The notes beneath the pieces were generated by a model that had not been told where the DNA came from, made no database searches, and was given only the letters and a program-made list of their open reading frames with translations. This document shows, one piece after another, positions 1 through 64,000 of a DNA stretch of 64,000 nt. Position 1 is the stretch's first letter. Every line of letters begins with the position of its first letter. The stretch covers positions 3,803,591 to 3,867,590 of the forward strand of contig NZ_CP110224.1 of NCBI RefSeq assembly GCF_026013645.1. The letters run 5' to 3'. This DNA comes from Virgibacillus natechei (GTDB taxonomy: Bacteria > Bacillota > Bacilli > Bacillales > Amphibacillaceae). Made by a program: the position numbers and the translations under genes.

Positions 1-269
1 AAGATGAAGTCCCCGCTGGCACCTATGATAACGAAAAGGACATCCAGACTGCGTCCATTACAAATTTATTAATACCGAACCCTGACCTTCCCGATGAGGA
101 AGTCTATGAATTAACACGTTTATTCTATGAAAACCTTGAAGCTATTCAAGCTTCCCACGATGCCGCCCAGGATATTGATATTGAAACGGTGGAAGAGGGA
201 TTAAATGTCCCTATGCACCCAGGTGCTGAGCAATACTTTGAAGAACAAGGCGTACTATCCGGTGAATAA
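1..269 (+). CDS. TAXI family TRAP transporter solute-binding protein (C-terminal fragment)
   Basis: Only the last 88 residues are visible; the reading frame starts at base 3 and stops at 269. Residues such as DEVPAGTYDNEKDIQT and the stretch around LTRLFYENLEAI resemble the C-terminus of TAXI-type extracytoplasmic receptors, which are lipid-anchored outside the membrane in Gram-positives and deliver substrates (often dicarboxylates or glutamate-like acids) to the TRAP permease. The identification leans on context: the next two genes are a DUF1850 protein and a fused TRAP permease, the standard TAXI gene set. The substrate cannot be told from this fragment. Confidence 0.8.
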   Translation, partial: DEVPAGTYDNEKDIQTASITNLLIPNPDLPDEEVYELTRLFYENLEAIQASHDAAQDIDIETVEEGLNVPMHPGAEQYFEEQGVLSGE

Positions 270-286
270 AATGAACATGAGGAGCG

Positions 287-312
287 TGAGGGAGCCGTTA
301 GCCGCTCCCTCA
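287..312 (+). other. Intra-operon stem-loop
   Basis: GAGGGAGC (288-295) pairs perfectly with GCTCCCTC (304-311) around an 8-base loop, followed by a T-rich stretch. It lies between the receptor stop and the DUF1850 start. It could be a partial terminator or an mRNA-end stabiliser that keeps receptor mRNA more abundant than permease mRNA, which is common in binding-protein transport operons. Function is inferred. Confidence 0.55.
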
Positions 313-323
313 TCTTATTCTTT

Positions 324-821
324 ATGAAAAATAAAATGAAGCTGGGCATCGCCATCATCGGGATCATCTTATTTATATGGTGTTTTTTTCCTAGACAAGC
401 ATACCTCACTTTTTCTTTTCCGCTTAGTGAAGAGGTTTATTTCCAAGAGCACGTGGAAGCAGGCGATGAAGTCGAGATTACCTGGACACACTCCGTTGAG
501 CATACGCCTTGGATGGAGCGACTACGTGTGGATGAAGACGGTCATCTGATCATGATTGAAACACGATTTCAGTCTTATGGCGCAGGAACACCAGAAAATA
601 CAAACGGAACCTTAACAGTCGAAAATGGCTTTATCGTCATCACTGATCTGAATGAAAAGCATGAGGCTTATAATTGGTTTCACTCTCATGATGCCGATTT
701 TACGGTGACGATTGATAATGATAAAGAGATCGAAACAACAGCACTTCCTGATCAAACACCGATCGAAATGAAAGTAGAGCGACTTCGTTTTCCAGCTATC
801 TTTTTCACGAAGGGAGAGTAA
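324..821 (+). CDS. DUF1850 domain-containing protein, TRAP-associated
   Basis: 165 residues. One N-terminal membrane segment (about residues 7-22) is followed by an extracellular-type domain with the DUF1850 signature around ITWTHSVEHTPW and the conserved YGAGTPEN stretch. DUF1850 proteins are found almost only between a TAXI receptor and a fused TRAP permease, as here; their biochemical role is not established. The ATG at 324 has no clear Shine-Dalgarno sequence and sits just after a stem-loop, so it may be translationally coupled to the receptor gene. It ends five bases before the permease start. Confidence 0.85.
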   Translation: MKNKMKLGIAIIGIILFIWCFFPRQAYLTFSFPLSEEVYFQEHVEAGDEVEITWTHSVEHTPWMERLRVDEDGHLIMIETRFQSYGAGTPENTNGTLTVENGFIVITDLNEKHEAYNWFHSHDADFTVTIDNDKEIETTALPDQTPIEMKVERLRFPAIFFTKGE

Positions 822-826
822 ATACG

Positions 827-2794
827 ATGAAAAATAAACGCAGCCATGAACAGCTAGATAAAAACCAACAAGAAGTTCTAGAAAAATATGATACGGAATC
901 ACGCTTTCGAAACTTTGACAACCGTTTTCTCGTTATTCTCGTCACGCTAATTGCGGTGGGATTTTCCCTTTATCATCTGATCACCGCATTTACCGGCCCC
1001 CCGGTGCCAGTACTCGTCCATCGAGGGTTACACGTGTCTTTCGTACTCATCCTTGTTTTTCTTCTTTTTCCACCAACGAAGAAAGCACGAAGAGATCACT
1101 TGCCTTGGTATGATATAGCATTAAGCGGTTTATCCATTCCATCAACCATCTATCTGTTTGTCAACTATGAAGAAATTGTCACTCGCGGTGGTTTGCCAAT
1201 TACAGTGGACATCATTATGGGAACATTATTGGTTGTACTCGTTTTTGAAGCAGGAAGGCGTGTGACGGGGATAGCTTTACCGATTCTCGCACTTCTGTTT
1301 GTCGCATATGCGATGTTCGGCCGAGATTTGCCAGGTATTTTCAGGCACAGAGGTTACGACTGGCCGCAATTAGCCGAACAATTTTACATGACGACGGAAG
1401 GGATCTTTAGTACAGCGATTGGGGTATCATCCACTTATATTATTCTTTTTATTATATTTGGCGCCTTTCTGGCAAAATCGGGAATGGGTCAACTTTTCAA
1501 TGATTTAGCTATGGCTCTTACTGGTCGTTCGCGAGGTGGGCCAGCCAAAGTGTCGGTGATCGCCTCCGGTTTTCTCGGAAGCATTAACGGGTCGGCAATT
1601 GCAAACACGGTAACCACCGGTAACTTTACGATCCCATTGATGAAAAAAATCGGCTATAGTCGAGTATTTGCTGGAGCAGTGGAATCTTCCGCCTCTGTGG
1701 GGGGACAAATCTTACCACCGATTATGGGTGCTGCCGCCTTTATTATGGCGGAAACACTAGGGATTCCCTACACAGATATTGTATTAATCGCGATTTTACC
1801 AGCCGTGCTTTTTTATCTCGGAATACTTGTGCAAGTTCATATACGCGCAACCAAAGATAATTTATCGGGTATCCCGCGCTCAGAACTTCCAAAGCTAACC
1901 GATGTTCTAAAAGAACGAGGACATTTATTATTGCCGATTTTCTTTCTCCTATATATGTTATTTTTCAGTGGCACGACCATTCTTTTCTCTGCTGCTTGTA
2001 CGATTATCGTCACGATCTTCATTAGCGCGTTCCGAAAATCGACACGTATGAGTTTCAGAGATCTTATAGATGCTTTGGAATCAGGCGCCCGCATCACGAT
2101 AAGTGTGGCGATTGCCTGTGCCACAGTAGGGATTATCGTCGGTGTTTCCGGTATCACTGGTTTCGGGCTTAACTTGGCCAATGCCATCGTTGCTATCGGT
2201 GGGGAAAGTCTCTTTCTAACCCTTCTATTCACAATGGTTGCCTGTATTGTTCTCGGAATGGGGATGCCTAGTATTCCTGCTTATATCATTACAGCAACGA
2301 TGGCCGCACCTGCACTCGTTCAACTTGGAATTGAGCCAATTGTGGCGCATTTATTCGTGTTCTACTTCGGCATTTTCGCCAACATTACACCACCTGTAGC
2401 GCTAGCCGCCTTTGCAGCTGCCGGGCTATCAGGTGCCGGGCCAATGCGAACAGGATTCAACGCGTTGAAGTTAGCACTTGCAGGATTTGTTGTACCGTTT
2501 ATGTTTGTGTACAACGAAGCGTTACTATTGATTGACACGACTTTGATGAGTGGCATTCTCGTCATTATATCCGCAATTCTTGGCGTACTTATGCTCGGAA
2601 TCGCTGCAGAGAGATATTTTCTCTACAAACTTAATCTCCTCTTCAGCGGACTAATGGCGGTCGGTGGGATCTTGTTTCTTTACCCAGGTGTAATGACGGA
2701 TGTTATTGCTTTAGCCATTCTCTTATTCATCTTTACCGTGCAGTTCATCAAGAAAAAACGACATAGCACGGCTGAAATAACAACCGCGTCTTAG
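827..2794 (+). CDS. TRAP transporter permease, fused small and large subunits
   Basis: 655 residues, almost entirely hydrophobic segments. It has the length and pattern of TAXI-TRAP permeases in which the 4-helix DctQ-like part (about residues 30-130) is fused to the 12-helix DctM-like part. Conserved DctM-type patches include GSINGSAIANTVTTG, the SSASVGGQILPPIMGAAAF region and GMGMPSIPAYII. The complex couples substrate uptake to an ion gradient, usually Na+, which suits a halotolerant host. It is the last gene of the operon; GGGAGAG lies upstream of the ATG. Confidence 0.93.
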   Translation: MKNKRSHEQLDKNQQEVLEKYDTESRFRNFDNRFLVILVTLIAVGFSLYHLITAFTGPPVPVLVHRGLHVSFVLILVFLLFPPTKKARRDHLPWYDIALSGLSIPSTIYLFVNYEEIVTRGGLPITVDIIMGTLLVVLVFEAGRRVTGIALPILALLFVAYAMFGRDLPGIFRHRGYDWPQLAEQFYMTTEGIFSTAIGVSSTYIILFIIFGAFLAKSGMGQLFNDLAMALTGRSRGGPAKVSVIASGFLGSINGSAIANTVTTGNFTIPLMKKIGYSRVFAGAVESSASVGGQILPPIMGAAAFIMAETLGIPYTDIVLIAILPAVLFYLGILVQVHIRATKDNLSGIPRSELPKLTDVLKERGHLLLPIFFLLYMLFFSGTTILFSAACTIIVTIFISAFRKSTRMSFRDLIDALESGARITISVAIACATVGIIVGVSGITGFGLNLANAIVAIGGESLFLTLLFTMVACIVLGMGMPSIPAYIITATMAAPALVQLGIEPIVAHLFVFYFGIFANITPPVALAAFAAAGLSGAGPMRTGFNALKLALAGFVVPFMFVYNEALLLIDTTLMSGILVIISAILGVLMLGIAAERYFLYKLNLLFSGLMAVGGILFLYPGVMTDVIALAILLFIFTVQFIKKKRHSTAEITTAS

Positions 2795-2981
2795 TATGAA
2801 AGTTGCATTTCATGTCTGTTTGACTTTCCATGTCGAAGGGTCCCAGTCATGATGGGGGTCCTTTGAGACCGTTCATGGTGGAAATACCTGAATTTCAAAT
2901 GATGCGCGTCAGCTATATCATATAGAACATGTTGAAATTATCAAGTGTGGTAGAAAAATAATAGCGGAATAAGAGAAATGG

Positions 2982-3020
2982 AGCTCTTCTCACTTTTGTG
3001 TGGAAGAGCTTTGTTTTATT
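2982..3020 (+). terminator. Rho-independent terminator
   Basis: AGCTCTTC (2982-2989) pairs with GAAGAGCT (3003-3010), extended by CAC/GTG, followed by TTGTTTTATTT. It most likely ends the TRAP operon, about 190 bases after its last stop codon. The 190 bases between hold no convincing gene. Confidence 0.75.
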
Positions 3021-3055
3021 TAGTAGTTAAGAAATCAAATGAAAGCAATAATAAC

Positions 3056-3101
3056 CTAACATAATGTTAACTTGACTTAACATTATGTTAGATTTATCAT
3101 A
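3056..3101 (+). promoter_or_regulatory. Promoter with double palindromic operator
   Basis: Two copies of the 13-bp palindrome TAACATwATGTTA (3057-3069 and 3078-3090) are centred 21 bp apart, two helical turns, and together form a 15-bp inverted repeat with a 6-bp centre. They overlap a promoter TTGACT (3073-3078), 17 bases, TATCAT (3096-3101). The position over the -35 region fits autorepression by the XRE regulator encoded just downstream. Confidence 0.75.
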
Positions 3102-3142
3102 TACATAAATTAACTTAAAATAAAGAAAAGAAGGAGATTAAT

Positions 3143-3352
3143 GTGCAACTATCCAACCGAATAAGAGAATTACGTGCTCGTTTTCAATGGACACAGCAAG
3201 ATCTTGCGTCAAGAGTGGGGGTAACTAGACAAACGATTGCTGCATTAGAAAAGGGGGACTACATTCCTTCTCTGCTCTTAGCAATGAATATTTGTATTGA
3301 ATTTCAACTGACTGTTGAAGAGGTATTTCATTTGAAAAGGGAGGAACAATAA
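3143..3352 (+). CDS. XRE family helix-turn-helix regulator, small
   Basis: 69 residues, essentially one Cro/CI-type HTH: residues 5-60 include WTQQDLASRVGVTRQTIAALE, the canonical recognition-helix region. The start is GTG at 3143, set by AAGGAG six bases upstream; the ATG overlapping it at 3141 is out of frame. Such short XRE proteins usually pair with a small membrane protein, and here the stop codon overlaps the ATG of the next gene by one base. The double palindrome upstream is its probable operator. Confidence 0.9.
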   Translation: MQLSNRIRELRARFQWTQQDLASRVGVTRQTIAALEKGDYIPSLLLAMNICIEFQLTVEEVFHLKREEQ

Positions 3353-3831
3353 TGAAATTAAAAGGAATTTATTTATTCAATATAACGGTTTTAGCCTTGT
3401 TTGGATGGGCAATGGTAGCATTTTATGATACAGCAGCGCAAATTAAATCCACGATTGATAATCCCAATATAGATGGTTTTGCATTATCGTTGAATGTACT
3501 ACCTCTTATCCTTTTGTTAATAGTTGGCATACCAGCTGGGGTTGTATTAACCCGAAAACAACGAAAGGAAAAAAAGGGATGGAAGGCAGCCATACTTTTG
3601 CCAGCAGAATTGAAAGAGAATGATGAACGAGAAAAAGCGCTGACTTCAAAGGCGTGTCGAGATACTTATATTTCAACGATGATTGCATTTCCATTTCTTG
3701 CTGCACTTATGCTATTTCAGCCGTTTGTTTCTAGTTATTTTGCTGCCTATCCTATCGTTATTTTAATGCTTTTCCCAATTATTCAAGTAACAGTGTTTTA
3801 CTTGTCACTAAGAAAGAATTACGCCGATTGA
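3352..3831 (+). CDS. Small integral membrane protein (DUF2178-like), partner of XRE regulator
   Basis: 159 residues with about four membrane segments (near 5-25, 45-68, 105-123, 130-152). The polar loop contains ENDEREKALTSKACRDT, which resembles the NDER-containing loop of DUF2178 membrane proteins that accompany small XRE regulators. Function is unknown; pairs of this type have been proposed to sense membrane or envelope conditions. Translationally coupled to the regulator by a one-base overlap. Confidence 0.7.
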   Translation: MKLKGIYLFNITVLALFGWAMVAFYDTAAQIKSTIDNPNIDGFALSLNVLPLILLLIVGIPAGVVLTRKQRKEKKGWKAAILLPAELKENDEREKALTSKACRDTYISTMIAFPFLAALMLFQPFVSSYFAAYPIVILMLFPIIQVTVFYLSLRKNYAD

Positions 3832-3922
3832 TGAGCTTTTACATGAAACGAACAATTTAACCGTGAATGATGTTGATACTTCACGGGAGTTCTTAGAAAA
3901 CATACACACCCTACAAACCTGA
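3832..3922 (+). other. Possible short coding remnant
   Basis: A frame opening near 3816 reads ERITPIDELLHETNNLTVND and continues about 15 residues to a stop at 3922, without its own start codon or RBS. It could be the tail of a gene removed by a deletion or merely chance. Low confidence. Confidence 0.2.
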
Positions 3923-3987
3923 ACAGATTTTATCGGATCATTGAATGGTTATCTTGTTATTCTTAAAAGGGAAGGGAGGTTATTCAA

Positions 3988-4809
3988 ATGGATGTGCTTG
4001 AAAATATGAACACAGCAGTAAGCTATATCGAAAACCATTTGGATGAAGAGATCAATTACAAAGAGGTTGCAAAGATCGCATGTTTTTCTGAACATCATTT
4101 TAAACGAATGTTCTCGTTCATAGCAGGTATATCTTTAACAGGATATGTTCGTAGAAGGCGTTTGACCTTAGCGGCTTTTGATTTAAAAGAAAGCAACATG
4201 AGAGTAATTGATGTAGCTGTTAAATATGGTTACAATTCAGCTGATTCATTTTCAAGAGCATTTCAAGCGCTACACGAAGTAACTCCTAGTTCAGCCAAAA
4301 ATGCTGACGTTCCATTAAAAGCTTATCCAAGGATGACCTTCCACATTGCAATTAAGGGAGATGTTGAAATGAATTACAAATTTGTCGAAAAAGAAGCCTT
4401 TACCGTGGTCGGGAAAAAAGAAACGGTCCCTGGTGGATCCGAATTCAATCCGAAAATGTGGGAGCGCCTCGAAGCGATCGAGGAAATAGTTAAGGCATAC
4501 GATAATACCTACTTTCCGGGCACATTACATGTTTCATTGACAAAAGAGAATGGAGACGTCGATTACTATATTGCTACAGCGACTACCAAGGAATGTCCTG
4601 AAGAACTGGAGAAATTGGAGATCCCATCCCTTACGTGGGCGGTATTTAAAGCAACGGGAGAAATGCCAGATGCATTATTAACGACATGGGAGCGCGTGTA
4701 TACCGAGTGGTTCCCTACCTCTGGTTATGAATTAGCTGAAGCTCCTGAATTTGTTAGAGGCGACGATACAAAAACAGAAATTTGGGTTCCTGTTAAGAAA
4801 AAGAAGTAG
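3988..4809 (+). CDS. AraC family regulator with GyrI-like effector domain
   Basis: 273 residues. The N-terminal third (about 8-105) is an AraC/XylS double HTH, with FSEHHFKRMFSFIAG in the first and the AVKYGYNSADSFSRAF stretch in the second. The rest (about 120-273) resembles the GyrI/Rob C-terminal ligand-binding fold (AraC_E_bind), ending in EIWVPVKKK. Members sense small hydrophobic or cationic compounds and often control efflux or detoxification genes; no such target gene adjoins it here. GGGAGG lies upstream of the ATG. Confidence 0.88.
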   Translation: MDVLENMNTAVSYIENHLDEEINYKEVAKIACFSEHHFKRMFSFIAGISLTGYVRRRRLTLAAFDLKESNMRVIDVAVKYGYNSADSFSRAFQALHEVTPSSAKNADVPLKAYPRMTFHIAIKGDVEMNYKFVEKEAFTVVGKKETVPGGSEFNPKMWERLEAIEEIVKAYDNTYFPGTLHVSLTKENGDVDYYIATATTKECPEELEKLEIPSLTWAVFKATGEMPDALLTTWERVYTEWFPTSGYELAEAPEFVRGDDTKTEIWVPVKKKK

Positions 4810-4887
4810 GTAGAGCGGGGCTCTTTGTGATTTTGTGATCCCTCTTTTGCTTATTTAGCAATCTGGACTCATTTGTGCAAAATCATA

Positions 4888-4929
4888 AGCCTAATTCCTC
4901 GCTAAATGACGGAGGGATTAGGCTTTTTT
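4888..4929 (+). terminator. Rho-independent terminator
   Basis: GCCTAATtCCTC (4889-4900) pairs with GGAGGgATTAGGC (4911-4923), then six T. Ends the AraC-type gene. Confidence 0.85.
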
Positions 4930-5005
4930 GATCTTTTGAAATGCTTTCGTTACCCACTGGTAAATGCATTGAACAGACTAGCCGTTATTTTAATCACATC
5001 ACCAC

Positions 5006-5060
5006 TTTACATTTCTCGTTTTTCCTGTATCATATATCATAAAGATACATATCATATTGA
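5006..5060 (+). promoter_or_regulatory. Promoter/operator region of PadR gene
   Basis: TTTACA (5006-5011), 16 bases, TATCAT (5028-5033). The stretch 5028-5060 repeats TATCATAT and contains GTATC (5027-5031) inverted against GATAC (5044-5048). PadR proteins are typically autoregulated through AT-rich inverted repeats at this position. Confidence 0.45.
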
Positions 5061-5075
5061 TAGGGTGTGTTCATT

Positions 5076-5633
5076 ATGAAACAAACCAACAACACGAAAT
5101 TCGCCATATTAGGATTACTCACGACAGGCTGCCATACAGGCTATGCGATAAAACAAATGATTGACCAAAGCCTGAATCACTTTTGGAAAATCAGCTATGG
5201 GCAAATTTATCCCACGTTAAAACAGCTTGTTGCTGATGGATTGGCTACTGTCCAAGATACATCTCAAGAAGGTAAGCCAGATAAGAAAGAATATTTTCTT
5301 ACCGAAAAGGGGGAGATGGAGCTGCGGACATGGCTTCAGGCTCCAATAAACGCAATAGCTACGGAGAAGAATGAAGTGTTATTAAAGCTTTTTTTCAGTC
5401 GGCACCAAAGCAATCAATCAACCATCATTCAACTCGAACAATATAGACAGAAACTGCATGAGCATTATCATACGTACGATGCAATCGAGAAGATGATAAC
5501 TACTGAGTTGTTCAATAAGGAAGATGCAGCGTTTTGGCTTTTCACCCTGGATTATGGAAAACGAACCACAGCAGCCGCTATGGAGTGGTGTGCGGATACG
5601 GTTCAACAAATACAAAATTGGGAGGAGGAATAG
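5076..5633 (+). CDS. PadR family transcriptional regulator
   Basis: 185 residues. The N-terminal winged helix (about 1-80) has FAILGLLTTGCHTGYAIKQM and the wing-side SYGQIYPTLKQLVADG typical of PadR; the C-terminal part is the alpha-helical dimerisation domain (PadR_C, Vir-type). The ATG at 5076 is preferred over the in-frame GTG at 5067 because the GGGTG RBS is then correctly spaced. It is followed three bases later by a DUF4188 gene, a recurrent pair in Bacillaceae, so the two probably form one autoregulated operon. Confidence 0.9.
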   Translation: MKQTNNTKFAILGLLTTGCHTGYAIKQMIDQSLNHFWKISYGQIYPTLKQLVADGLATVQDTSQEGKPDKKEYFLTEKGEMELRTWLQAPINAIATEKNEVLLKLFFSRHQSNQSTIIQLEQYRQKLHEHYHTYDAIEKMITTELFNKEDAAFWLFTLDYGKRTTAAAMEWCADTVQQIQNWEEE

Positions 5634-5635
5634 GA

Positions 5636-6148
5636 ATGGGAAAAACCGTATATGAAGGCCGGTATACGACGGAGAATGATCAGGACATCGTTGTATTTCT
5701 CATTGGAATGCGGGTGAACAAACGGCGTGCGATAGGCAAATGGCTACCCGTTTTTACCGCGATGCCCGGAATGATCAGAGAGCTTTACGAGAATAAGGAT
5801 GAACTTGGTTTTCTATCCATGGAAAGTTTTTTTGGACTCCGTACAACCGTCATGATCCAATATTGGCGTTCAGATGAGGATCTGCTTGCTTACGCGAAAG
5901 GCCAAAAGCATTTAAAGGCATGGAAAAATTTCAATCAAAAAGTGGGAAACACGGACGCAGTCGGTATCTACCATGAAACCTACATCGTGCCTCAGGGAAA
6001 TTATGAATCCATCTACGGGAATATGCCGCTTCACGGACTTGGCAAAGCAGCAAAACGTATACCAGTTACAGCGGAAAACCTTTCTGCTAAAAAAAGATTA
6101 ACGTCTGTTCAATATGAAGCCGCACAAACAAAGCCTAAGTCACTATAA
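5636..6148 (+). CDS. DUF4188 domain-containing protein
   Basis: 170 residues starting at ATG 5636 behind GGAGGAGG. The core KRRAIGKWLPVFTAMPGMIREL followed by FFGLRTTVMIQYWRS and the LKAWKNFN stretch is characteristic of DUF4188, distantly related to haem-degrading or antibiotic-biosynthesis monooxygenase folds. The reaction is unknown. Cotranscribed with the PadR regulator upstream and followed by a terminator that may also serve the convergent gene. Confidence 0.85.
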   Translation: MGKTVYEGRYTTENDQDIVVFLIGMRVNKRRAIGKWLPVFTAMPGMIRELYENKDELGFLSMESFFGLRTTVMIQYWRSDEDLLAYAKGQKHLKAWKNFNQKVGNTDAVGIYHETYIVPQGNYESIYGNMPLHGLGKAAKRIPVTAENLSAKKRLTSVQYEAAQTKPKSL

Positions 6149-6170
6149 AAGTAACTTAGGCCTTGTTTTT
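6133..6170. terminator. Bidirectional terminator between convergent genes
   Basis: GCCTAAGT (6133-6140) pairs with ACTTAGGC (6154-6161), followed on the plus strand by CTTGTTTTTGTTTT. The left arm overlaps the end of the DUF4188 gene and the hairpin lies just beyond the stop of the minus-strand carboxypeptidase. Confidence 0.75.
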
Positions 6171-6173
6171 GTT

Positions 6174-7709
6174 TTACTCATCAAATTCATGCCCAATCAG
6201 CACAGTCGCAATCGCGTCTTCAATCTCCTTTACTGAAGGTCCGATGTAATTATTAATCATAATAGAGAATATCAACTCTTCACCGTCTGCGGCTGTAACA
6301 TAGCCCGATAATGCCGATACCCCGTTCAGATCGCCTGTCTTAGCTGCAACTTTTCCTTTCGTCGGATCTTCTGTCATCCGGTAGCGCAACGTCCCGCCAA
6401 CAAGGCGTTCTGATTCTCCTGCTACTGGCAAGGAGTCTTTAAATTTTGGGAACCAGCTTTTGTCCTGGATCGTATAAAGCAGTTGTGAAAGTTCATTTGC
6501 AGGGATCAAGTTCTTATGGGACATCCCTGATCCGTCACGCACCATGATCGTATTATCATCCATACCCAATTCCGCTACCGCTTCTTCAATCACATCAAGC
6601 CCTTTATCCCAGCTTCCTTCATCATGTACAACTTTCCCCATTTCTTTCGTTAACGTTTCACCATGGCCGTTATTGCTTAATTTCATAAAAGGAATGAGCA
6701 GTTCTTCTAACGTCATGGAGTTTTTAGCTGTTAAAAGGGTTGCATCCTCTGGTGTACGAGCCATTTTAAATTCGGAATCTGCCGTAATGTCTATACTGTT
6801 TTCTTCTAACCTATTTTTAAAAACATCCAATACATACCCTGTAGGCTCCCATACCGATGACCATGCCTTCGTCTCTACGCCATTCAAAGGAATTTCTCCT
6901 TCAACAATGATGTTATTCGATCCATGCTCCCGTTCAATGGTAATATCCTTTTCTTGTGTCTCAGCAACCATTTCGGTGTTATTTACAATCGTGACGTAAT
7001 CTGTTTTCGGCGTAATACTTACTTCCGCCTGTTCGCCCATTTGCGCGGTAGGGACTACTTCCACAATGACCGTTCCCGCGTCATAATCTTCATCTGGAGA
7101 AAGGGTAAGTGCCGACACTTGGGCACCCGTGTGGAAAGGTTGGTCGGACCAATTTAAATCTTGAGAAAGTCGAATGTCGTCGTACCAGCTATCATCCGCA
7201 ATCACGTTTCCATCTATTTCATGGATACCTTGATCCTTTAAATCCTTAGCAAATTGATCGAGATCCGTTTTTAATAGAGTAGGATCACCTTTTCCTCTCA
7301 CATACAGGTTACCTGCCAGGACATCTCCTTTTTGTTCTCCATCCGTTAATACGTCCGTAGAAAATTGATAATCCGCTCCAAGTGTTTCCAGCGCTGCAAC
7401 TCCTGTTAGCAACTTCATATTGGAAGCGGGACGCAGTCGTATGTCACCATCAGCTGAATAGAGCACGTCACCAGTGTTCGCGTCACGAATACTCACGCCA
7501 GTTACCGCTCCGTCCAGCTTTTCGTCATCCAGAATCGTATCTATCTTTTCATGTAATGTTGCATCTTCACGAAAGACCTCTTCTACTTCTTCCTGTTCGT
7601 CTGTTGCCACGATAAATAAATCATCCTCCTGGTCAATAAATAATAGCAACGCAACCACTGCAATAAGGAAAAATAATAGCCATTTCTTCATGTTCCTTCT
7701 CATGGTCAT
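6174..7709 (-). CDS. D-alanyl-D-alanine carboxypeptidase/endopeptidase, PBP4 (DacB) class
   Basis: About 511 residues. An N-terminal membrane anchor (KKWLLFFLIAVVALLLF) is followed by a class C penicillin-binding protein: SNMK (SxxK serine) near residue 96, a DGSGMSHKNLI block carrying the SxN region, and KTG in the VAAKTGDLNGVSALSG stretch. Such enzymes trim the terminal D-Ala of peptidoglycan stem peptides and can cleave D-Ala-mDAP cross-links outside the cell. Closest Bacillus subtilis equivalent by type is DacC. The start is uncertain: ATG at 7709 or 7703 fits the GGGGGAG RBS better than an upstream TTG. Confidence 0.9.
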   Translation of the reverse strand: MTMRRNMKKWLLFFLIAVVALLLFIDQEDDLFIVATDEQEEVEEVFREDATLHEKIDTILDDEKLDGAVTGVSIRDANTGDVLYSADGDIRLRPASNMKLLTGVAALETLGADYQFSTDVLTDGEQKGDVLAGNLYVRGKGDPTLLKTDLDQFAKDLKDQGIHEIDGNVIADDSWYDDIRLSQDLNWSDQPFHTGAQVSALTLSPDEDYDAGTVIVEVVPTAQMGEQAEVSITPKTDYVTIVNNTEMVAETQEKDITIEREHGSNNIIVEGEIPLNGVETKAWSSVWEPTGYVLDVFKNRLEENSIDITADSEFKMARTPEDATLLTAKNSMTLEELLIPFMKLSNNGHGETLTKEMGKVVHDEGSWDKGLDVIEEAVAELGMDDNTIMVRDGSGMSHKNLIPANELSQLLYTIQDKSWFPKFKDSLPVAGESERLVGGTLRYRMTEDPTKGKVAAKTGDLNGVSALSGYVTAADGEELIFSIMINNYIGPSVKEIEDAIATVLIGHEFDE

Positions 7710-7890
7710 AAGCTCCCCCAAACTTTTAATATTGCTGTTCTCTAATAAAAAAGTTATGATTTCCCAATAAATAGCTCGTTCAATCTATTCGTGTTTCATT
7801 ATGTGTTTTGTATATTTCACTCCAGGGTACCACTATCTATAGATGGTTATGTTAGAAAACTAGATACCATACTTAAAAGGAGTGTTCACG

Positions 7891-8250
7891 ATGAAGCAGG
7901 TTTTATTTATTCAAACTGGTACAGGCATTGACGTACATGGACAGGATATTACAAAAGCATCGATACGTGCGGTGGAGAATGCTATTTGGTATAACTCCAT
8001 GCCTGGAATTGAGAAAAGCCTTCCTGATCAGAACCTTAAGAATATGAAAGTTACGATTAAACTTGCTATACCCCTTGACCGCGACAAGCTGGACACAGAA
8101 AAAATAAAAGAATCTGTCCCATATGGAACGGTTGGGGTCGAATTAACAGAAGGCGGAATGGCGACATCAAGCGGAATTATTTTGGAAGATAAACAGGATG
8201 ACAATGACTTGATGTATATCGTAAATGCTGCCGTTGAAGTCGGGTATTAG
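7891..8250 (+). CDS. Lin0512 family protein
   Basis: 119 residues starting at ATG 7891, eight bases after AAAGGAG. It matches the Lin0512 family (TIGR02058) pattern: QTGTGIDVHGQDITKAS near the N-terminus, NSMPGIEKSLP, and the GMATSSGIILE stretch. The family is small, cytoplasmic and of unknown function, sometimes annotated as a ring-hydrolase-like fold. It stands alone between its own promoter region and a strong terminator. Confidence 0.85.
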   Translation: MKQVLFIQTGTGIDVHGQDITKASIRAVENAIWYNSMPGIEKSLPDQNLKNMKVTIKLAIPLDRDKLDTEKIKESVPYGTVGVELTEGGMATSSGIILEDKQDDNDLMYIVNAAVEVGY

Positions 8251-8262
8251 GAAATAAGTATT

Positions 8263-8297
8263 ATAAAGCCTCTCTATTAAAGAGAGGCTTTATTCAT
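8263..8297 (+). terminator. Rho-independent terminator
   Basis: AAAGCCTCTCT (8265-8275) pairs perfectly with AGAGAGGCTTT (8281-8291), then ATTCATT. Ends the Lin0512-family gene. Confidence 0.85.
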
Positions 8298-8349
8298 TAT
8301 ATTACGTAAAAACACGGATCATTCATTTTAAATGGCTGTTCAAAAAAAA

Positions 8350-9519
8350 TCAGCCTATATTTTCGATAAATAGGCGAATAACATCAGCGCCACCTATCAA
8401 GGTTCCTAATGAACTTCCAAGATTAGTTAAGACAACCAACAGAAGGATGCGCGTAACCTTGTTACTCCAAAACCCTTTAACACTAAAAACATCCTCAGAA
8501 AGGCTCTCAAAATCTGCTACATTTGGTCGTCGAATCATGGTTTGAACAATACCTGCAAAAAAACCAGCAGCAAGTAGCGGATTTAAGGAGGTTATGGGAG
8601 CCGCAACAAATGCTGTGATAACGGCCAATGGATGTCCCAGCGCAATAATTGCCCCAATTGCTGAGAAGGATCCATTCCATAGTGCCCAACTAATTGTCTG
8701 TTGAACACCAGCAGACGGGTTTGCATAAAAGGTGTATGCAATAATCGATAGTATCAGGATTGGAATGGCCCAGCCAATAATTTTTGGTACTTTCGATTTA
8801 GCTGGAATTTCGGATAACCGTTTTAAATCATGGTCTTTGTTGATTTCCTCTTTTATGCCGGGAACATGTGCAGCACCCAAGATAGCAACTACCTTTTCTC
8901 CTGGAGCTTCTTTGATTTTTTGCGATAAATATTGATCCCTTTCATCGATGAGAGGAGTCTTTAACTTTGGAAAACTTGCCGTAAACTCCTTAAGCATTGC
9001 GTTTAATGTATCTTGTGACTTCATATTTTCCATTTCTTCTTCGGATATGGTTTCTTTGCTGAAAATACCTGCAATCACTTGCATAAGAAGCATAGCTTTT
9101 CCTTTTAGGCCAATATTACGCCACACACGAGAAAAGGTTGTTTGAATATTTCTGTCAGCTAGTACAAGTTCTGCATTTGCTTCTTCCGCTGATTCAATAC
9201 CCTGAATCATTTCCTGGCCCGGTTTAATATTAAATTGTTTCGCTATTCGATTTTGAAAAGAAGATATGGCAAGATTCATTAAAAGTAAAGTCGCTTTCTT
9301 TTCTTTAACAACCTTAAATATATCCATATCCCTCCATTTATTCCCGTCCTTTATCGAATTATACCTTCCTTCATCTAACTCTACACAAACAGAGTCCGGA
9401 TTTTCCGCTTCAATAACTTCCTTTACCTGTTCTGCACTGTTTCTGGAAACATGCGCCGTACCAATTAAAATAAATTCTTTATCATCTATATGTATACGCG
9501 TAATATTTTCTTCAGACAT
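8350..9519 (-). CDS. TraB/GumN family protein with C-terminal membrane domain
   Basis: 389 residues. The N-terminal 230 residues carry TraB-type motifs: GTAHVSRNSAEQV near residue 19, the ELDEGRY stretch, and AILGAAHVPGI, the last two being the conserved GTAH/GxxH-type patches. From about 245 there are four to five membrane helices (from IIGWAIPILILSIIAYTF to the C-terminus). TraB was linked to shutdown of pheromone response in Enterococcus plasmids; the fold is related to Tiki/EreA-like metal-dependent hydrolases. The substrate here is unknown. Confidence 0.85.
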   Translation of the reverse strand: MSEENITRIHIDDKEFILIGTAHVSRNSAEQVKEVIEAENPDSVCVELDEGRYNSIKDGNKWRDMDIFKVVKEKKATLLLMNLAISSFQNRIAKQFNIKPGQEMIQGIESAEEANAELVLADRNIQTTFSRVWRNIGLKGKAMLLMQVIAGIFSKETISEEEMENMKSQDTLNAMLKEFTASFPKLKTPLIDERDQYLSQKIKEAPGEKVVAILGAAHVPGIKEEINKDHDLKRLSEIPAKSKVPKIIGWAIPILILSIIAYTFYANPSAGVQQTISWALWNGSFSAIGAIIALGHPLAVITAFVAAPITSLNPLLAAGFFAGIVQTMIRRPNVADFESLSEDVFSVKGFWSNKVTRILLLVVLTNLGSSLGTLIGGADVIRLFIENIG

Positions 9520-9700
9520 AAACTACCTTCCTTTTCAGAGCATCTCATTCTATAATAAACTAGATAAGCGTGCCTGTCACTTCCCGCTTTTTGTCGAATG
9601 GGAGAATTTTATAGTCAACGACCGTTTCCGTAAATGTTATATTTTCGTCTTTTCAGATTGTTTTTGTGTTAATATATTAGAAAAAGGTGGGTGGGAGTTT

Positions 9701-10240
9701 ATGTGGTTTATTGAAGTAGATGACGATATATACTTGAGGTTATTTGAGGTTGGGGATGCAGAAGCATTATTCCAGCAGACGAATAATTCAAGAGACTATT
9801 TACGTGAGTGGCTTTCTTGGGTGGATGGAACGAAAACGGTGGATGACTCCCGAGCTTTTATTGAACATACATTACGTTTGCACGAAGCGGAAAACGGACG
9901 AACTGGTGGTATATTTTATCAAGGTAAGCTTGTGGGTGCAGCTGGCTTTAATAGTTTTGATTGGCCGAATAGAATAGGGTATATCGGTTATTGGCTCACA
10001 CAAGATGCACAAGGACACGGCATTATGACGCGCACCTGCCGCGAGCTGACGAATTATGCCTTCCATGTACTGAAGCTGAACAAAGTTGAGATTCGAGCTG
10101 GCTATGAAAATAAGCGTAGCTGGGCGGTCCCTGAAAGACTTGGCTTTACAAAGGAAGGACAGATCAGGCAGGCCGAGTGGATATATGATCATTACGTAGA
10201 TCATTTGGTTTATGGGAAGTTGGCACATGAGTGGGATTAG
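9701..10240 (+). CDS. GNAT family N-acetyltransferase, RimJ/RimL-like
   Basis: 179 residues from ATG 9701 (GGGTGGGAG upstream). The acetyl-CoA-binding core is visible as YIGYWLTQDAQGHGIMT followed by CRELTNYAFHVLKLNKVEIR and a final ERLGFTKEGQIRQAEW block, which is typical of RimL/YdaF-type acetyltransferases that modify protein N-termini or small amines. The open frame extends much further upstream but that part overlaps the TraB gene on the other strand and has no RBS, so it is excluded. Confidence 0.88.
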   Translation: MWFIEVDDDIYLRLFEVGDAEALFQQTNNSRDYLREWLSWVDGTKTVDDSRAFIEHTLRLHEAENGRTGGIFYQGKLVGAAGFNSFDWPNRIGYIGYWLTQDAQGHGIMTRTCRELTNYAFHVLKLNKVEIRAGYENKRSWAVPERLGFTKEGQIRQAEWIYDHYVDHLVYGKLAHEWD

Positions 10241-10319
10241 CATCCTACTAAAGAGATCTTAATGCGAATGCCGCTTGGGTAAGACTATTATAAGGCACCA
10301 TCAATGGGGGGGTATTACA

Positions 10320-10907
10320 ATGACAACGATCTGCTTAATCAGACACGGCGAAACAGATTGGAATGCTATAGGAAAGCTACAGGGAAGTACGAATATCCCT
10401 TTAAATAATAAGGGTATCCAGCAAGCGGAGGAATGTGGGGCTTTTTTGATCCCCTCCGATTATGACGTGCTTATCGCAAGTCCATTAAAACGAGCAAAAC
10501 GTACTGCTGAAATTATTAATTCTTATTTAAATCTTCCGCTTGTTGAGATGGAAGACTTTGTTGAACGATCGTTCGGTGATGCGGAAGGAATGACTGTGGA
10601 AGAGAGACAAACTTTATATCCAAACAGGGAATTCCCAAATAAAGAAGAAAGACAGCTATTTAATAATAGGGTCATGGCAGGAATTGATAAATTAGCACAA
10701 ACCTATTCAGATCAGCGAATATTACTTGTTGCACATGGTGCTGTAATCAATGCTATTTTATCTACTATATCTAAAGGTGAAATAGGCTCTAGAAAAACAA
10801 CATTAAAGAATGCCTGCATTAGCAATATCAATTTTCACAAGGAACAGTGGAGTGTGAAAAATTATAATAAGATCGACCATCTAACGAATTACCAACATAT
10901 TAAGTAG
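10320..10907 (+). CDS. Histidine phosphatase family protein (phosphoglycerate mutase-like)
   Basis: 195 residues from ATG 10320 behind GGGGGG. The catalytic motif LIRHGETDWNAIGKLQG gives the phosphorylated histidine; a second conserved region, VAHGAVINAI, supplies the other active-site histidine, and ASPLKRAKRTAEI is the conserved SPL.RA.QTA block. Members are cofactor-dependent mutases or, as is likely at this size, broad phosphatases (PhoE/CobC-like). Its last 8 bases overlap the convergent DUF3889 gene. Confidence 0.9.
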   Translation: MTTICLIRHGETDWNAIGKLQGSTNIPLNNKGIQQAEECGAFLIPSDYDVLIASPLKRAKRTAEIINSYLNLPLVEMEDFVERSFGDAEGMTVEERQTLYPNREFPNKEERQLFNNRVMAGIDKLAQTYSDQRILLVAHGAVINAILSTISKGEIGSRKTTLKNACISNINFHKEQWSVKNYNKIDHLTNYQHIK

Positions 10908-11238
10908 GGGTTTCTTCAAATGTAATGGAAAGTACTTCTTCCGTTTCTGAATTAAATTCTATCGTTATATAAACACCAAATTCTCTACTTTCTTCTTGTA
11001 ACCACAACTTGAATTCTTGAATCGTCGTATTATCACCTGACTGGCTCCCTACGTGCAAATAATCAACGATTTGAGCGTTTGGATAGTTCTCTTTCGTTTC
11101 CTGCATCGCAAGTTGTCCCCATTTTGCATATGGCGGATCTCCATCTTCCGCATTAGCGGTTTCTTGCATATGTAGTGATAATGATTGTAAGGAAATAACG
11201 AATAAGGCAATGACGAGAGCTTTGTAAAATCGTTTCAT
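10900..11238 (-). CDS. Secreted DUF3889 domain-containing protein
   Basis: 112 residues with an N-terminal signal peptide (hydrophobic LVIALFVISLQSLSL, cleavage probably near TANAEDG). The mature part has PPYAKWGQLAMQETKENYPN followed by IVDYLHVG, the DUF3889 signature seen in short secreted proteins of Bacillaceae. Function unknown. Own RBS GGAG upstream; convergent and overlapping with the phosphatase gene. Confidence 0.85.
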   Translation of the reverse strand: MKRFYKALVIALFVISLQSLSLHMQETANAEDGDPPYAKWGQLAMQETKENYPNAQIVDYLHVGSQSGDNTTIQEFKLWLQEESREFGVYITIEFNSETEEVLSITFEETPT

Positions 11239-11822
11239 ATACTGATTATTCTCCTTTATAAATAGGATCTATTCGTAAATGAGTAAAGACATGGATTATG
11301 AAACAGGTATCTGTGTCTTTTTTCTATACACTACCTAACCGTGTAACGTCCTATTTAGGCCAATTTAAATGTTCATGGCCTGATAAAATTCCTTGTTCCA
11401 TTAATATACTGCCTCACTTCAGACGAAACATAACTATTTTGCCACGAAAGTACCCATCTATGCATCAAAACCTCTTAGAAAACTTGGCATTCGTCAGTCC
11501 TTAAAATTAGCTATATAATAGAAAAGGAGAACAATTTATGTACCCTTGCTATTATGCATTCCAATATGTGTGATAATTGCTCTGCGATATAGTGTGACAT
11601 TTCTACTTATAATTACTAAAATCGATGAATTCCACAAAAACCAGGAATCACTATGTTAAAATAGATGGATATTGTGAAGGAGTATGCTTAAACTATAACA
11701 GCAGAATACTTGAATAAGAAAACAATATTTACCGTGTTGAGTTTTGGTATACTTTAATTGATAATCTGAGAAAATGGTGAGGAAAAAAATATTTATTAAT
11801 TTGAAAAAGGTGTGTGTTCATA
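11239..11822. other. Gene-poor interval
   Basis: About 580 bases with no convincing gene. At 11523-11531 a good RBS (AAAAGGAG) precedes an ATG (11538) that opens only an 11-codon frame; in another frame (about 11541-11655) the sequence reads LLLCIPICVIIALRYSVTFL and on to FHKNQESLC, a hydrophobic peptide that lacks a matched start. TATAAT at 11512-11517 could be a -10 element. Possibly a decayed or frameshifted small membrane-protein gene. Confidence 0.3.
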
Positions 11823-12257
11823 ATGACTGGAGTAGAAATTGATATGATTGTTACAGACAGCAGGAAAGCATTAGAATTATACGAAAAAATATTTGATGTT
11901 GAGCGTGTGGAGGTTACAGATTTCTCCAAAGGTGAAAATGAAGTCATTTTTAGCCTATACGGGGTGCGTTTTCACATGCTGGATGAAAATCCGGAATTTG
12001 ATTTGATGGCACCAAAACCTGATAACCCTCAAACAATTTGGTTTAACATTATGGTCCCTGACATCAACGGAACTTTTTCCAAGGCAATGAATGCAGGCTG
12101 TACTGAGCTTCAACCGGTGACTGAACTGACTGATTTCGGCGTGTCAAATGCCATGTTCAACGATCCTTTCGGCTATCAATGGATGCTGCATCAAATACAT
12201 AAAGAAGTGAGTTTTGAAGAACGCATGCGACTGTTTGAGGAAAAAAAGGAGAATTAA
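11823..12257 (+). CDS. VOC (glyoxalase/bleomycin resistance fold) family protein
   Basis: 144 residues. It shows the paired beta-alpha-beta-beta-beta pattern of PhnB-like VOC proteins: MTGVEIDMIVTDSRKALELY at the start, then NIMVPDINGTFSKAMNAG and NAMFNDPFGYQWMLHQ at the second module. Members bind a metal and act as dioxygenases, isomerases or resistance proteins, but many remain uncharacterised; no substrate is evident. ATG 11823 is chosen; an in-frame GTG at 11814 lies too close to the AAAGG RBS. Confidence 0.85.
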   Translation: MTGVEIDMIVTDSRKALELYEKIFDVERVEVTDFSKGENEVIFSLYGVRFHMLDENPEFDLMAPKPDNPQTIWFNIMVPDINGTFSKAMNAGCTELQPVTELTDFGVSNAMFNDPFGYQWMLHQIHKEVSFEERMRLFEEKKEN

Positions 12258-12376
12258 TAATTGGTGTATTATTAGACTAAATAACATCTTCCGAGAACCG
12301 TTTACCTAGGTAAAGGCTTTAATTTCATCTTCAATTATCACGCGATTGCTTAATAAAATAGTAACTTTTCATATTT

Positions 12377-12406
12377 TAAAAGCTCAGATTAAATCTGAGC
12401 TTTTTT
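12377..12406 (+). terminator. Rho-independent terminator
   Basis: AAAAGCTCAGATT and AATCTGAGCTTTTTT form a near-perfect hairpin (12378-12404) with T-tail. Ends the VOC gene. Confidence 0.85.
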
Positions 12407-12484
12407 GCTTGCTAATTACCCTAAACTGAACCCGTTAAATTTATGTTCTTTTTATTCATAAACCGATTGAACACGAAAGTTTAT

Positions 12485-13246
12485 TTAAAACGCAGCAGTC
12501 CAACCTGCATCTGCCGTAATAACGGTACCATTCACAAAGCTGGATTCATCCGACGCTAAGAATAGCGCAACATTCGCAATTTCTTCTGCCTTTCCTGCTC
12601 TCGGCATTACAGATTGTGCTACCTGCGCACGGCTAGCACCAAATTCGTTAATATTTTTCATTGATGCACCAATATTTGTTTCCACTCCACCTGGCGCAAT
12701 TGCATTACAACGGATACCTTTGTTTGCATACATAAAGCCTGTATTCTTCGTAAACCCTACAACAGCATGTTTTGATGCACCATAAGTAGCACCTGCATGT
12801 GCACCGTTTAATCCTCCAGTAGAGGCAGTGTTAATAATTACACCCTTTTCTTTCTCCAAGAATATAGGCAATGCTTTACGTGTCGCCCGCATTACTGACG
12901 TTGTATTGATAGCGAAGATTCTTTCCCACTTTTCATCCTCAATATCGCCAGCAGGTTCCATGCCATCCATGATGCCTGCATTATTAACCAAGATGTCTAG
13001 TGTTCCGTATTCCTTAACAGCTGTATCAACCATATCTTCTATATCTTTTAATTCTGCAACATTTGTTTTTACAGCTTTAGCTGTCTCTCCGCTGGAATTA
13101 ATTTCAGAAGCTACTGCATCAGCACCTTCGAAGTTAATATCAGAAACAACTACCTTTGCACCTTCTTTTGCATACAATTCTGCAATTGATTTACCCATTC
13201 CTGAAGCTCCACCTGTCACAATTGCAACTTTTCCTTCAAGTCTCAT
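12485..13246 (-). CDS. Short-chain dehydrogenase/reductase (classical SDR)
   Basis: 253 residues. Rossmann motif TGGASGMGKSIAELY (residues about 11-25), NNAG near residue 88, catalytic serine in NTASTGGLNG, and YGASKHAVVGF giving the Y-x3-K pair; C-terminal DGG-type end reads NGTVITADAGWTAAF. The acidic D after the second strand (SDIN) suggests NAD+ preference. It is an oxidoreductase of unknown substrate, similar in size to 3-oxoacyl-reductase or glucose dehydrogenase types. It is divergent from a TetR-type gene that probably controls it. Confidence 0.92.
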   Translation of the reverse strand: MRLEGKVAIVTGGASGMGKSIAELYAKEGAKVVVSDINFEGADAVASEINSSGETAKAVKTNVAELKDIEDMVDTAVKEYGTLDILVNNAGIMDGMEPAGDIEDEKWERIFAINTTSVMRATRKALPIFLEKEKGVIINTASTGGLNGAHAGATYGASKHAVVGFTKNTGFMYANKGIRCNAIAPGGVETNIGASMKNINEFGASRAQVAQSVMPRAGKAEEIANVALFLASDESSFVNGTVITADAGWTAAF

Positions 13247-13378
13247 AAGAATTTCTCCTTTTATTGGGAATTTATAAACCTAGTTCTTAGAAGAATCAAC
13301 TGATAGAAGCGAATTATCAATTGTTCATAATAAGCATAATGTACTATAATTGTGATAGCAATAATCAAAAATCTCATA

Positions 13379-13400
13379 TAATGTTTACTAATAGACATTA
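13379..13400. promoter_or_regulatory. Candidate TetR-type operator
   Basis: TAATGT (13379-13384) and ACATTA (13395-13400) form an inverted repeat with a 10-base spacer in the divergent interval between the SDR and TetR genes; a partial copy (ATAATGTA) lies at 13337-13344. The size and position suit a TetR dimer site. Confidence 0.4.
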
Positions 13401-13454
13401 CTAGATTAAATCATTGAATAACTGACGTAGTAAACAAATAGGTGGTAATATGTT

Positions 13455-14057
13455 ATGAAAGTAGACCGACGAATTAATAGATCAAAAAAAGCATTAAAAG
13501 ATGCATTGATTTTACTTTTGGGAAAAAAAGATCTTGCCAATATTAGAATTAAAGAACTTGTTACGATTGCAGATTTAAACAGAGGAACTTATTATAAACA
13601 CTATTATTACAAAGAGGAAATACTAGATGAGATTATTAATGAGGTTATCGACAACTTGATAACATCCTATCGAGACCCTTATTTAAATACGAATGAATTC
13701 AAAATAAATGACCTAACTGCTTCATCTGTCAAAATTTTTGAACACGTTGATGCGTATGCCAATTTTTACACAGCCATCATTAACTCACATGCATTACCAG
13801 GATTTCAGACTAAAATATGTGACGTATTCAAAACTCTTATTACGCATGATCTTTCAGATGAAAATTCTGGTGTGGATGTAAATACTGACTTACGTGCAAG
13901 TTATTATGCCTATGCACTATTCGGAATCATAATAGAATGGGTAAATGGTGATTATCAATATACACCCAAATATATGGCCGAACAATTGATTAAAATAATA
14001 GATGATAGGCCAAGTAACGTAATCTACAAAACAACCCATAAAGATGCTACAGATTAA
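13455..14057 (+). CDS. TetR/AcrR family transcriptional regulator
   Basis: 200 residues. The N-terminal HTH (about 8-55) includes RIKELVTIADLNRGTYYKHY, the conserved TetR recognition region; the C-terminal part resembles the TetR_C ligand domain of DhaS-like regulators in Firmicutes (residues 75-185). It is transcribed away from the SDR gene, with a shared 208-base interval carrying a candidate operator, so SDR control and autoregulation are likely. The ligand is unknown. Confidence 0.88.
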   Translation: MKVDRRINRSKKALKDALILLLGKKDLANIRIKELVTIADLNRGTYYKHYYYKEEILDEIINEVIDNLITSYRDPYLNTNEFKINDLTASSVKIFEHVDAYANFYTAIINSHALPGFQTKICDVFKTLITHDLSDENSGVDVNTDLRASYYAYALFGIIIEWVNGDYQYTPKYMAEQLIKIIDDRPSNVIYKTTHKDATD

Positions 14058-14135
14058 AGATTTCACAATACAAGCTTGCCCTGCTTGGCTACTAACTCTC
14101 CCTCTCACGCTCCTAATACGCATGTTCGTTTCATT

Positions 14136-14149
14136 ATTTCCAGGGAAAT
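14136..14149. promoter_or_regulatory. Candidate Noc-binding site
   Basis: ATTTCCAGGGAAAT differs from the Bacillus subtilis Noc-binding consensus ATTTCCCGGGAAAT at one position, in an intergenic interval. Noc itself is encoded at 54.4-55.2 kb in this window. One mismatch to a 14-mer may be chance. Confidence 0.35.
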
Positions 14150-14237
14150 ATCGACAAACTAATTTGCGTTTCGAGTAATTTCAGCTTGCTCCTATCCTTC
14201 ATCAATATGCCTAACCATTTTGATATCCATCTCCGAT

Positions 14238-14292
14238 AAAGTAAAACTTCATTCAACAGGGTCTCTTTCCCGGTTGAATGAAGTTTTACTTT
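14238..14292. repeat. Long hairpin, repeat family III copy 1, acts as bidirectional terminator
   Basis: Arms 14238-14257 and 14273-14292 (AAAGTAAAACTTCATTCAAC and its complement) pair over 20 bp. It lies between the convergent tetR-like and mrpG genes. The left arm sequence TAAAACTTCATTCA recurs at 23483 and 54308, so this is a member of a dispersed family as well as a plausible terminator. Confidence 0.8.
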
Positions 14293-14297
14293 ACTAG

Positions 14298-14654
14298 CTA
14301 TTCATTTTGACGTAATATACCTTCCAGTTCATCCTCTGTTGCTGTATCTGCCATCTTTACATTAGATCGATAAGCAGCTCTACAAATAAGATGTCCTGAT
14401 ACAGGAGCTGTGATAAAGACAAACAATATTCCAAGTAAAAGTCTCACACTTACAAGGGATTGAGTTATCCATAAGTAAAAAAATGCTCCAACAAGTGTTA
14501 ACAACACGGCCAGCGCTGCACTTTTAGTAGCTGCATGTGAACGAGTGTATACATCAGGAAATCGAATGAGACCTATCGCACTAATCACACTTATAATGGC
14601 ACCAAGTAATATTAAAAGTGCTGACAGAAACTCAAGAATCTCGCTTACGTTCAA
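14298..14654 (-). CDS. mrpG: Mrp Na+/H+ antiporter subunit G
   Basis: 118 residues from a TTG start at 14654, preceded by GAGAGGTG; an ATG 30 bases further upstream has no RBS and would add a non-conserved tail. Three membrane helices; the family motif IGLIRFPDVYTRSHAATKSA is present. Last gene of a seven-gene operon, overlapping mrpF by 23 bases. Small subunit of the hetero-oligomeric Mrp complex that expels Na+ in exchange for protons. Confidence 0.92.
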   Translation of the reverse strand: MNVSEILEFLSALLILLGAIISVISAIGLIRFPDVYTRSHAATKSAALAVLLTLVGAFFYLWITQSLVSVRLLLGILFVFITAPVSGHLICRAAYRSNVKMADTATEDELEGILRQNE

Positions 14655-14916
14655 TAATAACACCTCTCTCCATGTATTTCCCAAAAGCGATCGTGCTTAT
14701 AAATGCCAGAATACCAAAGATCAGTATAACATCAAGAAACACGTTCGTATTAAGTAATATGGACACGATAGCTATAACGGAAATAAGGGTGATACCTATC
14801 ATATCCAAACCGAAGATTCGATCAGCTAATGAGGGGCCAAGAATGATTCGTATAAGTGTAATCGCTATTGTCAAACCAAACAGAACGAGAGAAGTAACAA
14901 GCATTAATTCAATCAT
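14632..14916 (-). CDS. mrpF: Mrp Na+/H+ antiporter subunit F
   Basis: 94 residues, three membrane helices; GPSLADRIFGLDMIG is the MrpF/MnhF signature. GGAGGTGA lies upstream; its ATG overlaps the mrpE stop codon (TAATG). In Bacillus subtilis MrpF has also been linked to cholate efflux, which cannot be judged here. Overlaps the start of mrpG, so the two are translationally coupled. Confidence 0.93.
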   Translation of the reverse strand: MIELMLVTSLVLFGLTIAITLIRIILGPSLADRIFGLDMIGITLISVIAIVSILLNTNVFLDVILIFGILAFISTIAFGKYMERGVIIERKRDS

Positions 14917-15392
14917 TATCGAGTCACCTCCATTATGGCTTTTTCAAATTTAGTTAAAGATTGTATTAATTTTTCACGTAATTCCTCAATATCCATTGCA
15001 TGAATGTAGAAAGCGTTCCCTTCAGGAGTTACTTCCATTACACAAGAGCCCGGTGTCAGTGTCAGCAATAATGCTAGCGCTGGAACTTCCCAATCGCCCT
15101 CAAGCTCTGTTTCATAATAAAATATCCCAGGCTTAAGTGTGATTTTTGGTTTTAAAGTATGTTTGATAACATAGAAACTGGATGATAATAACTCCGTAAT
15201 AAAAATCAAGGTTAACCTTAGTATGGAATAGAATCGACGTAAGTAAAATTGTCTTCCAAAGAACCGGTGCAATATAAAAACAACAACAATCCCAACCAGA
15301 TATCCCGACATAAACGAAGAGAAACTCAGCTCATCCGTAACTACCATCCAAAAAAAGGAAATAAATAAATTTAACAGAAATTGACCAGCCAT
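14916..15392 (-). CDS. mrpE: Mrp Na+/H+ antiporter subunit E
   Basis: 158 residues. Two to three N-terminal membrane helices followed by a cytoplasmic domain with LTLTPGSCVMEV, the conserved MrpE patch. Its RBS GAGGAGG lies nine bases upstream, and there is an 18-base gap after mrpD. MrpE is needed for stability and full activity of the complex. Confidence 0.93.
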   Translation of the reverse strand: MAGQFLLNLFISFFWMVVTDELSFSSFMSGYLVGIVVVFILHRFFGRQFYLRRFYSILRLTLIFITELLSSSFYVIKHTLKPKITLKPGIFYYETELEGDWEVPALALLLTLTPGSCVMEVTPEGNAFYIHAMDIEELREKLIQSLTKFEKAIMEVTR

Positions 15393-15410
15393 TCACAACC
15401 TCCTCTTTTC

Positions 15411-16892
15411 TTATTCATTATTCATAACAGCATCAATATAAATTTCAGGATTTAATAAGGTTTCAACTGCATCATTTACATATAGAGCAATTGATTCTGC
15501 ACCCAAACCAAGTCCAATTGTTGCAACGGTAAATAGAACGCACGGTATGATTAACCCTTTTGTCAGTGGGACCTCATCCTCTTTACTTATAATGGTTTCA
15601 CCCCAAAACGCATTTATGAAAATACGAAGTAGAGAATAGATGACAAAAATACTTGATAGAAATGCCAAAGTCAGTAAGATATATGAACCAGCTTCAACGG
15701 TACCTTGCCCTACCAAAAGCTTACCTATAAAACCACTTAATGGTGGAATACCAGCTAAAGATAACAGAGCAATGAAGAACATCCATCCTAATAATGGATA
15801 ATTTCGGATAAGCCCACTCATATTTCCTATTTTACTCGTTCCAGTTAATGCAATCATTGTTCCACCAAGCAAGAAGAGTAATCCTTTTGCAATCATATCG
15901 TGGATTAAATAATAAATGGACCCTTCGATCGCTGCCGGGGTAGCAACAGCTAGTCCTACCAAGATAAAACCTACGGCTATTACAACATTGTACGAAATAA
16001 TTTTTCGAATATCATTATATGCTATGGCACCAATACTTCCCCCAATAAGCGTTAACCCTGCCATAATCCCGATCAATGTATGTGTAATGGACGGTTCATG
16101 GTAAAACAAGAGTGTAAACATTCGAAATAATGCATAAATTCCTACTTTCGTCAGCAAAGCTCCGAACAACGCAGCAATTGCGGTGGGCGGCGCACTATAG
16201 GATCCAGGAAGCCAGAAATACAAGAGTAACCCTGCTTTTAAACTGAAAACAACGAGGAATAAAACACTAATAACGGTTAAAGTAGGTGTTTGTCCAGACT
16301 CCGCAATACGAGCTGACATATGCGCCAGATTTAATGTACCGAGCATTCCATATAGATAGCCAATCGCTATAAGGAAGAACCATGAGGACAATACATTAAT
16401 CGCTACGTATTTGAGGGACTCTCTTAACTGTACCTTTGTTCCACCAATTGAAATAAGTGCATAAGAAGCCAAAAGCATTATTTCAAAACATACAAATAGA
16501 TTAAACAAATCGCCCGTTAAAAAGGAGCCATTAACGCCAGCTACCAGAAGGTTAACAAACGGATAAAAAAACATGTTTTCACGTGCTCTATCAATCGAAT
16601 TAAAGGCATAGAGCAAACAAATTGCAGTCACAATACTTGTAGTTAGTACTAGAAGTACTGAAAAAGAATCCCCAACAAAAAGAATTCCATAAGGTGGCAA
16701 CCAACCTCCGAAATCAAGTCGCATGACTCCCTCAGACTGAATTGTATTTAGAATATATAAACTAATCCCTGTATTTACAACCATTACAGCAAAACTCATC
16801 CATCGCTGCGTTCGTATGAATGGACGTAAGAACATAAGAATAATTCCAATAATAACAGGGATAATCATAGGTAAAACAAGAATATTATTCAT
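15411..16892 (-). CDS. mrpD: Mrp Na+/H+ antiporter subunit D
   Basis: 493 residues, about 14 membrane helices; a proton-pumping-type antiporter subunit homologous to NuoN/NuoM of complex I. Conserved charged helices are visible around FEIMLLASYAL (glutamate of TM5) and the KVGIYALFRM lysine segment, and HDMIAKGLLFLLGG. ATG 16892 is placed behind AGAGG; an in-frame TTG lies six bases upstream. Overlaps the mrpC stop by 8 bases. Confidence 0.94.
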   Translation of the reverse strand: MNNILVLPMIIPVIIGIILMFLRPFIRTQRWMSFAVMVVNTGISLYILNTIQSEGVMRLDFGGWLPPYGILFVGDSFSVLLVLTTSIVTAICLLYAFNSIDRARENMFFYPFVNLLVAGVNGSFLTGDLFNLFVCFEIMLLASYALISIGGTKVQLRESLKYVAINVLSSWFFLIAIGYLYGMLGTLNLAHMSARIAESGQTPTLTVISVLFLVVFSLKAGLLLYFWLPGSYSAPPTAIAALFGALLTKVGIYALFRMFTLLFYHEPSITHTLIGIMAGLTLIGGSIGAIAYNDIRKIISYNVVIAVGFILVGLAVATPAAIEGSIYYLIHDMIAKGLLFLLGGTMIALTGTSKIGNMSGLIRNYPLLGWMFFIALLSLAGIPPLSGFIGKLLVGQGTVEAGSYILLTLAFLSSIFVIYSLLRIFINAFWGETIISKEDEVPLTKGLIIPCVLFTVATIGLGLGAESIALYVNDAVETLLNPEIYIDAVMNNE

Positions 16893-17223
16893 CTTCAAAA
16901 CCTCTCATGTCGCTCAGATTATCCGTACCAACTTCCTGGTATGCACGATATGCTATAACTAGGAAAATGGCAGTTACAGCAAAACTAATTACAATAGCTG
17001 TTAATATCAGCGCCTGTGGAAGGGCATCTGTGTACGTTGCCGCCTCTTCTCCAAGCAGCGGTGCACTACCTATTTTTAACCCACCCATCGTCATTAACAG
17101 CAAGTGAGCTGCATGGGAAAGAATAGCCGTTCCCAAAATGACTCGTATCAAATTCCTTGAAAGGATTAAATAAGTAGCCACCGTTACCAGAACACCTGCT
17201 AGGACGATTATTAACGTTTCCAT
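16885..17223 (-). CDS. mrpC: Mrp Na+/H+ antiporter subunit C
   Basis: 112 residues, three membrane helices, NuoK-like. LILSRNLIRVILGTAILSHA and the DALPQALILTAIVISFA block are typical of MrpC. Its RBS lies within the mrpB end (GAGGATG). Three bases separate it from mrpB, and it overlaps mrpD by 8. Confidence 0.94.
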   Translation of the reverse strand: METLIIVLAGVLVTVATYLILSRNLIRVILGTAILSHAAHLLLMTMGGLKIGSAPLLGEEAATYTDALPQALILTAIVISFAVTAIFLVIAYRAYQEVGTDNLSDMRGFEDE

Positions 17224-17226
17224 AAA

Positions 17227-17649
17227 TTACACATCCTCACTAATACTTAAAATTATCGTACCAACGACTCCCACAACAGCTAAAGCAACACCAGCTTCAA
17301 AGATCATCATTGTAGCAAGCTCTGTTTCGCCCAAAATAGGAAGATCAAAATAAGAGAATGCTTGTGTTAAAAATGGGGCATCAAAAAACAAAGCACCCAG
17401 ACCTGATCCAACAGCAAGTAAAGTACCTAAGGCAGCAACCTTTTTAAAATCAACGGGAATTCCTTTTTTCACACTTTCAATATCAAATGAAAGAAAAAGC
17501 AAAACCAAGGCGGAAGCAAGGACTAGCCCACCGATAAAGCCACCACCAGGTTCGTTATGACCCGAAAAGAATAAATAGATCCCAAGTGTTAATATAATAA
17601 ACACGACAACTTTCGCAACGGCTTGCAAGATAACATCATTAATTTTCAC
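17227..17649 (-). CDS. mrpB: Mrp Na+/H+ antiporter subunit B
   Basis: 140 residues, four membrane helices, with GHNEPGGGFIGGLV, the MrpB/MnhB signature. GTG start at 17649 behind AAGGAGGG; it overlaps the end of mrpA by 11 bases. The separate MrpB here, with MrpA carrying its own MrpB-like C-terminal part, is the group 1 (seven-gene) Mrp arrangement. Confidence 0.94.
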   Translation of the reverse strand: MKINDVILQAVAKVVVFIILTLGIYLFFSGHNEPGGGFIGGLVLASALVLLFLSFDIESVKKGIPVDFKKVAALGTLLAVGSGLGALFFDAPFLTQAFSYFDLPILGETELATMMIFEAGVALAVVGVVGTIILSISEDV

Positions 17650-20044
17650 TGTTAGGCCCTCCTTTTTTAGCTTTAAGTTTGATTAAACTGTATACACCAA
17701 TACCAGCTATTAGGAGCACAACAACTTCTAACATTGTATCAAGAGCCCGGAAATCACCAAGAATCGCATTAACAATATTTCTTCCGCCAGCTAGCTCATA
17801 AGCATCTTCGAAAAATCCTGATATGGTCTCAAATAATTTGTTATGTTGAACAGATAGAGCCACCAGCACAAATGTTAGCCCAACAGAAATCGAGATAAGT
17901 AAATTCACAGTTTTTGTCTTTACCCCATTGGATTCCTTTTTCCATTCTGGCAAGAAATAAAAACATAGTAAAAACAATACGGTTGTTATCGTTTCTACAA
18001 CAATCTGGGTAAGCGCAAGATCCGGTGCCCGAAACAAGACAAATAATACAGAAATCGAATAGCCAAGAACTCCATTTAATACAATCGCAGTTAAACGTGA
18101 TTTAGCAAACAAAATTGCAATCCCTGCAACCATCATAACAACGACCATAATCCATTCATATATACTGATTGGGACATCATTAGACATATCAAACGAAAAG
18201 GCTCCTGTATAGAATAATGTGATTCCAATTATCCCAACAAAGAAAATGTATATATATAAAAAGTAATCACGAAGAACTCCTGTCATATACGTTTTCGTAA
18301 TAGCAGTAGAACTGCTCTCTATTTGTGTAAGCGAATAATCGTACAACGTGTTAAATGTCCATTTATCAGGGAACAATTTAAAGATGCCCTTCCAATATCG
18401 AAGAAGCAGATAAAGGATAACACCTGTTATGACAACTCCAATTGTCATCCATAACTCTGTATTAAAGCCATGCCATGCTGTGATATTCTGTCCTAAATCA
18501 ACGGTTGTTCCAAACCCTGGGTACACACTTCCCATAGCTGGGTTCAATAAGTAATACCCTATTACATTTGGGAAGAAGAAAATAAGCACAACAAGAACAG
18601 CAAGAATACCAGGTGAAATCATCATACCGATTGGTGGTTCAGCAGCTTCATGTTCCAATTTCTCCTCCTGATAGGGGCCGAAAAACGTCTTAAATACAAT
18701 GATCAAGCTATATATAAATGTAAAAACACTTGCTATCCATGCAACTACAGGGAAAAGGACTCCCAGACTATTTAGTGAAAAAATATCAAGCTGGCTTATG
18801 TTTATAACAGCAGTAAAGAACATTTCTTTACTTAAGAAGCCGTTAAAAAGTGGTAACCCAGCCATCGAAAAGCTACCAATTAAAGCGATCGTAAATGTCA
18901 CTGGCATAAAGGCCATTAATCCACCAAGTTTCCGTATATCCCTTGTCCCAACTTCATGGTCAATAATACCGATGACCATAAACAGCGCACCTTTAAATGT
19001 TGAATGATTTACAAGATGGAACAAGGCTGCAAAGGTTGCTTGCGTATAGAAGACGGAATCCGCGCTATAGCCGTAGTATAGTGCAGCTGACCCCATACCA
19101 AACAGACTCATAATCAACCCAAGCTGACTAATCGTTGAATACGCAAGCAGTGCCTTAAGGTCTGTTTGCCGAATTGCATTAAAAGAGCCCCAAATCATTG
19201 TTACCATACCTACTCCTGTAACAAGCCAGAACCAGATTTCTCCACCACCAAAGATCGGTGTGAAGCGAGCTACTAAGTAAATACCAGCCTTAACCATTGT
19301 TGCGGAATGGAGATAAGCACTAACCGGAGTCGGCGCTTCCATCGCATCCGGGAGCCAAATATGGAAAGGAAATTGTGCAGATTTCGTAAACGCGCCAAGC
19401 AGGATAAGGATCATCGCTGGAATAAACAGCTCGTGAGCAGGCAGTTCGCTAACCAACGGAAGGATCTCCTGTATACTAAACGTTCCTGTCATTACGTAAA
19501 GCATAATAAAGCCTACGAGCATAGCTATTCCGCCACCAACCGTAATTAGAAACGATTTTTGCGCACCATATCTAGACTGCTTTCGATGAAACCAAAAAGC
19601 GATTAAAAGAAAGGACGAAATACTCGTCAATTCCCAGAATAAATATAAAACCATTAGATTATCAGAAAATACGACACCTAACATACCGCCCATAAATATT
19701 AGTAAATACATATAAAAAGAATGTAAATCTTCATCTAAATCAAAATAATAGATAGAGTAAAGTATGACCAATGCACCAATACCAGTAATTAATAATCCAA
19801 ATATCATACTTAATCCATCAAGATATGTGGTAAAATTGATTCCAATAGAAGGAATCCATTCAACTATGTTTATATATGTCTCCCCGTTTGCTATAGAAGG
19901 AACATAACGAATAAGATAAATAAACAATAATAAGGAAACTGCAAATACAAACCAACCGATGTGGATTCGGGTTAATTTTTTATATATAAATGGGATTATT
20001 GCAGCAACTAAAAAGGGGATCATAATTGCTAAGTTTAAAGTCAA
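17639..20044 (-). CDS. mrpA: Mrp Na+/H+ antiporter subunit A
   Basis: 801 residues. The N-terminal ~500 residues are a NuoL-like antiporter module (LYLFWELTSISSFLLI, KSAQFPFHIWLPDAMEAPTP, LLAYSTISQLGLIM, HLVNHSTFKGALFM); the C-terminal ~250 residues contain the DUF4040/MrpB-like helices (VLGYSISVLFVLFRAPDLAL). The start is TTG at 20044, supported by AGGAGG eight bases upstream. First gene of mrpABCDEFG; the complex uses the proton gradient to expel Na+ and is central to alkali and salt tolerance. Confidence 0.95.
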   Translation of the reverse strand: MTLNLAIMIPFLVAAIIPFIYKKLTRIHIGWFVFAVSLLLFIYLIRYVPSIANGETYINIVEWIPSIGINFTTYLDGLSMIFGLLITGIGALVILYSIYYFDLDEDLHSFYMYLLIFMGGMLGVVFSDNLMVLYLFWELTSISSFLLIAFWFHRKQSRYGAQKSFLITVGGGIAMLVGFIMLYVMTGTFSIQEILPLVSELPAHELFIPAMILILLGAFTKSAQFPFHIWLPDAMEAPTPVSAYLHSATMVKAGIYLVARFTPIFGGGEIWFWLVTGVGMVTMIWGSFNAIRQTDLKALLAYSTISQLGLIMSLFGMGSAALYYGYSADSVFYTQATFAALFHLVNHSTFKGALFMVIGIIDHEVGTRDIRKLGGLMAFMPVTFTIALIGSFSMAGLPLFNGFLSKEMFFTAVINISQLDIFSLNSLGVLFPVVAWIASVFTFIYSLIIVFKTFFGPYQEEKLEHEAAEPPIGMMISPGILAVLVVLIFFFPNVIGYYLLNPAMGSVYPGFGTTVDLGQNITAWHGFNTELWMTIGVVITGVILYLLLRYWKGIFKLFPDKWTFNTLYDYSLTQIESSSTAITKTYMTGVLRDYFLYIYIFFVGIIGITLFYTGAFSFDMSNDVPISIYEWIMVVVMMVAGIAILFAKSRLTAIVLNGVLGYSISVLFVLFRAPDLALTQIVVETITTVLFLLCFYFLPEWKKESNGVKTKTVNLLISISVGLTFVLVALSVQHNKLFETISGFFEDAYELAGGRNIVNAILGDFRALDTMLEVVVLLIAGIGVYSLIKLKAKKGGPNSEN

Positions 20045-20786
20045 AATTTAAACCTCCTGTTTATTCTTCTCTTACAGTTCTAAGTATAGGAAACGATGAC
20101 AGATGAAAATACTCCCATTTGGGTACAACTTTGTTCAGTGAGGATGTTCGGGCGCACATAACCATACTACGACGCGCGGGAATTGCTAGTGCAGACGTTT
20201 TCACAAGGTTTTTCGGTGGGGTGAGCCATTTACGCACAGTCCCACGACATTACAACATGCCGTATTTAAGTCAGACCCGCCCATTAAACGGTGATAAACC
20301 AAATCCATCTCTAAATCATATAGTTTAGTATGGGGGATTGTTAACATACTACAGGGTGATTTTTTTATTCTTAGGTTTACTCGACGATAAACAATAGTAG
20401 AAAGTTTATCTTAATTAAAGTACAACTAACTCAATCGAGGTGTTCCACCTTGCATGTTTTTGAGGAAAAACACAGCAGTACAATCGGAATTAAGGGTAAG
20501 GAGGGTAATTTTCATCCTGTCATTTTATTACTATGAAAATTGGGATATACTACGAAAGAGAATATTATTTAGCACATTTTATCCTAATTTTTAATTATAC
20601 ACGAAACAAAATATGTCTGCACTTCAGACGTTTAGGGATTTTTAAAATTTTTTCCAAATAAGACTGGAAATATTTCATTTATTAGATTATGCTATATTGA
20701 AATAATACTCCTTATGGGGTAGAATAGATACGTTTTGAAAGAAACATTAACTAAATTATAATTATGAAAAAGAGGTGGACGCTGCC
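20045..20786. other. Long divergent intergenic region
   Basis: 740 bases between mrpA and the universal stress protein, holding the promoters of both. A half-copy of the MITE-like family lies at 20205-20255. A small hairpin GTCTG-CAGAC is at 20613-20627. I found no ydaO-type c-di-AMP riboswitch or other recognisable leader, and no convincing gene; the 69-codon frame at 20119 lies inside the repeat remnant. Confidence 0.5.
20205..20255 (+). repeat. Partial copy of MITE-like repeat end
   Basis: TTTTTCGGTGGGGTGAGCC followed by ATTTACGCACAGTCCCA matches the right-hand end shared by the elements at 21.5, 39.2, 51.4, 53.9 and 55.3 kb. Upstream (20113-20200) GC-rich sequence with a GGATGTTC start resembles the left part of the 55.3 kb copy. 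Boundaries are approximate. Confidence 0.6.
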
Positions 20787-21461
20787 ATGAAAAAAATAAA
20801 AGGTCGGATGGATGAAAGCATACTCGTTTGTGTATATTATGGTCCCAATGGTGAACGCTTAATCCGCCGCGGTTATAAATTGGCGAATATGCTTGATTGC
20901 CCATTATATATATTGACTGTCGATCGGTTACCATATGATGAATTTAATGAGGAAAAATCTGCCTATGTGGACCATTGGAAAGAACTTGCGGAAGAACTGG
21001 ACGCGGAAGAGTTTCTTCTTCGTGACAATGAAAAACGATCATCAATCAGAGCCATTAAAGAAGTTGCCCATAAGCATAATATTACACAAGTAATTATTGG
21101 AGAGCCTCCACAGAATAGATGGGAAGAAATAACGAAGGGGTCATTCGTTAATGCCCTTCTCCGTGAATTAACGTTTATTGATGTTCACATTGTATCTGTT
21201 GACCGTACTATTAAAAGTAGTAGTGAAGATGCCATCTATGAAAAAGGCGTTCGTGGATTTTTACAAGAAAGTGGTGATTCCTACCGAATAGTTTTCACAC
21301 GGTCCATGCACAACCAGTATGAAGGTATTTTCTATAAAGATATAGGGACTGATTTTAATAACGGCATTTTCAAATTTATTCATGAGGGGAAAACATGTCA
21401 AGTTCATATAACAGAGGACAAAGTAACCCAAAAAATAAAACAGCCACCAAACTTAAAATAA
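20787..21461 (+). CDS. Orphan KdpD-like universal stress protein
   Basis: 224 residues from ATG 20787 behind AAGAGGTGG (an in-frame GTG lies inside the RBS). Residues about 10-135 form a USP fold resembling the USP_KdpD domain: ILVCVYYGPNGERLIRRGYK at the first strand and TQVIIGEPPQNRWEEI with the GxP...G-type phosphate loop, then VHIVSVDR. KdpD USP domains sense ions or bind c-di-AMP in Firmicutes, but here there is no kinase domain. The C-terminal ~90 residues match nothing I recognise. Its position facing mrpA suggests a role in cation homeostasis; that is inference. Confidence 0.75.
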   Translation: MKKIKGRMDESILVCVYYGPNGERLIRRGYKLANMLDCPLYILTVDRLPYDEFNEEKSAYVDHWKELAEELDAEEFLLRDNEKRSSIRAIKEVAHKHNITQVIIGEPPQNRWEEITKGSFVNALLRELTFIDVHIVSVDRTIKSSSEDAIYEKGVRGFLQESGDSYRIVFTRSMHNQYEGIFYKDIGTDFNNGIFKFIHEGKTCQVHITEDKVTQKIKQPPNLK

Positions 21462-21509
21462 GATCACTGAACGACTTCGGAATAATTCGACTATCAATAT
21501 ATTAATCCT

Positions 21510-21548
21510 ACCCGACCTTATAATATTTGTATAAGATCGGGTAGTTTT
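21510..21548 (+). terminator. Rho-independent terminator
   Basis: CTACCCGACCTTATA and TATAAGATCGGGTAG (within 21509-21545) pair with one mismatch, followed by TTTTTAATTTTTT. Ends the universal stress protein gene. Confidence 0.8.
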
Positions 21549-21549
21549 T

Positions 21550-21965
21550 AATTTTTTCATAAATATTGGGACTGCGCTTACTCGTCCCATCGAAAAACAA
21601 TCGTTGCTTTTAGATCTTCGTAGTTGATATAAAGACGACGAAGTGATAATTCTTTTGCAAACGTCGATGAGAGCAGGGGATTCGCTACGGAAACACATTT
21701 CGCTTTCCGCGGGCGGCTGGTGAGCCCTCTCATGCTACCGCATTTCGGGGTCTCACCGAGGCCTTTCCTCCCGCTGGAGTCTTCATGTGTTTCCTCCGCT
21801 AGGTGTTGTGGTTACTGCCGCTAAATTGCATTAGTAATCAATATTGGAAACATCGAGTCCACCTCACCAGCTCGGGTGAGCGAAGGGCGGTGACTCCTGC
21901 GGGGAACAAAGGTTTTCGGTGGGACGAGTAATCGCTGCAGTACCAATCTTTTAGAAAACAGCCTA
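21550..21965. mobile_element. MITE-like fold-back element, copy A
   Basis: About 415 bp with imperfect terminal inverted repeats: TTGGGACTGCGCTTACTCGT near 21567 and TTTTCGGTGGGACGAGTAAT near 21912. The interior is a set of nested inverted repeats (for example GGAAACACAT at 21687 against ATGTGTTTCC at 21785). It encodes nothing convincing and is largely the same sequence as the 51.4 kb copy. Higher GC than the surroundings. Confidence 0.75.
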
Positions 21966-21988
21966 GTAGCTTTACTGATTAAACTGTA

Positions 21989-22130
21989 TTGAACTACCCT
22001 CCACTTAATTTCTCCTGAAATTTGAAGTGGGGGATTCCTAAGAACACCGGCGTAACCGCCAGTTTTTTATTAGGCTATCCCTGTCGTTCCGACAGTTAAG
22101 AGACGAATGGCTTCGTTTCTAAGATTTAAT
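21989..22130 (-). ncRNA. Predicted omega (right-end) RNA of TnpB
   Basis: TnpB proteins use an RNA made from the 3' end of tnpB through the element right end, with the guide copied from flanking DNA. Here that predicts an RNA covering this region with the 21998-22033 stem-loop as part of its scaffold, the guide being the minus strand of about 21969-21988. Predicted from family knowledge; exact ends not visible. Confidence 0.4.
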
Positions 22131-23245
22131 CCTGCGTTACTATCTCTTTGGTGATGACTTCCGCAAGAAGCGCAAGTCCATTCACGCAAAGCGAGATGTT
22201 TAACGTCTTTATTTTTATGGCCACATCCAGAACAGAGCTGGCTGCTTGCAAAGTTTTTGCCAACAACAACGACCTTTTTGCCGTACCACGCTGCTTTGTA
22301 TTCACACATCGTTCTGAATTGGCCCCAGGAGGCTTCACTTATAGCTTTGGAAAGGTTTCCATTTTTAAGCATATTGCTTACAGACAAGTCTTCCAAACCA
22401 ATCACATCGTGGTTTTTGACGAGGGAGGTTGAAATCTTATCCAGATAATCCTTTCGACTATTGGCTATCGCTTCATGAATACGTGCAACTTTGATTCGTT
22501 GTTTGTTCCAATTAGAACTGCCCACGGTACGCCTTGATAGAATGCGCTGTGCCTTCACTAATTTTCCTTCCAATGTACGGAGCCATTTCGGGTTACGGAA
22601 TACGCTCCCATCTGAAAGTGTTGCAAAATCTTTTAACCCCAAATCAACGCCGACAACCGAATCGGTTTTAGCAAATGCTTGAACTTCCGTTTCTGTTAGG
22701 ATGGATACAAAATATTTCCCACTTGGATTACGTCGGATGGTGGCATTTATGATACGCCCCTCCACTTCACGGCTCTTTGCAAAACGGATAAGACCCAATT
22801 TTGGTAATTTGATGTGTTTACCTAACACATCAATATTGCCATTTGTTTGCTTTGTACTATAGGACTGGACCTTGTTCTTTTTGCTTTTAAAAAGCGGTTT
22901 TTGGTTTTGTTTCCTGTAGTAGCGCTGGTAGGAATCAGCTAAGTTTTCAACGGACTTTTGAAGCGAAATACTATCTACCTCTTTAAGGAAAGGATAGTAT
23001 TCTTTGAGCTGGCGAACCGTCTTCACCGATTCGTATTTATTGAAATATTGACCTTTCCAGTTGTTGATTGGTAGCTGCCCGTTTAGTCTCATTTCTTCCG
23101 TTATGTACCAATAGGCATCCTTCTCTTTCTGTTTACCAAGAAAGAAGTTGAAAACAAATCGGGAACAACCGATTGTTTTATTAATAAGCTCTACTTGTTT
23201 TTTATTTGGAAAGATACGAAACTTAAAAGCTTTTTGAACCAGCAT
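22070..23245 (-). CDS. tnpB: RNA-guided endonuclease TnpB (IS200/IS605 OrfB)
   Basis: 391 residues from ATG 23245 (GAGGTGG upstream). RuvC-type active site appears complete: D201 in [14 protein letters not shown]285 in [12 protein letters not shown] and D368 in the [11 protein letters not shown] block. The zinc finger has C338/C341 (LCSGCGH) and C358/C361 (WTCASCG). The N-terminal helix-turn-helix/WED part begins [13 protein letters not shown]. TnpB cuts DNA guided by an RNA from the element's right end and is the ancestor-type of Cas12. Full length and intact, so probably active or only recently arrived. Confidence 0.94.
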
Positions 23246-23472
23246 CCTATCCACCTCATCCGTATATATGTTCCTATTATATCATAGGGAGGCTCCTTTT
23301 GCTATCGCCAACCGAAATTCATCTCCCCCTTACCGCTGGCCTATAGTCCTTCATGCGCTTGAAGAGGGAGTCTTCTTTCGGGAAAAGATAAAAACTATAA
23401 TTTTCAGACATATCAACAGTCTATCCACAGATTGTGGATGGATTTATCATTCATTTTGGATTTCAATACAAA

Positions 23473-23560
23473 AGATAAAGTAAAACTTCATTCAATAGGG
23501 GTTTTACTGCCCATTAATCTGCGATAATTTCCATTCAATCAGGGTGGGAAACATCTCTTT
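23473..23560. repeat. Repeat family III copy 2
   Basis: GATAAAGTAAAACTTCATTC at 23474, then a GGGGTTTTACTGCCC block and GCGATAA, similar to 54300-54360 and, for its left part, to the hairpin at 14238. The pairing arm here is degenerate (CCATTCAATCAGGG). Noncoding interval. Confidence 0.55.
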
Positions 23561-23873
23561 CACGCATCTGCACCTGCACCCTGTGTATATGAACCAACAT
23601 TTCAGCAACTTATCATAACTTCATTCTTCCCAATCCCGTCCTTATAACTATAATTTGACCGCAATTTTAAAGTCAACAGTCTGTACATCATCACAAATAC
23701 TGGACCATCTTTTGCAAGCTCATTCAGAACTTTTGAATCGGCTTTTTAAACATACGCGGTTATTCACTTTAAACTCATTGCCACCAAAATTTAGTTTTTA
23801 TAAAAGGTTGTCAAGGTTGTCCTTGTCTCTGCATATATATGTAACTAACCATTACACTGGAGGTGATATCCTC

Positions 23874-24248
23874 ATGGAATTAAATATGAATAAATGGATT
23901 TGTTATGCGGTTGGTTATGTTTTTATAACATCAGGTATTTTAAAATTGCTTGTCAGTGATTTTGCAAACCTATTTATCAACCTAGGTCTCCCATTTCCCG
24001 AAATAACCTTATATGTCGTCGCAATAACGGAAGTGGCTTGCGGTATGCTCATTGCCGGGAGAATGTATTTAAAATACGCACTCGCTCCGCTTATCCTAGT
24101 CATGCTTGGTGCTCTTTATTTAACGAAGATTCCAGTCTTATTAAATGATGGGTTTTTATCATTTGCCTTTGATGCGAGACTTGATATAGTCATGCTCATT
24201 TTATTATTACTTATATGGCAGCACACTCGTGGAAAAGTTGTGGCTTAA
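23874..24248 (+). CDS. DoxX family membrane protein
   Basis: 124 residues, four membrane helices. The pattern YAVGYVFITSGILKLLVSDF, then GLPFPEITLYVVAITEVACG and the LDIVMLILLLLIWQ end, is that of DoxX/DoxD-like proteins. Some Firmicute and mycobacterial members form redox or thiol-stress complexes; the role here is unknown. ATG 23874 lies six bases after GGAGGTGAT. The 390 bases upstream hold a repeat and no other gene. Confidence 0.82.
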   Translation: MELNMNKWICYAVGYVFITSGILKLLVSDFANLFINLGLPFPEITLYVVAITEVACGMLIAGRMYLKYALAPLILVMLGALYLTKIPVLLNDGFLSFAFDARLDIVMLILLLLIWQHTRGKVVA

Positions 24249-24280
24249 ATAAGGATTACGGATAACTTTGTTAATAACAA

Positions 24281-24330
24281 GTGGATAACTGAGTTTACCT
24301 GTTAAAAACTCTTAGTTATCCACATTTTTA
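24281..24330 (+). terminator. Rho-independent terminator
   Basis: GTGGATAACTGAGTTT (24281-24296) pairs with AAACTCTTAGTTATCCAC (24306-24323), followed by ATTTTT. Ends the DoxX-family gene. The stem contains GTGGATAA/TTATCCAC, so it also mimics DnaA boxes. Confidence 0.8.
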
Positions 24331-24407
24331 TGCACATATGCACAAATGTTCGGAGTTATTTTGTGTTAAATTTTATATTTAATACTATATCTTGATTTTA
24401 TCTACAG

Positions 24408-24432
24408 GGTTATGCACAGCCTGTGCATAACC
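24408..24432. repeat. Perfect palindrome GGTTATGCACAG-c-CTGTGCATAACC
   Basis: Twelve-base arms around one central base, in the 270-base gap between the DoxX and htrA genes, with further TGCACA motifs just upstream (24332-24343). It could be an operator or a cruciform; no regulator can be assigned. Confidence 0.6.
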
Positions 24433-24471
24433 TTCACGTTCCTCCTACCCGAAAGATAACTTCCCTATCTG

Positions 24472-24512
24472 CAAAAAAAGGCTATCTTCTCTTGAGCTTG
24501 AGAAGATAGCCT
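24472..24512 (-). terminator. Terminator of the wal operon
   Basis: GGCTATCTTCTC (24480-24491) pairs with GAGAAGATAGCC (24500-24511); on the minus strand it is followed by seven T. It lies directly after the htrA stop. Confidence 0.9.
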
Positions 24513-24519
24513 CCTACAT

Positions 24520-25749
24520 TTATTGGGAACCTAGTTCTATTGTCGTTTCAGACCGTTGACCATCACGATAATACGTAACAACTACCTCGTCACCTATTTC
24601 TTTCTCATGATATAAAATCTTGCGCAGATCAATCATATCCATAACTGGCTCGCCATCAAGTTCTGTAATAACATCCAGTCGTTCCATGCCTGCTTGATCG
24701 GCTGGTGATGCTGATTCAAGACTCCAAACATAGACACCACCTTCTACCTCTTCTGGAAGGGTTAACGTTGCATCCCATTCAGACCTTGGTACTTCCTCAA
24801 GTGAATATATTTCAACACCTAAATAGGGGCGGACGACTTCACCTGTTTCTTCTAGCTCTTGAATAGTCGGCATAGCTGTTTCCACAGGAATTGCAAATCC
24901 AATTCCTTCTACCGCCGCTTCATTTATCTTCATCGAATTAATACCAATAAGCTGTCCATAGATATTAATCAGCGCTCCACCACTGTTACCCGGATTAATC
25001 GCTGCGTCCGTCTGAATAACTTCTGCTTGCCAATCAGCACGTCCATCTTGATTAAAATCCTGTGGAATCGTTCGTTGTGTTCCGCTGATTACCCCTGTGG
25101 TAACAGAACTAGAAAACATCATACCTAATGGGTTACCAATTGCTATCGCTGGTTCGCCGACTTTGACATTATCCGACGAACCAACTTCAATCACAGCTTG
25201 AACCTCCGAACCATCCATCCTTAAGACGGCTAAGTCGGAAAATAAATCCCCGCCAATTATTTCTGCCTCAATATGTGTTTCATCTGATAAAACGACTTCT
25301 ACGGTATCAGCACCTGCAACAACGTGTTGATTGGTAACAACAAAGGCTGTTCCACCTTCATTTTTATAAATCACACCAGATCCTGTGCCCGCCTCATTTT
25401 CCGCTTCTTGCTGCCAATAATCCGTTCCACCTTGAAGATTGATGACTCCTACAACTGCTGGCGTTACTTCTTCAACAACATCCGTTATTTGGGTGGAGAC
25501 ATCCACATTTACACTTCTGTTTTCAATATTGTAATCTGCATCTGCGTTATCATATGTTTGGATAGTTGCTTCATCGCTTTCATCTTGTGTTGCCCTTTGA
25601 TCAGGTAGTATAGATGAACCCGTAAAAGCCGGCATTCCTATAACCACTAATAAAATACCGATAATAACACCTAACATAGCTGGCACTAACCAACCACGTC
25701 TTTTCTTTCGATGTGGATTTGGCGGATAATTCTTATTGTAATATCCCAT
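24520..25749 (-). CDS. htrA: HtrA/DegP-like membrane-anchored serine protease (YyxA type)
   Basis: 409 residues. A positively charged N-terminus and one membrane helix (about 21-41) anchor it; the trypsin-like domain has His142 (TNQHVVAGAD), Asp172 (SDLAVLRMDG) and Ser256 (NPGNSGGALIN); a PDZ domain follows (about 310-400). It degrades or refolds damaged exported proteins at the outer face of the membrane. Last gene of the wal operon, as yyxA/htrC is in Bacillus subtilis. Confidence 0.93.
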   Translation of the reverse strand: MGYYNKNYPPNPHRKKRRGWLVPAMLGVIIGILLVVIGMPAFTGSSILPDQRATQDESDEATIQTYDNADADYNIENRSVNVDVSTQITDVVEEVTPAVVGVINLQGGTDYWQQEAENEAGTGSGVIYKNEGGTAFVVTNQHVVAGADTVEVVLSDETHIEAEIIGGDLFSDLAVLRMDGSEVQAVIEVGSSDNVKVGEPAIAIGNPLGMMFSSSVTTGVISGTQRTIPQDFNQDGRADWQAEVIQTDAAINPGNSGGALINIYGQLIGINSMKINEAAVEGIGFAIPVETAMPTIQELEETGEVVRPYLGVEIYSLEEVPRSEWDATLTLPEEVEGGVYVWSLESASPADQAGMERLDVITELDGEPVMDMIDLRKILYHEKEIGDEVVVTYYRDGQRSETTIELGSQ

Positions 25750-25834
25750 ATATCTATCCCCCTATTATCTAATTGTATTTATTTGTTTTGTTATAGTATT
25801 ACCTGAATTTCCAAAAAGATAAACAAAAATTTAA

Positions 25835-26620
25835 TTATACGACATCATATAAAGCTGTTGGAGCGTTCGGATCTGTATCACATAAATCAATTTTAATACC
25901 ACGCTCTTGCAGTAGACTATCTACGGACATCCTCGCAAGGTCTTTCATGTTATTATCTTGGCTTAAATGTGCTAAATAAATTCGTTTTGTTTCATTTCCT
26001 ATAATATCTGCTAGTGCATATCCAGCATCTTCATTCGATACATGACCCGAATCACCTAGAATACGGCGTTTTACATTCCACGGATACCGCCCCATACGGA
26101 GCATACCTACATCATGATTGGCTTCAAATATATATGCATTTGCACCTTCTACTGTTTTTTTAATGTGCTCTGACACATAGCCTACATCTGTTACCAATGC
26201 TACTTTTTTCCCGTCATGACGAAATGTGAAAAACATCGGTTCTGCTGCATCATGCGAAACACCGAAGGATTCGATATCCATATCGCTAAATGTTTTCGTT
26301 TCTCCCATACCAAAATGAAACTTCTGATCCAATGAAAGCTTGCCAATCGAACCTTCCATCGCTTTCCATGTTTTTTCGTTAGCATAAATTGGCAGGTTAT
26401 ACTTTCGGGCAATAATACCTAATCCTTTAATATGATCCGTATGCTCGTGGGTTACTAAAATACCGGTTAGATTCGATGGGTCTACTTGAATTCCATTGAA
26501 CAACTGATCGATTTTCTTTCCACTTAACCCAGCATCAACGAGTATTCTTTCTTTTTTTGATTCAATATAAAAAGCATTTCCAGTGCTCCCGGACGCTAAT
26601 ACACTAAAGCGAATTGTCAT
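25835..26620 (-). CDS. walJ: MBL-fold metallohydrolase WalJ (YycJ)
   Basis: 261 residues. [13 protein letters not shown] is the metal-binding HxHxDH motif of the metallo-beta-lactamase fold; further ligands lie in [19 protein letters not shown] and LAHLSQDNN. The family is exonuclease-like and linked to coordinating cell division with chromosome replication. Located between walI and htrA; GGAGTG precedes the ATG. Confidence 0.93.
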
Positions 26621-26623
26621 TTT

Positions 26624-27553
26624 TTAGTTCACTCCGTTATCTTCATCAAGCATTGGTTCCATTCTTTCTAATACATCATTCTTTAGCTCACTGTCGTCAT
26701 CCATTGTCTCGATATTTGCAACAATGGATTCGATCGGTTCATCTAAAAAGTCCGTATATCGATTATTTAACACCGTTCCTTCAATCGCATTAACGAAATA
26801 TTCCTGTTCATCATTACTAGTATCCAATGTAATTTTATACGTGGGTGCGAATACTTGTTCATTATTTTCTAAAGGTACTCTTGTATAAAATCCAATATCC
26901 ATGGACATTACGGCTTCATTTGGATATAGTTCATTGTTTACATACAGTGCTTCAACTGCTCTAATCGGCTGGATTAATGTTCTACTATCCCCTTGAGACT
27001 CAGCATCTTCAAGAATTGTTTGTGTGTAGAATTCCATATTATTTTCTTCATCTAAGAAAACAAGGACAATACCACTGCGATTATAATAGACGGAACGTTC
27101 ATTTTTTTCCTGGAAAAAAACGAGTACATTCATTTCATTATTCCATTCACCAAACACATATTCCTCTAAGTAGAGAATATTATCCTCTAAAATTGTGAGT
27201 ATATCGTCGCCTGATGCGTCATCTGGAATAGAAATAGACTCTTCAAACTGTGAAACAATGATACTGTCATTAATCACTTCCGTGTTTTGATCGTCAAAAT
27301 CAGCTATTTGCTCACGTTCCTGCTGACTAAACTCTTTTTGTTCAGCTGAAATATAGGATTCTTCTGTAACATCTATATGAATATCATCGATTGTAATATT
27401 TTCAGATTCAAGCTGGTCTTCAATTGAGGATTCCTGCTCCTCCAATACACCTAAGTCTGCTTGTTCCTGCTTATTAAGGAATTCTATTAACAAATAGATA
27501 TTGAGAATAAAGAAGCAGAGGATAAACAAGGTTTTTATTTTACTCCATTGCAT
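26624..27553 (-). CDS. walI: WalK regulator WalI (YycI)
   Basis: 309 residues. One N-terminal membrane helix (KTLFILCFFILNIYLLIEFL) and a large acidic extracellular domain, the YycI architecture. With WalH it contacts WalK in the membrane and restrains its activity. ATG 27553 is preferred over an upstream TTG because of spacing to the GGGGG RBS; it overlaps the walH stop by a few bases. Somewhat longer than the ~280 residues of Bacillus subtilis YycI. Confidence 0.92.
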   Translation of the reverse strand: MQWSKIKTLFILCFFILNIYLLIEFLNKQEQADLGVLEEQESSIEDQLESENITIDDIHIDVTEESYISAEQKEFSQQEREQIADFDDQNTEVINDSIIVSQFEESISIPDDASGDDILTILEDNILYLEEYVFGEWNNEMNVLVFFQEKNERSVYYNRSGIVLVFLDEENNMEFYTQTILEDAESQGDSRTLIQPIRAVEALYVNNELYPNEAVMSMDIGFYTRVPLENNEQVFAPTYKITLDTSNDEQEYFVNAIEGTVLNNRYTDFLDEPIESIVANIETMDDDSELKNDVLERMEPMLDEDNGVN

Positions 27554-27555
27554 CC

Positions 27556-28872
27556 TCAACCGCCCCCTTCATCTGGTCCAATATCTGTTACATTAATTTC
27601 TCTCCAGTTATCGTTATACTTCAGATACCATCCAGGTTCAAGCGCAACATAATCACCGTTATAGACCAAACGATAACCAGGTTTTACATCCTGAATATTT
27701 TCCACATCATAATCTGTTCTGAATTTATTATTTATATAATAAAGAACATCATTACCTGAGGGTAGTTCATGTGATTGACTGCTTAGCGTATTATTTAAAT
27801 TAAAAATAGGACGATGATATTGCGCCAATTCCTGATCATTCCATTCCTGCTCTATTTTCGACAAACCTAAAAAATTAAACACCGGATATCCATTATGATA
27901 CTTACGGTATAAAACTCTATTGGTAGCAGCGGTTTCTAAATCCATAAGTTTGTATTCTTCTGTCCAGCCATTATGATCATTAATTTGTGAGATACTTCTC
28001 TCCAGCAAATCTATTGGCACTTCATCGTTAGGAGTCGACGATTGTGGGTTAATGTATTCCATAGTTCCTCGCTCTTCATAAATGCTCATCCCTCGCTGTG
28101 CATCGGAATAATAGACTTCTTCTGTACTTGCAACGGATTCATTTGATTGACTAACTAATGAAGGGTCTGGAAATAAAGCATTTACCATGTCATTTGGATT
28201 AATAACATCAGCAGCTAAGGAATACTGCTGCATACTAACACCCTCTTGCGGAATATAAATAGGTGACTCTCCTTCGTCAAAGTGTACATATTCCGTTAAT
28301 CCCTCACGCACCGTAACGGTATCCCATAATTGCTCATATCGATCTGAATCATTGATAACGGCAGTAGCTTGTTCGTTTTCATCAATCGACGGAATTTCGA
28401 CATTTATAGATGATGTTAGATCATCAAACGTTAAATACATACGATCAAACGACCAAGTTGGGAGTATCTCTGCATCATCATCACTCAAGGTAAAAAGATC
28501 ATTCAATAATTCGACAGGTAACGCACTCGGAAATATAATCTCTACTTCGTAATTATTCTGCGATCTTGCATTTGATTCCCTAACTTCTAAGTTCGTAAAT
28601 GACCATGATTGCATGTCCTGATAGAAGGCTTGTCGGTCACTCGGATCCGTGAAACCAAAATGATGATCATTGGTATGGATTATGATGGAACTTGGCTCAA
28701 CAATCGTTGCTTTTGTTTCTTCCCTGCTACCACCTATATCCGCTTCATTGATATGTGAAGAGATATCTAGCGTTTCATAATTAGGTTGGTAGGTCCATAA
28801 ACCGAACGTCAATAACAGACTTACTCCGATTAAAATAAATAATGTAAATGTCTTCACTGTTTCAAGTTTAAT
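27556..28872 (-). CDS. walH: WalK regulator WalH (YycH)
   Basis: About 438 residues. One N-terminal membrane helix (TFTLFILIGVSLLLTFGLW) then an extracellular domain of YycH type ending near GWYLKYNDNWREIN. It forms a ternary complex with WalI and WalK. The start is a problem: the only in-frame ATG (28893) lacks an RBS, while a strong GGAGGGG (28878-28884) sits five bases before an ATT codon at 28872. The start given assumes ATT; with ATG the protein is 445 residues. The gene overlaps the end of walK either way. Confidence 0.88.
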   Translation of the reverse strand: MKLETVKTFTLFILIGVSLLLTFGLWTYQPNYETLDISSHINEADIGGSREETKATIVEPSSIIIHTNDHHFGFTDPSDRQAFYQDMQSWSFTNLEVRESNARSQNNYEVEIIFPSALPVELLNDLFTLSDDDAEILPTWSFDRMYLTFDDLTSSINVEIPSIDENEQATAVINDSDRYEQLWDTVTVREGLTEYVHFDEGESPIYIPQEGVSMQQYSLAADVINPNDMVNALFPDPSLVSQSNESVASTEEVYYSDAQRGMSIYEERGTMEYINPQSSTPNDEVPIDLLERSISQINDHNGWTEEYKLMDLETAATNRVLYRKYHNGYPVFNFLGLSKIEQEWNDQELAQYHRPIFNLNNTLSSQSHELPSGNDVLYYINNKFRTDYDVENIQDVKPGYRLVYNGDYVALEPGWYLKYNDNWREINVTDIGPDEGGG

Positions 28873-30700
28873 AGTAACCCCTCCGCTTCTCATTCATAAG
28901 CGGTAATGTAAAGAGAATAGTCGTCCCTTTACCTTCTTTGCTCTTTGCCCATATTCTACCGTGCTGTGCTTCGATTATTTCTTTGGAAATGGCTAATCCC
29001 AGACCTGTTCCACCAAGGTTCCTCGTTCTTGCTTTATCTGCCCTGTAAAAGCGTTCAAATATTTTCTCCAGTTTATCATAAGCAATTCCTAGTCCCTGAT
29101 CCTGTACACTCACAAGCAGGTGATGTCTCTGCTTTTCTACTTTTAATCGAATGACTCCACCCTCTGGTGAATATTTGATTGCATTAGATATAACATTATC
29201 GAGTACCTGTGTCATTTTATCCTTATCCAGCCAAACCTCTAACGCACTTTTTGGCAATTGCCTTTGCAAAATAACATGTTCTGGCTTATTCATATCAAAC
29301 CGGTCAATTACCTCGTGAAAATAACGGACGAAATCTGTGCGTTCCATTTGCAGGGCATGATCCTTTGTGTCCATTTTGGAAAGTTGCAGCAGATCATTTA
29401 CCATGCGAATCATCCGTTCTGTTTCATTTTGCGTTACACTTAAGAATTTAGGTGCAATTTCTTTGTCTTGCCATGCACCATCCGTCAAGGCTTCCATATA
29501 GCTTTTCATCGTTGTAAGTGGTGTGCGTAATTCATGTGACACGTTCGATACGAATTCCCGTCGCTCTTGATCGATTCTTTCTTGTTCTGTTACATCCGTA
29601 ATAACAGTAATAAACCCTGTCACTTCATCCTCATCATCAAAAACAGTAGAAAATTCAGCTCGAATTAAGAAATATTGTTCTTCATCACTAAAATCAATAA
29701 TCATGGATCCATTATCTTGTAACTGGGATATATCTACAATTTTATCCTCTAATGGGATGACATCAAGCAAGTATGCACCTATAATATCTTCGGGATTACG
29801 ACCAATTAGCCTGCCAGCTGTCTCATTCATTAACGTTACCGCCCCGGTTCCGTCTGTTGATATAACACCATCAGACATATTAGACAGCACCGAACTAAGC
29901 TTGCGTCTCTCTTCTTCTATTGTTGAATAGGAGTGCTTTAATCGGCTATTTAAGTCATTAAACGTATCCGCCAATTGACCAATCTCATCTTTACTATATA
30001 CATTTACTTTTTGGGTGAAATCTCCCTTAGCCATCGTTTGTGCCTGGCTTCTCATTTCTGAAATTGGTTTTGTAATCGTACGCGCTACTAATATTCCAAT
30101 AAATGCTGAAACGACAATAGCCAGAATCGAACCTCGTAAAAAGATTTCATTGATATTTTGCAGCTGGTCATAAACACCTTCCAGTGACGCTTCTAAATAG
30201 ATCACACCAGCCACATTATCCTCATCGTCAAATAGAGGTACTGCTTGAACATATACCCGGTTTCCAGTTTCCCCGTCCACTACTGTGTTTTCCTGCTGTT
30301 CATCAAGAAAAAGTGCACTTTGCACCATCTCCCTCGTTGTCTTCTTTCCAACTTCGTCTTGACTGAAAACATCATTCGTTCCCAAAATACGGCTTTGACT
30401 ATTAATAACTTGTAAGTTTGTAATATCAGCTGTATCAACATCACTTACTATATTTTGAATTTCTTCCAGCAGTGTTGGCCCCTCATCATCATCTTCACGT
30501 TCCCTATCAAAAGCCTGTTCCAGGTTATATCCCATTAAATCAACTCGACTATTAACGGAATCCTCGAAACTATTTATCAGCTCATCTTCCAATTCTCTGG
30601 TAAAAAATGAACCAATAACTTGGATGGCCACAAGCAATAGTAAAATATAAATGATAATAAATTTTAATTGAATCGAACGAAAAAAACCAACTTTATTCAT
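28868..30700 (-). CDS. walK: Sensor histidine kinase WalK (YycG)
   Basis: 610 residues. Two membrane helices (about 12-34 and 188-208) flank an extracytoplasmic Cache/PAS-like domain; then HAMP (about 209-262), PAS (about 265-370), HisKA with His389 in NVSHELRTPLTT, and an HATPase with NVISNAIKYSPEGG, the DQGLGIA loop and NLGGTGLGLAI. This is the WalK layout. It senses cell-wall status (lipid II/autolysin products) and phosphorylates WalR. ATG 30700 lies eight bases after CAGGAG, five bases into the gap after walR. Confidence 0.96.
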   Translation of the reverse strand: MNKVGFFRSIQLKFIIIYILLLLVAIQVIGSFFTRELEDELINSFEDSVNSRVDLMGYNLEQAFDREREDDDEGPTLLEEIQNIVSDVDTADITNLQVINSQSRILGTNDVFSQDEVGKKTTREMVQSALFLDEQQENTVVDGETGNRVYVQAVPLFDDEDNVAGVIYLEASLEGVYDQLQNINEIFLRGSILAIVVSAFIGILVARTITKPISEMRSQAQTMAKGDFTQKVNVYSKDEIGQLADTFNDLNSRLKHSYSTIEEERRKLSSVLSNMSDGVISTDGTGAVTLMNETAGRLIGRNPEDIIGAYLLDVIPLEDKIVDISQLQDNGSMIIDFSDEEQYFLIRAEFSTVFDDEDEVTGFITVITDVTEQERIDQERREFVSNVSHELRTPLTTMKSYMEALTDGAWQDKEIAPKFLSVTQNETERMIRMVNDLLQLSKMDTKDHALQMERTDFVRYFHEVIDRFDMNKPEHVILQRQLPKSALEVWLDKDKMTQVLDNVISNAIKYSPEGGVIRLKVEKQRHHLLVSVQDQGLGIAYDKLEKIFERFYRADKARTRNLGGTGLGLAISKEIIEAQHGRIWAKSKEGKGTTILFTLPLMNEKRRGYY

Positions 30701-30705
30701 CACAA

Positions 30706-31407
30706 CTACTCCTGATCAGGATTACGTAAATAATAGCCAACTCCTCGACGCGTAACAATCCACATCGGGGTACTTGGAGTCTCCTCAATTTTCTCACGAA
30801 GTCTTCTTACCGTTACATCCACTGTACGTACATCCCCAAAATAATCATAACCCCATACAATTTCAAGTAAGTGTTCGCGTGTCATAACCTGACCAATATG
30901 ACGTGCTAAGTAATGCAATAATTCGAACTCGCGATGCGTCAACTCAATCTCAACGCCATTTCTTGAAACAACATACGCATCTGGATGAACGATGAGAGAT
31001 CCGATAACAATATCTTTCGTTGCCCTCACCGTATCATCTGGAACCTCTTGTCTGCGCAGGTTCGCTTTTACTCGTGCAATCAACTCCCGATTACTAAATG
31101 GCTTTGTCACATAGTCATCTGCACCAAGCTCCAGACCTAATACTTTATCAATTTCTGTATCCTTCGCTGTCAACATAATAATCGGCATCGATTGTGTCTT
31201 ACGAATCTCGCGGCATACTTCATTTCCATCTCTATTTGGTAACATAATATCTAATAAAATTAACTCAGGTTTCTCCGATTCAGCAAGCGAAATAGCCTCA
31301 TCTCCATCATAAGCTAATACGACTTCATATCCTTCTTTTTCTAAATTGAATTTTAATATATCTGCGATTGGCTGTTCATCATCTACAACTAAAATTTTCT
31401 GACTCAT
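30706..31407 (-). CDS. walR: Response regulator WalR (YycF)
   Basis: 233 residues. Receiver domain with the phospho-acceptor Asp53 ([11 protein letters not shown]) and K in [20 protein letters not shown]; OmpR/PhoB winged helix from about 130, including [14 protein letters not shown] and the RRGVGYYL end. WalR controls autolysin and wall-metabolism genes and is essential in most Firmicutes. First gene of walRKHIJ-htrA. Its upstream region runs into the tandem array beginning at about 31532. Confidence 0.97.
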
Positions 31408-31626
31408 AATGCCACATCCTTTTTTTGCATTGCTTGTTTCTATTTTATCGTACTTTGGGTTAAATGTCTTGGGTTGTCATTGATTGTTTTACGTTTTAGT
31501 TTAAGGTAATGGGTGACTTCCCACTATATTTGAGTATGAGCGAGCGGGAGGGTGGTTCACTCGAGCGAGAGAGGGAGTCACTCGAGCGACAGGAGATTCT
31601 ACTCGAGCGAGAGAGGGAGTTTTTAA

Positions 31627-32275
31627 CTTACAAATACGTGGTCTAACTCCACCGTCTTTAGACGGTATCCGCTTTTAGCCTTATCCTTAAATGTTCATAC
31701 TTGAAGTATGAGGTGATTAGTATGGACGGATATCGAAAAAGTGGTCATGCAGTGTATGATATCAAGTATCACGTAATATGGGTAACAAAATATAGATATA
31801 AGGTATTGCGGGGGCACATAGCAGTAAGGACAAGGGAATTGATTAGACAGGGTTGTGAAGCAAGAGGAATTACAATTTTGCAAGGAAGTGTCGGTAAAGA
31901 CCATATTCACTTATTGTTATCCTGCCCGCCAAGTATTGCTCCAAGTAAAGTTTTGCAGTATCTAAAAGGGAGATCATCAAGATTATTACAGGATGAATTT
32001 CCAGAACTCAAAAAGCGCTATTGGGGTCAGCATTTGTGGGCAAGAGGATACTTTTGCGCCACAGTTGGAACGGTAACAGATGAGATAATAAGAAATTATA
32101 TAGCCAATCAATTCAATGAAGGCAAGGACGACATATTCAAGATTGAAGAATGAGTTTAGTCAAATTTTGAATATGCTTTAGCTTAAGGACTTTGAGCAGG
32201 ACTTCAGCCTGAAAAGCGACTTTAGTCGCCGACATTTATGTCCAAATCCACCTGCTTTAGCAGGTGGTCGTTTAA
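31627..32275 (+). mobile_element. IS200-type insertion sequence (tnpA only) inside the tandem array
   Basis: About 649 bp. Removing it rejoins the array exactly: GGGAGTTTTTAA on the left with GCTTGGTGCTCG on the right, as in every other unit, so both ends are known to within the TTTAA shared by target and right end. The left end has an ACCGTCTTTAGACGGT hairpin (31651-31666), the right end CCACCTGCTTTAGCAGGTGG (32249-32268) plus GCGACTTTAGTCGC. No target duplication, as expected for the single-strand transposition of this family. Confidence 0.92.
31722..32153 (+). CDS. tnpA: IS200/IS605 family transposase TnpA (Y1 HUH)
   Basis: 143 residues from ATG 31722 (AGGTGA upstream). HUH motif H61-I-H63 in GKDHIHLLLSCPP and the catalytic tyrosine near Y126 (IIRNYIANQF) are both present, as is the KYHVIWVTKYRYKVL start typical of IS200 transposases. 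Acts on single-stranded DNA hairpin ends. Intact, so probably functional; possibly able to move the tnpB-only element at 22 kb if the end sequences are compatible. Confidence 0.95.
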   Translation: MDGYRKSGHAVYDIKYHVIWVTKYRYKVLRGHIAVRTRELIRQGCEARGITILQGSVGKDHIHLLLSCPPSIAPSKVLQYLKGRSSRLLQDEFPELKKRYWGQHLWARGYFCATVGTVTDEIIRNYIANQFNEGKDDIFKIEE

Positions 32276-33203
32276 GCTTGGTGCTCGAACCAGAGGTGGT
32301 CTTGCTCGACCTGGGGATGCTGGCGCTCGAACCTGGGATGCTCCCGCGCGAGCGAGCGGGAGGATGGTTGACTCGAGCGGGAGAGCGACTCACTCGAGCG
32401 ACAGGTGATTCTACTCGAGCGAGAGAGGGAGTTTTTAAGCTTGGTGCTCGAACCAGAGGTGGTCTTGCTCGACCTGGGGATGCTGGCGCTCGAACCTGGG
32501 ATGCTCCCGCGCGAGCGAGCCGGAGGATGGTTGACTCGAGCGGGAGAGCGACTCACTCGAGCGACAGGAGATTCTACTCGAGCGAGAGAGGGAGTTTTTA
32601 AGCTTGGTGCTCGACACAGAGGTGGTCTTGCTCGACCTGGGGATGCTGGCGCTCGAACCTGGGATACTCCCGCGCGAGCGAGCCGGAGGATGGTTGACTC
32701 GAGCGGGAGAGCGACTCACTCGAGCGACAGGAGATTCTACTCGAGCGAGAGAGGGAGTTTTTAAGCTTGGTGCTCGAACCAGAGGTGGTCTTGCTCGACC
32801 TGGGGATGCTGGCGCTCGAACCTGGGATGCTCCCGCGCGAGCGAGCGGGAGGATGGTTGACTCGAGCGAGAGAGCGACTCACTCGAGCGACAGGAGATTC
32901 TACTCGAGCGAGAGAGGGAGTTTTTAAGCTTGGTGCTCGAACCAGAGGTGGTCTTGCTCGACCTGGGGATGCTGGCGCTCGAACCTGGGATGCTCCCGCG
33001 CGAGCGAGCGGGAGGGTGGTTGACTCGAGCGGGAGAGCGACTCACTCGAGCGACAGGAGATTCTACTCGAGCGAGAGAGGGAGTTTTTAAGCTTGGTGCT
33101 CGAACCAGAGGTGGTCTTGCTCGACCTGGGGATGCTGGCGCTCGAACCTGGGATGCTCCCGCTCGACCTAAAGAGGCTCCCGCTCGATCCGACATGCTCC
33201 TCT

Positions 33204-33556
33204 CCTGGTCCCGCTAAAATTGCTTCTCATCAATGCGAATGTAACGATTTTACTAGTTGGCATTTAGTTAATGAAGGGCCGGTTATAGGGAAAAAGAAAA
33301 TTCAAGCGTTCCTTCCTGATTTAGGTCGACACTCTCCCGATCCAGTTATAGGTTATAATAATATTAGAAAACTTGGTTGTCACCAAGCCTTTAGGTGACA
33401 GCCCTAGTTGCACTTATGCAGTAAGAAAGTTTTTATACTTTTTTAACTGCAAATAAAGAGCCATATGACCGCAGCGGCCGTCCCGTCGAAAACATATAAA
33501 TTTATTTTCTGATAAATGGAAGAAAAGAGTGGAATTTAAGCTGCTATTTAACCAAT
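33204..33556. other. Intergenic region without a gene
   Basis: Between the tandem array and the purA terminator. Apart from the double-hairpin repeat it holds a short GC-rich fragment at 33468-33500 (CCGCAGCGGCCGTCCCGTCG) that looks like a remnant of the MITE-like family end. I see no gene. Confidence 0.5.
33361..33460 (+). repeat. Modular double-hairpin repeat, copy 1
   Basis: AGAAAACTTGG, a hairpin TGTCACC/GGTGACA (33379-33400), then AGTTGCACTTATGCAG and a second hairpin ending near ACTGC (33450). It aligns along about 90 bases with the minus strand of 62513-62602, where the first stem is TATCGCC/GGCGATA: two base pairs differ and both are compensated. Function unknown. Confidence 0.75.
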
Positions 33557-33592
33557 AAAAAGAGGCTATCGATGAAGACAGCCTCTTACCAA
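33556..33592 (-). terminator. purA terminator
   Basis: AGAGGCT (33561-33567) pairs with AGCCTCT (33580-33586); minus-strand T-tail TTTTTATTGG. Immediately follows the purA stop. Confidence 0.85.
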
Positions 33593-34882
33593 TTAGTCTC
33601 TATAAACACTTCGTACAACATTCGTCTGCGAGCGATCTGGCCCGACAGAAAATACAGAAAGCGGAATTTCCGTTAATTGTGAAATACGCTCTAAATAATG
33701 GCGCGCATTTTCCGGAAGTTCATGCAGGTTTTTCACATGTGTAATGTCTTCTGTCCAGCCGGGCATTTCCTCATATACCGGCTCACATTCTGCTAAAACG
33801 GATAAACTTGCCGGAAACTCATTCATTATTTCACCTTTATAGCGATAAGCCACACAGATTCTCAAATTTTCTATTCCTGTTAAGACATCCAATGAATTTA
33901 ATGATAAATCCGTAATTCCACTCACGCGACGTGCATGACGAACGACCACACTATCAAACCAGCCGACACGACGAGGTCTTCCTGTTGTTGTTCCGTACTC
34001 ACGCCCGACTTCCCGAATTTGCTCACCTACTTCATCATCCAGTTCTGTTGGAAAAGGGCCATCACCAACACGGGTTGTATATGCTTTAGACACACCTACA
34101 ACATGATTGATTTTCGATGGGCCTACACCAGACCCAATTGTCACACCACCTGCAACCGGGTTGGACGATGTAACAAATGGATATGTTCCCTGATCGATAT
34201 CAAGCATAACACCTTGCGCCCCTTCAAATAAGACGCGACGGCCATCATCTAGTGCATCATTTAAAACAACCGATGTATCATAAACGTACTGTGCCATTTG
34301 CTGGCCATATTCATAGTACTCTTCTAAAATATCTTCTACCTTGATCGGGTCTACCTCATATACTTTTTCAAATAAGCGGTTTTTCTCTTTTAAATTCTGC
34401 TCCAATTTCGTGCGAAAGGCTTCTTTATCGAGCAGGTCGGCAATTCGAATTCCACTACGTGCGGCTTTATCCATATATGCAGGTCCGATGCCTTTTTTCG
34501 TTGTACCGATTTTATTATCGCCCTTTTCATCTTCCTGTAAAATATCCAATTGCAGGTGATAAGGCAAAATCACATGTGCGCGGTTACTGATGCGCAGATT
34601 ATCGGTCGAAATATTACGTTCATGCAGGTAGGCAACCTCCTCGACAAATGCTTTTGGATCAATCACCATACCATTTCCCAACACACAAATTTTATCATCA
34701 AAAAATATGCCAGACGGGATTAAATGCAATTTATACGTTATATCATCAAACTTGATCGTATGCCCAGCGTTGTTTCCCCCTTGATAACGAGCAACAACCT
34801 CGGCATTTTGCGATAAAAAGTCCGTAATCTTCCCTTTCCCTTCATCGCCCCACTGCGTTCCAACTACTACTACTGAGGACAT
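33593..34882 (-). CDS. purA: Adenylosuccinate synthetase
   Basis: 429 residues, normal length. The N-terminal GTP loop [14 protein letters not shown], the NAGHTI motif, [20 protein letters not shown], and the [13 protein letters not shown] stretch are all present. Converts IMP, aspartate and GTP to adenylosuccinate, the first step of AMP synthesis. Single-gene unit with its own promoter, a PurR-type operator upstream, and a terminator. GGAGGTG precedes the ATG. Confidence 0.97.
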
Positions 34883-34935
34883 CGTGCACCTCCACTAATT
34901 TATGTATTATATGATTTTTATTGTTTCCTAGCGTA

Positions 34936-34964
34936 AGTTTATCAATAATGGAGATGTAAGTCAA
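34936..34964 (-). promoter_or_regulatory. purA promoter
   Basis: On the minus strand TTGACT (34964-34959), 17 bases, TAAACT (34941-34936), about 50 bases before the purA start. The -10 is weak. Confidence 0.5.
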
Positions 34965-34968
34965 TTTG

Positions 34969-35012
34969 AAAAGCGAACGTTGTGTGGATATTAATTTTTA
35001 TTGTTCGGTAAA
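34969..35012 (-). promoter_or_regulatory. PurR operator: inverted pair of PurBoxes
   Basis: AAAAGCGAACGTT (34969-34981) and the inverted ATTGTTCGGTAAA (35000-35012) each match the PurBox core CCGAAC with few changes; taken as 14-mers they are 16 bases apart, the spacing known for Bacillus subtilis PurR sites. They lie just upstream of the purA -35 element, the known position for control of purA by PurR and PRPP. Confidence 0.75.
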
Positions 35013-35122
35013 GTGCCAGTCTAAAATGGAATTATCTTATCGTTGGATATAAAAAGAACCCGGTTTGAAAAAGGTTAATTAAAATGGATTCTTAGCCAAT
35101 AGATTCTAATTTGGTTTTCATC

Positions 35123-35335
35123 TTATACATCACGTGATTCCTTCAAAAGATCATCCAGTGTGACGTAATCGCCTTTTTTGATGCATTACCGAGCTTGTTC
35201 TATTTCTTTTTTCGTAGTATCATTTATTTCTAATTCATCTTCGTCGAATAAGTGCCGTGAAAAATCCTTCATCCTTGGCAACTTTTCTTTAGGAAATTTG
35301 TCAACGATTTGGTGTAATTCTTCACGATCAATCAT
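35123..35335 (-). pseudogene. Antitoxin-like small gene with an in-frame stop
   Basis: From ATG 35335 (AAAGGAGG upstream) the frame reads MIDREELHQIVDKFPKEKLP..., then ...TTKKEIEQAR, a TAA at 35188-35186, and continues in the same frame with IKKGDYVTLDDLLKES to a second stop at 35123. The composite resembles small antitoxins of RelB/Phd-like type (...KEIEQAR..IKKGD..TLDDLLKE). No toxin gene remains downstream (only MKTKLESIG then stop). Likely a decayed toxin-antitoxin locus; alternatively a 49-residue functional truncation. Confidence 0.55.
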
Positions 35336-35559
35336 AACATTTTACCTCCTTTTTATGAACTATACCCATAGGTGGGATAGTTTAATTTAAATATTTTTTT
35401 GTTATAACGCCGTAATAATACCTTATAAGTATAAAGCCTCGCAACTTCTTAAATGATATAACTGTCAATTACTTTTATGCTTATTTTCTGGCTTATTGAA
35501 TAAAACAAGCCTTGCAGCAAAAAATATCTAGAAATACTTTACACGATGAGGTGGAAAAA

Positions 35560-36177
35560 ATGCCTTCAATTGAACCACATTTATCCATGACCGGGCGGTT
35601 GAAAGGGAGCTTGCTCAAGTTAACGGAAGAAATCAATCAAATGATTGATACCATTGATATGCAAGAATCCAATGTGTTAAACAAATTTGAACAAATTCAT
35701 CATTCCTTTCATAATGTTCAAGCCGCTACAGCATCTTATTACCTAAAATTGTATTTATCGCCCTTTATAGCCCAGTATGATGTACTTTCCACAGCCGTCC
35801 AGCATTTATCAGAGCGTAATCATGGCGCATTAATTGTCATCCAACGGAAAGATGAATTGGATAGCCTTGTTCATTCTGGTTTACCCCTAAATGCTGACCT
35901 ATCTTATGCACTGCTGGAATCCATTTTTTACACCGGCAGTCCCTTGCACGATGGAGCAGTCTTAATTTGTAATGATACGATTACTTCTGCTGCAAATGTC
36001 CTCCCATTATCAGAACACAAGGTAGAAGGGAAGAAGCTAGGAACCAGGCATCGCGCAGCTCTTGGCCTTTCTGAACAAACGGATGCGCTGGTGCTGGTTG
36101 TGTCAGAGGAAACCGGGAGAGCGACTTTTGCATTAGACGGGAAATTATATCCGATACGGACGACTGGGATGGTGTGA
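35560..36177 (+). CDS. cdaS: Sporulation-type diadenylate cyclase CdaS
   Basis: 205 residues from ATG 35560 behind GATGAGGTGG; an in-frame TTG at 35512 is less likely and would exceed the usual ~207. The N-terminal two-helix regulatory (YojJ) domain covers about 1-60; the DAC domain has the LHDGAVLI (DGA) and GTRHRAALGLSE (RHR) motifs. Makes c-di-AMP from two ATP; CdaS in Bacillus subtilis acts in spores/germination. The matching phosphodiesterase gdpP lies 4 kb away. Confidence 0.92.
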   Translation: MPSIEPHLSMTGRLKGSLLKLTEEINQMIDTIDMQESNVLNKFEQIHHSFHNVQAATASYYLKLYLSPFIAQYDVLSTAVQHLSERNHGALIVIQRKDELDSLVHSGLPLNADLSYALLESIFYTGSPLHDGAVLICNDTITSAANVLPLSEHKVEGKKLGTRHRAALGLSEQTDALVLVVSEETGRATFALDGKLYPIRTTGMV

Positions 36178-36269
36178 TTAAGCTGAAATTAAACTTATTG
36201 TATCCTTGTTAGTTGATTGACATGCGATCTTACTATGGTATGTTGTGATCAAGGGAAAGGGGTGATCAC

Positions 36270-36938
36270 ATGAAGAAACTAACAAGGGTTTATTGCTTTA
36301 CTATTGCCCTACTATTACTCGTTCTATTTCTTGTTGGATGTGCAGGGAATACGAACGCAGAATCTGAAAAAGAAAATGACAAGACAGAAGAAAACAATTT
36401 AATAGACGAGGAGGAAGATGAACCGGAGCCTACCACAGGATCTGAAGAAGCTTCAAGCGACGATGATAATAATACTTCTTCTGACAAATCAACAAACGAA
36501 GAGCCTTCAAATAATACATATGAAGATGACAATGCATCTGGAAACGAAGAAGATAACCCATTGTCCGAATATTCTTCTGAGGAAATCGAATACGCTCGAG
36601 TTTGGTTGCAGCTTGGAGTTATGAAAGATGTAGATGAATTAAATGTTCGACATATTCCAGCTGGTACAGCCCTTAATTCTGATGATGAAACCAGTGCTAG
36701 CTATCCGGAAGATGTGTTCCAGCTAGCAGGTGCTCGCTTAGTAGCTGGCTCAGTAACTTACAGTGGTAATGGAGATGGAACGATTAATGTATACAACGTT
36801 CCTTTACGTTGGGATGGAGAGTACCCTGCAGGCGAAGAATTCTACGAAGATATTATTGAAAATACAGAGTTGGAGTACATTGATACAGGTGACGATGAAG
36901 AAATCATAGAGCTCATTGATAAAATGAATATTCATTAA
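36270..36938 (+). CDS. Putative acidic lipoprotein of unknown function
   Basis: 222 residues. Signal peptide with lipobox (VLFLVGC, cysteine at 24), then a highly acidic, low-complexity linker rich in E, D, S and N (about 25-105), then a folded domain of ~115 residues (EYARVWLQLGVMKDVDELN ... VYNVPLRWDGEYPAG) that occurs in other Bacillaceae lipoproteins without a known role. Membrane-anchored, cell-surface. The acidity fits a salt-adapted host. RBS AAAGGGGTGA upstream. Confidence 0.75.
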   Translation: MKKLTRVYCFTIALLLLVLFLVGCAGNTNAESEKENDKTEENNLIDEEEDEPEPTTGSEEASSDDDNNTSSDKSTNEEPSNNTYEDDNASGNEEDNPLSEYSSEEIEYARVWLQLGVMKDVDELNVRHIPAGTALNSDDETSASYPEDVFQLAGARLVAGSVTYSGNGDGTINVYNVPLRWDGEYPAGEEFYEDIIENTELEYIDTGDDEEIIELIDKMNIH

Positions 36939-37204
36939 TCAGAAGTCGTTAAATTGATTTACGCAAAAAATAAGGGGGGATTCAACGTTATATTGAACAC
37001 CCTTCTATATAGTACATTACCGTCCATGTAGCAATTTTAATACACTCACATTTATAATTTAAGAAAAAGAGACGTTTATTAAACAATTGTGGCCGATTGT
37101 AGAAATGAGTGTGCAAAAAATATCATGAACTTGCAGGATACACGGGAGGGACAGAATTGGTATAACCATGTCCACCTCATGCCTCGCATCACTATTTTAT
37201 ACGG

Positions 37205-37760
37205 TCACGCCGATATTTTTCTATCTTTTCCAGACTCTACCCCGGCAATCACGATAATAATAGCCACAACGCCTAACGCAATGAGAGGTACCAGCCACCC
37301 ATTCGTTACATCATGAAGTGCACCAGCCGTGACAGGTCCAGCAGCTGCCATTAAATAGCCAAGGGACTGTGCCATGCCTGACATTTCCGATTGCAATTGC
37401 TAAGCCAATTAATATCGTCCCTACAAATAGTAGGGTAGCCCCGAAGAATGGACGAACGATAAGTCCGATTGTTAAAAGTATTAAGGAAAAGAAAATAGTC
37501 CTTTCCATCCCAATTCCGTTTGCAATTTTCGGTGCGAACGGCGAAAGCAATCCAAAGGCAAGCAATGGAAGTGTCGTAAGCGTTCCTGCTAGTGTATTGC
37601 TGATATCTAAGTCATCGCGAATAAATGATAGGAGTGACCCTACTGAAGTCAATGGTGCCCTAAGGTTGGATGCAATTAATATAATTCCAATTAGCAAGCC
37701 TCAGCTAGCTACTTTATTTCGTTGGGTATTATTATCTAGTGTTGCTCTCGTTTTCTCCAA
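37205..37760 (-). pseudogene. Disrupted MFS transporter (CynX/NimT-like)
   Basis: Two pieces of one family in different frames: 37697-37380 encodes LIGIILIASNLRAPLTSVGS and on through about the first 115 residues; 37396-37205 encodes QSLGYLMAAAGPVTAGALHD and the last ~60 residues. The ~200 residues between are missing and the frame shifts at about 37385. The N-terminus also carries stops (TAG at codon 4 after the ATG near 37775). CynX/NimT members export or import cyanate, nitroimidazoles or related anions; this copy is dead. Confidence 0.8.
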
Positions 37761-37784
37761 GTCTAGTCCTCCATTATGCTAATC

Positions 37785-37834
37785 AAAGGGTCTGTCCCTC
37801 ACCACCTTAGCGTAGTGAGAGACAGACCCTTTTA
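37785..37834. terminator. Strong hairpin between MFS pseudogene and dnaB
   Basis: AAGGGTCTGTCcCTCAC (37787-37801) pairs with GTGAGaGACAGACCCTT (37815-37832). It lies six bases beyond the dnaB stop and can serve as its terminator (minus strand); the sequence is a type seen dispersed in Bacillaceae. Confidence 0.7.
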
Positions 37835-37839
37835 AAAAA

Positions 37840-39207
37840 TTAAACAGGAACCGGCGGAATATCACTTTCTTGATAGCGATGGTCCAGATCCACGAATTTA
37901 TTATATTCCTTCACAAACGCTAACTCTACTGTTCCGGTCGGGCCGTTACGTTGCTTGGAAATGATGATCTCAATAATATTCTCTTTCTCAGACTCATCGT
38001 CATAATAATCATCACGATATAAGAAACCTACGATGTCCGCATCTTGCTCAATACTACCCGATTCTCTTAGATCAGACATCATTGGGCGTTTGTCCTGACG
38101 TGATTCGACACCACGGGAAAGCTGTGATAGCGCGATTAAAGGAACATTTAATTCACGGGCTAGACCTTTCAATTCCCTGGAAATCTCCGAGACCTCTTGT
38201 TGTCTATTTTCACCAGATTTCCCGCTACCTTGAATAAGTTGCAAGTAATCTATCAAAATCATACCCAAACCGCTTTCCTGCTTTAACCTTCGACATTTAG
38301 AACGAATTTCACTTACACGAATTCCTGGAGAATCATCGATGTAAATTCCTGCATTGGAAAGAGATCCCATTGCCATCGTCAATTTACTCCAGTCATCTGA
38401 TTGCAATTGTCCATTACGTAGACGCTGGGAATCAATGTTACCTTCCGCACAAAGCATACGTTGTACAAGTTGTTCTGCGCCCATTTCCAGACTAAAAATA
38501 GCAACATTCTCATCCGTATTTACTGCCACGCTTTGGGCAACATTTAAGGCGAAAGCTGTCTTACCAACAGATGGACGTGCGGCAACGATAATTAGATCAT
38601 TTCGTTGGAAGCCGGAGGTGATCCGGTCTAAATCGCGAAAACCGGATGAAACACCTGTTATATCAGAAGTGGCATGATGTAGCTGTTCAATCGTATCATA
38701 TACTTCAATTAGCACATCTTTAATTGTTTTAAAGGATCCCGCTTGTTGACGACTCGATACTTCCAGAATATTTTTCTCTGCTTCGTTCAATACAGCTTCT
38801 ACATCATCTTCTCTTTCAAACCCAGATGTAACAACATCCGTGGCTGCACGAATCATACGGCGAAGTAATGCTTTCTCTTCTACTATTTTACTGTAGTATC
38901 CAACATTTGCAGCGGTTGGTACACTGCCAGCAACTTCAGAAAGATATGCGACACCACCAACTTCATCAAGTTGTTTTAAATTTTGTAAATAGGTTGTTAC
39001 GGTAACAACATCAATTGGTTCCCCTTTATCAGAAAGGTGCATCATTGCTGCAAATATACGCTGATGCCCTGCACGATAAAAGTCTTCAGCAACCAATAGC
39101 TCTGAAGCTTGAGGAAATGCTTCTGGTTCTAAAAACACAGCTCCTATGACAGATTGTTCGGCTTCTATATTATGTGGTGGTATACGATTATTCCAAGATT
39201 CACTCAT
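37840..39207 (-). CDS. dnaB: Replicative DNA helicase (DnaB; DnaC in B. subtilis naming)
   Basis: 455 residues. N-terminal DnaB domain (about 8-110) and RecA-like C-terminal domain with Walker A AARPSVGKTAFAL, Walker B LGMILIDYLQLI and H4-like SQLSRGVESRQDKRP. Ring helicase that unwinds DNA at the fork. Normally adjacent to rplI; here about 800 bases of repeat DNA separate them. GGGAGGTGA precedes the ATG. Confidence 0.97.
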   Translation of the reverse strand: MSESWNNRIPPHNIEAEQSVIGAVFLEPEAFPQASELLVAEDFYRAGHQRIFAAMMHLSDKGEPIDVVTVTTYLQNLKQLDEVGGVAYLSEVAGSVPTAANVGYYSKIVEEKALLRRMIRAATDVVTSGFEREDDVEAVLNEAEKNILEVSSRQQAGSFKTIKDVLIEVYDTIEQLHHATSDITGVSSGFRDLDRITSGFQRNDLIIVAARPSVGKTAFALNVAQSVAVNTDENVAIFSLEMGAEQLVQRMLCAEGNIDSQRLRNGQLQSDDWSKLTMAMGSLSNAGIYIDDSPGIRVSEIRSKCRRLKQESGLGMILIDYLQLIQGSGKSGENRQQEVSEISRELKGLARELNVPLIALSQLSRGVESRQDKRPMMSDLRESGSIEQDADIVGFLYRDDYYDDESEKENIIEIIISKQRNGPTGTVELAFVKEYNKFVDLDHRYQESDIPPVPV

Positions 39208-39244
39208 AACCCGAAGTCACCTCCCTTATTTGTGTGACATTTTT

Positions 39245-39955
39245 TCTAATGGCTCTTTTCATAAGTGTTGGGACTGCGGTAACTCGCCCCACCGAAAAGA
39301 ATTGTTGTTTTGACATAGGATTTATAAAGTACGACGTAACTGCCAGGTGATTTCCGCTGCGTACAGTCGCTTTCCGCGGGCACGGCTTTGCCCTGGCAAA
39401 GGGTATGTCGACGTTGTTCGCAAAGAACGGTTTTAGTCGACCTTCCTTAGAGTAGTCCTGTGGGGTCTTCAGACTCGTGCTGGGACTGCGCGTAAATGCT
39501 CGCCCCACCGAAAACCATTGTTCCCGCAGGAGTCGACTGTACTCCGCTCCAATCAACCATCATAAAAGTGCATGTCTATGTCTATTATATGATCAAGCAA
39601 TTTTGATGAAGTTGAAAAGCATCTTACCAGCGGAGGAAATACACGGAGACTCCTGGTCGGCTAAGAATGGTCACGTCCTGTGACCAACGCCGACACTTGA
39701 ACGTCCTGTTCGGCGCGGGAACAGTGGCCAGAGTGAGACCCCGCAGTGCGTAAAATGATGAAGGCCGACTAAAACCGCCCTTTGCGGGCAACGTCGGCAT
39801 ACCCCTTGCCGGGGCAAGGAGGCTCACGGGTCACCCTAAGGTGCGCGTAGTGTATTTCCGCAGCGGGGTAAAAGTATCATCCTTCATTTCAAGTTACGTC
39901 GCCTTTTATATCCACTGCGACGATTCAAAAGCAACAACACCTACGAGAAGACCTT
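39245..39955. mobile_element. Composite MITE-like element, copy C (nested)
   Basis: Begins with GGCTCTTTTCATAAGT and GGGACTGCGGTAACTCGCCC at 39270, contains a second, internal copy of the same end at 39482 (GGGACTGCGCGTAAATGCTC), and ends near CACCTACGAGAAGACC (39940-39955). Interior hairpins include GGTCACGTCCTGTGACC (39669-39685) and GCCGACACTTGAACGTCCTG/TTCGGC (39689-39714). No coding potential I can support. It looks like one element inserted into another. Confidence 0.7.
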
Positions 39956-40014
39956 TTTCTCATTAACTATTATTATTTTTCACTATAAATCAATCATGCC
40001 ATTATCCTTCAAAC

Positions 40015-40461
40015 TTACTTTTCAGTTATATGAACAGTAATAGATCCAGTAACTTCAGGATGTAACTTAACAGGCACAGTAGTATAGCCTAGTTGACGGA
40101 TTGGTTGATCCAGTTCGATTTTGCGTTTATCGATCTTATGCCCATAATCTTTTAGTAGAGCTTCAGCAATTTGTTTACTTGTAATCGAACCAAATAGACG
40201 TCCTTTGTCTCCTGATTTGGCTTTTAACTCTACGTTCAGGTCTGCTAATGTATTTTTTAAATCGATTGCTTCATCTTTCTGCTTTTGTTCCTGCTGAGCA
40301 TCTTTACGCTGTTTCGCTTCCAAAGCTTTCAAGTTTCCAGGTGTTGCTTCTTGTGCAATTTTATTTTTCAATAAATAGTTGCGTGCATAACCATCCGAAA
40401 CTTCTTTTACTTCCCCTTTTTTACCTGTACCCTTTGCGTCTTTTAAAAAAATTACTTTCAT
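40015..40461 (-). CDS. rplI: 50S ribosomal protein L9
   Basis: 148 residues, standard length. [20 protein letters not shown] with DGYARNYLL gives the N-terminal rRNA-binding domain; a central helix joins it to the C-terminal domain (from about 75). Its ATG overlaps the gdpP stop by four bases (ATGA), so it is coupled to gdpP in the yybS-gdpP-rplI operon. Confidence 0.97.
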
Positions 40462-42434
40462 TCTGATTCTCTCCCTTCCATATACTCATTAATAATATCT
40501 TTCAATAGGTTCTCAGCGTCATCGAGGTTCGTATCTTCGATTTGTGTCGCCGCATTTGTTAAGTGGCCACCACCGTTCATTTTTTCCATAATAATCTGCA
40601 CATTGACCTCACCAAGCGAACGTGCACTTATGCCAATTTTACCATCGTCACGTTCAGAAATGACAAACGATGCCGTTATACCACTCATCGTTAAGAGTGT
40701 GTCAGCTGCTTGTGCAATCAATATATGACCATATGTTTTTCCAGGACCAGCTTTAGATATTGCAATAGAATCGCGATAAACTTCTGCTCTTTCTATTAAT
40801 TTACTTCGTTTCACATAAACATTCAGGTCTTCCTTCATAAACTTCTGTACCAGAATATTATCTGCACCTTTAGAACGTAAATAGGATGCAGCATCAAATG
40901 TACGTGATCCTGTACGTAATGAAAAACTCTTTGTATCAATAATAATACCAGCTAACAGTGCAGTAGCCTCCAGTATTTTTAATTTCAGGTTTTTCGGTTG
41001 ATATTCCAATAGTTCTGTAACCAATTCTGCCGTTGATGATGCATATGGTTCCATATATACCAAGGTTGGATTATCAATAAATTCCTCACCACGGCGGTGA
41101 TGATCAATAACCACCTTATACTCTGTTTTTTGAAGCAAGGTTTCATTTGCAACCATTGAAGGACGATGTGTATCCACTACAACCACTAAGCTGCGGCCTC
41201 CGGTAATTTCTTCGGCTTCTTCTGGATCGATGAAATGATCCCATAAACTATCATCTTTCTTAATTTCATCAATTAAACGGGAAACTCCTGTATCAATATC
41301 TTCTGGATCAAATACAATATAGCCATCAACACCGTTTGTTTTAGCAATGTTTAAAATACCTATTGCAGCACCAAGCGAATCCATGTCTGGTGCTTTATGC
41401 CCCATAATAATAACATTATCACTTACTTTAACAAGTTCCATCAACGCATGGGAAATAACTCGTGCTCTAACACGGGTACGCTTCTCCATTGGATTCGTCT
41501 TACCACCATAAAAACGAACCTTTCCTGCCTCATCTTTAATTGCAACTTGGTCACCACCACGCCCAAGCGCCAAGTCAAGACTAGATTGTGCCAATTCACC
41601 CAAAGTAGTAAGTTCTGCATCACCAGAGCCAACTCCAATACTCAATGTGACTGGATTATTTTGTTCCCCATTTACTTCACGAACTTGATCTAAAATATCA
41701 AACTTTACTTTTTCTAAGTTTTGTAGTATTTGTTTCGTTCCCACAGCCAAAAACCGTTCTTGTGAGGTTCGTTTCAAATAGAGCCCATTCTCTGTCGACC
41801 AGTTATTTAATAGAGAAGTTACTTGTGAATTTAATTGACTTTTTGTTTTGTCATCCATGTTTTGCGTGATTTCCTCATAATTATCTAAGAAAATAATAGC
41901 GATAACCGTTTTCTCATTATGATACAACATTTGCAATTTGGATTGCTCTGTTCGGTCAAACAAATATAATAATCGTTCATCTCGTTTTATTCGCGTCTTA
42001 AATTCATAATCGTTTATTTCGATCCACATATCATCTTTATTTTCCTTAATCATCGGAATGAGCTTTTCGGAAAAGGTGTTTAGTGAATCGCCGATGACCG
42101 TATCTTTTTCTCCACTAAATTTATTCATATATGGATTTACCCATTCAACCGTATAGTCATCATTATATAACACGATACCTAATGGCATTTCAAGTAACGC
42201 TTCGTCTCCCACTTTCTTAACGCGATGAGAAAGCACAGATATATATTCTTCTGCTTCATTAATCAATACTTTTTCTTTTCGTATACTATAGAAGATAGAA
42301 GCAGCTAGAAATACTGTCATAATGATTCCTAACTCCCATTGGAAGTACCATATGACAACAAGCAAAATAATAGACAGTGAATAAATCACCCATAAATGAC
42401 TACTAAGTGTTGGTTTCTTTTTTAAATCTGGCAT
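40458..42434 (-). CDS. gdpP: c-di-AMP phosphodiesterase GdpP (YybT)
   Basis: 658 residues. Two N-terminal membrane helices, a PAS-like domain (about 70-150), a degenerate GGDEF (about 170-305; [10 protein letters not shown] in place of the active motif), and a DHH/DHHA1 hydrolase with [33 protein letters not shown] and [13 protein letters not shown]. Cleaves c-di-AMP, a signal for K+ and osmotic balance and wall integrity. Together with CdaS it shows both sides of c-di-AMP turnover in this window. Confidence 0.96.
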
Positions 42435-42465
42435 CGTACTCAGCTCCTACTAACTTGAGACCTGT

Positions 42466-43428
42466 TTATTTTTTACGCTTATCTTCATTTCCTGTCAGCC
42501 TATCTCTTAACCGAAAGCCTATATCAATTATACCTAAAATACGCACTAAATAAAGCATTAGCGGAGGGAAAATCACTGCTAATACAACACTAATGATTGG
42601 AAGTGCCTTTGACATCTTCTTATGATGGGCGTAAAAGAATATAAATGAGAATCCTTGAAGAGACATCAATAGTCCTGTTAACATGAGCAAATTCTGAGCA
42701 CCTAGATAAAAGATATTGCCAGAATCTAATTCAATAAATGAAAGAAGTAGCGCAAATAAGTATATCCATATGATCGATACTGGAAATTGCAAGGTGCGAA
42801 AAGGCGGAAAGCGCAATTCTTTTCTTTCGATGCGATTAATCATTTTATAACTAGCCCACTGGCTGATAAAGGCCAATAATATTGCAGCTACTGCCAAGCC
42901 TACAGGAAATAGGTCCGTTAATAAATTTACTTGTTCCTCCATCATTTCTTGCGCTTCTGTTGCTTGTTCACTACCAACTCCAAATTGCTCTAACAATTCT
43001 GTGCTCATTTGCATGGATTGAGCTACAATTAATTCAAATTCTTCTATCCAGTTTATATCAAACAAGACCTGTGTGTATACAAATACAAATAGCAAGCCAA
43101 TGATAAAACCAAACGTTCCACGTGCCCACGTTTCATATGCAGATACATTTTGGTAAATTGCACTCCCTATCATCAGTCCACCCAGCCCCATAAGAACTGC
43201 TATTGGCAACGAAAAAACAGTAGCAAAAAGCGTTGTTAAAAGCATTGCAACTGCCAACATTAATAATGTTGGTTTCCAATCATATCTAGACCCATATATA
43301 ATAAACGGTACTGGTAACAGGAACATCGCAATGATCGATACAACTGGAACTAAAATGGTGACGAACAACAATACCATAAAAATGGCTGTAAGTAATGCCC
43401 CGTCTGTTATTTTTTTTGATTGATTCAT
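42466..43428 (-). CDS. yybS: YybS family membrane protein (DUF2232)
   Basis: 320 residues, about eight membrane helices (from ALLTAIFMVLLFVTILVPVV to VVLAVIFPPLMLYLV). DUF2232/YybS proteins sit upstream of gdpP in Bacilli and resemble the S components or YpdP-like transport folds; function unknown. GAGGTG lies upstream of the ATG. First gene of the yybS-gdpP-rplI unit. The 336 bases upstream hold nothing I recognise besides promoters. Confidence 0.9.
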   Translation of the reverse strand: MNQSKKITDGALLTAIFMVLLFVTILVPVVSIIAMFLLPVPFIIYGSRYDWKPTLLMLAVAMLLTTLFATVFSLPIAVLMGLGGLMIGSAIYQNVSAYETWARGTFGFIIGLLFVFVYTQVLFDINWIEEFELIVAQSMQMSTELLEQFGVGSEQATEAQEMMEEQVNLLTDLFPVGLAVAAILLAFISQWASYKMINRIERKELRFPPFRTLQFPVSIIWIYLFALLLSFIELDSGNIFYLGAQNLLMLTGLLMSLQGFSFIFFYAHHKKMSKALPIISVVLAVIFPPLMLYLVRILGIIDIGFRLRDRLTGNEDKRKK

Positions 43429-43764
43429 CTATTGCACCTCATCTAAAACATTTATAGCATTTGCCTGTATTTACTGAAACTCAGAATAACTCGGTCATTT
43501 TCAATTACGTGACATATCTTAGTCGAAATACGTACATGATACTTCACTAATTTAATTTCACTCATTGTAATATGATAACATGATTTATGATAAAATGTAT
43601 GTCGAAACAAGTTGAGAACATTATTTCCTGGGGAATATTTTGTAATTAAATGGTGACGACATCTTACGTAGAAATCCAATCAGTATTTCCTTATGCAGTA
43701 ACGCGCTTTTATTTTGCTTTTCTATTATAATGAAAATGAATACTTTACTAGAAGGATGAAAACA

Positions 43765-44253
43765 ATGATTTTCCTGCAAGCATTTATACATAGCATCAAA
43801 TTACCCAATAAAAAAGCTGTCTTCAAGCTTAATCGAATTGGGATGGATATTACAGTAATCTATATGTTTATACTATTATTACTCGTTTCTATTCCATCAT
43901 TAATTGAACAATTAACAACAGCAAGTGGGCAGGCCGCTGATTTAAACTTTTTATTTTTACTCATATACTTTTTTATGTTTTATTATTTGCCAATGACGCT
44001 TATTGTATTTCTAGTGCTTTCAATAATCGCCTATATTGCTACCCTTTTCGCCAAAAGAATGCAGCGCAAATTACGCTTCTCCATCCTTTGGAAAATGAGT
44101 GCCTATACGACCACCATACCATTTATTCTTTATACAGTAATTGCATTAATTTTTCCAGTTCGTGATATGTTTTTACTCGTTTCGCTTATTTATACACTCA
44201 CATTATTAGTGATGATTATTTTTGTTTATCCGAAGCGCAAAATTCGGTCGTAA
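43765..44253 (+). CDS. DUF1189-like membrane protein
   Basis: 162 residues from ATG 43765 (GAAGGA upstream; another ATG nine bases earlier overlaps the RBS). Four membrane helices; the N-terminal LQAFIHSIKLPNKKAVFKLN then RIGMDITVIYMF fits the DUF1189 pattern (amphipathic start before the first helix), though this is shorter than the ~260-residue members. Function unknown. It is one of few plus-strand genes here, running against the fork direction. Confidence 0.65.
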   Translation: MIFLQAFIHSIKLPNKKAVFKLNRIGMDITVIYMFILLLLVSIPSLIEQLTTASGQAADLNFLFLLIYFFMFYYLPMTLIVFLVLSIIAYIATLFAKRMQRKLRFSILWKMSAYTTTIPFILYTVIALIFPVRDMFLLVSLIYTLTLLVMIIFVYPKRKIRS

Positions 44254-44385
44254 TTGGTTCGTGAATACTTGTTATGGAAACTTGTTCTGTAGAGGTAGAA
44301 CTAGGAACGTTGTAAATTCTACATCTTAATTTCAAAACCCTTCTTTTTTATTAATGATTTAATAGGAGTAATTTTTAATCTACAT

Positions 44386-44426
44386 AAAAAACCTCTAAAC
44401 CCAGCCCAGGCCAGATTCAGAGGTTA
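44386..44426 (-). terminator. Terminator of rpsF-ssb-rpsR
   Basis: On the minus strand AACCTCTgAA...TTtAGAGGTT followed by TTTTATG (arms 44416-44425 and 44390-44399). Nine bases after the rpsR stop. Confidence 0.85.
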
Positions 44427-44434
44427 AACTACTA

Positions 44435-44668
44435 TTATTCTTCTGCTACAAACGGCAATAATGCCATTGTACGAGCACGTTTTATTGCTTTTGTAAGTTT
44501 ACGTTGATATTTTGCAGATGTTCCAGTAACACGACGTGGAAGAATTTTTCCGCGTTCGGATACGAAACGTCTTAGCAAGTCAACATCTTTATAGTCAATG
44601 TGTGTAATCCCATTTGCTGTGAAGTAACACACTTTACGACGTTTTGGACGTCCGCGACGAGCTGCCAT
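44435..44668 (-). CDS. rpsR: 30S ribosomal protein S18
   Basis: 77 residues; [20 protein letters not shown] and [20 protein letters not shown] are diagnostic. Binds 16S rRNA together with S6. AAAGGAGGG upstream of ATG. Last gene of rpsF-ssb-rpsR. Confidence 0.98.
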
Positions 44669-44693
44669 TGATAGCCCTCCTTTAATTTAAATC

Positions 44694-45170
44694 TTAAAAT
44701 GGTAAATCATCATCTGATATATCGATAGGCTCTCCATTCGTTTTAAATGGGTCCTCTTGATTTTGGTTCTGATTTTGGTTCTGATTCGGAAACTGATTTC
44801 TATTTTGCTGGAATCCTGATGTGTCTTGTCCCCTATCCGGAGATGAGGCACCTTTTGATTCTAGAAATTGCACACTGTCTGCAACGACTTCTGTTACAAA
44901 TACGGTCTTACCATCTTGTCCTTCAAATGTACGTGATTGAAGACGGCCATCAACACCAATCTGACTACCTTTTTTCATATAGTTGGCAAGGTTTTCAGCC
45001 GGTCTGCGCCACACGACACAGTTAATAAAGTCTGCATCACGTTCACCTTGTTGATTGGTAAATGGTCGATTAACTGCAATGGTAAAATTAGCTACTGCTA
45101 CTCCGTTTGGTGTATAACGTAGATCAGGATCCTTCGTTAACCTGCCAACAAGTACGACACGATTTAACAT
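44694..45170 (-). CDS. ssb: Single-stranded DNA-binding protein
   Basis: 158 residues from ATG 45170 (AAGGAG nine bases upstream; an in-frame GTG lies too close). OB-fold (about 1-110) with [20 protein letters not shown], a low-complexity Q/N-rich linker, and the acidic tip DISDDDLPF that recruits partners such as RecQ, RecG and PriA. Protects ssDNA at the fork. Confidence 0.97.
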
Positions 45171-45185
45171 CAGAACCACTCCTTA

Positions 45186-45476
45186 TTATTGATCATCTTC
45201 TCGGATTGTCATATGACGAATAATATCATTAGAGAACTTAGCTAAACGATCAAATTCATTGATTGCTTCTTGATCACTGCTGAAGTTAATGAGTACATAA
45301 TATCCATCACGATAGTCTTTGATTTCATAAGCAAGACGTTTCTTACCTTTTTCATCAACTTTTTCTATCTCCGCGCCATTATTAGTTAAAACGTTGTTGA
45401 AACGCTCCATTAAAGCTGTTTTGGCTTCCTCTTCAATGTCTGGGCGAATGATATACATTATTTCATATTTCCTCAT
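45186..45476 (-). CDS. rpsF: 30S ribosomal protein S6
   Basis: 96 residues from ATG 45476 (GGAGGTG seven bases upstream; in-frame GTG overlaps the RBS). [20 protein letters not shown] and [20 protein letters not shown] are diagnostic. First gene of the operon; may autoregulate with S18 through the leader. Confidence 0.98.
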
Positions 45477-45497
45477 TCGGTACACCTCCTTTTGGTC

Positions 45498-45524
45498 TAA
45501 ACGGCTCCATTCAATCGATGGAAC
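45498..45524 (-). promoter_or_regulatory. Candidate S6:S18-binding leader motif
   Basis: In the rpsF leader (minus strand) TTCCATCGATTGAATGGAgCCG forms a small hairpin adjoining an unpaired CCG. The known S6:S18 autoregulatory motif is a hairpin with a CCG bulge at this place. Match judged by eye only. Confidence 0.4.
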
Positions 45525-45560
45525 AAGGAGTAATCAAATTGTAATTACTCACGATAGTGA

Positions 45561-45589
45561 ATTATACCAAATGTTTTCCAAAATTACAA
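45561..45589 (-). promoter_or_regulatory. rpsF operon promoter
   Basis: Minus strand TTGTAA (45589-45584), 17 bases, TATAAT (45566-45561), about 85 bases upstream of the rpsF start. Leaves room for the leader motif. Confidence 0.75.
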
Positions 45590-45696
45590 GTCCCCGAGAG
45601 ATCCTAAATCAAACGTTAAACAAATTAGTAACCATTTCACCAACATACAAGGTCGTCATGCTTTTTTATCCTGTTGTAATGATGCGTCCTTTACTA

Positions 45697-46797
45697 TTAA
45701 ACGTTAAAACGGAAGTGAATAACATCGCCATCTTTGACGAAATATTCCTTGCCTTCCAATCGAACATTTCCTTTTTCACGCGCCTGCGCCATTGCACCTG
45801 CATCCATTAAATCATCATAGGAAACCGTTTCTGCACGAATGAATCCTCTCTCAAAATCCGTGTGGATAATCCCAGCTGCTTGTGGTGCTTTAATACCTTT
45901 ACGGAATGTCCATGCACGCACTTCCTGCTCACCTGCCGTGAAATACGTACCCAGGCCTAATAAATGATAAGAAGCTTTAATAAGTTGGTCCAAGCCAGAT
46001 TCAGGAATGCCCAGCTCCTCTAGATACATTTCCTTTTCCTCTTGATCAAGCTCAGCAATTTCTGATTCAATCTTCGCACAAACGACAATTACTTCTGCAC
46101 CTTCATTCGCTGCAAATTCTTTTACTCGCTGCACATTTTCGTTCGCGTCTGGATCCGCAATTTCGTCTTCATTCACATTTGCGACATACAATGTTGGTTT
46201 GCTTGTTAATAAATGAAGTCCTCTCACAATCTTCCACTGTTCTTCCGTAAACTCCAATGCTCGTGCAGATTTTTCTTCTTCAAGGCCTGTTTTCAACGCA
46301 TGAAGAATGTCTAGTTCTGCTAATGCATCCTTGTCCTTCTGCCTTGCTAATTTTTCAACACGCTGCATTCGCTTGTTGACCGTTTCCAAGTCAGCTAAAA
46401 TTAACTCCAGATTAATGATTTCAATATCATCAATTGGATCGACTTGACCAGACACATGCGTAATATTATCATCATGGAAACAACGCACCACTTGGCAAAT
46501 TGCGTCAACTTGACGAATATGAGACAGAAATTGGTTCCCCAGTCCTTCCCCTTTACTTGCACCTTCGACAATACCTGCAATATCTGTGAATTCAAATGCT
46601 GTTGGTACTGTTTTTTTCGGTTTTACTATTTCTGTTAATTTATTTAAGCGATTGTCCGGAACTTCTACAATACCAACATTAGGATCGATCGTAGCAAACG
46701 GATAATTTGCTGCTTCTACCCCAGCTTGTGTGATGGCATTAAATAACGTAGATTTCCCTACGTTGGGAAGCCCGACAATTCCTGCTGTCAAAGACAT
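45697..46797 (-). CDS. ychF: Redox-regulated ATPase/GTPase YchF
   Basis: 366 residues from ATG 46797 (AAGGAG upstream; an earlier ATG would add 9 non-conserved residues). P-loop GLPNVGKSTLFNAITQ, the FTDIAGIVEGASKGEGLGNQ switch region, a coiled coil (about 135-200), and a C-terminal TGS domain (RKGIKAPQAAGIIHTDFERG). An Obg-like protein preferring ATP that binds ribosomes; also linked to oxidative stress. Confidence 0.97.
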   Translation of the reverse strand: MSLTAGIVGLPNVGKSTLFNAITQAGVEAANYPFATIDPNVGIVEVPDNRLNKLTEIVKPKKTVPTAFEFTDIAGIVEGASKGEGLGNQFLSHIRQVDAICQVVRCFHDDNITHVSGQVDPIDDIEIINLELILADLETVNKRMQRVEKLARQKDKDALAELDILHALKTGLEEEKSARALEFTEEQWKIVRGLHLLTSKPTLYVANVNEDEIADPDANENVQRVKEFAANEGAEVIVVCAKIESEIAELDQEEKEMYLEELGIPESGLDQLIKASYHLLGLGTYFTAGEQEVRAWTFRKGIKAPQAAGIIHTDFERGFIRAETVSYDDLMDAGAMAQAREKGNVRLEGKEYFVKDGDVIHFRFNV

Positions 46798-46887
46798 ACA
46801 ACTTTCACTCCTTAAGGATTTCATTCATATGAACGCGTTAGTCAACCTAATTATAGATATAAGAAATTAAAAAGACAAGTATGTAAA

Positions 46888-46936
46888 AAGCAAAAATAGG
46901 TAGCCGAAGTCCACCTATTTTTGCTTTTTACCCTAT
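46888..46936. terminator. Bidirectional-looking terminator
   Basis: CAAAAATAGGT (46891-46901) pairs with ACCTATTTTTG (46913-46923), with T-rich or A-rich flanks on both sides. It lies between ychF and the DUF951 gene; on the minus strand it ends the DUF951 unit. Confidence 0.75.
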
Positions 46937-47008
46937 TATTTTCTGTTTTTCTAGCTATTTTGATCTCCATAATACTGTTTTCATAGCAAAATAATCAATT
47001 TTAACCTT

Positions 47009-47206
47009 TTATTCTTCTGCTTTTTCCAGTACTTTCTTCATCTTCTTTGAAAATTCCCTGCGCGGGATCATCACACTGTGATCACAACCCAGACATTTAA
47101 TTCTTATATCCATTCCCATCCGAATTATTTTCCAGTGATTTTCCCCGCATGGATGGGGCTTTTTCATTTCTACTACATCATTTAATCCAAATTGTTTATC
47201 CGGCAT
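47009..47206 (-). CDS. DUF951 domain-containing protein (YyzM type)
   Basis: 65 residues. FGLNDVVEMKKPHPCG, then W-K-I-I-R-M-G-M-D-I-R-I-K-C, and GCDHSVMIPRREF: the C..C...GC pattern suggests a small metal- or nucleic-acid-binding fold. Conserved across Firmicutes next to ychF or mscS genes; function unknown. GGAGAAAG upstream. Confidence 0.9.
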   Translation of the reverse strand: MPDKQFGLNDVVEMKKPHPCGENHWKIIRMGMDIRIKCLGCDHSVMIPRREFSKKMKKVLEKAEE

Positions 47207-47240
47207 TTGGCTTTCTCCTTTTCATGATTATCTCATTGGA

Positions 47241-48143
47241 TTACTGCTCGCGCTCTCGATTTTGTTCCAAGAACGTTTCCTTATCATCTCGATTATACAT
47301 CACAACACGTGGTGCTGGAATTTCAATACCTTCTTTATATAATTGATCCTGCACTTCTCTGCGAATATTTCGTTCTCCAGCCCACTGAAAACCAGGTAAT
47401 GTATCCGCGATAACACGAATAACAAAATGAGATACTTCTAGGTTCTGTACACCAATAATCTCCGGAACCCCAACTATAAAGTCATGTTTTTCTGGTAGTG
47501 TAGCTGCTACTTCATTAATAATACGCTCTGCATCTGCTACATTGCTCTCATATGGAATATTAATATCTACGATTGATAAGCCGTTATGAACGGAATAATT
47601 GGTAACCTGTGTAACGACTCCATTTGGTAAGACATTCATTTCCCCTGTCCAGCTTAGAACCTGTGTTGTACGAAGTCCGATTTCTTCCACCGTTCCTTCA
47701 ATACCAGCTATTGCCACATAATCTCCAACAGAGAATTGGTCTTCAAAAATGATAAAGAACCCTGAAATAATATCACGAACTAAGTTCTGTGCGCCAAAAC
47801 CAATTGCTAGACCAGCAACGCCTGCACCTGCTAATAATGGACCTATTTCGAATCCCAATACATTGTCCAGAATCATGATAAAGGCAATAAAATAAACAAC
47901 ATATGCGACAACACTTTTAATTAGTTTTTTAAGTGTATTTTCCCTGCGTTCCGTAATGCGTATTGGGCCTCTTCCTCTATTTACAAAAAGACGATTAACA
48001 ACTTTCTTGCTGACTCGCACAATTATTACTGCTAAAAGTAAGATGATGATTATTCTTAAAATACCCGTTCCTACCGTAAGCCAAAGTTCCGGCCCGGTAA
48101 TATAATCCCATAAGGATATAAATTGTTCATTCATTGTATCCAT
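47241..48143 (-). CDS. Small-conductance mechanosensitive channel (MscS family)
   Basis: 300 residues. Three membrane helices, the pore-lining one being GPLLAGAGVAGLAIGFGAQN with the glycine/alanine packing typical of MscS TM3, followed by the beta domain (EDQFSVGDYVAIAGIEGTVEEIGLR) and a C-terminal cytoplasmic part. Releases solutes on osmotic down-shock; YkuT-like. Thirty-four bases upstream of DUF951, which it probably shares a transcript with. Confidence 0.94.
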   Translation of the reverse strand: MDTMNEQFISLWDYITGPELWLTVGTGILRIIIILLLAVIIVRVSKKVVNRLFVNRGRGPIRITERRENTLKKLIKSVVAYVVYFIAFIMILDNVLGFEIGPLLAGAGVAGLAIGFGAQNLVRDIISGFFIIFEDQFSVGDYVAIAGIEGTVEEIGLRTTQVLSWTGEMNVLPNGVVTQVTNYSVHNGLSIVDINIPYESNVADAERIINEVAATLPEKHDFIVGVPEIIGVQNLEVSHFVIRVIADTLPGFQWAGERNIRREVQDQLYKEGIEIPAPRVVMYNRDDKETFLEQNREREQ

Positions 48144-48170
48144 GTTCCAACCTCCGTTTAATTACATTTA

Positions 48171-49187
48171 CTATTTTTCCATTTTATTCCATATCGGGTA
48201 TAACAATAATCGAGTAAGTACGTATAAATTCAGTATTCCGTATGCTGGATAAATATAGCTTACTAACGTTGAAAAACCTAATGTTGTTAATGGAATCATT
48301 GTAGCTAAGGTCACTACTACAATCAACCATAAAGGCTTTTTAAAGAAATCTTTTATTCTTGTTACGATCCCCAAGATTCCGGATGCAGCGGTAGTAAATA
48401 TTGCGAACCAGAGAAGCAAGGTCATAACTATAAGTATCTCAAATGGATAATTTTTGAGGATGGCAAATAACGGAATTTCATACAAGAGAATTTCATCCGC
48501 TATTTGAATTAAACTATTGTTGTAAATGTACGATATCACCCCTAATATAAGCCCACTACCAATACAAGCAATCCATATTTCCTGTTTGGAACCAATCTTA
48601 TTGCCAATAGCGCCTAATACTGCAATTAATGGGAGTATATTAAGTGCCGTAAAAGGAAAAGCAGCTGTCCAGTTTCGTTGTTCATGCCAATGAGAAAATA
48701 ATGCCAATTGCTGATCAAAGGTAAACATTAATAAAATAAATAAAAGCCCACCAAGCAATAACGGCAATATGATTTGATTCATCGCTAACAGACCATTGAT
48801 ATCCTTCAAAAATAAAATGATCAAAGCAATAGCCATCATCACTATACCCCACCAGTAGGATATATTAAACACTTGTCCAGCCGCACCACTTCCAGCGATC
48901 ATAATAACGGTAGTCGTATACAAATAAAAAAATATCATTACATCATAAACTCCCGTTAATTTACTGCCTACAATTTTTCGTAATACTGGTAGATACTGCG
49001 TTGACTTTCGTTCATAGCTAATCTTCAATATCACACCACAAGACGCCGAAAAGAAAATAACAAACAACAGAATAGCCAGTCCACTTTCATGACCAAAAAA
49101 TTGCCATAACTCCCTTCCTGATGCATACCCCGCTCCAATTGTTGTTCCGATAATTAAAAACATCCATTTAATCCCAGCACTCCACAT
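48171..49187 (-). CDS. YkvI family membrane protein
   Basis: 338 residues from ATG 49187 (GGAGG seven bases upstream). About ten membrane helices; GTTIGAGYASGRELWQFFG and GAIGNKIGSKQEIW are typical of YkvI-like proteins, which have an APC/LeuT-like fold and are annotated as putative transporters. Substrate unknown. Divergent from yyaC with an 87-base interval. Confidence 0.85.
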   Translation of the reverse strand: MWSAGIKWMFLIIGTTIGAGYASGRELWQFFGHESGLAILLFVIFFSASCGVILKISYERKSTQYLPVLRKIVGSKLTGVYDVMIFFYLYTTTVIMIAGSGAAGQVFNISYWWGIVMMAIALIILFLKDINGLLAMNQIILPLLLGGLLFILLMFTFDQQLALFSHWHEQRNWTAAFPFTALNILPLIAVLGAIGNKIGSKQEIWIACIGSGLILGVISYIYNNSLIQIADEILLYEIPLFAILKNYPFEILIVMTLLLWFAIFTTAASGILGIVTRIKDFFKKPLWLIVVVTLATMIPLTTLGFSTLVSYIYPAYGILNLYVLTRLLLYPIWNKMEK

Positions 49188-49274
49188 TCCAGTTCCTCCA
49201 ATATTTTTAAAATACATGTATAGAACGTTGAAAATATCCGTATACTATACCAATATGATTGTGGAGGAGAAGCT

Positions 49275-49892
49275 ATGAATCTAATAAATCGTTTCAGGCC
49301 AAAAAGTGATAGTCTACGAATGCTACATAACGACACGGACCTACTTACAGCAATGGGAGAAAAAATAATTTCATGGCTTCCTGAGTTCCCTCGTGATTAC
49401 GTTGCTGTCTGCATTGGAACTGATCGTTCTACTGGTGATGCACTGGGACCATTAACGGGAACATTTTTTTCGGAAATGAAACCGAAGCATATAACCATCT
49501 ATGGAACATTACATGAGCCTGTTCATGCGATGAATCTAGAGAATTATATAAAGCTGATTAACAACAACCATAAAAACCCTTATATTATTGCAATAGATGC
49601 ATGTCTCGGAAAAAATAACTCTGTAGGGTACCTTATTACTGGAAATGGCCCAATTAAGCCTGGTGCCGCTTTAAACAAGCCTCTTCCACCAATCGGTGAT
49701 CTTTATATCACTGGCGTGGTTAATGTTAGTGGTTTTATGGAACAAGTGATCTTACAAAACACAAGACTTTCAGTTGTAACAGATATGTCTAAACAAATAG
49801 CAAGCCTACTAAATCTAATTGACGAGCGTATGAAGCATAATTACTCCTTGCCATCCGTTATTATAGAAAAAGATAGACAGAAAATGATTTAA
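49275..49892 (+). CDS. yyaC: YyaC family sporulation protein (spore protease-like)
   Basis: 205 residues from ATG 49275 behind GGAGGAG. The core VAVCIGTDRSTGDALGPLTG and AIDACLGKNNSVGYL match the YyaC family (TIGR02841), related in fold to germination protease and hydrogenase-maturation peptidases. Expressed in the forespore in Bacillus subtilis. Its presence supports a spore-forming host, as do cdaS and spo0J. Confidence 0.92.
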   Translation: MNLINRFRPKSDSLRMLHNDTDLLTAMGEKIISWLPEFPRDYVAVCIGTDRSTGDALGPLTGTFFSEMKPKHITIYGTLHEPVHAMNLENYIKLINNNHKNPYIIAIDACLGKNNSVGYLITGNGPIKPGAALNKPLPPIGDLYITGVVNVSGFMEQVILQNTRLSVVTDMSKQIASLLNLIDERMKHNYSLPSVIIEKDRQKMI

Positions 49893-49908
49893 TACTCCCC
49901 TTTTATAT

Positions 49909-49948
49909 ATAAAACAACGAGCTTATTAAAAAGCTCGTTGTTTTAGTA
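49909..49948. terminator. Bidirectional terminator
   Basis: AAAACAACGAGCTT (49911-49924) pairs perfectly with AAGCTCGTTGTTTT (49931-49944) between the convergent yyaC and ion-channel-like genes. Confidence 0.9.
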
Positions 49949-49951
49949 TGA

Positions 49952-50590
49952 TTACCTTATTTCTTTCACTTCATGAGATACAGACTTCTTCTCTTTTCTT
50001 CTTTTAACAAATTCTTCAACCTTATTAAAGAACCATTGTAAAGCTAAACCTTGAATAACAACTCCAATTATCGTTATGCCTGTTAATATCCAAATTGATT
50101 TGACATTCTCTATTACAAATAGCTGATGGCCAAAAAATAATAAATGGCTACATACAACGGATACGGCATCAAAAAATGTTACTATAAAATGTTCGAGATT
50201 CCATATAAGTAATGATGCAGCCAATAATAATGATAAGAAGACCGATACTGCTATTGTCATGGATTTATAGGTTAGTTTTTCCAAATAGGGAGTCACATAG
50301 TATTTTGTAATGGTTTTTAAACGAAATAAATGAAAAAGCCTTACAATTCTTGCCAACTGGAAGAATTGATCCAACGGGATTATAGCTATAAGGTGAAAAG
50401 GGTTTTGTTTTATAAACTGCCATTTTTCCTTAGACGTTAATAGCCGGATTGTAAAGTCGCTAAAAAATACAATCCATACAATAAGATTAACCATCGAATT
50501 ATAGGTGTTTTCCGTCCAGATCGTGATGATGGTAAACATAACAAGAATAATCATCAGACTCTCATACCCTATTTTTATCATTCTTTGCAT
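49952..50590 (-). CDS. Ion-channel-like membrane protein without a K+ filter
   Basis: 212 residues, six likely membrane segments. ARIVRLFHLFRLKTITKYY resembles an arginine-bearing S4 segment of the voltage-gated channel superfamily, and the last two helices could be the pore. The expected TVGYG filter is absent; the loop reads VVCSHLLFFGHQ. So it is related to Kch/ion_trans proteins but cannot be a normal K+ channel. A charged tail follows (VKRRKEKKSVSHEVKE). GAGGGG upstream. Confidence 0.7.
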   Translation of the reverse strand: MQRMIKIGYESLMIILVMFTIITIWTENTYNSMVNLIVWIVFFSDFTIRLLTSKEKWQFIKQNPFHLIAIIPLDQFFQLARIVRLFHLFRLKTITKYYVTPYLEKLTYKSMTIAVSVFLSLLLAASLLIWNLEHFIVTFFDAVSVVCSHLLFFGHQLFVIENVKSIWILTGITIIGVVIQGLALQWFFNKVEEFVKRRKEKKSVSHEVKEIR

Positions 50591-50625
50591 AATACAGCCC
50601 CTCTGTAGCCCTATGAAAAAGTCTT

Positions 50626-51330
50626 TTACATGAGTTGATAGATATAATAGATTATTCCAACGGTCGCGATCGATGGTAGTAGATTCCCTATTCTAATCTG
50701 TGTTATTTTTAATAAATTAAGCCCAATGGCTAAAATCAAAAGGCCCCCTACTGCAGTTAATTCAACAATCATGCCATTCAAAAATGCAGCCGGCAACCAT
50801 TGATCTATTTGAGTCGCAAGTAAAGCAATCGCTCCTTGATACAGCAATACTGGTATGACAGAAAATATAACACCAAATCCTAATGTTGTTGTTAATACAA
50901 GTCCTACAAATCCATCAATCACACCTTTGGTTATTAGTATCTCATGATCACCACGTAGTCCGCTATCGAGCGCTCCAATGACTGACATGGCTCCAATAAC
51001 AAATATTAGTGAAGCTGTGACAAATCCTTGCGCAATACTGAAATCACTATTTTTTGTTGTGAATTTGCTACCAATCCAAGACCCCAACCGGTTTAACCCT
51101 TCTTCCAAGTGGAGCCATTCACCAATTATTGCCCCCGTAAGCAGACTCAACAACACAACAATAATGACTTCTGTTTCAAAAGCCATCTGTAGTCCTATCA
51201 ATATTACCGCTAGCCCAATTCCATGCATGACTGTTTCTTTATATCTCTCTGGTATCTTAGTGAAAAACAATCCAAGTAAACTACCTATTATAATAAATAC
51301 TGCATTGACGAGCGTCCCGTACAAAACCAT
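50626..51330 (-). CDS. DUF554 family membrane protein
   Basis: 234 residues from ATG 51330 (GGAGATG upstream). About seven helices; GTLVNAVFIIIGSLLGLF at the start, GAIIGEWLHLEEGLNRLG and the DSGLRGDHEILITKGVIDGF stretch define DUF554 (YdfK/YqgA). Function unknown, possibly a transporter. Thirty-five bases before the ion-channel-like gene, probably cotranscribed. Confidence 0.9.
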   Translation of the reverse strand: MVLYGTLVNAVFIIIGSLLGLFFTKIPERYKETVMHGIGLAVILIGLQMAFETEVIIVVLLSLLTGAIIGEWLHLEEGLNRLGSWIGSKFTTKNSDFSIAQGFVTASLIFVIGAMSVIGALDSGLRGDHEILITKGVIDGFVGLVLTTTLGFGVIFSVIPVLLYQGAIALLATQIDQWLPAAFLNGMIVELTAVGGLLILAIGLNLLKITQIRIGNLLPSIATVGIIYYIYQLM

Positions 51331-51386
51331 TTTTACATCTCCATAACTTTTCATTTTCGAATGTTAATTCTTGCTTCTTATTTAGA

Positions 51387-51870
51387 GCTTGTTTCTTTTC
51401 ATAAACGCTGTTCACAAAATCTATAGAAGACGACGTAGTGACAATTCCTTCGCAAACACTGGTTGAGAGCAAGGATTCGCTACGGAAACACATTTCGCTT
51501 TCCGCGGGCGGCTGGTGACCCTCCGACGCACAGGACGTACAAGTGCAGGTGTTGCGACAGGACGTCGCGAACTTAACCTGCCTTGTGCTAGCGCACTGCG
51601 GGGTCTCACCGAGGCCTTCCCTCCCGCAGGAGTCTTCATGTGTTACCTCCGCTGGGTGTTCCGGTTACTGCCGCTAAATTGCATTAGTAATCAATATTCA
51701 AAACATCCAACCGCCTCACCAGTTCGGGTGAGCGAAGGGGGGTGACTCCTCGAAAATACAAACCAATTTTCTTCGTGCGATGCAATGCTGCGTAGCCTTC
51801 CTTGTCCTGCGGGAACAAAGGCTTCGGTGGGACAAGTAAGCGCAGTCCCAATACTTACGAAAAGAGCCTA
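51387..51870. mobile_element. MITE-like fold-back element, copy E
   Basis: About 480 bp; same interior as copy A (for example GCTACGGAAACACATTTCGC and GGTTACTGCCGCTAAATTGC), with an extra ~65-bp block at 51524-51595 containing GCGACAGGACGTCGC (51554-51568). The right end reads CTTCGGTGGGACAAGTAAGC then GCAGTCCCAATACTTACG and AAAAGAGCC. Inserted between the DUF554 gene and spo0J. Confidence 0.75.
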
Positions 51871-51959
51871 AAATTTAGAATCAATGATATTACTTATGTA
51901 ATAAGACCTGAACATCTCATCTTAGAAAACACACTGTTATACTACTTAATGTTGGAAAA

Positions 51960-51975
51960 TGTTTCACGTGAAACA
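51960..51975. promoter_or_regulatory. parS site (perfect palindrome)
   Basis: TGTTTCACGTGAAACA, an exact match to the bacterial parS consensus, 79 bases beyond the spo0J stop. Spo0J (ParB) nucleates here and spreads, loading SMC near the origin. Confidence 0.95.
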
Positions 51976-52002
51976 TTTTGTGAATTAGAATTTCTTACAT
52001 TA

Positions 52003-52038
52003 TAACAAAAGACTGACACAAAATCTGCATCAGCCTTA
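52003..52038 (-). terminator. soj-spo0J terminator
   Basis: Minus strand AAGGCTGA (52037-52030) pairs with TCAGTCTT (52016-52009) with one G-T pair, followed by TTGTTA. Between spo0J and the parS site. Confidence 0.6.
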
Positions 52039-52053
52039 AATGAATTAAAATAG

Positions 52054-52893
52054 TTACTTGTTTTCTAAAACATCAATAATTCTTTCCAAATCATCGTCGG
52101 TATAAAATTCAATTTCAATCTTCCCTTTTCGTTTACCACGATGAATATTAACTGCTGTACCTAAATGATCCCTTAACACCGTTTCTCTTTCCTGTAAAAA
52201 AACGTCTTTTTTAGGCTTTTCTTTTTTCTTAGTTGGTTCTTCGTTCAATTGGATAATAAGCTGTTCAACCTGTCTAACATTTAAGTTTTCCTTACGCACT
52301 TTATTAACTAATGGAACTAAGTTCTCTTTTTCCTTTAACCCCAATAATGCTCGACCATGACCCATGGAAAGTTCACCATTATTAATGGAAGCAATAACTT
52401 GTTCAGGTAAAGATAGCAAACGCACAATATTAGCTATATGCGAGCGACTCTTGCCTAAACGCTTTGATAATTCATCTTGTGTTATTTTTAATTCGTTCAT
52501 CAGGTTAGCATATGCATGAGCTTCTTCTATTGGCGTTAGATCCTCACGTTGCAGGTTTTCCAATAAACCAAGTTCCATCATTTTCTCATCCGTAAGTTCT
52601 TTAACAACTGCTGGAACGCTTTCCAACCCTGCTTCTTTTGCAGCTCTATAACGCCTTTCCCCTACTACAATTTCATAGCCTTTTATACTTTTTCGAACGA
52701 TTAATGGCTGAATTATTCCATATTCCAAAATAGAATCTTTTAACTCTTCTATTGAATCTGCTTGAAAGGTCTTTCTTGGTTGATAAGGATTTGGTCTACA
52801 TTCAGCAATAGCAATTTCGTGAATAGTATCCTCTTCTTGCTTCTCAATGTCAGGAAACAGTGCATTAATACCTTTACCCAACCCTTTCGCCAT
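52054..52893 (-). CDS. spo0J: Chromosome partitioning protein ParB (Spo0J)
   Basis: 279 residues. CTPase/N-terminal domain with ECRPNPYQPRKTF and VVGERRYRAAKEAG; HTH around ITQDELSKRLGKSRSHIANI; C-terminal dimerisation domain. Binds parS, slides as a CTP clamp and loads condensin. Starts within the last 20 bases of soj. Clearly distinct from noc 1.5 kb upstream in the same orientation. Confidence 0.97.
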   Translation of the reverse strand: MAKGLGKGINALFPDIEKQEEDTIHEIAIAECRPNPYQPRKTFQADSIEELKDSILEYGIIQPLIVRKSIKGYEIVVGERRYRAAKEAGLESVPAVVKELTDEKMMELGLLENLQREDLTPIEEAHAYANLMNELKITQDELSKRLGKSRSHIANIVRLLSLPEQVIASINNGELSMGHGRALLGLKEKENLVPLVNKVRKENLNVRQVEQLIIQLNEEPTKKKEKPKKDVFLQERETVLRDHLGTAVNIHRGKRKGKIEIEFYTDDDLERIIDVLENK

Positions 52894-53647
52894 TGGCTAT
52901 CACTTCCTTTGCTAATTCAAGATATACATCTGCACCTCTTGATTTCGGATCGTACGTTATAATAGGTTGTCCATGACTAGGTGCTTCACCTAAACGCACA
53001 TTCCTCGGGATGATAGATTTATAGACTTTATCTTGAAAATATTTTTTAACTTCTTCAATTACTTGTATACCTAAATTCGTTCGTGCATCTAACATCGTTA
53101 ATAATACGCCTTCAATCATTAAATGATTGTTTAAATGCTTTTGTACAAGGCGAATTGTATTCAATAGTTGACTTAGACCTTCAAGTGCGTAATATTCACA
53201 CTGAACTGGGATAAGTACGGTATCTGAAGATGTTAAAGCATTAATCGTTAGCAAGCCCAATGATGGTGGGCAGTCTATAATAATGTAATCATATGTTTCT
53301 TTAAGGCTTTCCAATGATGTTTTTAAACGGATTTCACGTGATATAATCGGTACAAGTTCAATTTCTGCTCCAGAAAGTTGAGTTGTTGCAGGTATGATAT
53401 CTAAGTTGTTTACACTTGTTGGAACACATACTTCTTTAGCAGGCAAGTCCTCTACTAGAACATTATAGATGCATTGATTTACATCTGCTTTATTAATGCC
53501 TACGCCGCTTGTAGCGTTGCCCTGTGGATCAATATCTACAATTAATACTCTATTACCTAAGTGTGCCAGGCACGCACTTAAGTTTACCGATGAAGTCGTC
53601 TTCCCTACGCCACCTTTTTGATTTGCTATGGCCATTATTTTACCCAT
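52874..53647 (-). CDS. soj: Chromosome partitioning ATPase ParA (Soj)
   Basis: 257 residues. Deviant Walker A IANQKGGVGKTTSSVNL, VDIDPQGNATSG and IIDCPPSLGLL are classical. An ATP-dependent DNA-binding switch that acts with Spo0J in origin segregation and modulates DnaA. AGGTGA precedes the ATG. Operon soj-spo0J. Confidence 0.98.
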   Translation of the reverse strand: MGKIMAIANQKGGVGKTTSSVNLSACLAHLGNRVLIVDIDPQGNATSGVGINKADVNQCIYNVLVEDLPAKEVCVPTSVNNLDIIPATTQLSGAEIELVPIISREIRLKTSLESLKETYDYIIIDCPPSLGLLTINALTSSDTVLIPVQCEYYALEGLSQLLNTIRLVQKHLNNHLMIEGVLLTMLDARTNLGIQVIEEVKKYFQDKVYKSIIPRNVRLGEAPSHGQPIITYDPKSRGADVYLELAKEVIANGERVG

Positions 53648-53935
53648 GTTGTCACCTACCTATTAGAAAATATCACAATTTAAATATACGTTTCATAACG
53701 ACTTTCTATTAATTAAATATGTTGTATATACTATACTATCATTCTTTCTATTCCATCGACTATTATTATTGCACTTAACTCAATTTTATAACTGCCCTTT
53801 CGTATACGCAGTTGCTATATTTCACGGTAATCCGAATACATTTTGCACCCTTACGCGATATAATTCGTTCGATATTGGCTAATCTATTGATGTCGAATGT
53901 AATCGAACTTCCTTTTTTAAAAATGACTGGTTTCT

Positions 53936-54211
53936 AAAAGATTGGGACTGGGACTGGGACTGCGCTTACTCGCCCCACCGAAAACCATTGTTCCCACAGG
54001 AGTCATCGCCCTTAGCTCACCCGAACTGGTGAGGCGGTTGGTTGTTTTGACTATTGATTACGAATGCTATTTAGCGGCAGTAACCGGAGCGAATCGAAGC
54101 ACCCATCCATCATTAGAACGAGAGACTTCTCAAAAGAATTGTCATTACGTCGTCTTTTACTATCAACTGCGAAGTTTTATAAACAATAACACTTACGAAA
54201 AGAGCCTAGAC
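53936..54211. mobile_element. MITE-like element, copy F (short)
   Basis: About 275 bp. Starts with a triplicated GGGACT (TTGGGACTGGGACTGGGACT) and CGCTTACTCGCCCCACCGAA, continues with the complement of the right half of copies A and E (CTCACCCGAACTGGTGAGGC, TTAGCGGCAGTAACC), and ends CACTTACGAAAAGAGCC. An internally deleted, rearranged derivative between soj and noc. Confidence 0.7.
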
Positions 54212-54299
54212 AATATACTACAAATTTCGCACTGAATTCGCCTATTTTGTTATTTACAAAACACCCATCTTCGTTTCAAAAGATGGGCATTTCTACTAT

Positions 54300-54362
54300 A
54301 TGGATAAAATAAAACTTCATTCAGTTGGGGATTTTACTACTCGCTAAATTACGATAAGATAG
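54300..54362. repeat. Repeat family III copy 3
   Basis: GATAAAATAAAACTTCATTC followed by AGTTGGGGATTTTACTACTC and ACGATAA, parallel to 23474-23535. It abuts the noc stop codon. Confidence 0.5.
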
Positions 54363-54363
54363 A

Positions 54364-55230
54364 TTATTTATTTTTAGGGATTTTAATTGTTATTTGATAG
54401 TAATCATCAAGTTCTTTTTCATCTGATTCTACATCTACCCCAGTATCAGAAACCATCGTTAAGGATTGACGTATTGTATTCATTGCAATTCTTACATCTT
54501 TATTAAAACCTTTTAGCTTGTTTCGCTTTTTCTTTTTTTCTATTTCATCGGGATTTTGCAGCTTCATGATTCGTTCTTCTGTTTGTTTTACATTTAAATC
54601 ATGATCCAAAATTTCTTGTAATACCTTAACTTGTTTTTCTGGATCATTTATTTTAATTAAAGCACGAGCATGACGCTCTGTGATTTCTTTATTTAAAATC
54701 GATTGCTGCACCTGTTCTGGAAGTTTAAGTAAACGCAGTTTATTTGCTATGGTAGATTGGTTTTTTCCTAACCTTTGAGCTAATGCTTCTTGTGTTAATG
54801 AATGAAGTTCCAATAATTGGTTGTAAGCAGTAGCTTCTTCAATTACGGTTAACTCTTCGCGTTGAAGGTTTTCAATTAAAGCTACAGAAGCCGTTTCAGT
54901 TTCAGACATTTCACGAATGATCGCAGAAACATTTTCCCATTCTAGTGTTTGAACAGCGCGCCACCTTCGCTCACCAGCAATAAGCTCATAATTATCGGTT
55001 TCCCCCTCCAACTTCCGAACAATAATTGGTTGGATCATTCCATGTGTATGAATCGTCTGAGCTAATTCATTTATTTTTTCATCGTTAAAAATCGATCTTG
55101 GTTGATACCGATTGGGTTCAATTTTATTAACAGGGAGTTGCATTACTTCATCTGGATGATAGATTTCTTCTGATTCAGAATCTGCCTTATCCCCTAAACC
55201 AAAAACTCGACTAAAAGGACGTACCATCAT
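54364..55230 (-). CDS. noc: Nucleoid occlusion protein Noc
   Basis: 288 residues. The N-terminal [10 protein letters not shown] matches the membrane-targeting amphipathic helix region of Noc (FSRFFGLGEK-like), followed by a ParB-type core ([29 protein letters not shown] in [20 protein letters not shown]). Position upstream of soj and next to rsmG also supports Noc over Spo0J. Blocks FtsZ assembly over the nucleoid by binding dispersed sites. Confidence 0.95.
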
Positions 55231-55282
55231 CAGACACCACCTTTATATTCAACTTATATGTACTTGCCAGTACAACTAGATA

Positions 55283-55690
55283 TATTAGAGGATGTTCAAA
55301 AAGTCCAGTAAAAATGACACATCGAAGGGGACCTTCTGCTAACATCGCCCACGTCCTGTGGGCAACGTGAAGTCACCACAACACGCGGGAAGCTCGTTGG
55401 CTTGCTTTTCCGTTCCTTGGAAAAGAAATACACTAATGCTCGCGTGCTAGAACGTTTGCTCACGTATTAATTGCAAGGGGAACTTCTACTAAACCGCCCA
55501 CGTCCTGTGGGCAACGCAGAAGTCACCACATCCTGTGGAAGTCCGCTACTCAAAGCTACGCCGCCTTGAACTTTCGACGCAGAGGACGTGCTAGTGTCGG
55601 CGTTACAGGCAATGGTTTTCGGTGGGGCGAGCATTTACACGCAGTCCCAGGACGCCTGTGACTTTAGCCGACTCGGTCCTTTTTATCCTC
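55283..55690. mobile_element. MITE-like element, copy G (chimeric)
   Basis: About 400 bp between noc and rsmG. Left end GGATGTTCAAAAAGTCC and right end TTTTCGGTGGGGCGAGCATT then ACACGCAGTCCC. Contains the hairpin GCCCACGTCCTGTGGGC twice (55347-55363 and 55496-55512), each followed by AACG and AAGTCACCACA. Left and right ends do not match each other, so it joins parts of two repeat types. Confidence 0.65.
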
Positions 55691-55722
55691 CTTTTTGAAC
55701 ACGCACTATTAGTTTTTAAAAT

Positions 55723-55738
55723 TGTTTCACGTGGAACA
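55723..55738. promoter_or_regulatory. parS site
   Basis: TGTTTCACGTGGAACA; its complement TGTTCCACGTGAAACA fits the Bacillus consensus TGTTNCACGTGAAACA. Between noc and rsmG, about 8 kb from oriC. Confidence 0.92.
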
Positions 55739-55903
55739 ATTTTAAAAAACACTAAAAAATCTATTGCACCTGGTCAACTTGCCATTTTTCGTTCTGCTCC
55801 TATTTTACCATAAATAGTTCCATAAAAGTATGTAATAGAAAAATATAATTATAGAACCCCTTCTACTAAAACTTAAAAAAGAGTGAAAAACTGGAAACAC
55901 CTT

Positions 55904-56620
55904 TTATCCAATTGGATCTTTATTTGGTGTGCCAGCTTTTCTAGGATACTTTTTAGGAGTTTTCCCTTTTTTATTCACAACAACGATGGACCTTCCGCTT
56001 TCCTCTTTAGGCAAAGTAAATGTGCGGTGTTTGGTTGTTTCTCCACCCAATCGTTCAATTGCAGGTTTTGCATCCGCTAATTCCTCCGTTGCTTGAGCAC
56101 CCTTCATCGCAATAAAGTCACCATTTTTCCTAACTAGAGGTAAGCATAATTCACTTAACACGGACAATTTCGCAACAGCTCTTGCTGTAACAACATCAAA
56201 TGTCTCTCTAAATGTATTGTTTTTACCGAAATTTTCTGCGCGATCATGATAGAATGCAACATTATGGAGTTCAAGTTCCGCTGCTAAGTGGTTTAGAAAG
56301 CCAATTCGTTTCTGTAACGAATCCACGATCGAAACATGTAAATTTGGGAAACAGATGTGAAGTGGGAGGCTTGGGAATCCAGCTCCAGCCCCCACATCAC
56401 AAATAGAAATATCTCCCGTAAAATCATAATGAAATGCCACCGATATAGAGTCGTAGAAGTGTTTCAAATAAACCTCATCCTCATCGGTAATAGAAGTTAG
56501 ATTTATTTTTTCATTCCAATCTACTAGCACTTGATAATACATAGCAAATTGATTCATTTGATGATCACTTAGTTCAATTCCTTGTTCAACCAATGCTTCT
56601 CTGAATTGTTCTGGATTCAT
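55904..56620 (-). CDS. rsmG: 16S rRNA (guanine527-N7)-methyltransferase RsmG
   Basis: 238 residues. SAM-binding [28 protein letters not shown] and the HFYDSISV stretch are diagnostic. Methylates G527 of 16S rRNA near the decoding site; loss gives low-level streptomycin resistance. AAGGAGA upstream; 21 bases after mnmG, in the mnmE-mnmG-rsmG unit. Confidence 0.97.
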
Positions 56621-56641
56621 GACATGAAATCTCCTTAAAAT

Positions 56642-58528
56642 TTAATTGGCTACACGAGCAATTGTCCCCTGCTCAATATACACAAGCAATATGGAAACAT
56701 CTGCGGGATTTACACCAGATATTCTGGATGCCTGCCCTACTGACAATGGACGTACTTCTTTTAATTTTTCTTTTGCTTCTGTTGCAATTCCACTAATATC
56801 GTCATAGTCAATATCATGAGGTATTTTTTTGTCTTCCATTTTTAGCATACGTGCAACTTGTTCATTCGCCTTCTTAATATAGCCTTCATATTTAACTTGA
56901 ATTCCGACCTGTTCTTTTACGACTGCCGGAAGATCAGTGTTAGCATCAATCATCAGCTCGATTAAATCATAAGTTAGTTCTGGTCGTTTTAGTAAATCAT
57001 AGGCTTTAATAGGCTCTTTCAACGGTGAAGTACCAGCATTTGTCATAACTTCAGTTACATTCTCACTTGGTTTTATCGTTATTTTCCTTAAACGATTCTT
57101 CTCTTCTTCGACAAACTTGTTCTTTTGGGCAAATTTGGCGTAACGCTCTTCTGAAATTGTACCAAGTTTGTATCCTGTTTCCGTTAGACGTAAATCAGCA
57201 TTGTCATGACGTAACAATAAGCGGTATTCGGCGCGAGATGTTAGAAGACGATATGGCTCGTTTGTGCCTTTGGTTACTAAGTCGTCAATTAGTACGCCGA
57301 TATATGCTTGAGAACGATCTAAAATAACAGGATCCTTGCCAGTTACTTTTGCTGCAGCGTTGATACCTGCCATAATTCCTTGGGCGGCTGCTTCTTCATA
57401 ACCGGATGTCCCATTAATTTGTCCTGCTGTATAAAGCCCGGTAATTTGCTTCGTTTCAAGCGTTGGCCATAGCTGGGTTGGAACAATTGAGTCATATTCA
57501 ATTGCATAACCTGCACGCATAATTTCTGCATTTTCTAGTCCAGGAACACTTCTAACCATATCATGTTGAATGGATTCAGGTAATGATGTTGATAATCCTT
57601 GCACATAAACCTCTTCTGTATCCCTTCCTTCAGGTTCCAAAAAGACTTGATGACGAGGCTTATCATTAAAGCGTACAATTTTATCTTCAATTGATGGACA
57701 GTAACGTGGACCTGTTCCGCGTTTCATGCCTGAGTACATCGCTGAAAGTTCTAAATTATCATCAATCATTTTGTGTGTGAACTCATTGGTATAAGTTAAC
57801 CAACACGGAATTTGGTCGGTAATAAACTCTGTTGTTTCATATGAAAATGCTTGATGCTTTTCGTCACCTGGCTGGATCTCTGTTTTTGAATAATCAATCG
57901 TTCGACTATTTACACGAGGTGGTGTTCCTGTTTTAAATCGTCTAAGTTCAAGACCAAGTTCCTCTAGATGTTCCGATAATTTAACAGATACACGTTGATT
58001 ATTTGGACCACTTTCATAATCTAAATCACCCATAAGAACTCTTCCTCGATTAAAGGTTCCCGTTGTAATAATAACCGTTTCTGCTGAATATGCTGCTTTT
58101 GATTCTGTGATAACACCTTTACAAACGCCGTCTTCCACAATTAATTCATCGACCATTCCTTGGCGAAGTGTTAGGTTTTCTTGATTTTCGATAATGTTTT
58201 TCATTTCTTTTATATACAAAGGTTTATCCGCTTGAGCACGTAATGCTTGTACGGCGGGTCCCTTCCCTGTATTTAACATTCGCATTTGTATATGCGTTTT
58301 ATCAATAACTTTAGCCATTACCCCGCCAAGTGCATCCACTTCACGAACGACGATCCCTTTTGCAGGGCCACCGAGCGATGGATTACAAGGCATAAAGGCA
58401 ACCATATCTAAATTTAATGTAAGCATTAATGTCTTGGCACCCATTTTTGATGCAGCTACGCCAGCTTCTACACCAGCATGTCCGGAACCAATAACGATTA
58501 CATCATAATGTCCTGCATCGTATGTCAT
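56642..58528 (-). CDS. mnmG: tRNA uridine-5-carboxymethylaminomethyl modification enzyme MnmG (GidA)
   Basis: 628 residues from ATG 58528 (AAAGG nine bases upstream; an earlier ATG overlaps the RBS). FAD-binding [19 protein letters not shown], the [11 protein letters not shown] block and [15 protein letters not shown] are diagnostic. With MnmE it adds (carboxymethyl)aminomethyl to U34 of several tRNAs. Confidence 0.97.
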
Positions 58529-58577
58529 ACTTTTCATCCTTTCATTATTTAAATTCGTTTTATTATCATTCGCTTAT

Positions 58578-59954
58578 TTACTTTCCTAGACAAAATTGCG
58601 CAAATAACTGATTGATTAGACCGTCACTAGCAGTATCTCCAATTATTTCTCCTAAAAACTCCCACGTACGAGTCACATCGATTTGGATGATATCAAGTGG
58701 CATGTCCTGATCAATTCCTGCCATAGCATCTTCCAGTGCTTGACTGGCCTTCTTAAGCAATTGGATATGCCTTACATTTGATACATACGTTAAATCACCT
58801 GTTTCAATTTCCCCAGCAAAGAAAGTCGTCGCAATTGCTGATTCTAATTCATCTACCCCTTCTTCTTTGATTAAAGAAGTAGTCACAAGAGGTCTACCTT
58901 CCGCCAATTCTTTTACTTTATCTAAATCAAGCTTATGTTCCAGGTCTGTCTTATTAATGATTACAATATATTCTAGACCCTGGATTGCTTCGAAAAGTTT
59001 AACATCTTCATCTGTAATCTCATCATTATAGTTTAACACCATGAGGATAAGATCTGATTCTTTTAAAACCTGTCTGGAACGTTCGACACCGATTTTCTCA
59101 ACGATATCTTCCGTTTCACGTATTCCTGCTGTATCGACTAAGCGAAGTGGAACTCCACGTACATTCACATACTCTTCAATTACATCACGCGTCGTTCCAG
59201 GAACTTCTGTTACAATTGCTTTATTTTCCTGTACAAGGGTATTCATTAAAGAGGATTTCCCAACATTAGGTCGCCCAATGATTGCTGTTCCTAAACCTTC
59301 ACGTAGAATTTTTCCTTGTTTGGCAACTTCTAAAAGCTCATTAATTTCTTTATGAACTTCTTTTGTTTTTTGACGCATGACTTCATGTGACATTTCTTCC
59401 ACATCATCATATTCTGGGTAATCAATATTTACCTCAACATGCGCAACCGTTTCTAATAAATCCTGCCTTAAGCGCTTGATTAAACCTGACAATCGCCCGT
59501 CCATCTGCTTTAAAGCAACAGACATCGCTTTATCTGTTTTTGCCCGGATTAAATCCATCACTGCTTCCGCTTGAGATAAGTCTATTCTTCCATGCAAAAA
59601 AGCACGTTTTGTAAATTCTCCTGGCTCCGCTAATCGTGCTCCCTTACCTAATATAATCTCCAACACTCGGTTAACAGCAACCATACCACCATGGCAATTA
59701 ATTTCAACAACATCTTCACGTGTAAACGTTTTTGGCGCACGCATGACGGAAACCATTACTTCTTCTGCTACTTCGGATGTTGTTGGATCGATTATTTTTC
59801 CATAGTGAATTGTATGTGACGCTACTTCATTTAAATCTTTACCATGAAAAAGGCCTGTCACCATTGATATAGCCTCAGGACCACTCAATCTCACGATAGC
59901 AATCGCGCCTTCACCAGTCGGAGTTGATATTGCAGTAATTGTATCTGTCTCCAT
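58578..59954 (-). CDS. mnmE: tRNA modification GTPase MnmE (TrmE)
   Basis: 458 residues from ATG 59954 (GAGGTGA upstream; longer frames start without RBS). N-terminal tetrahydrofolate-binding domain ([18 protein letters not shown]), helical domain, inserted G domain ([28 protein letters not shown]) and the C-terminal FCLGK bearing the catalytic cysteine. Partner of MnmG. Fifty bases separate the two genes. Confidence 0.97.
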
Positions 59955-60119
59955 CACTTTCACCTCAAATTTCTTCTTACTTCTATCTATGATAAATATT
60001 GCATTAGTATTTAATGTCACTAACAAAATAGAATACCATAAATTCATTAAAAAATAAACTTATCCACAAGAATAAGTTTTAAGAAACTTTTCCTTAAAAA
60101 CAAATTCTAAGGTCCATTT

Positions 60120-60182
60120 GTGTATAGATAAAATAATTCCGGTTATCCACATGTGAATAACCGGAATTATTTTATCTTATGA
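60120..60182. terminator. Perfect 20-bp hairpin downstream of the small-gene pair
   Basis: Arms 60127-60146 and 60157-60176 (GATAAAATAATTCCGGTTAT and complement), with a loop that is itself palindromic (CACATGTG). On the minus strand the stem ends in a T-rich arm, so it can terminate the two small genes upstream; it could act both ways. Confidence 0.75.
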
Positions 60183-60212
60183 ATTTGAATTAGTTTCCTT
60201 TATGATTCAACT

Positions 60213-60449
60213 TTACTTGTGTCCTTTTCTTGGAATATCTTTGCCCTCATGACTGATTAAACCATCATCTTCATTTGTCTTATCAATTTTCCCATCTATT
60301 GTTCCTTCTACATACCCATCAGAAACCTGTTCATGTGTAATTGCCATTCCTTTAGATAGCTCATCATTACGGTCATAATCCGATACATCATAGGTTTTTT
60401 CTGCTACCTTTTTTGTACTTTCTTTGATTTCCCGATCATTATTTCCCAC
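60213..60449 (-). CDS. YozQ-like small protein (DUF4025)
   Basis: 78 residues from a GTG start at 60449, chosen because AAAGGAGG lies eight bases upstream; the ATG further up has no RBS. SDYDRNDELSKGMAITHEQV and SDGYVEGTIDGKID match DUF4025 (YozQ) proteins: small, hydrophilic and of unknown function. Downstream of, and probably cotranscribed with, the next small gene. Confidence 0.8.
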   Translation of the reverse strand: MGNNDREIKESTKKVAEKTYDVSDYDRNDELSKGMAITHEQVSDGYVEGTIDGKIDKTNEDDGLISHEGKDIPRKGHK

Positions 60450-60502
60450 GTTAATTACCTCCTTTTCGATTATTGGTTTATCTTTTACCATTTAACGTAG
60501 CT

Positions 60503-60772
60503 TTATGAATAGGTATTATTTAACTGGTTTATGATGATGGTTAACTCTTTACGGAGTTGCATCACTTCTTCTTGTTTGAGCAAAACAGGGAGTTGATCAT
60601 TCACCAATACCGTACAACTCTCGTTTTGTTGTGTTAAATAATCAATAAGTAGCTTTAATTGACCTTCAGATAATATAGATGCAGTTTCAAGATTTCTTAC
60701 TTGAGTCAGATAAAACATATGTTGGTCTTGATCAAATTCCCCACTGAATATTATCCCCGCAAAATTATCCAT
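60503..60772 (-). CDS. Small protein of unknown function
   Basis: 89 residues from ATG 60772 behind AAGGAG (nine bases). MDNFAGIIFSGEFDQDQHMF and the tail KQEEVMQLRKELTIIINQLN suggest a soluble alpha/beta protein with a helical, possibly coiled-coil end. I do not recognise the family. It is in the origin region between mnmE and jag, where Bacillus subtilis has nothing comparable, and pairs with the YozQ-like gene. Confidence 0.7.
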   Translation of the reverse strand: MDNFAGIIFSGEFDQDQHMFYLTQVRNLETASILSEGQLKLLIDYLTQQNESCTVLVNDQLPVLLKQEEVMQLRKELTIIINQLNNTYS

Positions 60773-60926
60773 GTTGAAATTCTCCTTTTTAGAAAGTTTT
60801 ATACTTTCCCATCTGCTAATTACATAATTTGTATTCATCTCTCCTTAGTATTCATTATTTTTCGATACTCATCCTTCTTTTTTCTGAATCTCTATACCGA
60901 TACTTTTCGATGAATGCCTAAGCCCG

Positions 60927-60962
60927 CACTTCTGCAAATAGGAAGTTTCTATTTTCCGAAAA
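60927..60962. repeat. Degenerate single module of the double-hairpin repeat
   Basis: GCACTTCTGCAAATAGGAAG followed by TTTCTATTTTCC corresponds to the second hairpin of the repeat at 33411 and 62513 (GCACTTATGCAG... form). It abuts the jag terminator. Confidence 0.5.
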
Positions 60963-61003
60963 AAATCCGCCTGCTCCCTTCAAAAAGGGAAACAGACGGA
61001 TAA
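60955..61003 (-). terminator. jag terminator
   Basis: Minus strand ATCCGTCTG...CAGGCGGAT (61001-60993 and 60973-60965) with inner CCCTT/AAGGG pairing, followed by TTTTTTTC. Confidence 0.85.
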
Positions 61004-61017
61004 ATTTTATATCTAAA

Positions 61018-61632
61018 TTATGGTTTGATTACAATATGGCGATGAGGTTCATCACCATCTGAATAGGTAGAGATTTCGTTTCTACGCTGCAATGCACTAT
61101 GAATAATTTTCCGTTCAAATGCCGGCATTGGCTCTAGTGCTACTTTCTTATTTAAATGGATTGCTTTATCGGCCATTTTAGTTGCTAAGGATTTTAGTGT
61201 CTCTTGTCTACGCTCACGGTACCCTTCTGCATCCAATGTGGCACCATAGAATTGTTTACTATCTTTATTTAAAGCAAGATTGACCAAATACTGTAAAGCG
61301 TTCAGGGTTTGACCGCGTTTGCCAATTAATATCGCAATATTATCACCCTGTAATTCAAATGTAACGTGATTATTATCAACGGTTGTTGTAATCGTAACAT
61401 CGACATTCATATTACGAGTCACTTCTTTAATAAAATCCTCTGTTTCCTGAATTGGATTTTTGCTGATTGTCACCGTTACATATGCGCGCTTCGATCCAAA
61501 GATACCAAATAATCCTCTTTTTCCTTCATCAATAACTTCAATATCAACCTGGTCCCTCGTGGTGTCTAACTGCTCTAATGCTGATTGGACCGCTTCTTCA
61601 ACTGTTTGTCCACTAGCAGTTATTTCTCTCAC
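61018..61632 (-). CDS. jag: RNA-binding protein Jag (KhpB), SpoIIIJ-associated
   Basis: 204 residues. Jag-N domain (about 1-50: [20 protein letters not shown]), KH domain with [19 protein letters not shown], and R3H domain [20 protein letters not shown]. Forms a KH-domain RNA-binding partner of KhpA affecting cell division and elongation. Overlaps the yidC stop by four bases. Confidence 0.96.
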
Positions 61633-62399
61633 TTTTTGTCTCCTCCAGTGTCCTTATTTTTCATCATTGGTTTATTGATAGCAAGGGTTTGAATAACCAT
61701 GAAGACGTTACCTACTACCCAGTATAATGCTAATGCTGCAGGGAAGAAGAATGCAAAAACAGTAATCATAATTGGCATTACGTAAAGCATAACCATCATT
61801 TGTGGGTTTTGTGATGCCGGATTACCAGCCATCATTAATTTTTGCTGATAAAATGTTGCTACACCTGCTATTAACGGTAATATCATATCTGGTGATCCTA
61901 ATTCAAACCATAGAAAGCTTTGTGATTGAATTTCTCCTGTACGCATGATCGCATGGTACATAGCAATCAATATTGGCATTTGCACAAAGATCGGTAAACA
62001 ACCAGCAAGCGGATTTACTCCATTTTTTTGAAATAAAGCCATTGTTTCTTCTTGAAGTTTTTGTTGTGTTTTTTGATCTTTAGAGCTATATTTTTGTTGT
62101 ATTTCTTTAAGCTGTGGTTGAATTTCCTGCATTGCTTTTGAACTTTTAAGCTGTTTTACGTTTAGTGGTAAAAGTAATAAACGGGCAAGAATAGTTACAA
62201 CAACAATTGCTAAACCATAACCATAACTTGCGTTAAACAAATCAGCCATATAAGTAATAAACCAAGATAATGGGTATACAAAATAGCTATTCCAAATTCC
62301 GGTACTTTCACTCGTAATCGGTTCGTTAATTTCTGTACAACCAGAAAGTATTGCCAGCAACCCTATTAGGGTTAACAGCAAAATGTACTTCTTACGCAA
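61629..62399 (-). CDS. yidC: Membrane protein insertase YidC1 (SpoIIIJ)
   Basis: 256 residues. Lipoprotein signal with lipobox LAILSGC (cysteine about 21), then five membrane helices; [20 protein letters not shown] is the conserved insertase region and [20 protein letters not shown] carries the key arginine. Inserts membrane proteins and, in sporulation, is needed for SpoIIIA/E functions. First gene of yidC-jag. Confidence 0.96.
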
Positions 62400-62512
62400 A
62401 ATGTTTCCTCCTAACTAAATTAACAATACCCCATAAAGGAATAATCTACTTGCTATTTTAACGTAACTAAAAATAACTTTCTATATAAAAGACGTTTAGC
62501 GTTCATTTTTTG

Positions 62513-62660
62513 GCAGATAAGAAAATATAAAAACTTTCTTATCTGCATAAGTGCAACTAAGACTTATCGCCATAAAGCTTGGCGATAAGCCAAGTTTTCT
62601 ACAAATAGGAACCTATAAAACATTCCTAATCTATAAGTGCGGACTTTGGCACTCCCCATG
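62513..62660 (-). repeat. Modular double-hairpin repeat, copy 2
   Basis: Three hairpins in the rnpA-yidC gap: GCAGATAAGAAA/TTTCTTATCTGC (62513-62546), CTTATCGCC/GGCGATAAG (62563-62589) and a weaker AGGAA/TTCCT stem (62606-62626). The minus strand aligns with 33361-33460; paired changes preserve the stems. It may attenuate or stabilise transcripts reading from rnpA into yidC. Confidence 0.7.
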
Positions 62661-62668
62661 AAAAGGGG

Positions 62669-63022
62669 TTATCGAATGCCACGTTTTCTAAATAAATTCT
62701 CTTTATATAATAAATGAGTAAGACTTTTTTTTATGTCTTTATATTCTATGCTCTTGGTAGGTTGCCTAGCAATAATTACAATATCATACGTCATATATAT
62801 ATTATCTTCCAGTTCTTGAAAAGCTTGACGCAAATATCTTTTAATTCGATTCCGTGTAACAGCATTTCCAATTTTTTTTCCTACTGAAAGACCAATTCGA
62901 AAATGTTCCTGGGTCGGTTTCTTCACATAATAGATGACAAGCTGTCTGTTAGCAAAAGATTTCCCGTTCTTAAACACAAATTGAAATTCATCATTCTTTT
63001 TAATACGAAACTCTTTTTTCAT
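62669..63022 (-). CDS. rnpA: Ribonuclease P protein component
   Basis: 117 residues from ATG 63022 (AAAGGTG upstream; adjacent ATG at 63025). [20 protein letters not shown] and the RNR motif in [13 protein letters not shown] are diagnostic. Protein subunit of RNase P for tRNA 5' processing. Separated from rpmH by 144 bases with a terminator-like hairpin. Confidence 0.97.
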
Positions 63023-63140
63023 CATTATCACCTTTACTACTATCAGCACTTGCAATCCTAGCTCAAGACTCTAGTACTTTAAATAAATAAGGAATGCACC
63101 CATTGTTGCATTCCTATACCAATATCCGGCCATAAAGCCG

Positions 63141-63166
63141 AAAAAAGACCACTGATAATCAGTGGC

Positions 63167-63169
<3 letters not shown>
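63141..63169 (-). terminator. rpmH terminator/attenuator
   Basis: Minus strand GGCCACTGAT/ATCAGTGGTC followed by TTTTTTC, directly after the rpmH stop. It may partly limit read-through into rnpA. Confidence 0.85.
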
Positions 63170-63301
<132 letters not shown>

Positions 63302-63436
63302 TTATCTTGCACCTCCCAAAGGAACTCTTAAAAATATCCATATTTAAATATTAGTGCTATCCACAGACAGTCTCTGTAATTATACGTAATACGCATCCAA
63401 TCTGTCAACTTCCATTTTAATTTTTTCATATAGCTG

Positions 63437-63465
63437 TTTTTAAGTACTTTTTACTATTATGTCAA
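63437..63465 (-). promoter_or_regulatory. Candidate rpmH promoter
   Basis: Minus strand TTGACA (63465-63460), 17 bases, TAAAAA (63442-63437). The -10 is poor but the -35 is perfect and the distance to rpmH is plausible. Confidence 0.45.
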
Positions 63466-63479
63466 ATTCAGCCTAATTG

Positions 63480-63825
63480 AACCTTATCCACATGACTATG
63501 TTAAACCAATTTCGACAGTTTTTTTCTATCCACAACAAGTATCGACAAGATAATCACAAATTATAGGGTTGTGGATGAACTTTATATACAATCCGTTGAA
63601 TTTGTGGATAACCGTCGAAAACCCATTGCTAAATAGTTGTTTATTTGATATTATACTTGTGTTTAACCTGTGTAAATAAAAAGTTGGTTTTTATCTTATC
63701 CACAAACTGTGAATAAGATGTGGATACATGTTCACACCTCGTTTATAAAGTTATTAACAGTTATGTGGATTTCGTTTGCAACCTTTGGAAAGGGTTGTCC
63801 TACTCATGTTTTCTATCCACAGTCT
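63480..63825. other. oriC: DnaA-box cluster upstream of dnaA
   Basis: Exact DnaA boxes: TTATCCACA at 63484-63492 and 63696-63704, TGTGGATAA at 63603-63611, TGTGAATAA at 63709-63717. One-mismatch boxes: CTATCCACA at 63526 and 63813, TGTGGATGA at 63570, TGTGGATAC at 63719. The cluster lies between rpmH and dnaA, the upstream half of the bipartite Bacillus origin; the unwinding region would be beyond this window, near dnaA-dnaN. Confidence 0.93.
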
Positions 63826-63984
63826 TAACTATTATTTTTATCCTTTTATTTAAATACTCATGGTAAATGGTGGCTCCGTTTTACGTAGTCATGTGAATTC
63901 TATCTAGCAAAAAAGCAATATATATTTAGTACCTTTCCATCATTTCATAGATTGAGAAAGGCTTTTTCTATCCTATATATTATG

Positions 63985-63991
63985 AAAGGAG
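63985..63991 (+). promoter_or_regulatory. Ribosome binding site of dnaA
   Basis: AAAGGAG nine bases from the window end; the start codon should be at 64001. In this position the gene in Bacilli is dnaA, on the plus strand, divergent from rpmH. The coding sequence itself is outside the window. Confidence 0.8.
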
Positions 63992-64000
63992 TGACTAATT

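Follow-up and report, generated by a model that had tools for sequence, protein, structure and literature searches.

Noncoding tandem repeats of constant size, with units of 20–21 or 52 nt, have been described in Bacillus by Subirana & Messeguer (2021; PMC8161180). In the main text of that report, the repeats are said to have 'no sequence conservation' between species and to carry short signals within a species, such as TCGCGG in B. weihaiensis, and their function is left unexplained, nucleoid proteins or small RNA being suggested as possibilities. Transcription of the 52-nt satellites in B. coagulans is described there and elsewhere (PMC8161180; PMC8625621). A term search of the main text of PMC8161180 returned neither GCTCGA nor any statement on the leading or lagging strand. 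Furthermore, in the literature surveyed by title and abstract start, with subscription papers mostly outside reach, nothing was found on the replication direction or a common core of such arrays.

Phased direct repeats of ∼20 bp are also known as parC/ParR-type centromere arrays and plasmid iterons. Polar chromosome motifs that follow replication, namely KOPS, SRS and Chi, are single short sites spread over the whole chromosome, and in alphoid satellite DNA the higher-order units are made up of diverged monomers that retain a short motif, a protein box. In eukaryotes, co-evolution has been suggested between centromere satellites and their proteins.

In this study, an array located between walR and purA was analyzed in a 64-kb stretch of DNA (hereafter the window). 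Its membership of the published 20–21-nt class (PMC8161180) is near certain: the class comprises at least four repeats of 20–21 nt, and the array is built from 21-bp steps in a 163-bp unit with additional steps of 25 and 31–33 bp, its relatives having periods of 21 or 20; its position is intergenic and noncoding, the exception elsewhere being locus L226 in genome G128; and its genome contains several arrays (∼18 sites) with a short common signal, the hexamer GCTCGA being present in 66 of the 72 inner monomers. Only 'no sequence conservation', a property that was reported for the class and is not required of its members, does not apply, the core being common across genera and families. As far as the class is described in the main text of PMC8161180, the intergenic position, the many arrays per genome, the within-species short signal, the repeat of two helix turns and the patchy distribution are shared, whereas the recurrence of the core across genera and families, the monomers facing both ways in a 163-bp unit and the replication direction in genus g38 are particular to the present arrays. 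The 52-nt satellites of the same source are similarly constant in size and dispersed, with short signals present in both forward and reverse form within a repeat, but differ in repeat size and sequence. The original prediction knew of no named element of this kind, which holds for this particular sequence within the literature searched but not for the class, described in 2021 (PMC8161180).

Comparison with the other systems is less close. The g38 arrays resemble KOPS, SRS and Chi in a direction that follows replication, but are phased arrays instead of single sites; alphoid satellite shares the higher-order arrangement of diverged monomers and the kept motif, whereas the present arrays are bacterial, short and intergenic and their reader protein is hypothetical. 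The analogy with iterons and parC that had been drawn for this array is not supported by its context, since it occurs at many sites, has no partition or initiator gene beside it in the window and has no plasmid match. A plasmid iteron, which requires a plasmid and an adjacent initiator gene, and a parC-type centromere, which requires an adjacent partition operon, were thus rejected for this chromosomal site with its neighbors WalK, WalR and PurA. A CRISPR array, with repeats of ∼23–50 bp, unique spacers and cas genes, was also rejected, as the fixed part here is 8–11 of 21 bp and Rfam gave no match.

Architecture of the walR–purA array

The array had been predicted to consist of CTCGA-centered blocks repeated every 21 bp, with 25-bp steps at fixed places, that form five nearly identical 163-bp units. 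Tandem Repeats Finder recovered both periods, with 5.5 copies of the 163-bp unit at 98% matches and 0% indels in the main array (Table 1) and a period of 21 bp in a separate left piece (31557–31620). Across the five full copies, seven of the 163 columns are variable. In the hexamer map, the main array advances in steps of 21, 21, 46, 21, 21 and ∼31–33 bp, in which the 46-bp step is the sum of 25 and 21. Forward GCTCGA monomers are followed by reverse-complement TCGAGC monomers and an AT-rich joint of ∼31–33 bp; each 163-bp unit is therefore composed of monomers facing both ways, contrary to the uniform block direction implied earlier, and the inverted units of the window have no net direction.

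The description of the array as GC-rich and noncoding was borne out by a GC content of 0.60–0.61, compared with 0.386 for the whole window, and by the ORFs inside it, which are incidental; two were tested and neither has a Pfam family. Its placement between walR (yycF) and purA is likewise confirmed by the profile matches in Table 1. No match was obtained in an Rfam search of window positions 30000–35000, and two units folded no better than shuffled sequences (z = −1.41 and −0.52), which favors a role at the DNA level. Plasmid and phage collections contained no match to the array, and an origin from either was rejected. At window positions 44758–44786 there is a short 12-bp tandem repeat of 2.4 copies.

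Table 1. Features of the array and its surroundings (window coordinates)
Feature	Position	Strand	Evidence
walR (yycF), left neighbor	30706..31407	-	NF040534, E=4e-126
Left array piece: three reversed TCGAGC monomers and unit end, truncated by insertion element	31540..31623	.	Tandem Repeats Finder, hexamer map
IS200/IS605-type insertion element within array, ends inferred from other copies	31624..32276	+	Three further genome copies
Y1 transposase gene of the IS200/IS605 element	31701..32153	+	PF01797, E=7.3e-44; NF033573 transpos_IS200, E=2.7e-45
Main array, 5.5 x 163-bp higher-order unit	32271..33166	.	Tandem Repeats Finder
Forward GCTCGA monomers of the first unit, in 21-bp steps	32283..32344	+	Hexamer map
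First unit, reversed monomers (TCGAGC on + strand), 21-bp steps	32372..32433	-	Hexamer map
Array right end, forward monomers, 21-bp steps	33119..33200	+	Tandem Repeats Finder 33119-33187; hexamer map to 33187
AT-rich flank, duplicated with array end elsewhere in genome	33209..33309	.	89% match to window genome 3135362-3135463
purA, right neighbor	33593..34882	-	NF002223, E=1.5e-197; TIGR00184

The interval 31532–33203, originally assigned to the array as a whole, in fact spans two array pieces separated by an insertion element, which its Y1 transposase assigns to the IS200/IS605 class. Further copies are found in the same genome at 3092949–3093604 (100%), 967702–968356 (98%) and 3225967–3226598 (87%), and the element was inserted into an already existing array. 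Window positions 32905–33309 match positions 3137419–3137829 of the genome at 89%, and this recurrence at 3.137 Mb of the right end of the array with 100 bp of flank suggests that arrays are copied along with their flank. A sequence piece common to four array borders (L201, L204, L206 and L212) is partly readable as MSIRYDQEFKQ, presumably resembling the start of an IS3-type transposase, and arrays may have been copied together with the piece that encodes it. In addition, a dispersed ∼95-bp element with the inverted repeat GTTGTCACC...GGTGACAGCC is located at window positions 33351–33465; at least 14 further copies are present in the window genome, and congeners and other genera also contain copies. 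Its strand follows replication in 14 of the 15 listed copies (minus on the right arm and plus on the left arm, with the exception at 1564882); such a strand bias is expected from single-strand transposition.

Core, register and distribution

The 20–21-bp monomer combines a fixed core, read as TCGNGCGA on one strand and as TCGCNCGA on the opposite one, with a free spacer, and is repeated in register; GCTCGA falls within the A form of the core. The consensus from 24 genomes goes past the search hexamer, with TCGCTCGANTT in most f1 genomes, and the fixed part covers 8–11 bp of 21. Adjacent monomers were compared in 261 pairs whose spacers are unrelated (at least five of the nine spacer columns different): the spacer columns differ in 50.6–80.5% of pairs and the hexamer columns in 0.4–11.9%, the latter being biased downwards because the lattice was anchored on exact hexamers; the unbiased columns outside the hexamer differ in 14.2% (+7), 25.3% (+8) and 28.4% (−1). 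A core that is common across genera and families at a spacing of 20–21 bp, with unrelated adjacent spacers, is a new observation. Same-strand steps of up to 100 bp are 21 bp in 730 of 972 cases and 21, 42, 63 or 84 bp in 841, with 25 steps of 20 bp and nine of 22 bp, although this register is partly built in, because the search for loci itself used a 21-bp pattern. Since the register and core are kept while neighboring spacers are unrelated, the protein-binding array of the original prediction stays plausible, apart from its iteron and parC analogy.

Whether other copies exist in the genome had been raised as a check, and ∼18 array sites were found, i.e. ∼17 besides the window, one of the 18 being a 46-bp match only. 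The pair pattern GCTCGA-N15-GCTCGA occurs 66 times in the forward and 70 times in the reverse direction, compared with 1 and 0 for a backward-read control, and a longer pattern of four units, in which 24 bases are fixed, gives 17 matches (control 0). The alternating forward and reversed build recurs in these other arrays with different spacers. The window array is thus one of a dispersed family of noncoding satellites at many intergenic sites, amplified here as a 163-bp unit.

A special place 31 kb from oriC, as originally supposed, was rejected because of the ∼17 sites elsewhere, and the site itself is short in a congener. The other sites lie at 0.58–1.27 and 2.86–3.84 Mb of the 3.87-Mb genome, with none between 1.27 and 2.86 Mb around the terminus (the skew changes within 1.868–1.940 Mb). 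For the largest gap, p is 0.0019 with all 18 sites and 0.022 after neighbors are merged to 13, which gives only a hint of exclusion from the terminus; the A-core arrays of G132, which sit near its origin on one arm, point to regional clustering. The matching flanks of the walR–purA site are 194 bp apart in the congener G001 and 549 bp apart in G002, compared with 2065 bp here, and the window array is absent at this site in G001. The purA-side loci of 11 relatives (L373–L383, extending 1.5 kb past the purA match) contained no run of cores. Recent amplification, also proposed originally, accounts for the 163-bp unit with its 98% identity but not for a core and period that recur in other genera.

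Beyond this genome, the pair pattern matches in 56 of 146 family genomes, single matches being near the control level. At least ten matches occur in 20 of the 146 genomes and 12 of 46 genera, one of these genomes (G033) also having seven control matches; such a patchy distribution implies a role that is not essential in the family. In the order, the four-unit pattern is found in 15 of 397 genomes, 11 of 136 genera and eight families (G283 and G351 also have control matches), and a free-spacing pattern matches in 63 of 397, many of the matches being isolated and some in genomes with control matches. The genomes richest in arrays among those met are G246 and G392, both of genus g111 in another family (f29), where a three-unit pattern with the core GCTCGAT has 348 and 371 matches, respectively, at a period of 20 (control 0). 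Counts based on GCTCGA are lower bounds, as G135 has none by this motif but 121 matches with the core TCGCGCG, so that its use as an array-free congener was rejected.

Most arrays are located between genes. The exception, L226 1046–1117, lies in frame within an 865-codon gene of G128, before a family-2 glycosyltransferase domain (residues 421–533), and translates as NSSEEAA-like repeats. A gene traveling with the arrays was rejected, as most families represented among the 445 flanking proteins are widespread, e.g. ABC ATPases. A NERD-domain protein family accounts for six of these 445 and lies beside arrays in G000 (the window genome), G001, G054, G056, G114 and G213; an example is L207 6239–7177, and the domain was confirmed in one family member.

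Core letter and direction in genus g38

A genome-wide scan found TCGNGCG arrays in 11 of the 12 g38 genomes. At one orthologous gap, G114 has nine A cores, G100 has a run of C cores and G128 has three cores, C, C and T, the C core being a palindrome and hence counted on both strands; inspection by eye showed CGTGCGA repeats in G138. No TCGNGCG run was found at the site orthologous to the G114 array in G135, G039, G084, G069 or G107. At L347 (G124), a 21-bp repeat of a different motif, GTGGGAGAGA, was seen by eye in the orthologous gap. Among the matches listed, to which the letters of the remaining g38 genomes also refer, the core letter is C in all 25 of G107 and in every one of G135 (part of 121), A in nearly all 66 matches of G132, and A, C and T in G128. 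A single letter is used in 49 of the 61 A/T-core arrays. The variable core base thus differs between arrays and species and is mostly uniform within an array, which is also new.

A further new finding is that the A/T-core arrays of g38 orient along replication. When all fetched g38 loci were scored by TCGWGCG, TCGWGCGA was on the leading strand, as called from local GC skew and gene strand, in 57 of 57 scorable arrays from seven species and on the lagging strand in none (61 arrays in total, four unscorable). Because arrays within one genome are related, the 57 do not count as independent observations; at the species level the result is 7/7 (sign test, p = 0.016). The core strand is slightly C-rich (skew −0.061), contrary to the genome skew of the leading strand, and base skew is therefore no explanation. 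Scored by GCTCGA in five g38 genomes, 33 arrays were opposite to the leading strand, none was the same and four were without a call. A prospective set of 20 loci, seven of them without a strict array, gave 14 arrays opposite by GCTCGA, as predicted, and one the same (L363 in G138); this exception holds T-core arrays and agrees with the leading strand under TCGWGCG scoring. Over all genomes, 65 arrays were opposite and 28 the same by GCTCGA, with 14 not called, and the direction is thus lineage-specific and mixed outside g38: the opposite/same counts were 1/5 in G042, 10/4 in G056 and 7/0 in G003, with outgroups mostly the same.

The genes next to 54 g38 arrays are both on the core strand in 32 cases, convergent in 16, divergent in three and both opposite in three. 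Divergent gaps are underrepresented (3/54 versus 68/381 neighboring pairs, p = 0.018), and convergent gaps amount to 16/54 versus 69/381 (p = 0.065). Of the 54 arrays, 48 have an upstream gene that points at the array and shares its core strand; replication is a better predictor of direction than this gene.

Possible explanations and meaning

The preferred reading, with a probability of roughly one half, is a satellite whose core is read by a DNA-binding factor and whose expansion or maintenance is linked to replication. A sequence-specific factor would read successive cores on the same helical face, by which the core and the two-turn spacing would be kept; new arrays would arise when array pieces are copied with some flank and then grow by unequal exchange; and in g38 the core direction would be set by replication, through either a factor that acts with the fork or copying via single-stranded DNA. 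What is kept, namely the core and the two-turn register, suits such a reader, and the g38 direction suits fork-linked copying. A DNA-organizing binding array, with odds near even, is favored as the role over a gene-control site. Against the preferred reading stand the patchy distribution, the mixed direction outside g38 and the window units that face both ways. A more specific and tentative version is a replication-oriented satellite, whose phased 8-bp cores would be binding sites for a predicted fork-tracking factor, with the core letter changing together with the factor in each species; the inverted 163-bp unit of the window would be the two-sided version of the site.

The main rival, and a real possibility, is a selfish or neutral satellite that has no reader and spreads by slippage, unequal exchange, template switching at forks and copying to intergenic sites, the core and period being inherited by descent and homogenization. 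Such a satellite is consistent with the patchy distribution, the empty or short orthologous sites, the copying with flank, the avoidance of promoter-side gaps by g38 arrays (the divergent pairs above) and the fork-linked direction, and the array inside the glycosyltransferase frame of G128 equally fits a spreading, partly neutral element; yet homogenization alone should move the spacer with the core, and adjacent monomers share the core only. A single-strand mobile element of the HUH/Y1 type, or a non-autonomous relative, which moves on the lagging-strand template and thereby sets the direction, is unlikely. It would explain the strict g38 direction and has a parallel in the similar strand bias of the ∼95-bp element of the window genome, but no common terminal hairpins were seen in uniform g38 arrays, no transposase recurs beside many arrays among the 445 flanking proteins, and the IS200/IS605 element of the window was inserted into the array, its other matched copies lying outside it.

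Similarly improbable is a satellite transcribed as a small RNA or protein sponge, as was proposed for the 52-nt class by its authors, in whose account (PMC8161180) and in PMC8625621 these repeats are transcribed in B. coagulans. The upstream genes of g38 that read toward the array would agree with this, but the replication direction holds in all 57 scorable arrays, even where the upstream gene disagrees (6/54), and the folding of the two units tested and the Rfam result for window positions 30000–35000 are against it. Least probable of all is a remnant of a coding heptad repeat, with 21 bp as seven codons: the one in-frame array of G128 is of this form, but the frame is broken by the 163-bp unit, by the 20- and 22-bp steps and by the period of 20 in g111, and most arrays are intergenic.

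The class was published, in the main text of PMC8161180, as a riddle of constant size, changing sequence and unexplained function. The common core, its one-letter turnover between species and arrays and the strict g38 direction offer concrete handles on it, namely a bait for pull-down, a predicted core-letter preference for the factor of each species and a way to test fork-linked copying. A reader protein, if there is one, would represent a new DNA-organizing or replication-linked factor in Bacillota; if there is none, the arrays would be a clean case of bacterial selfish satellite DNA.
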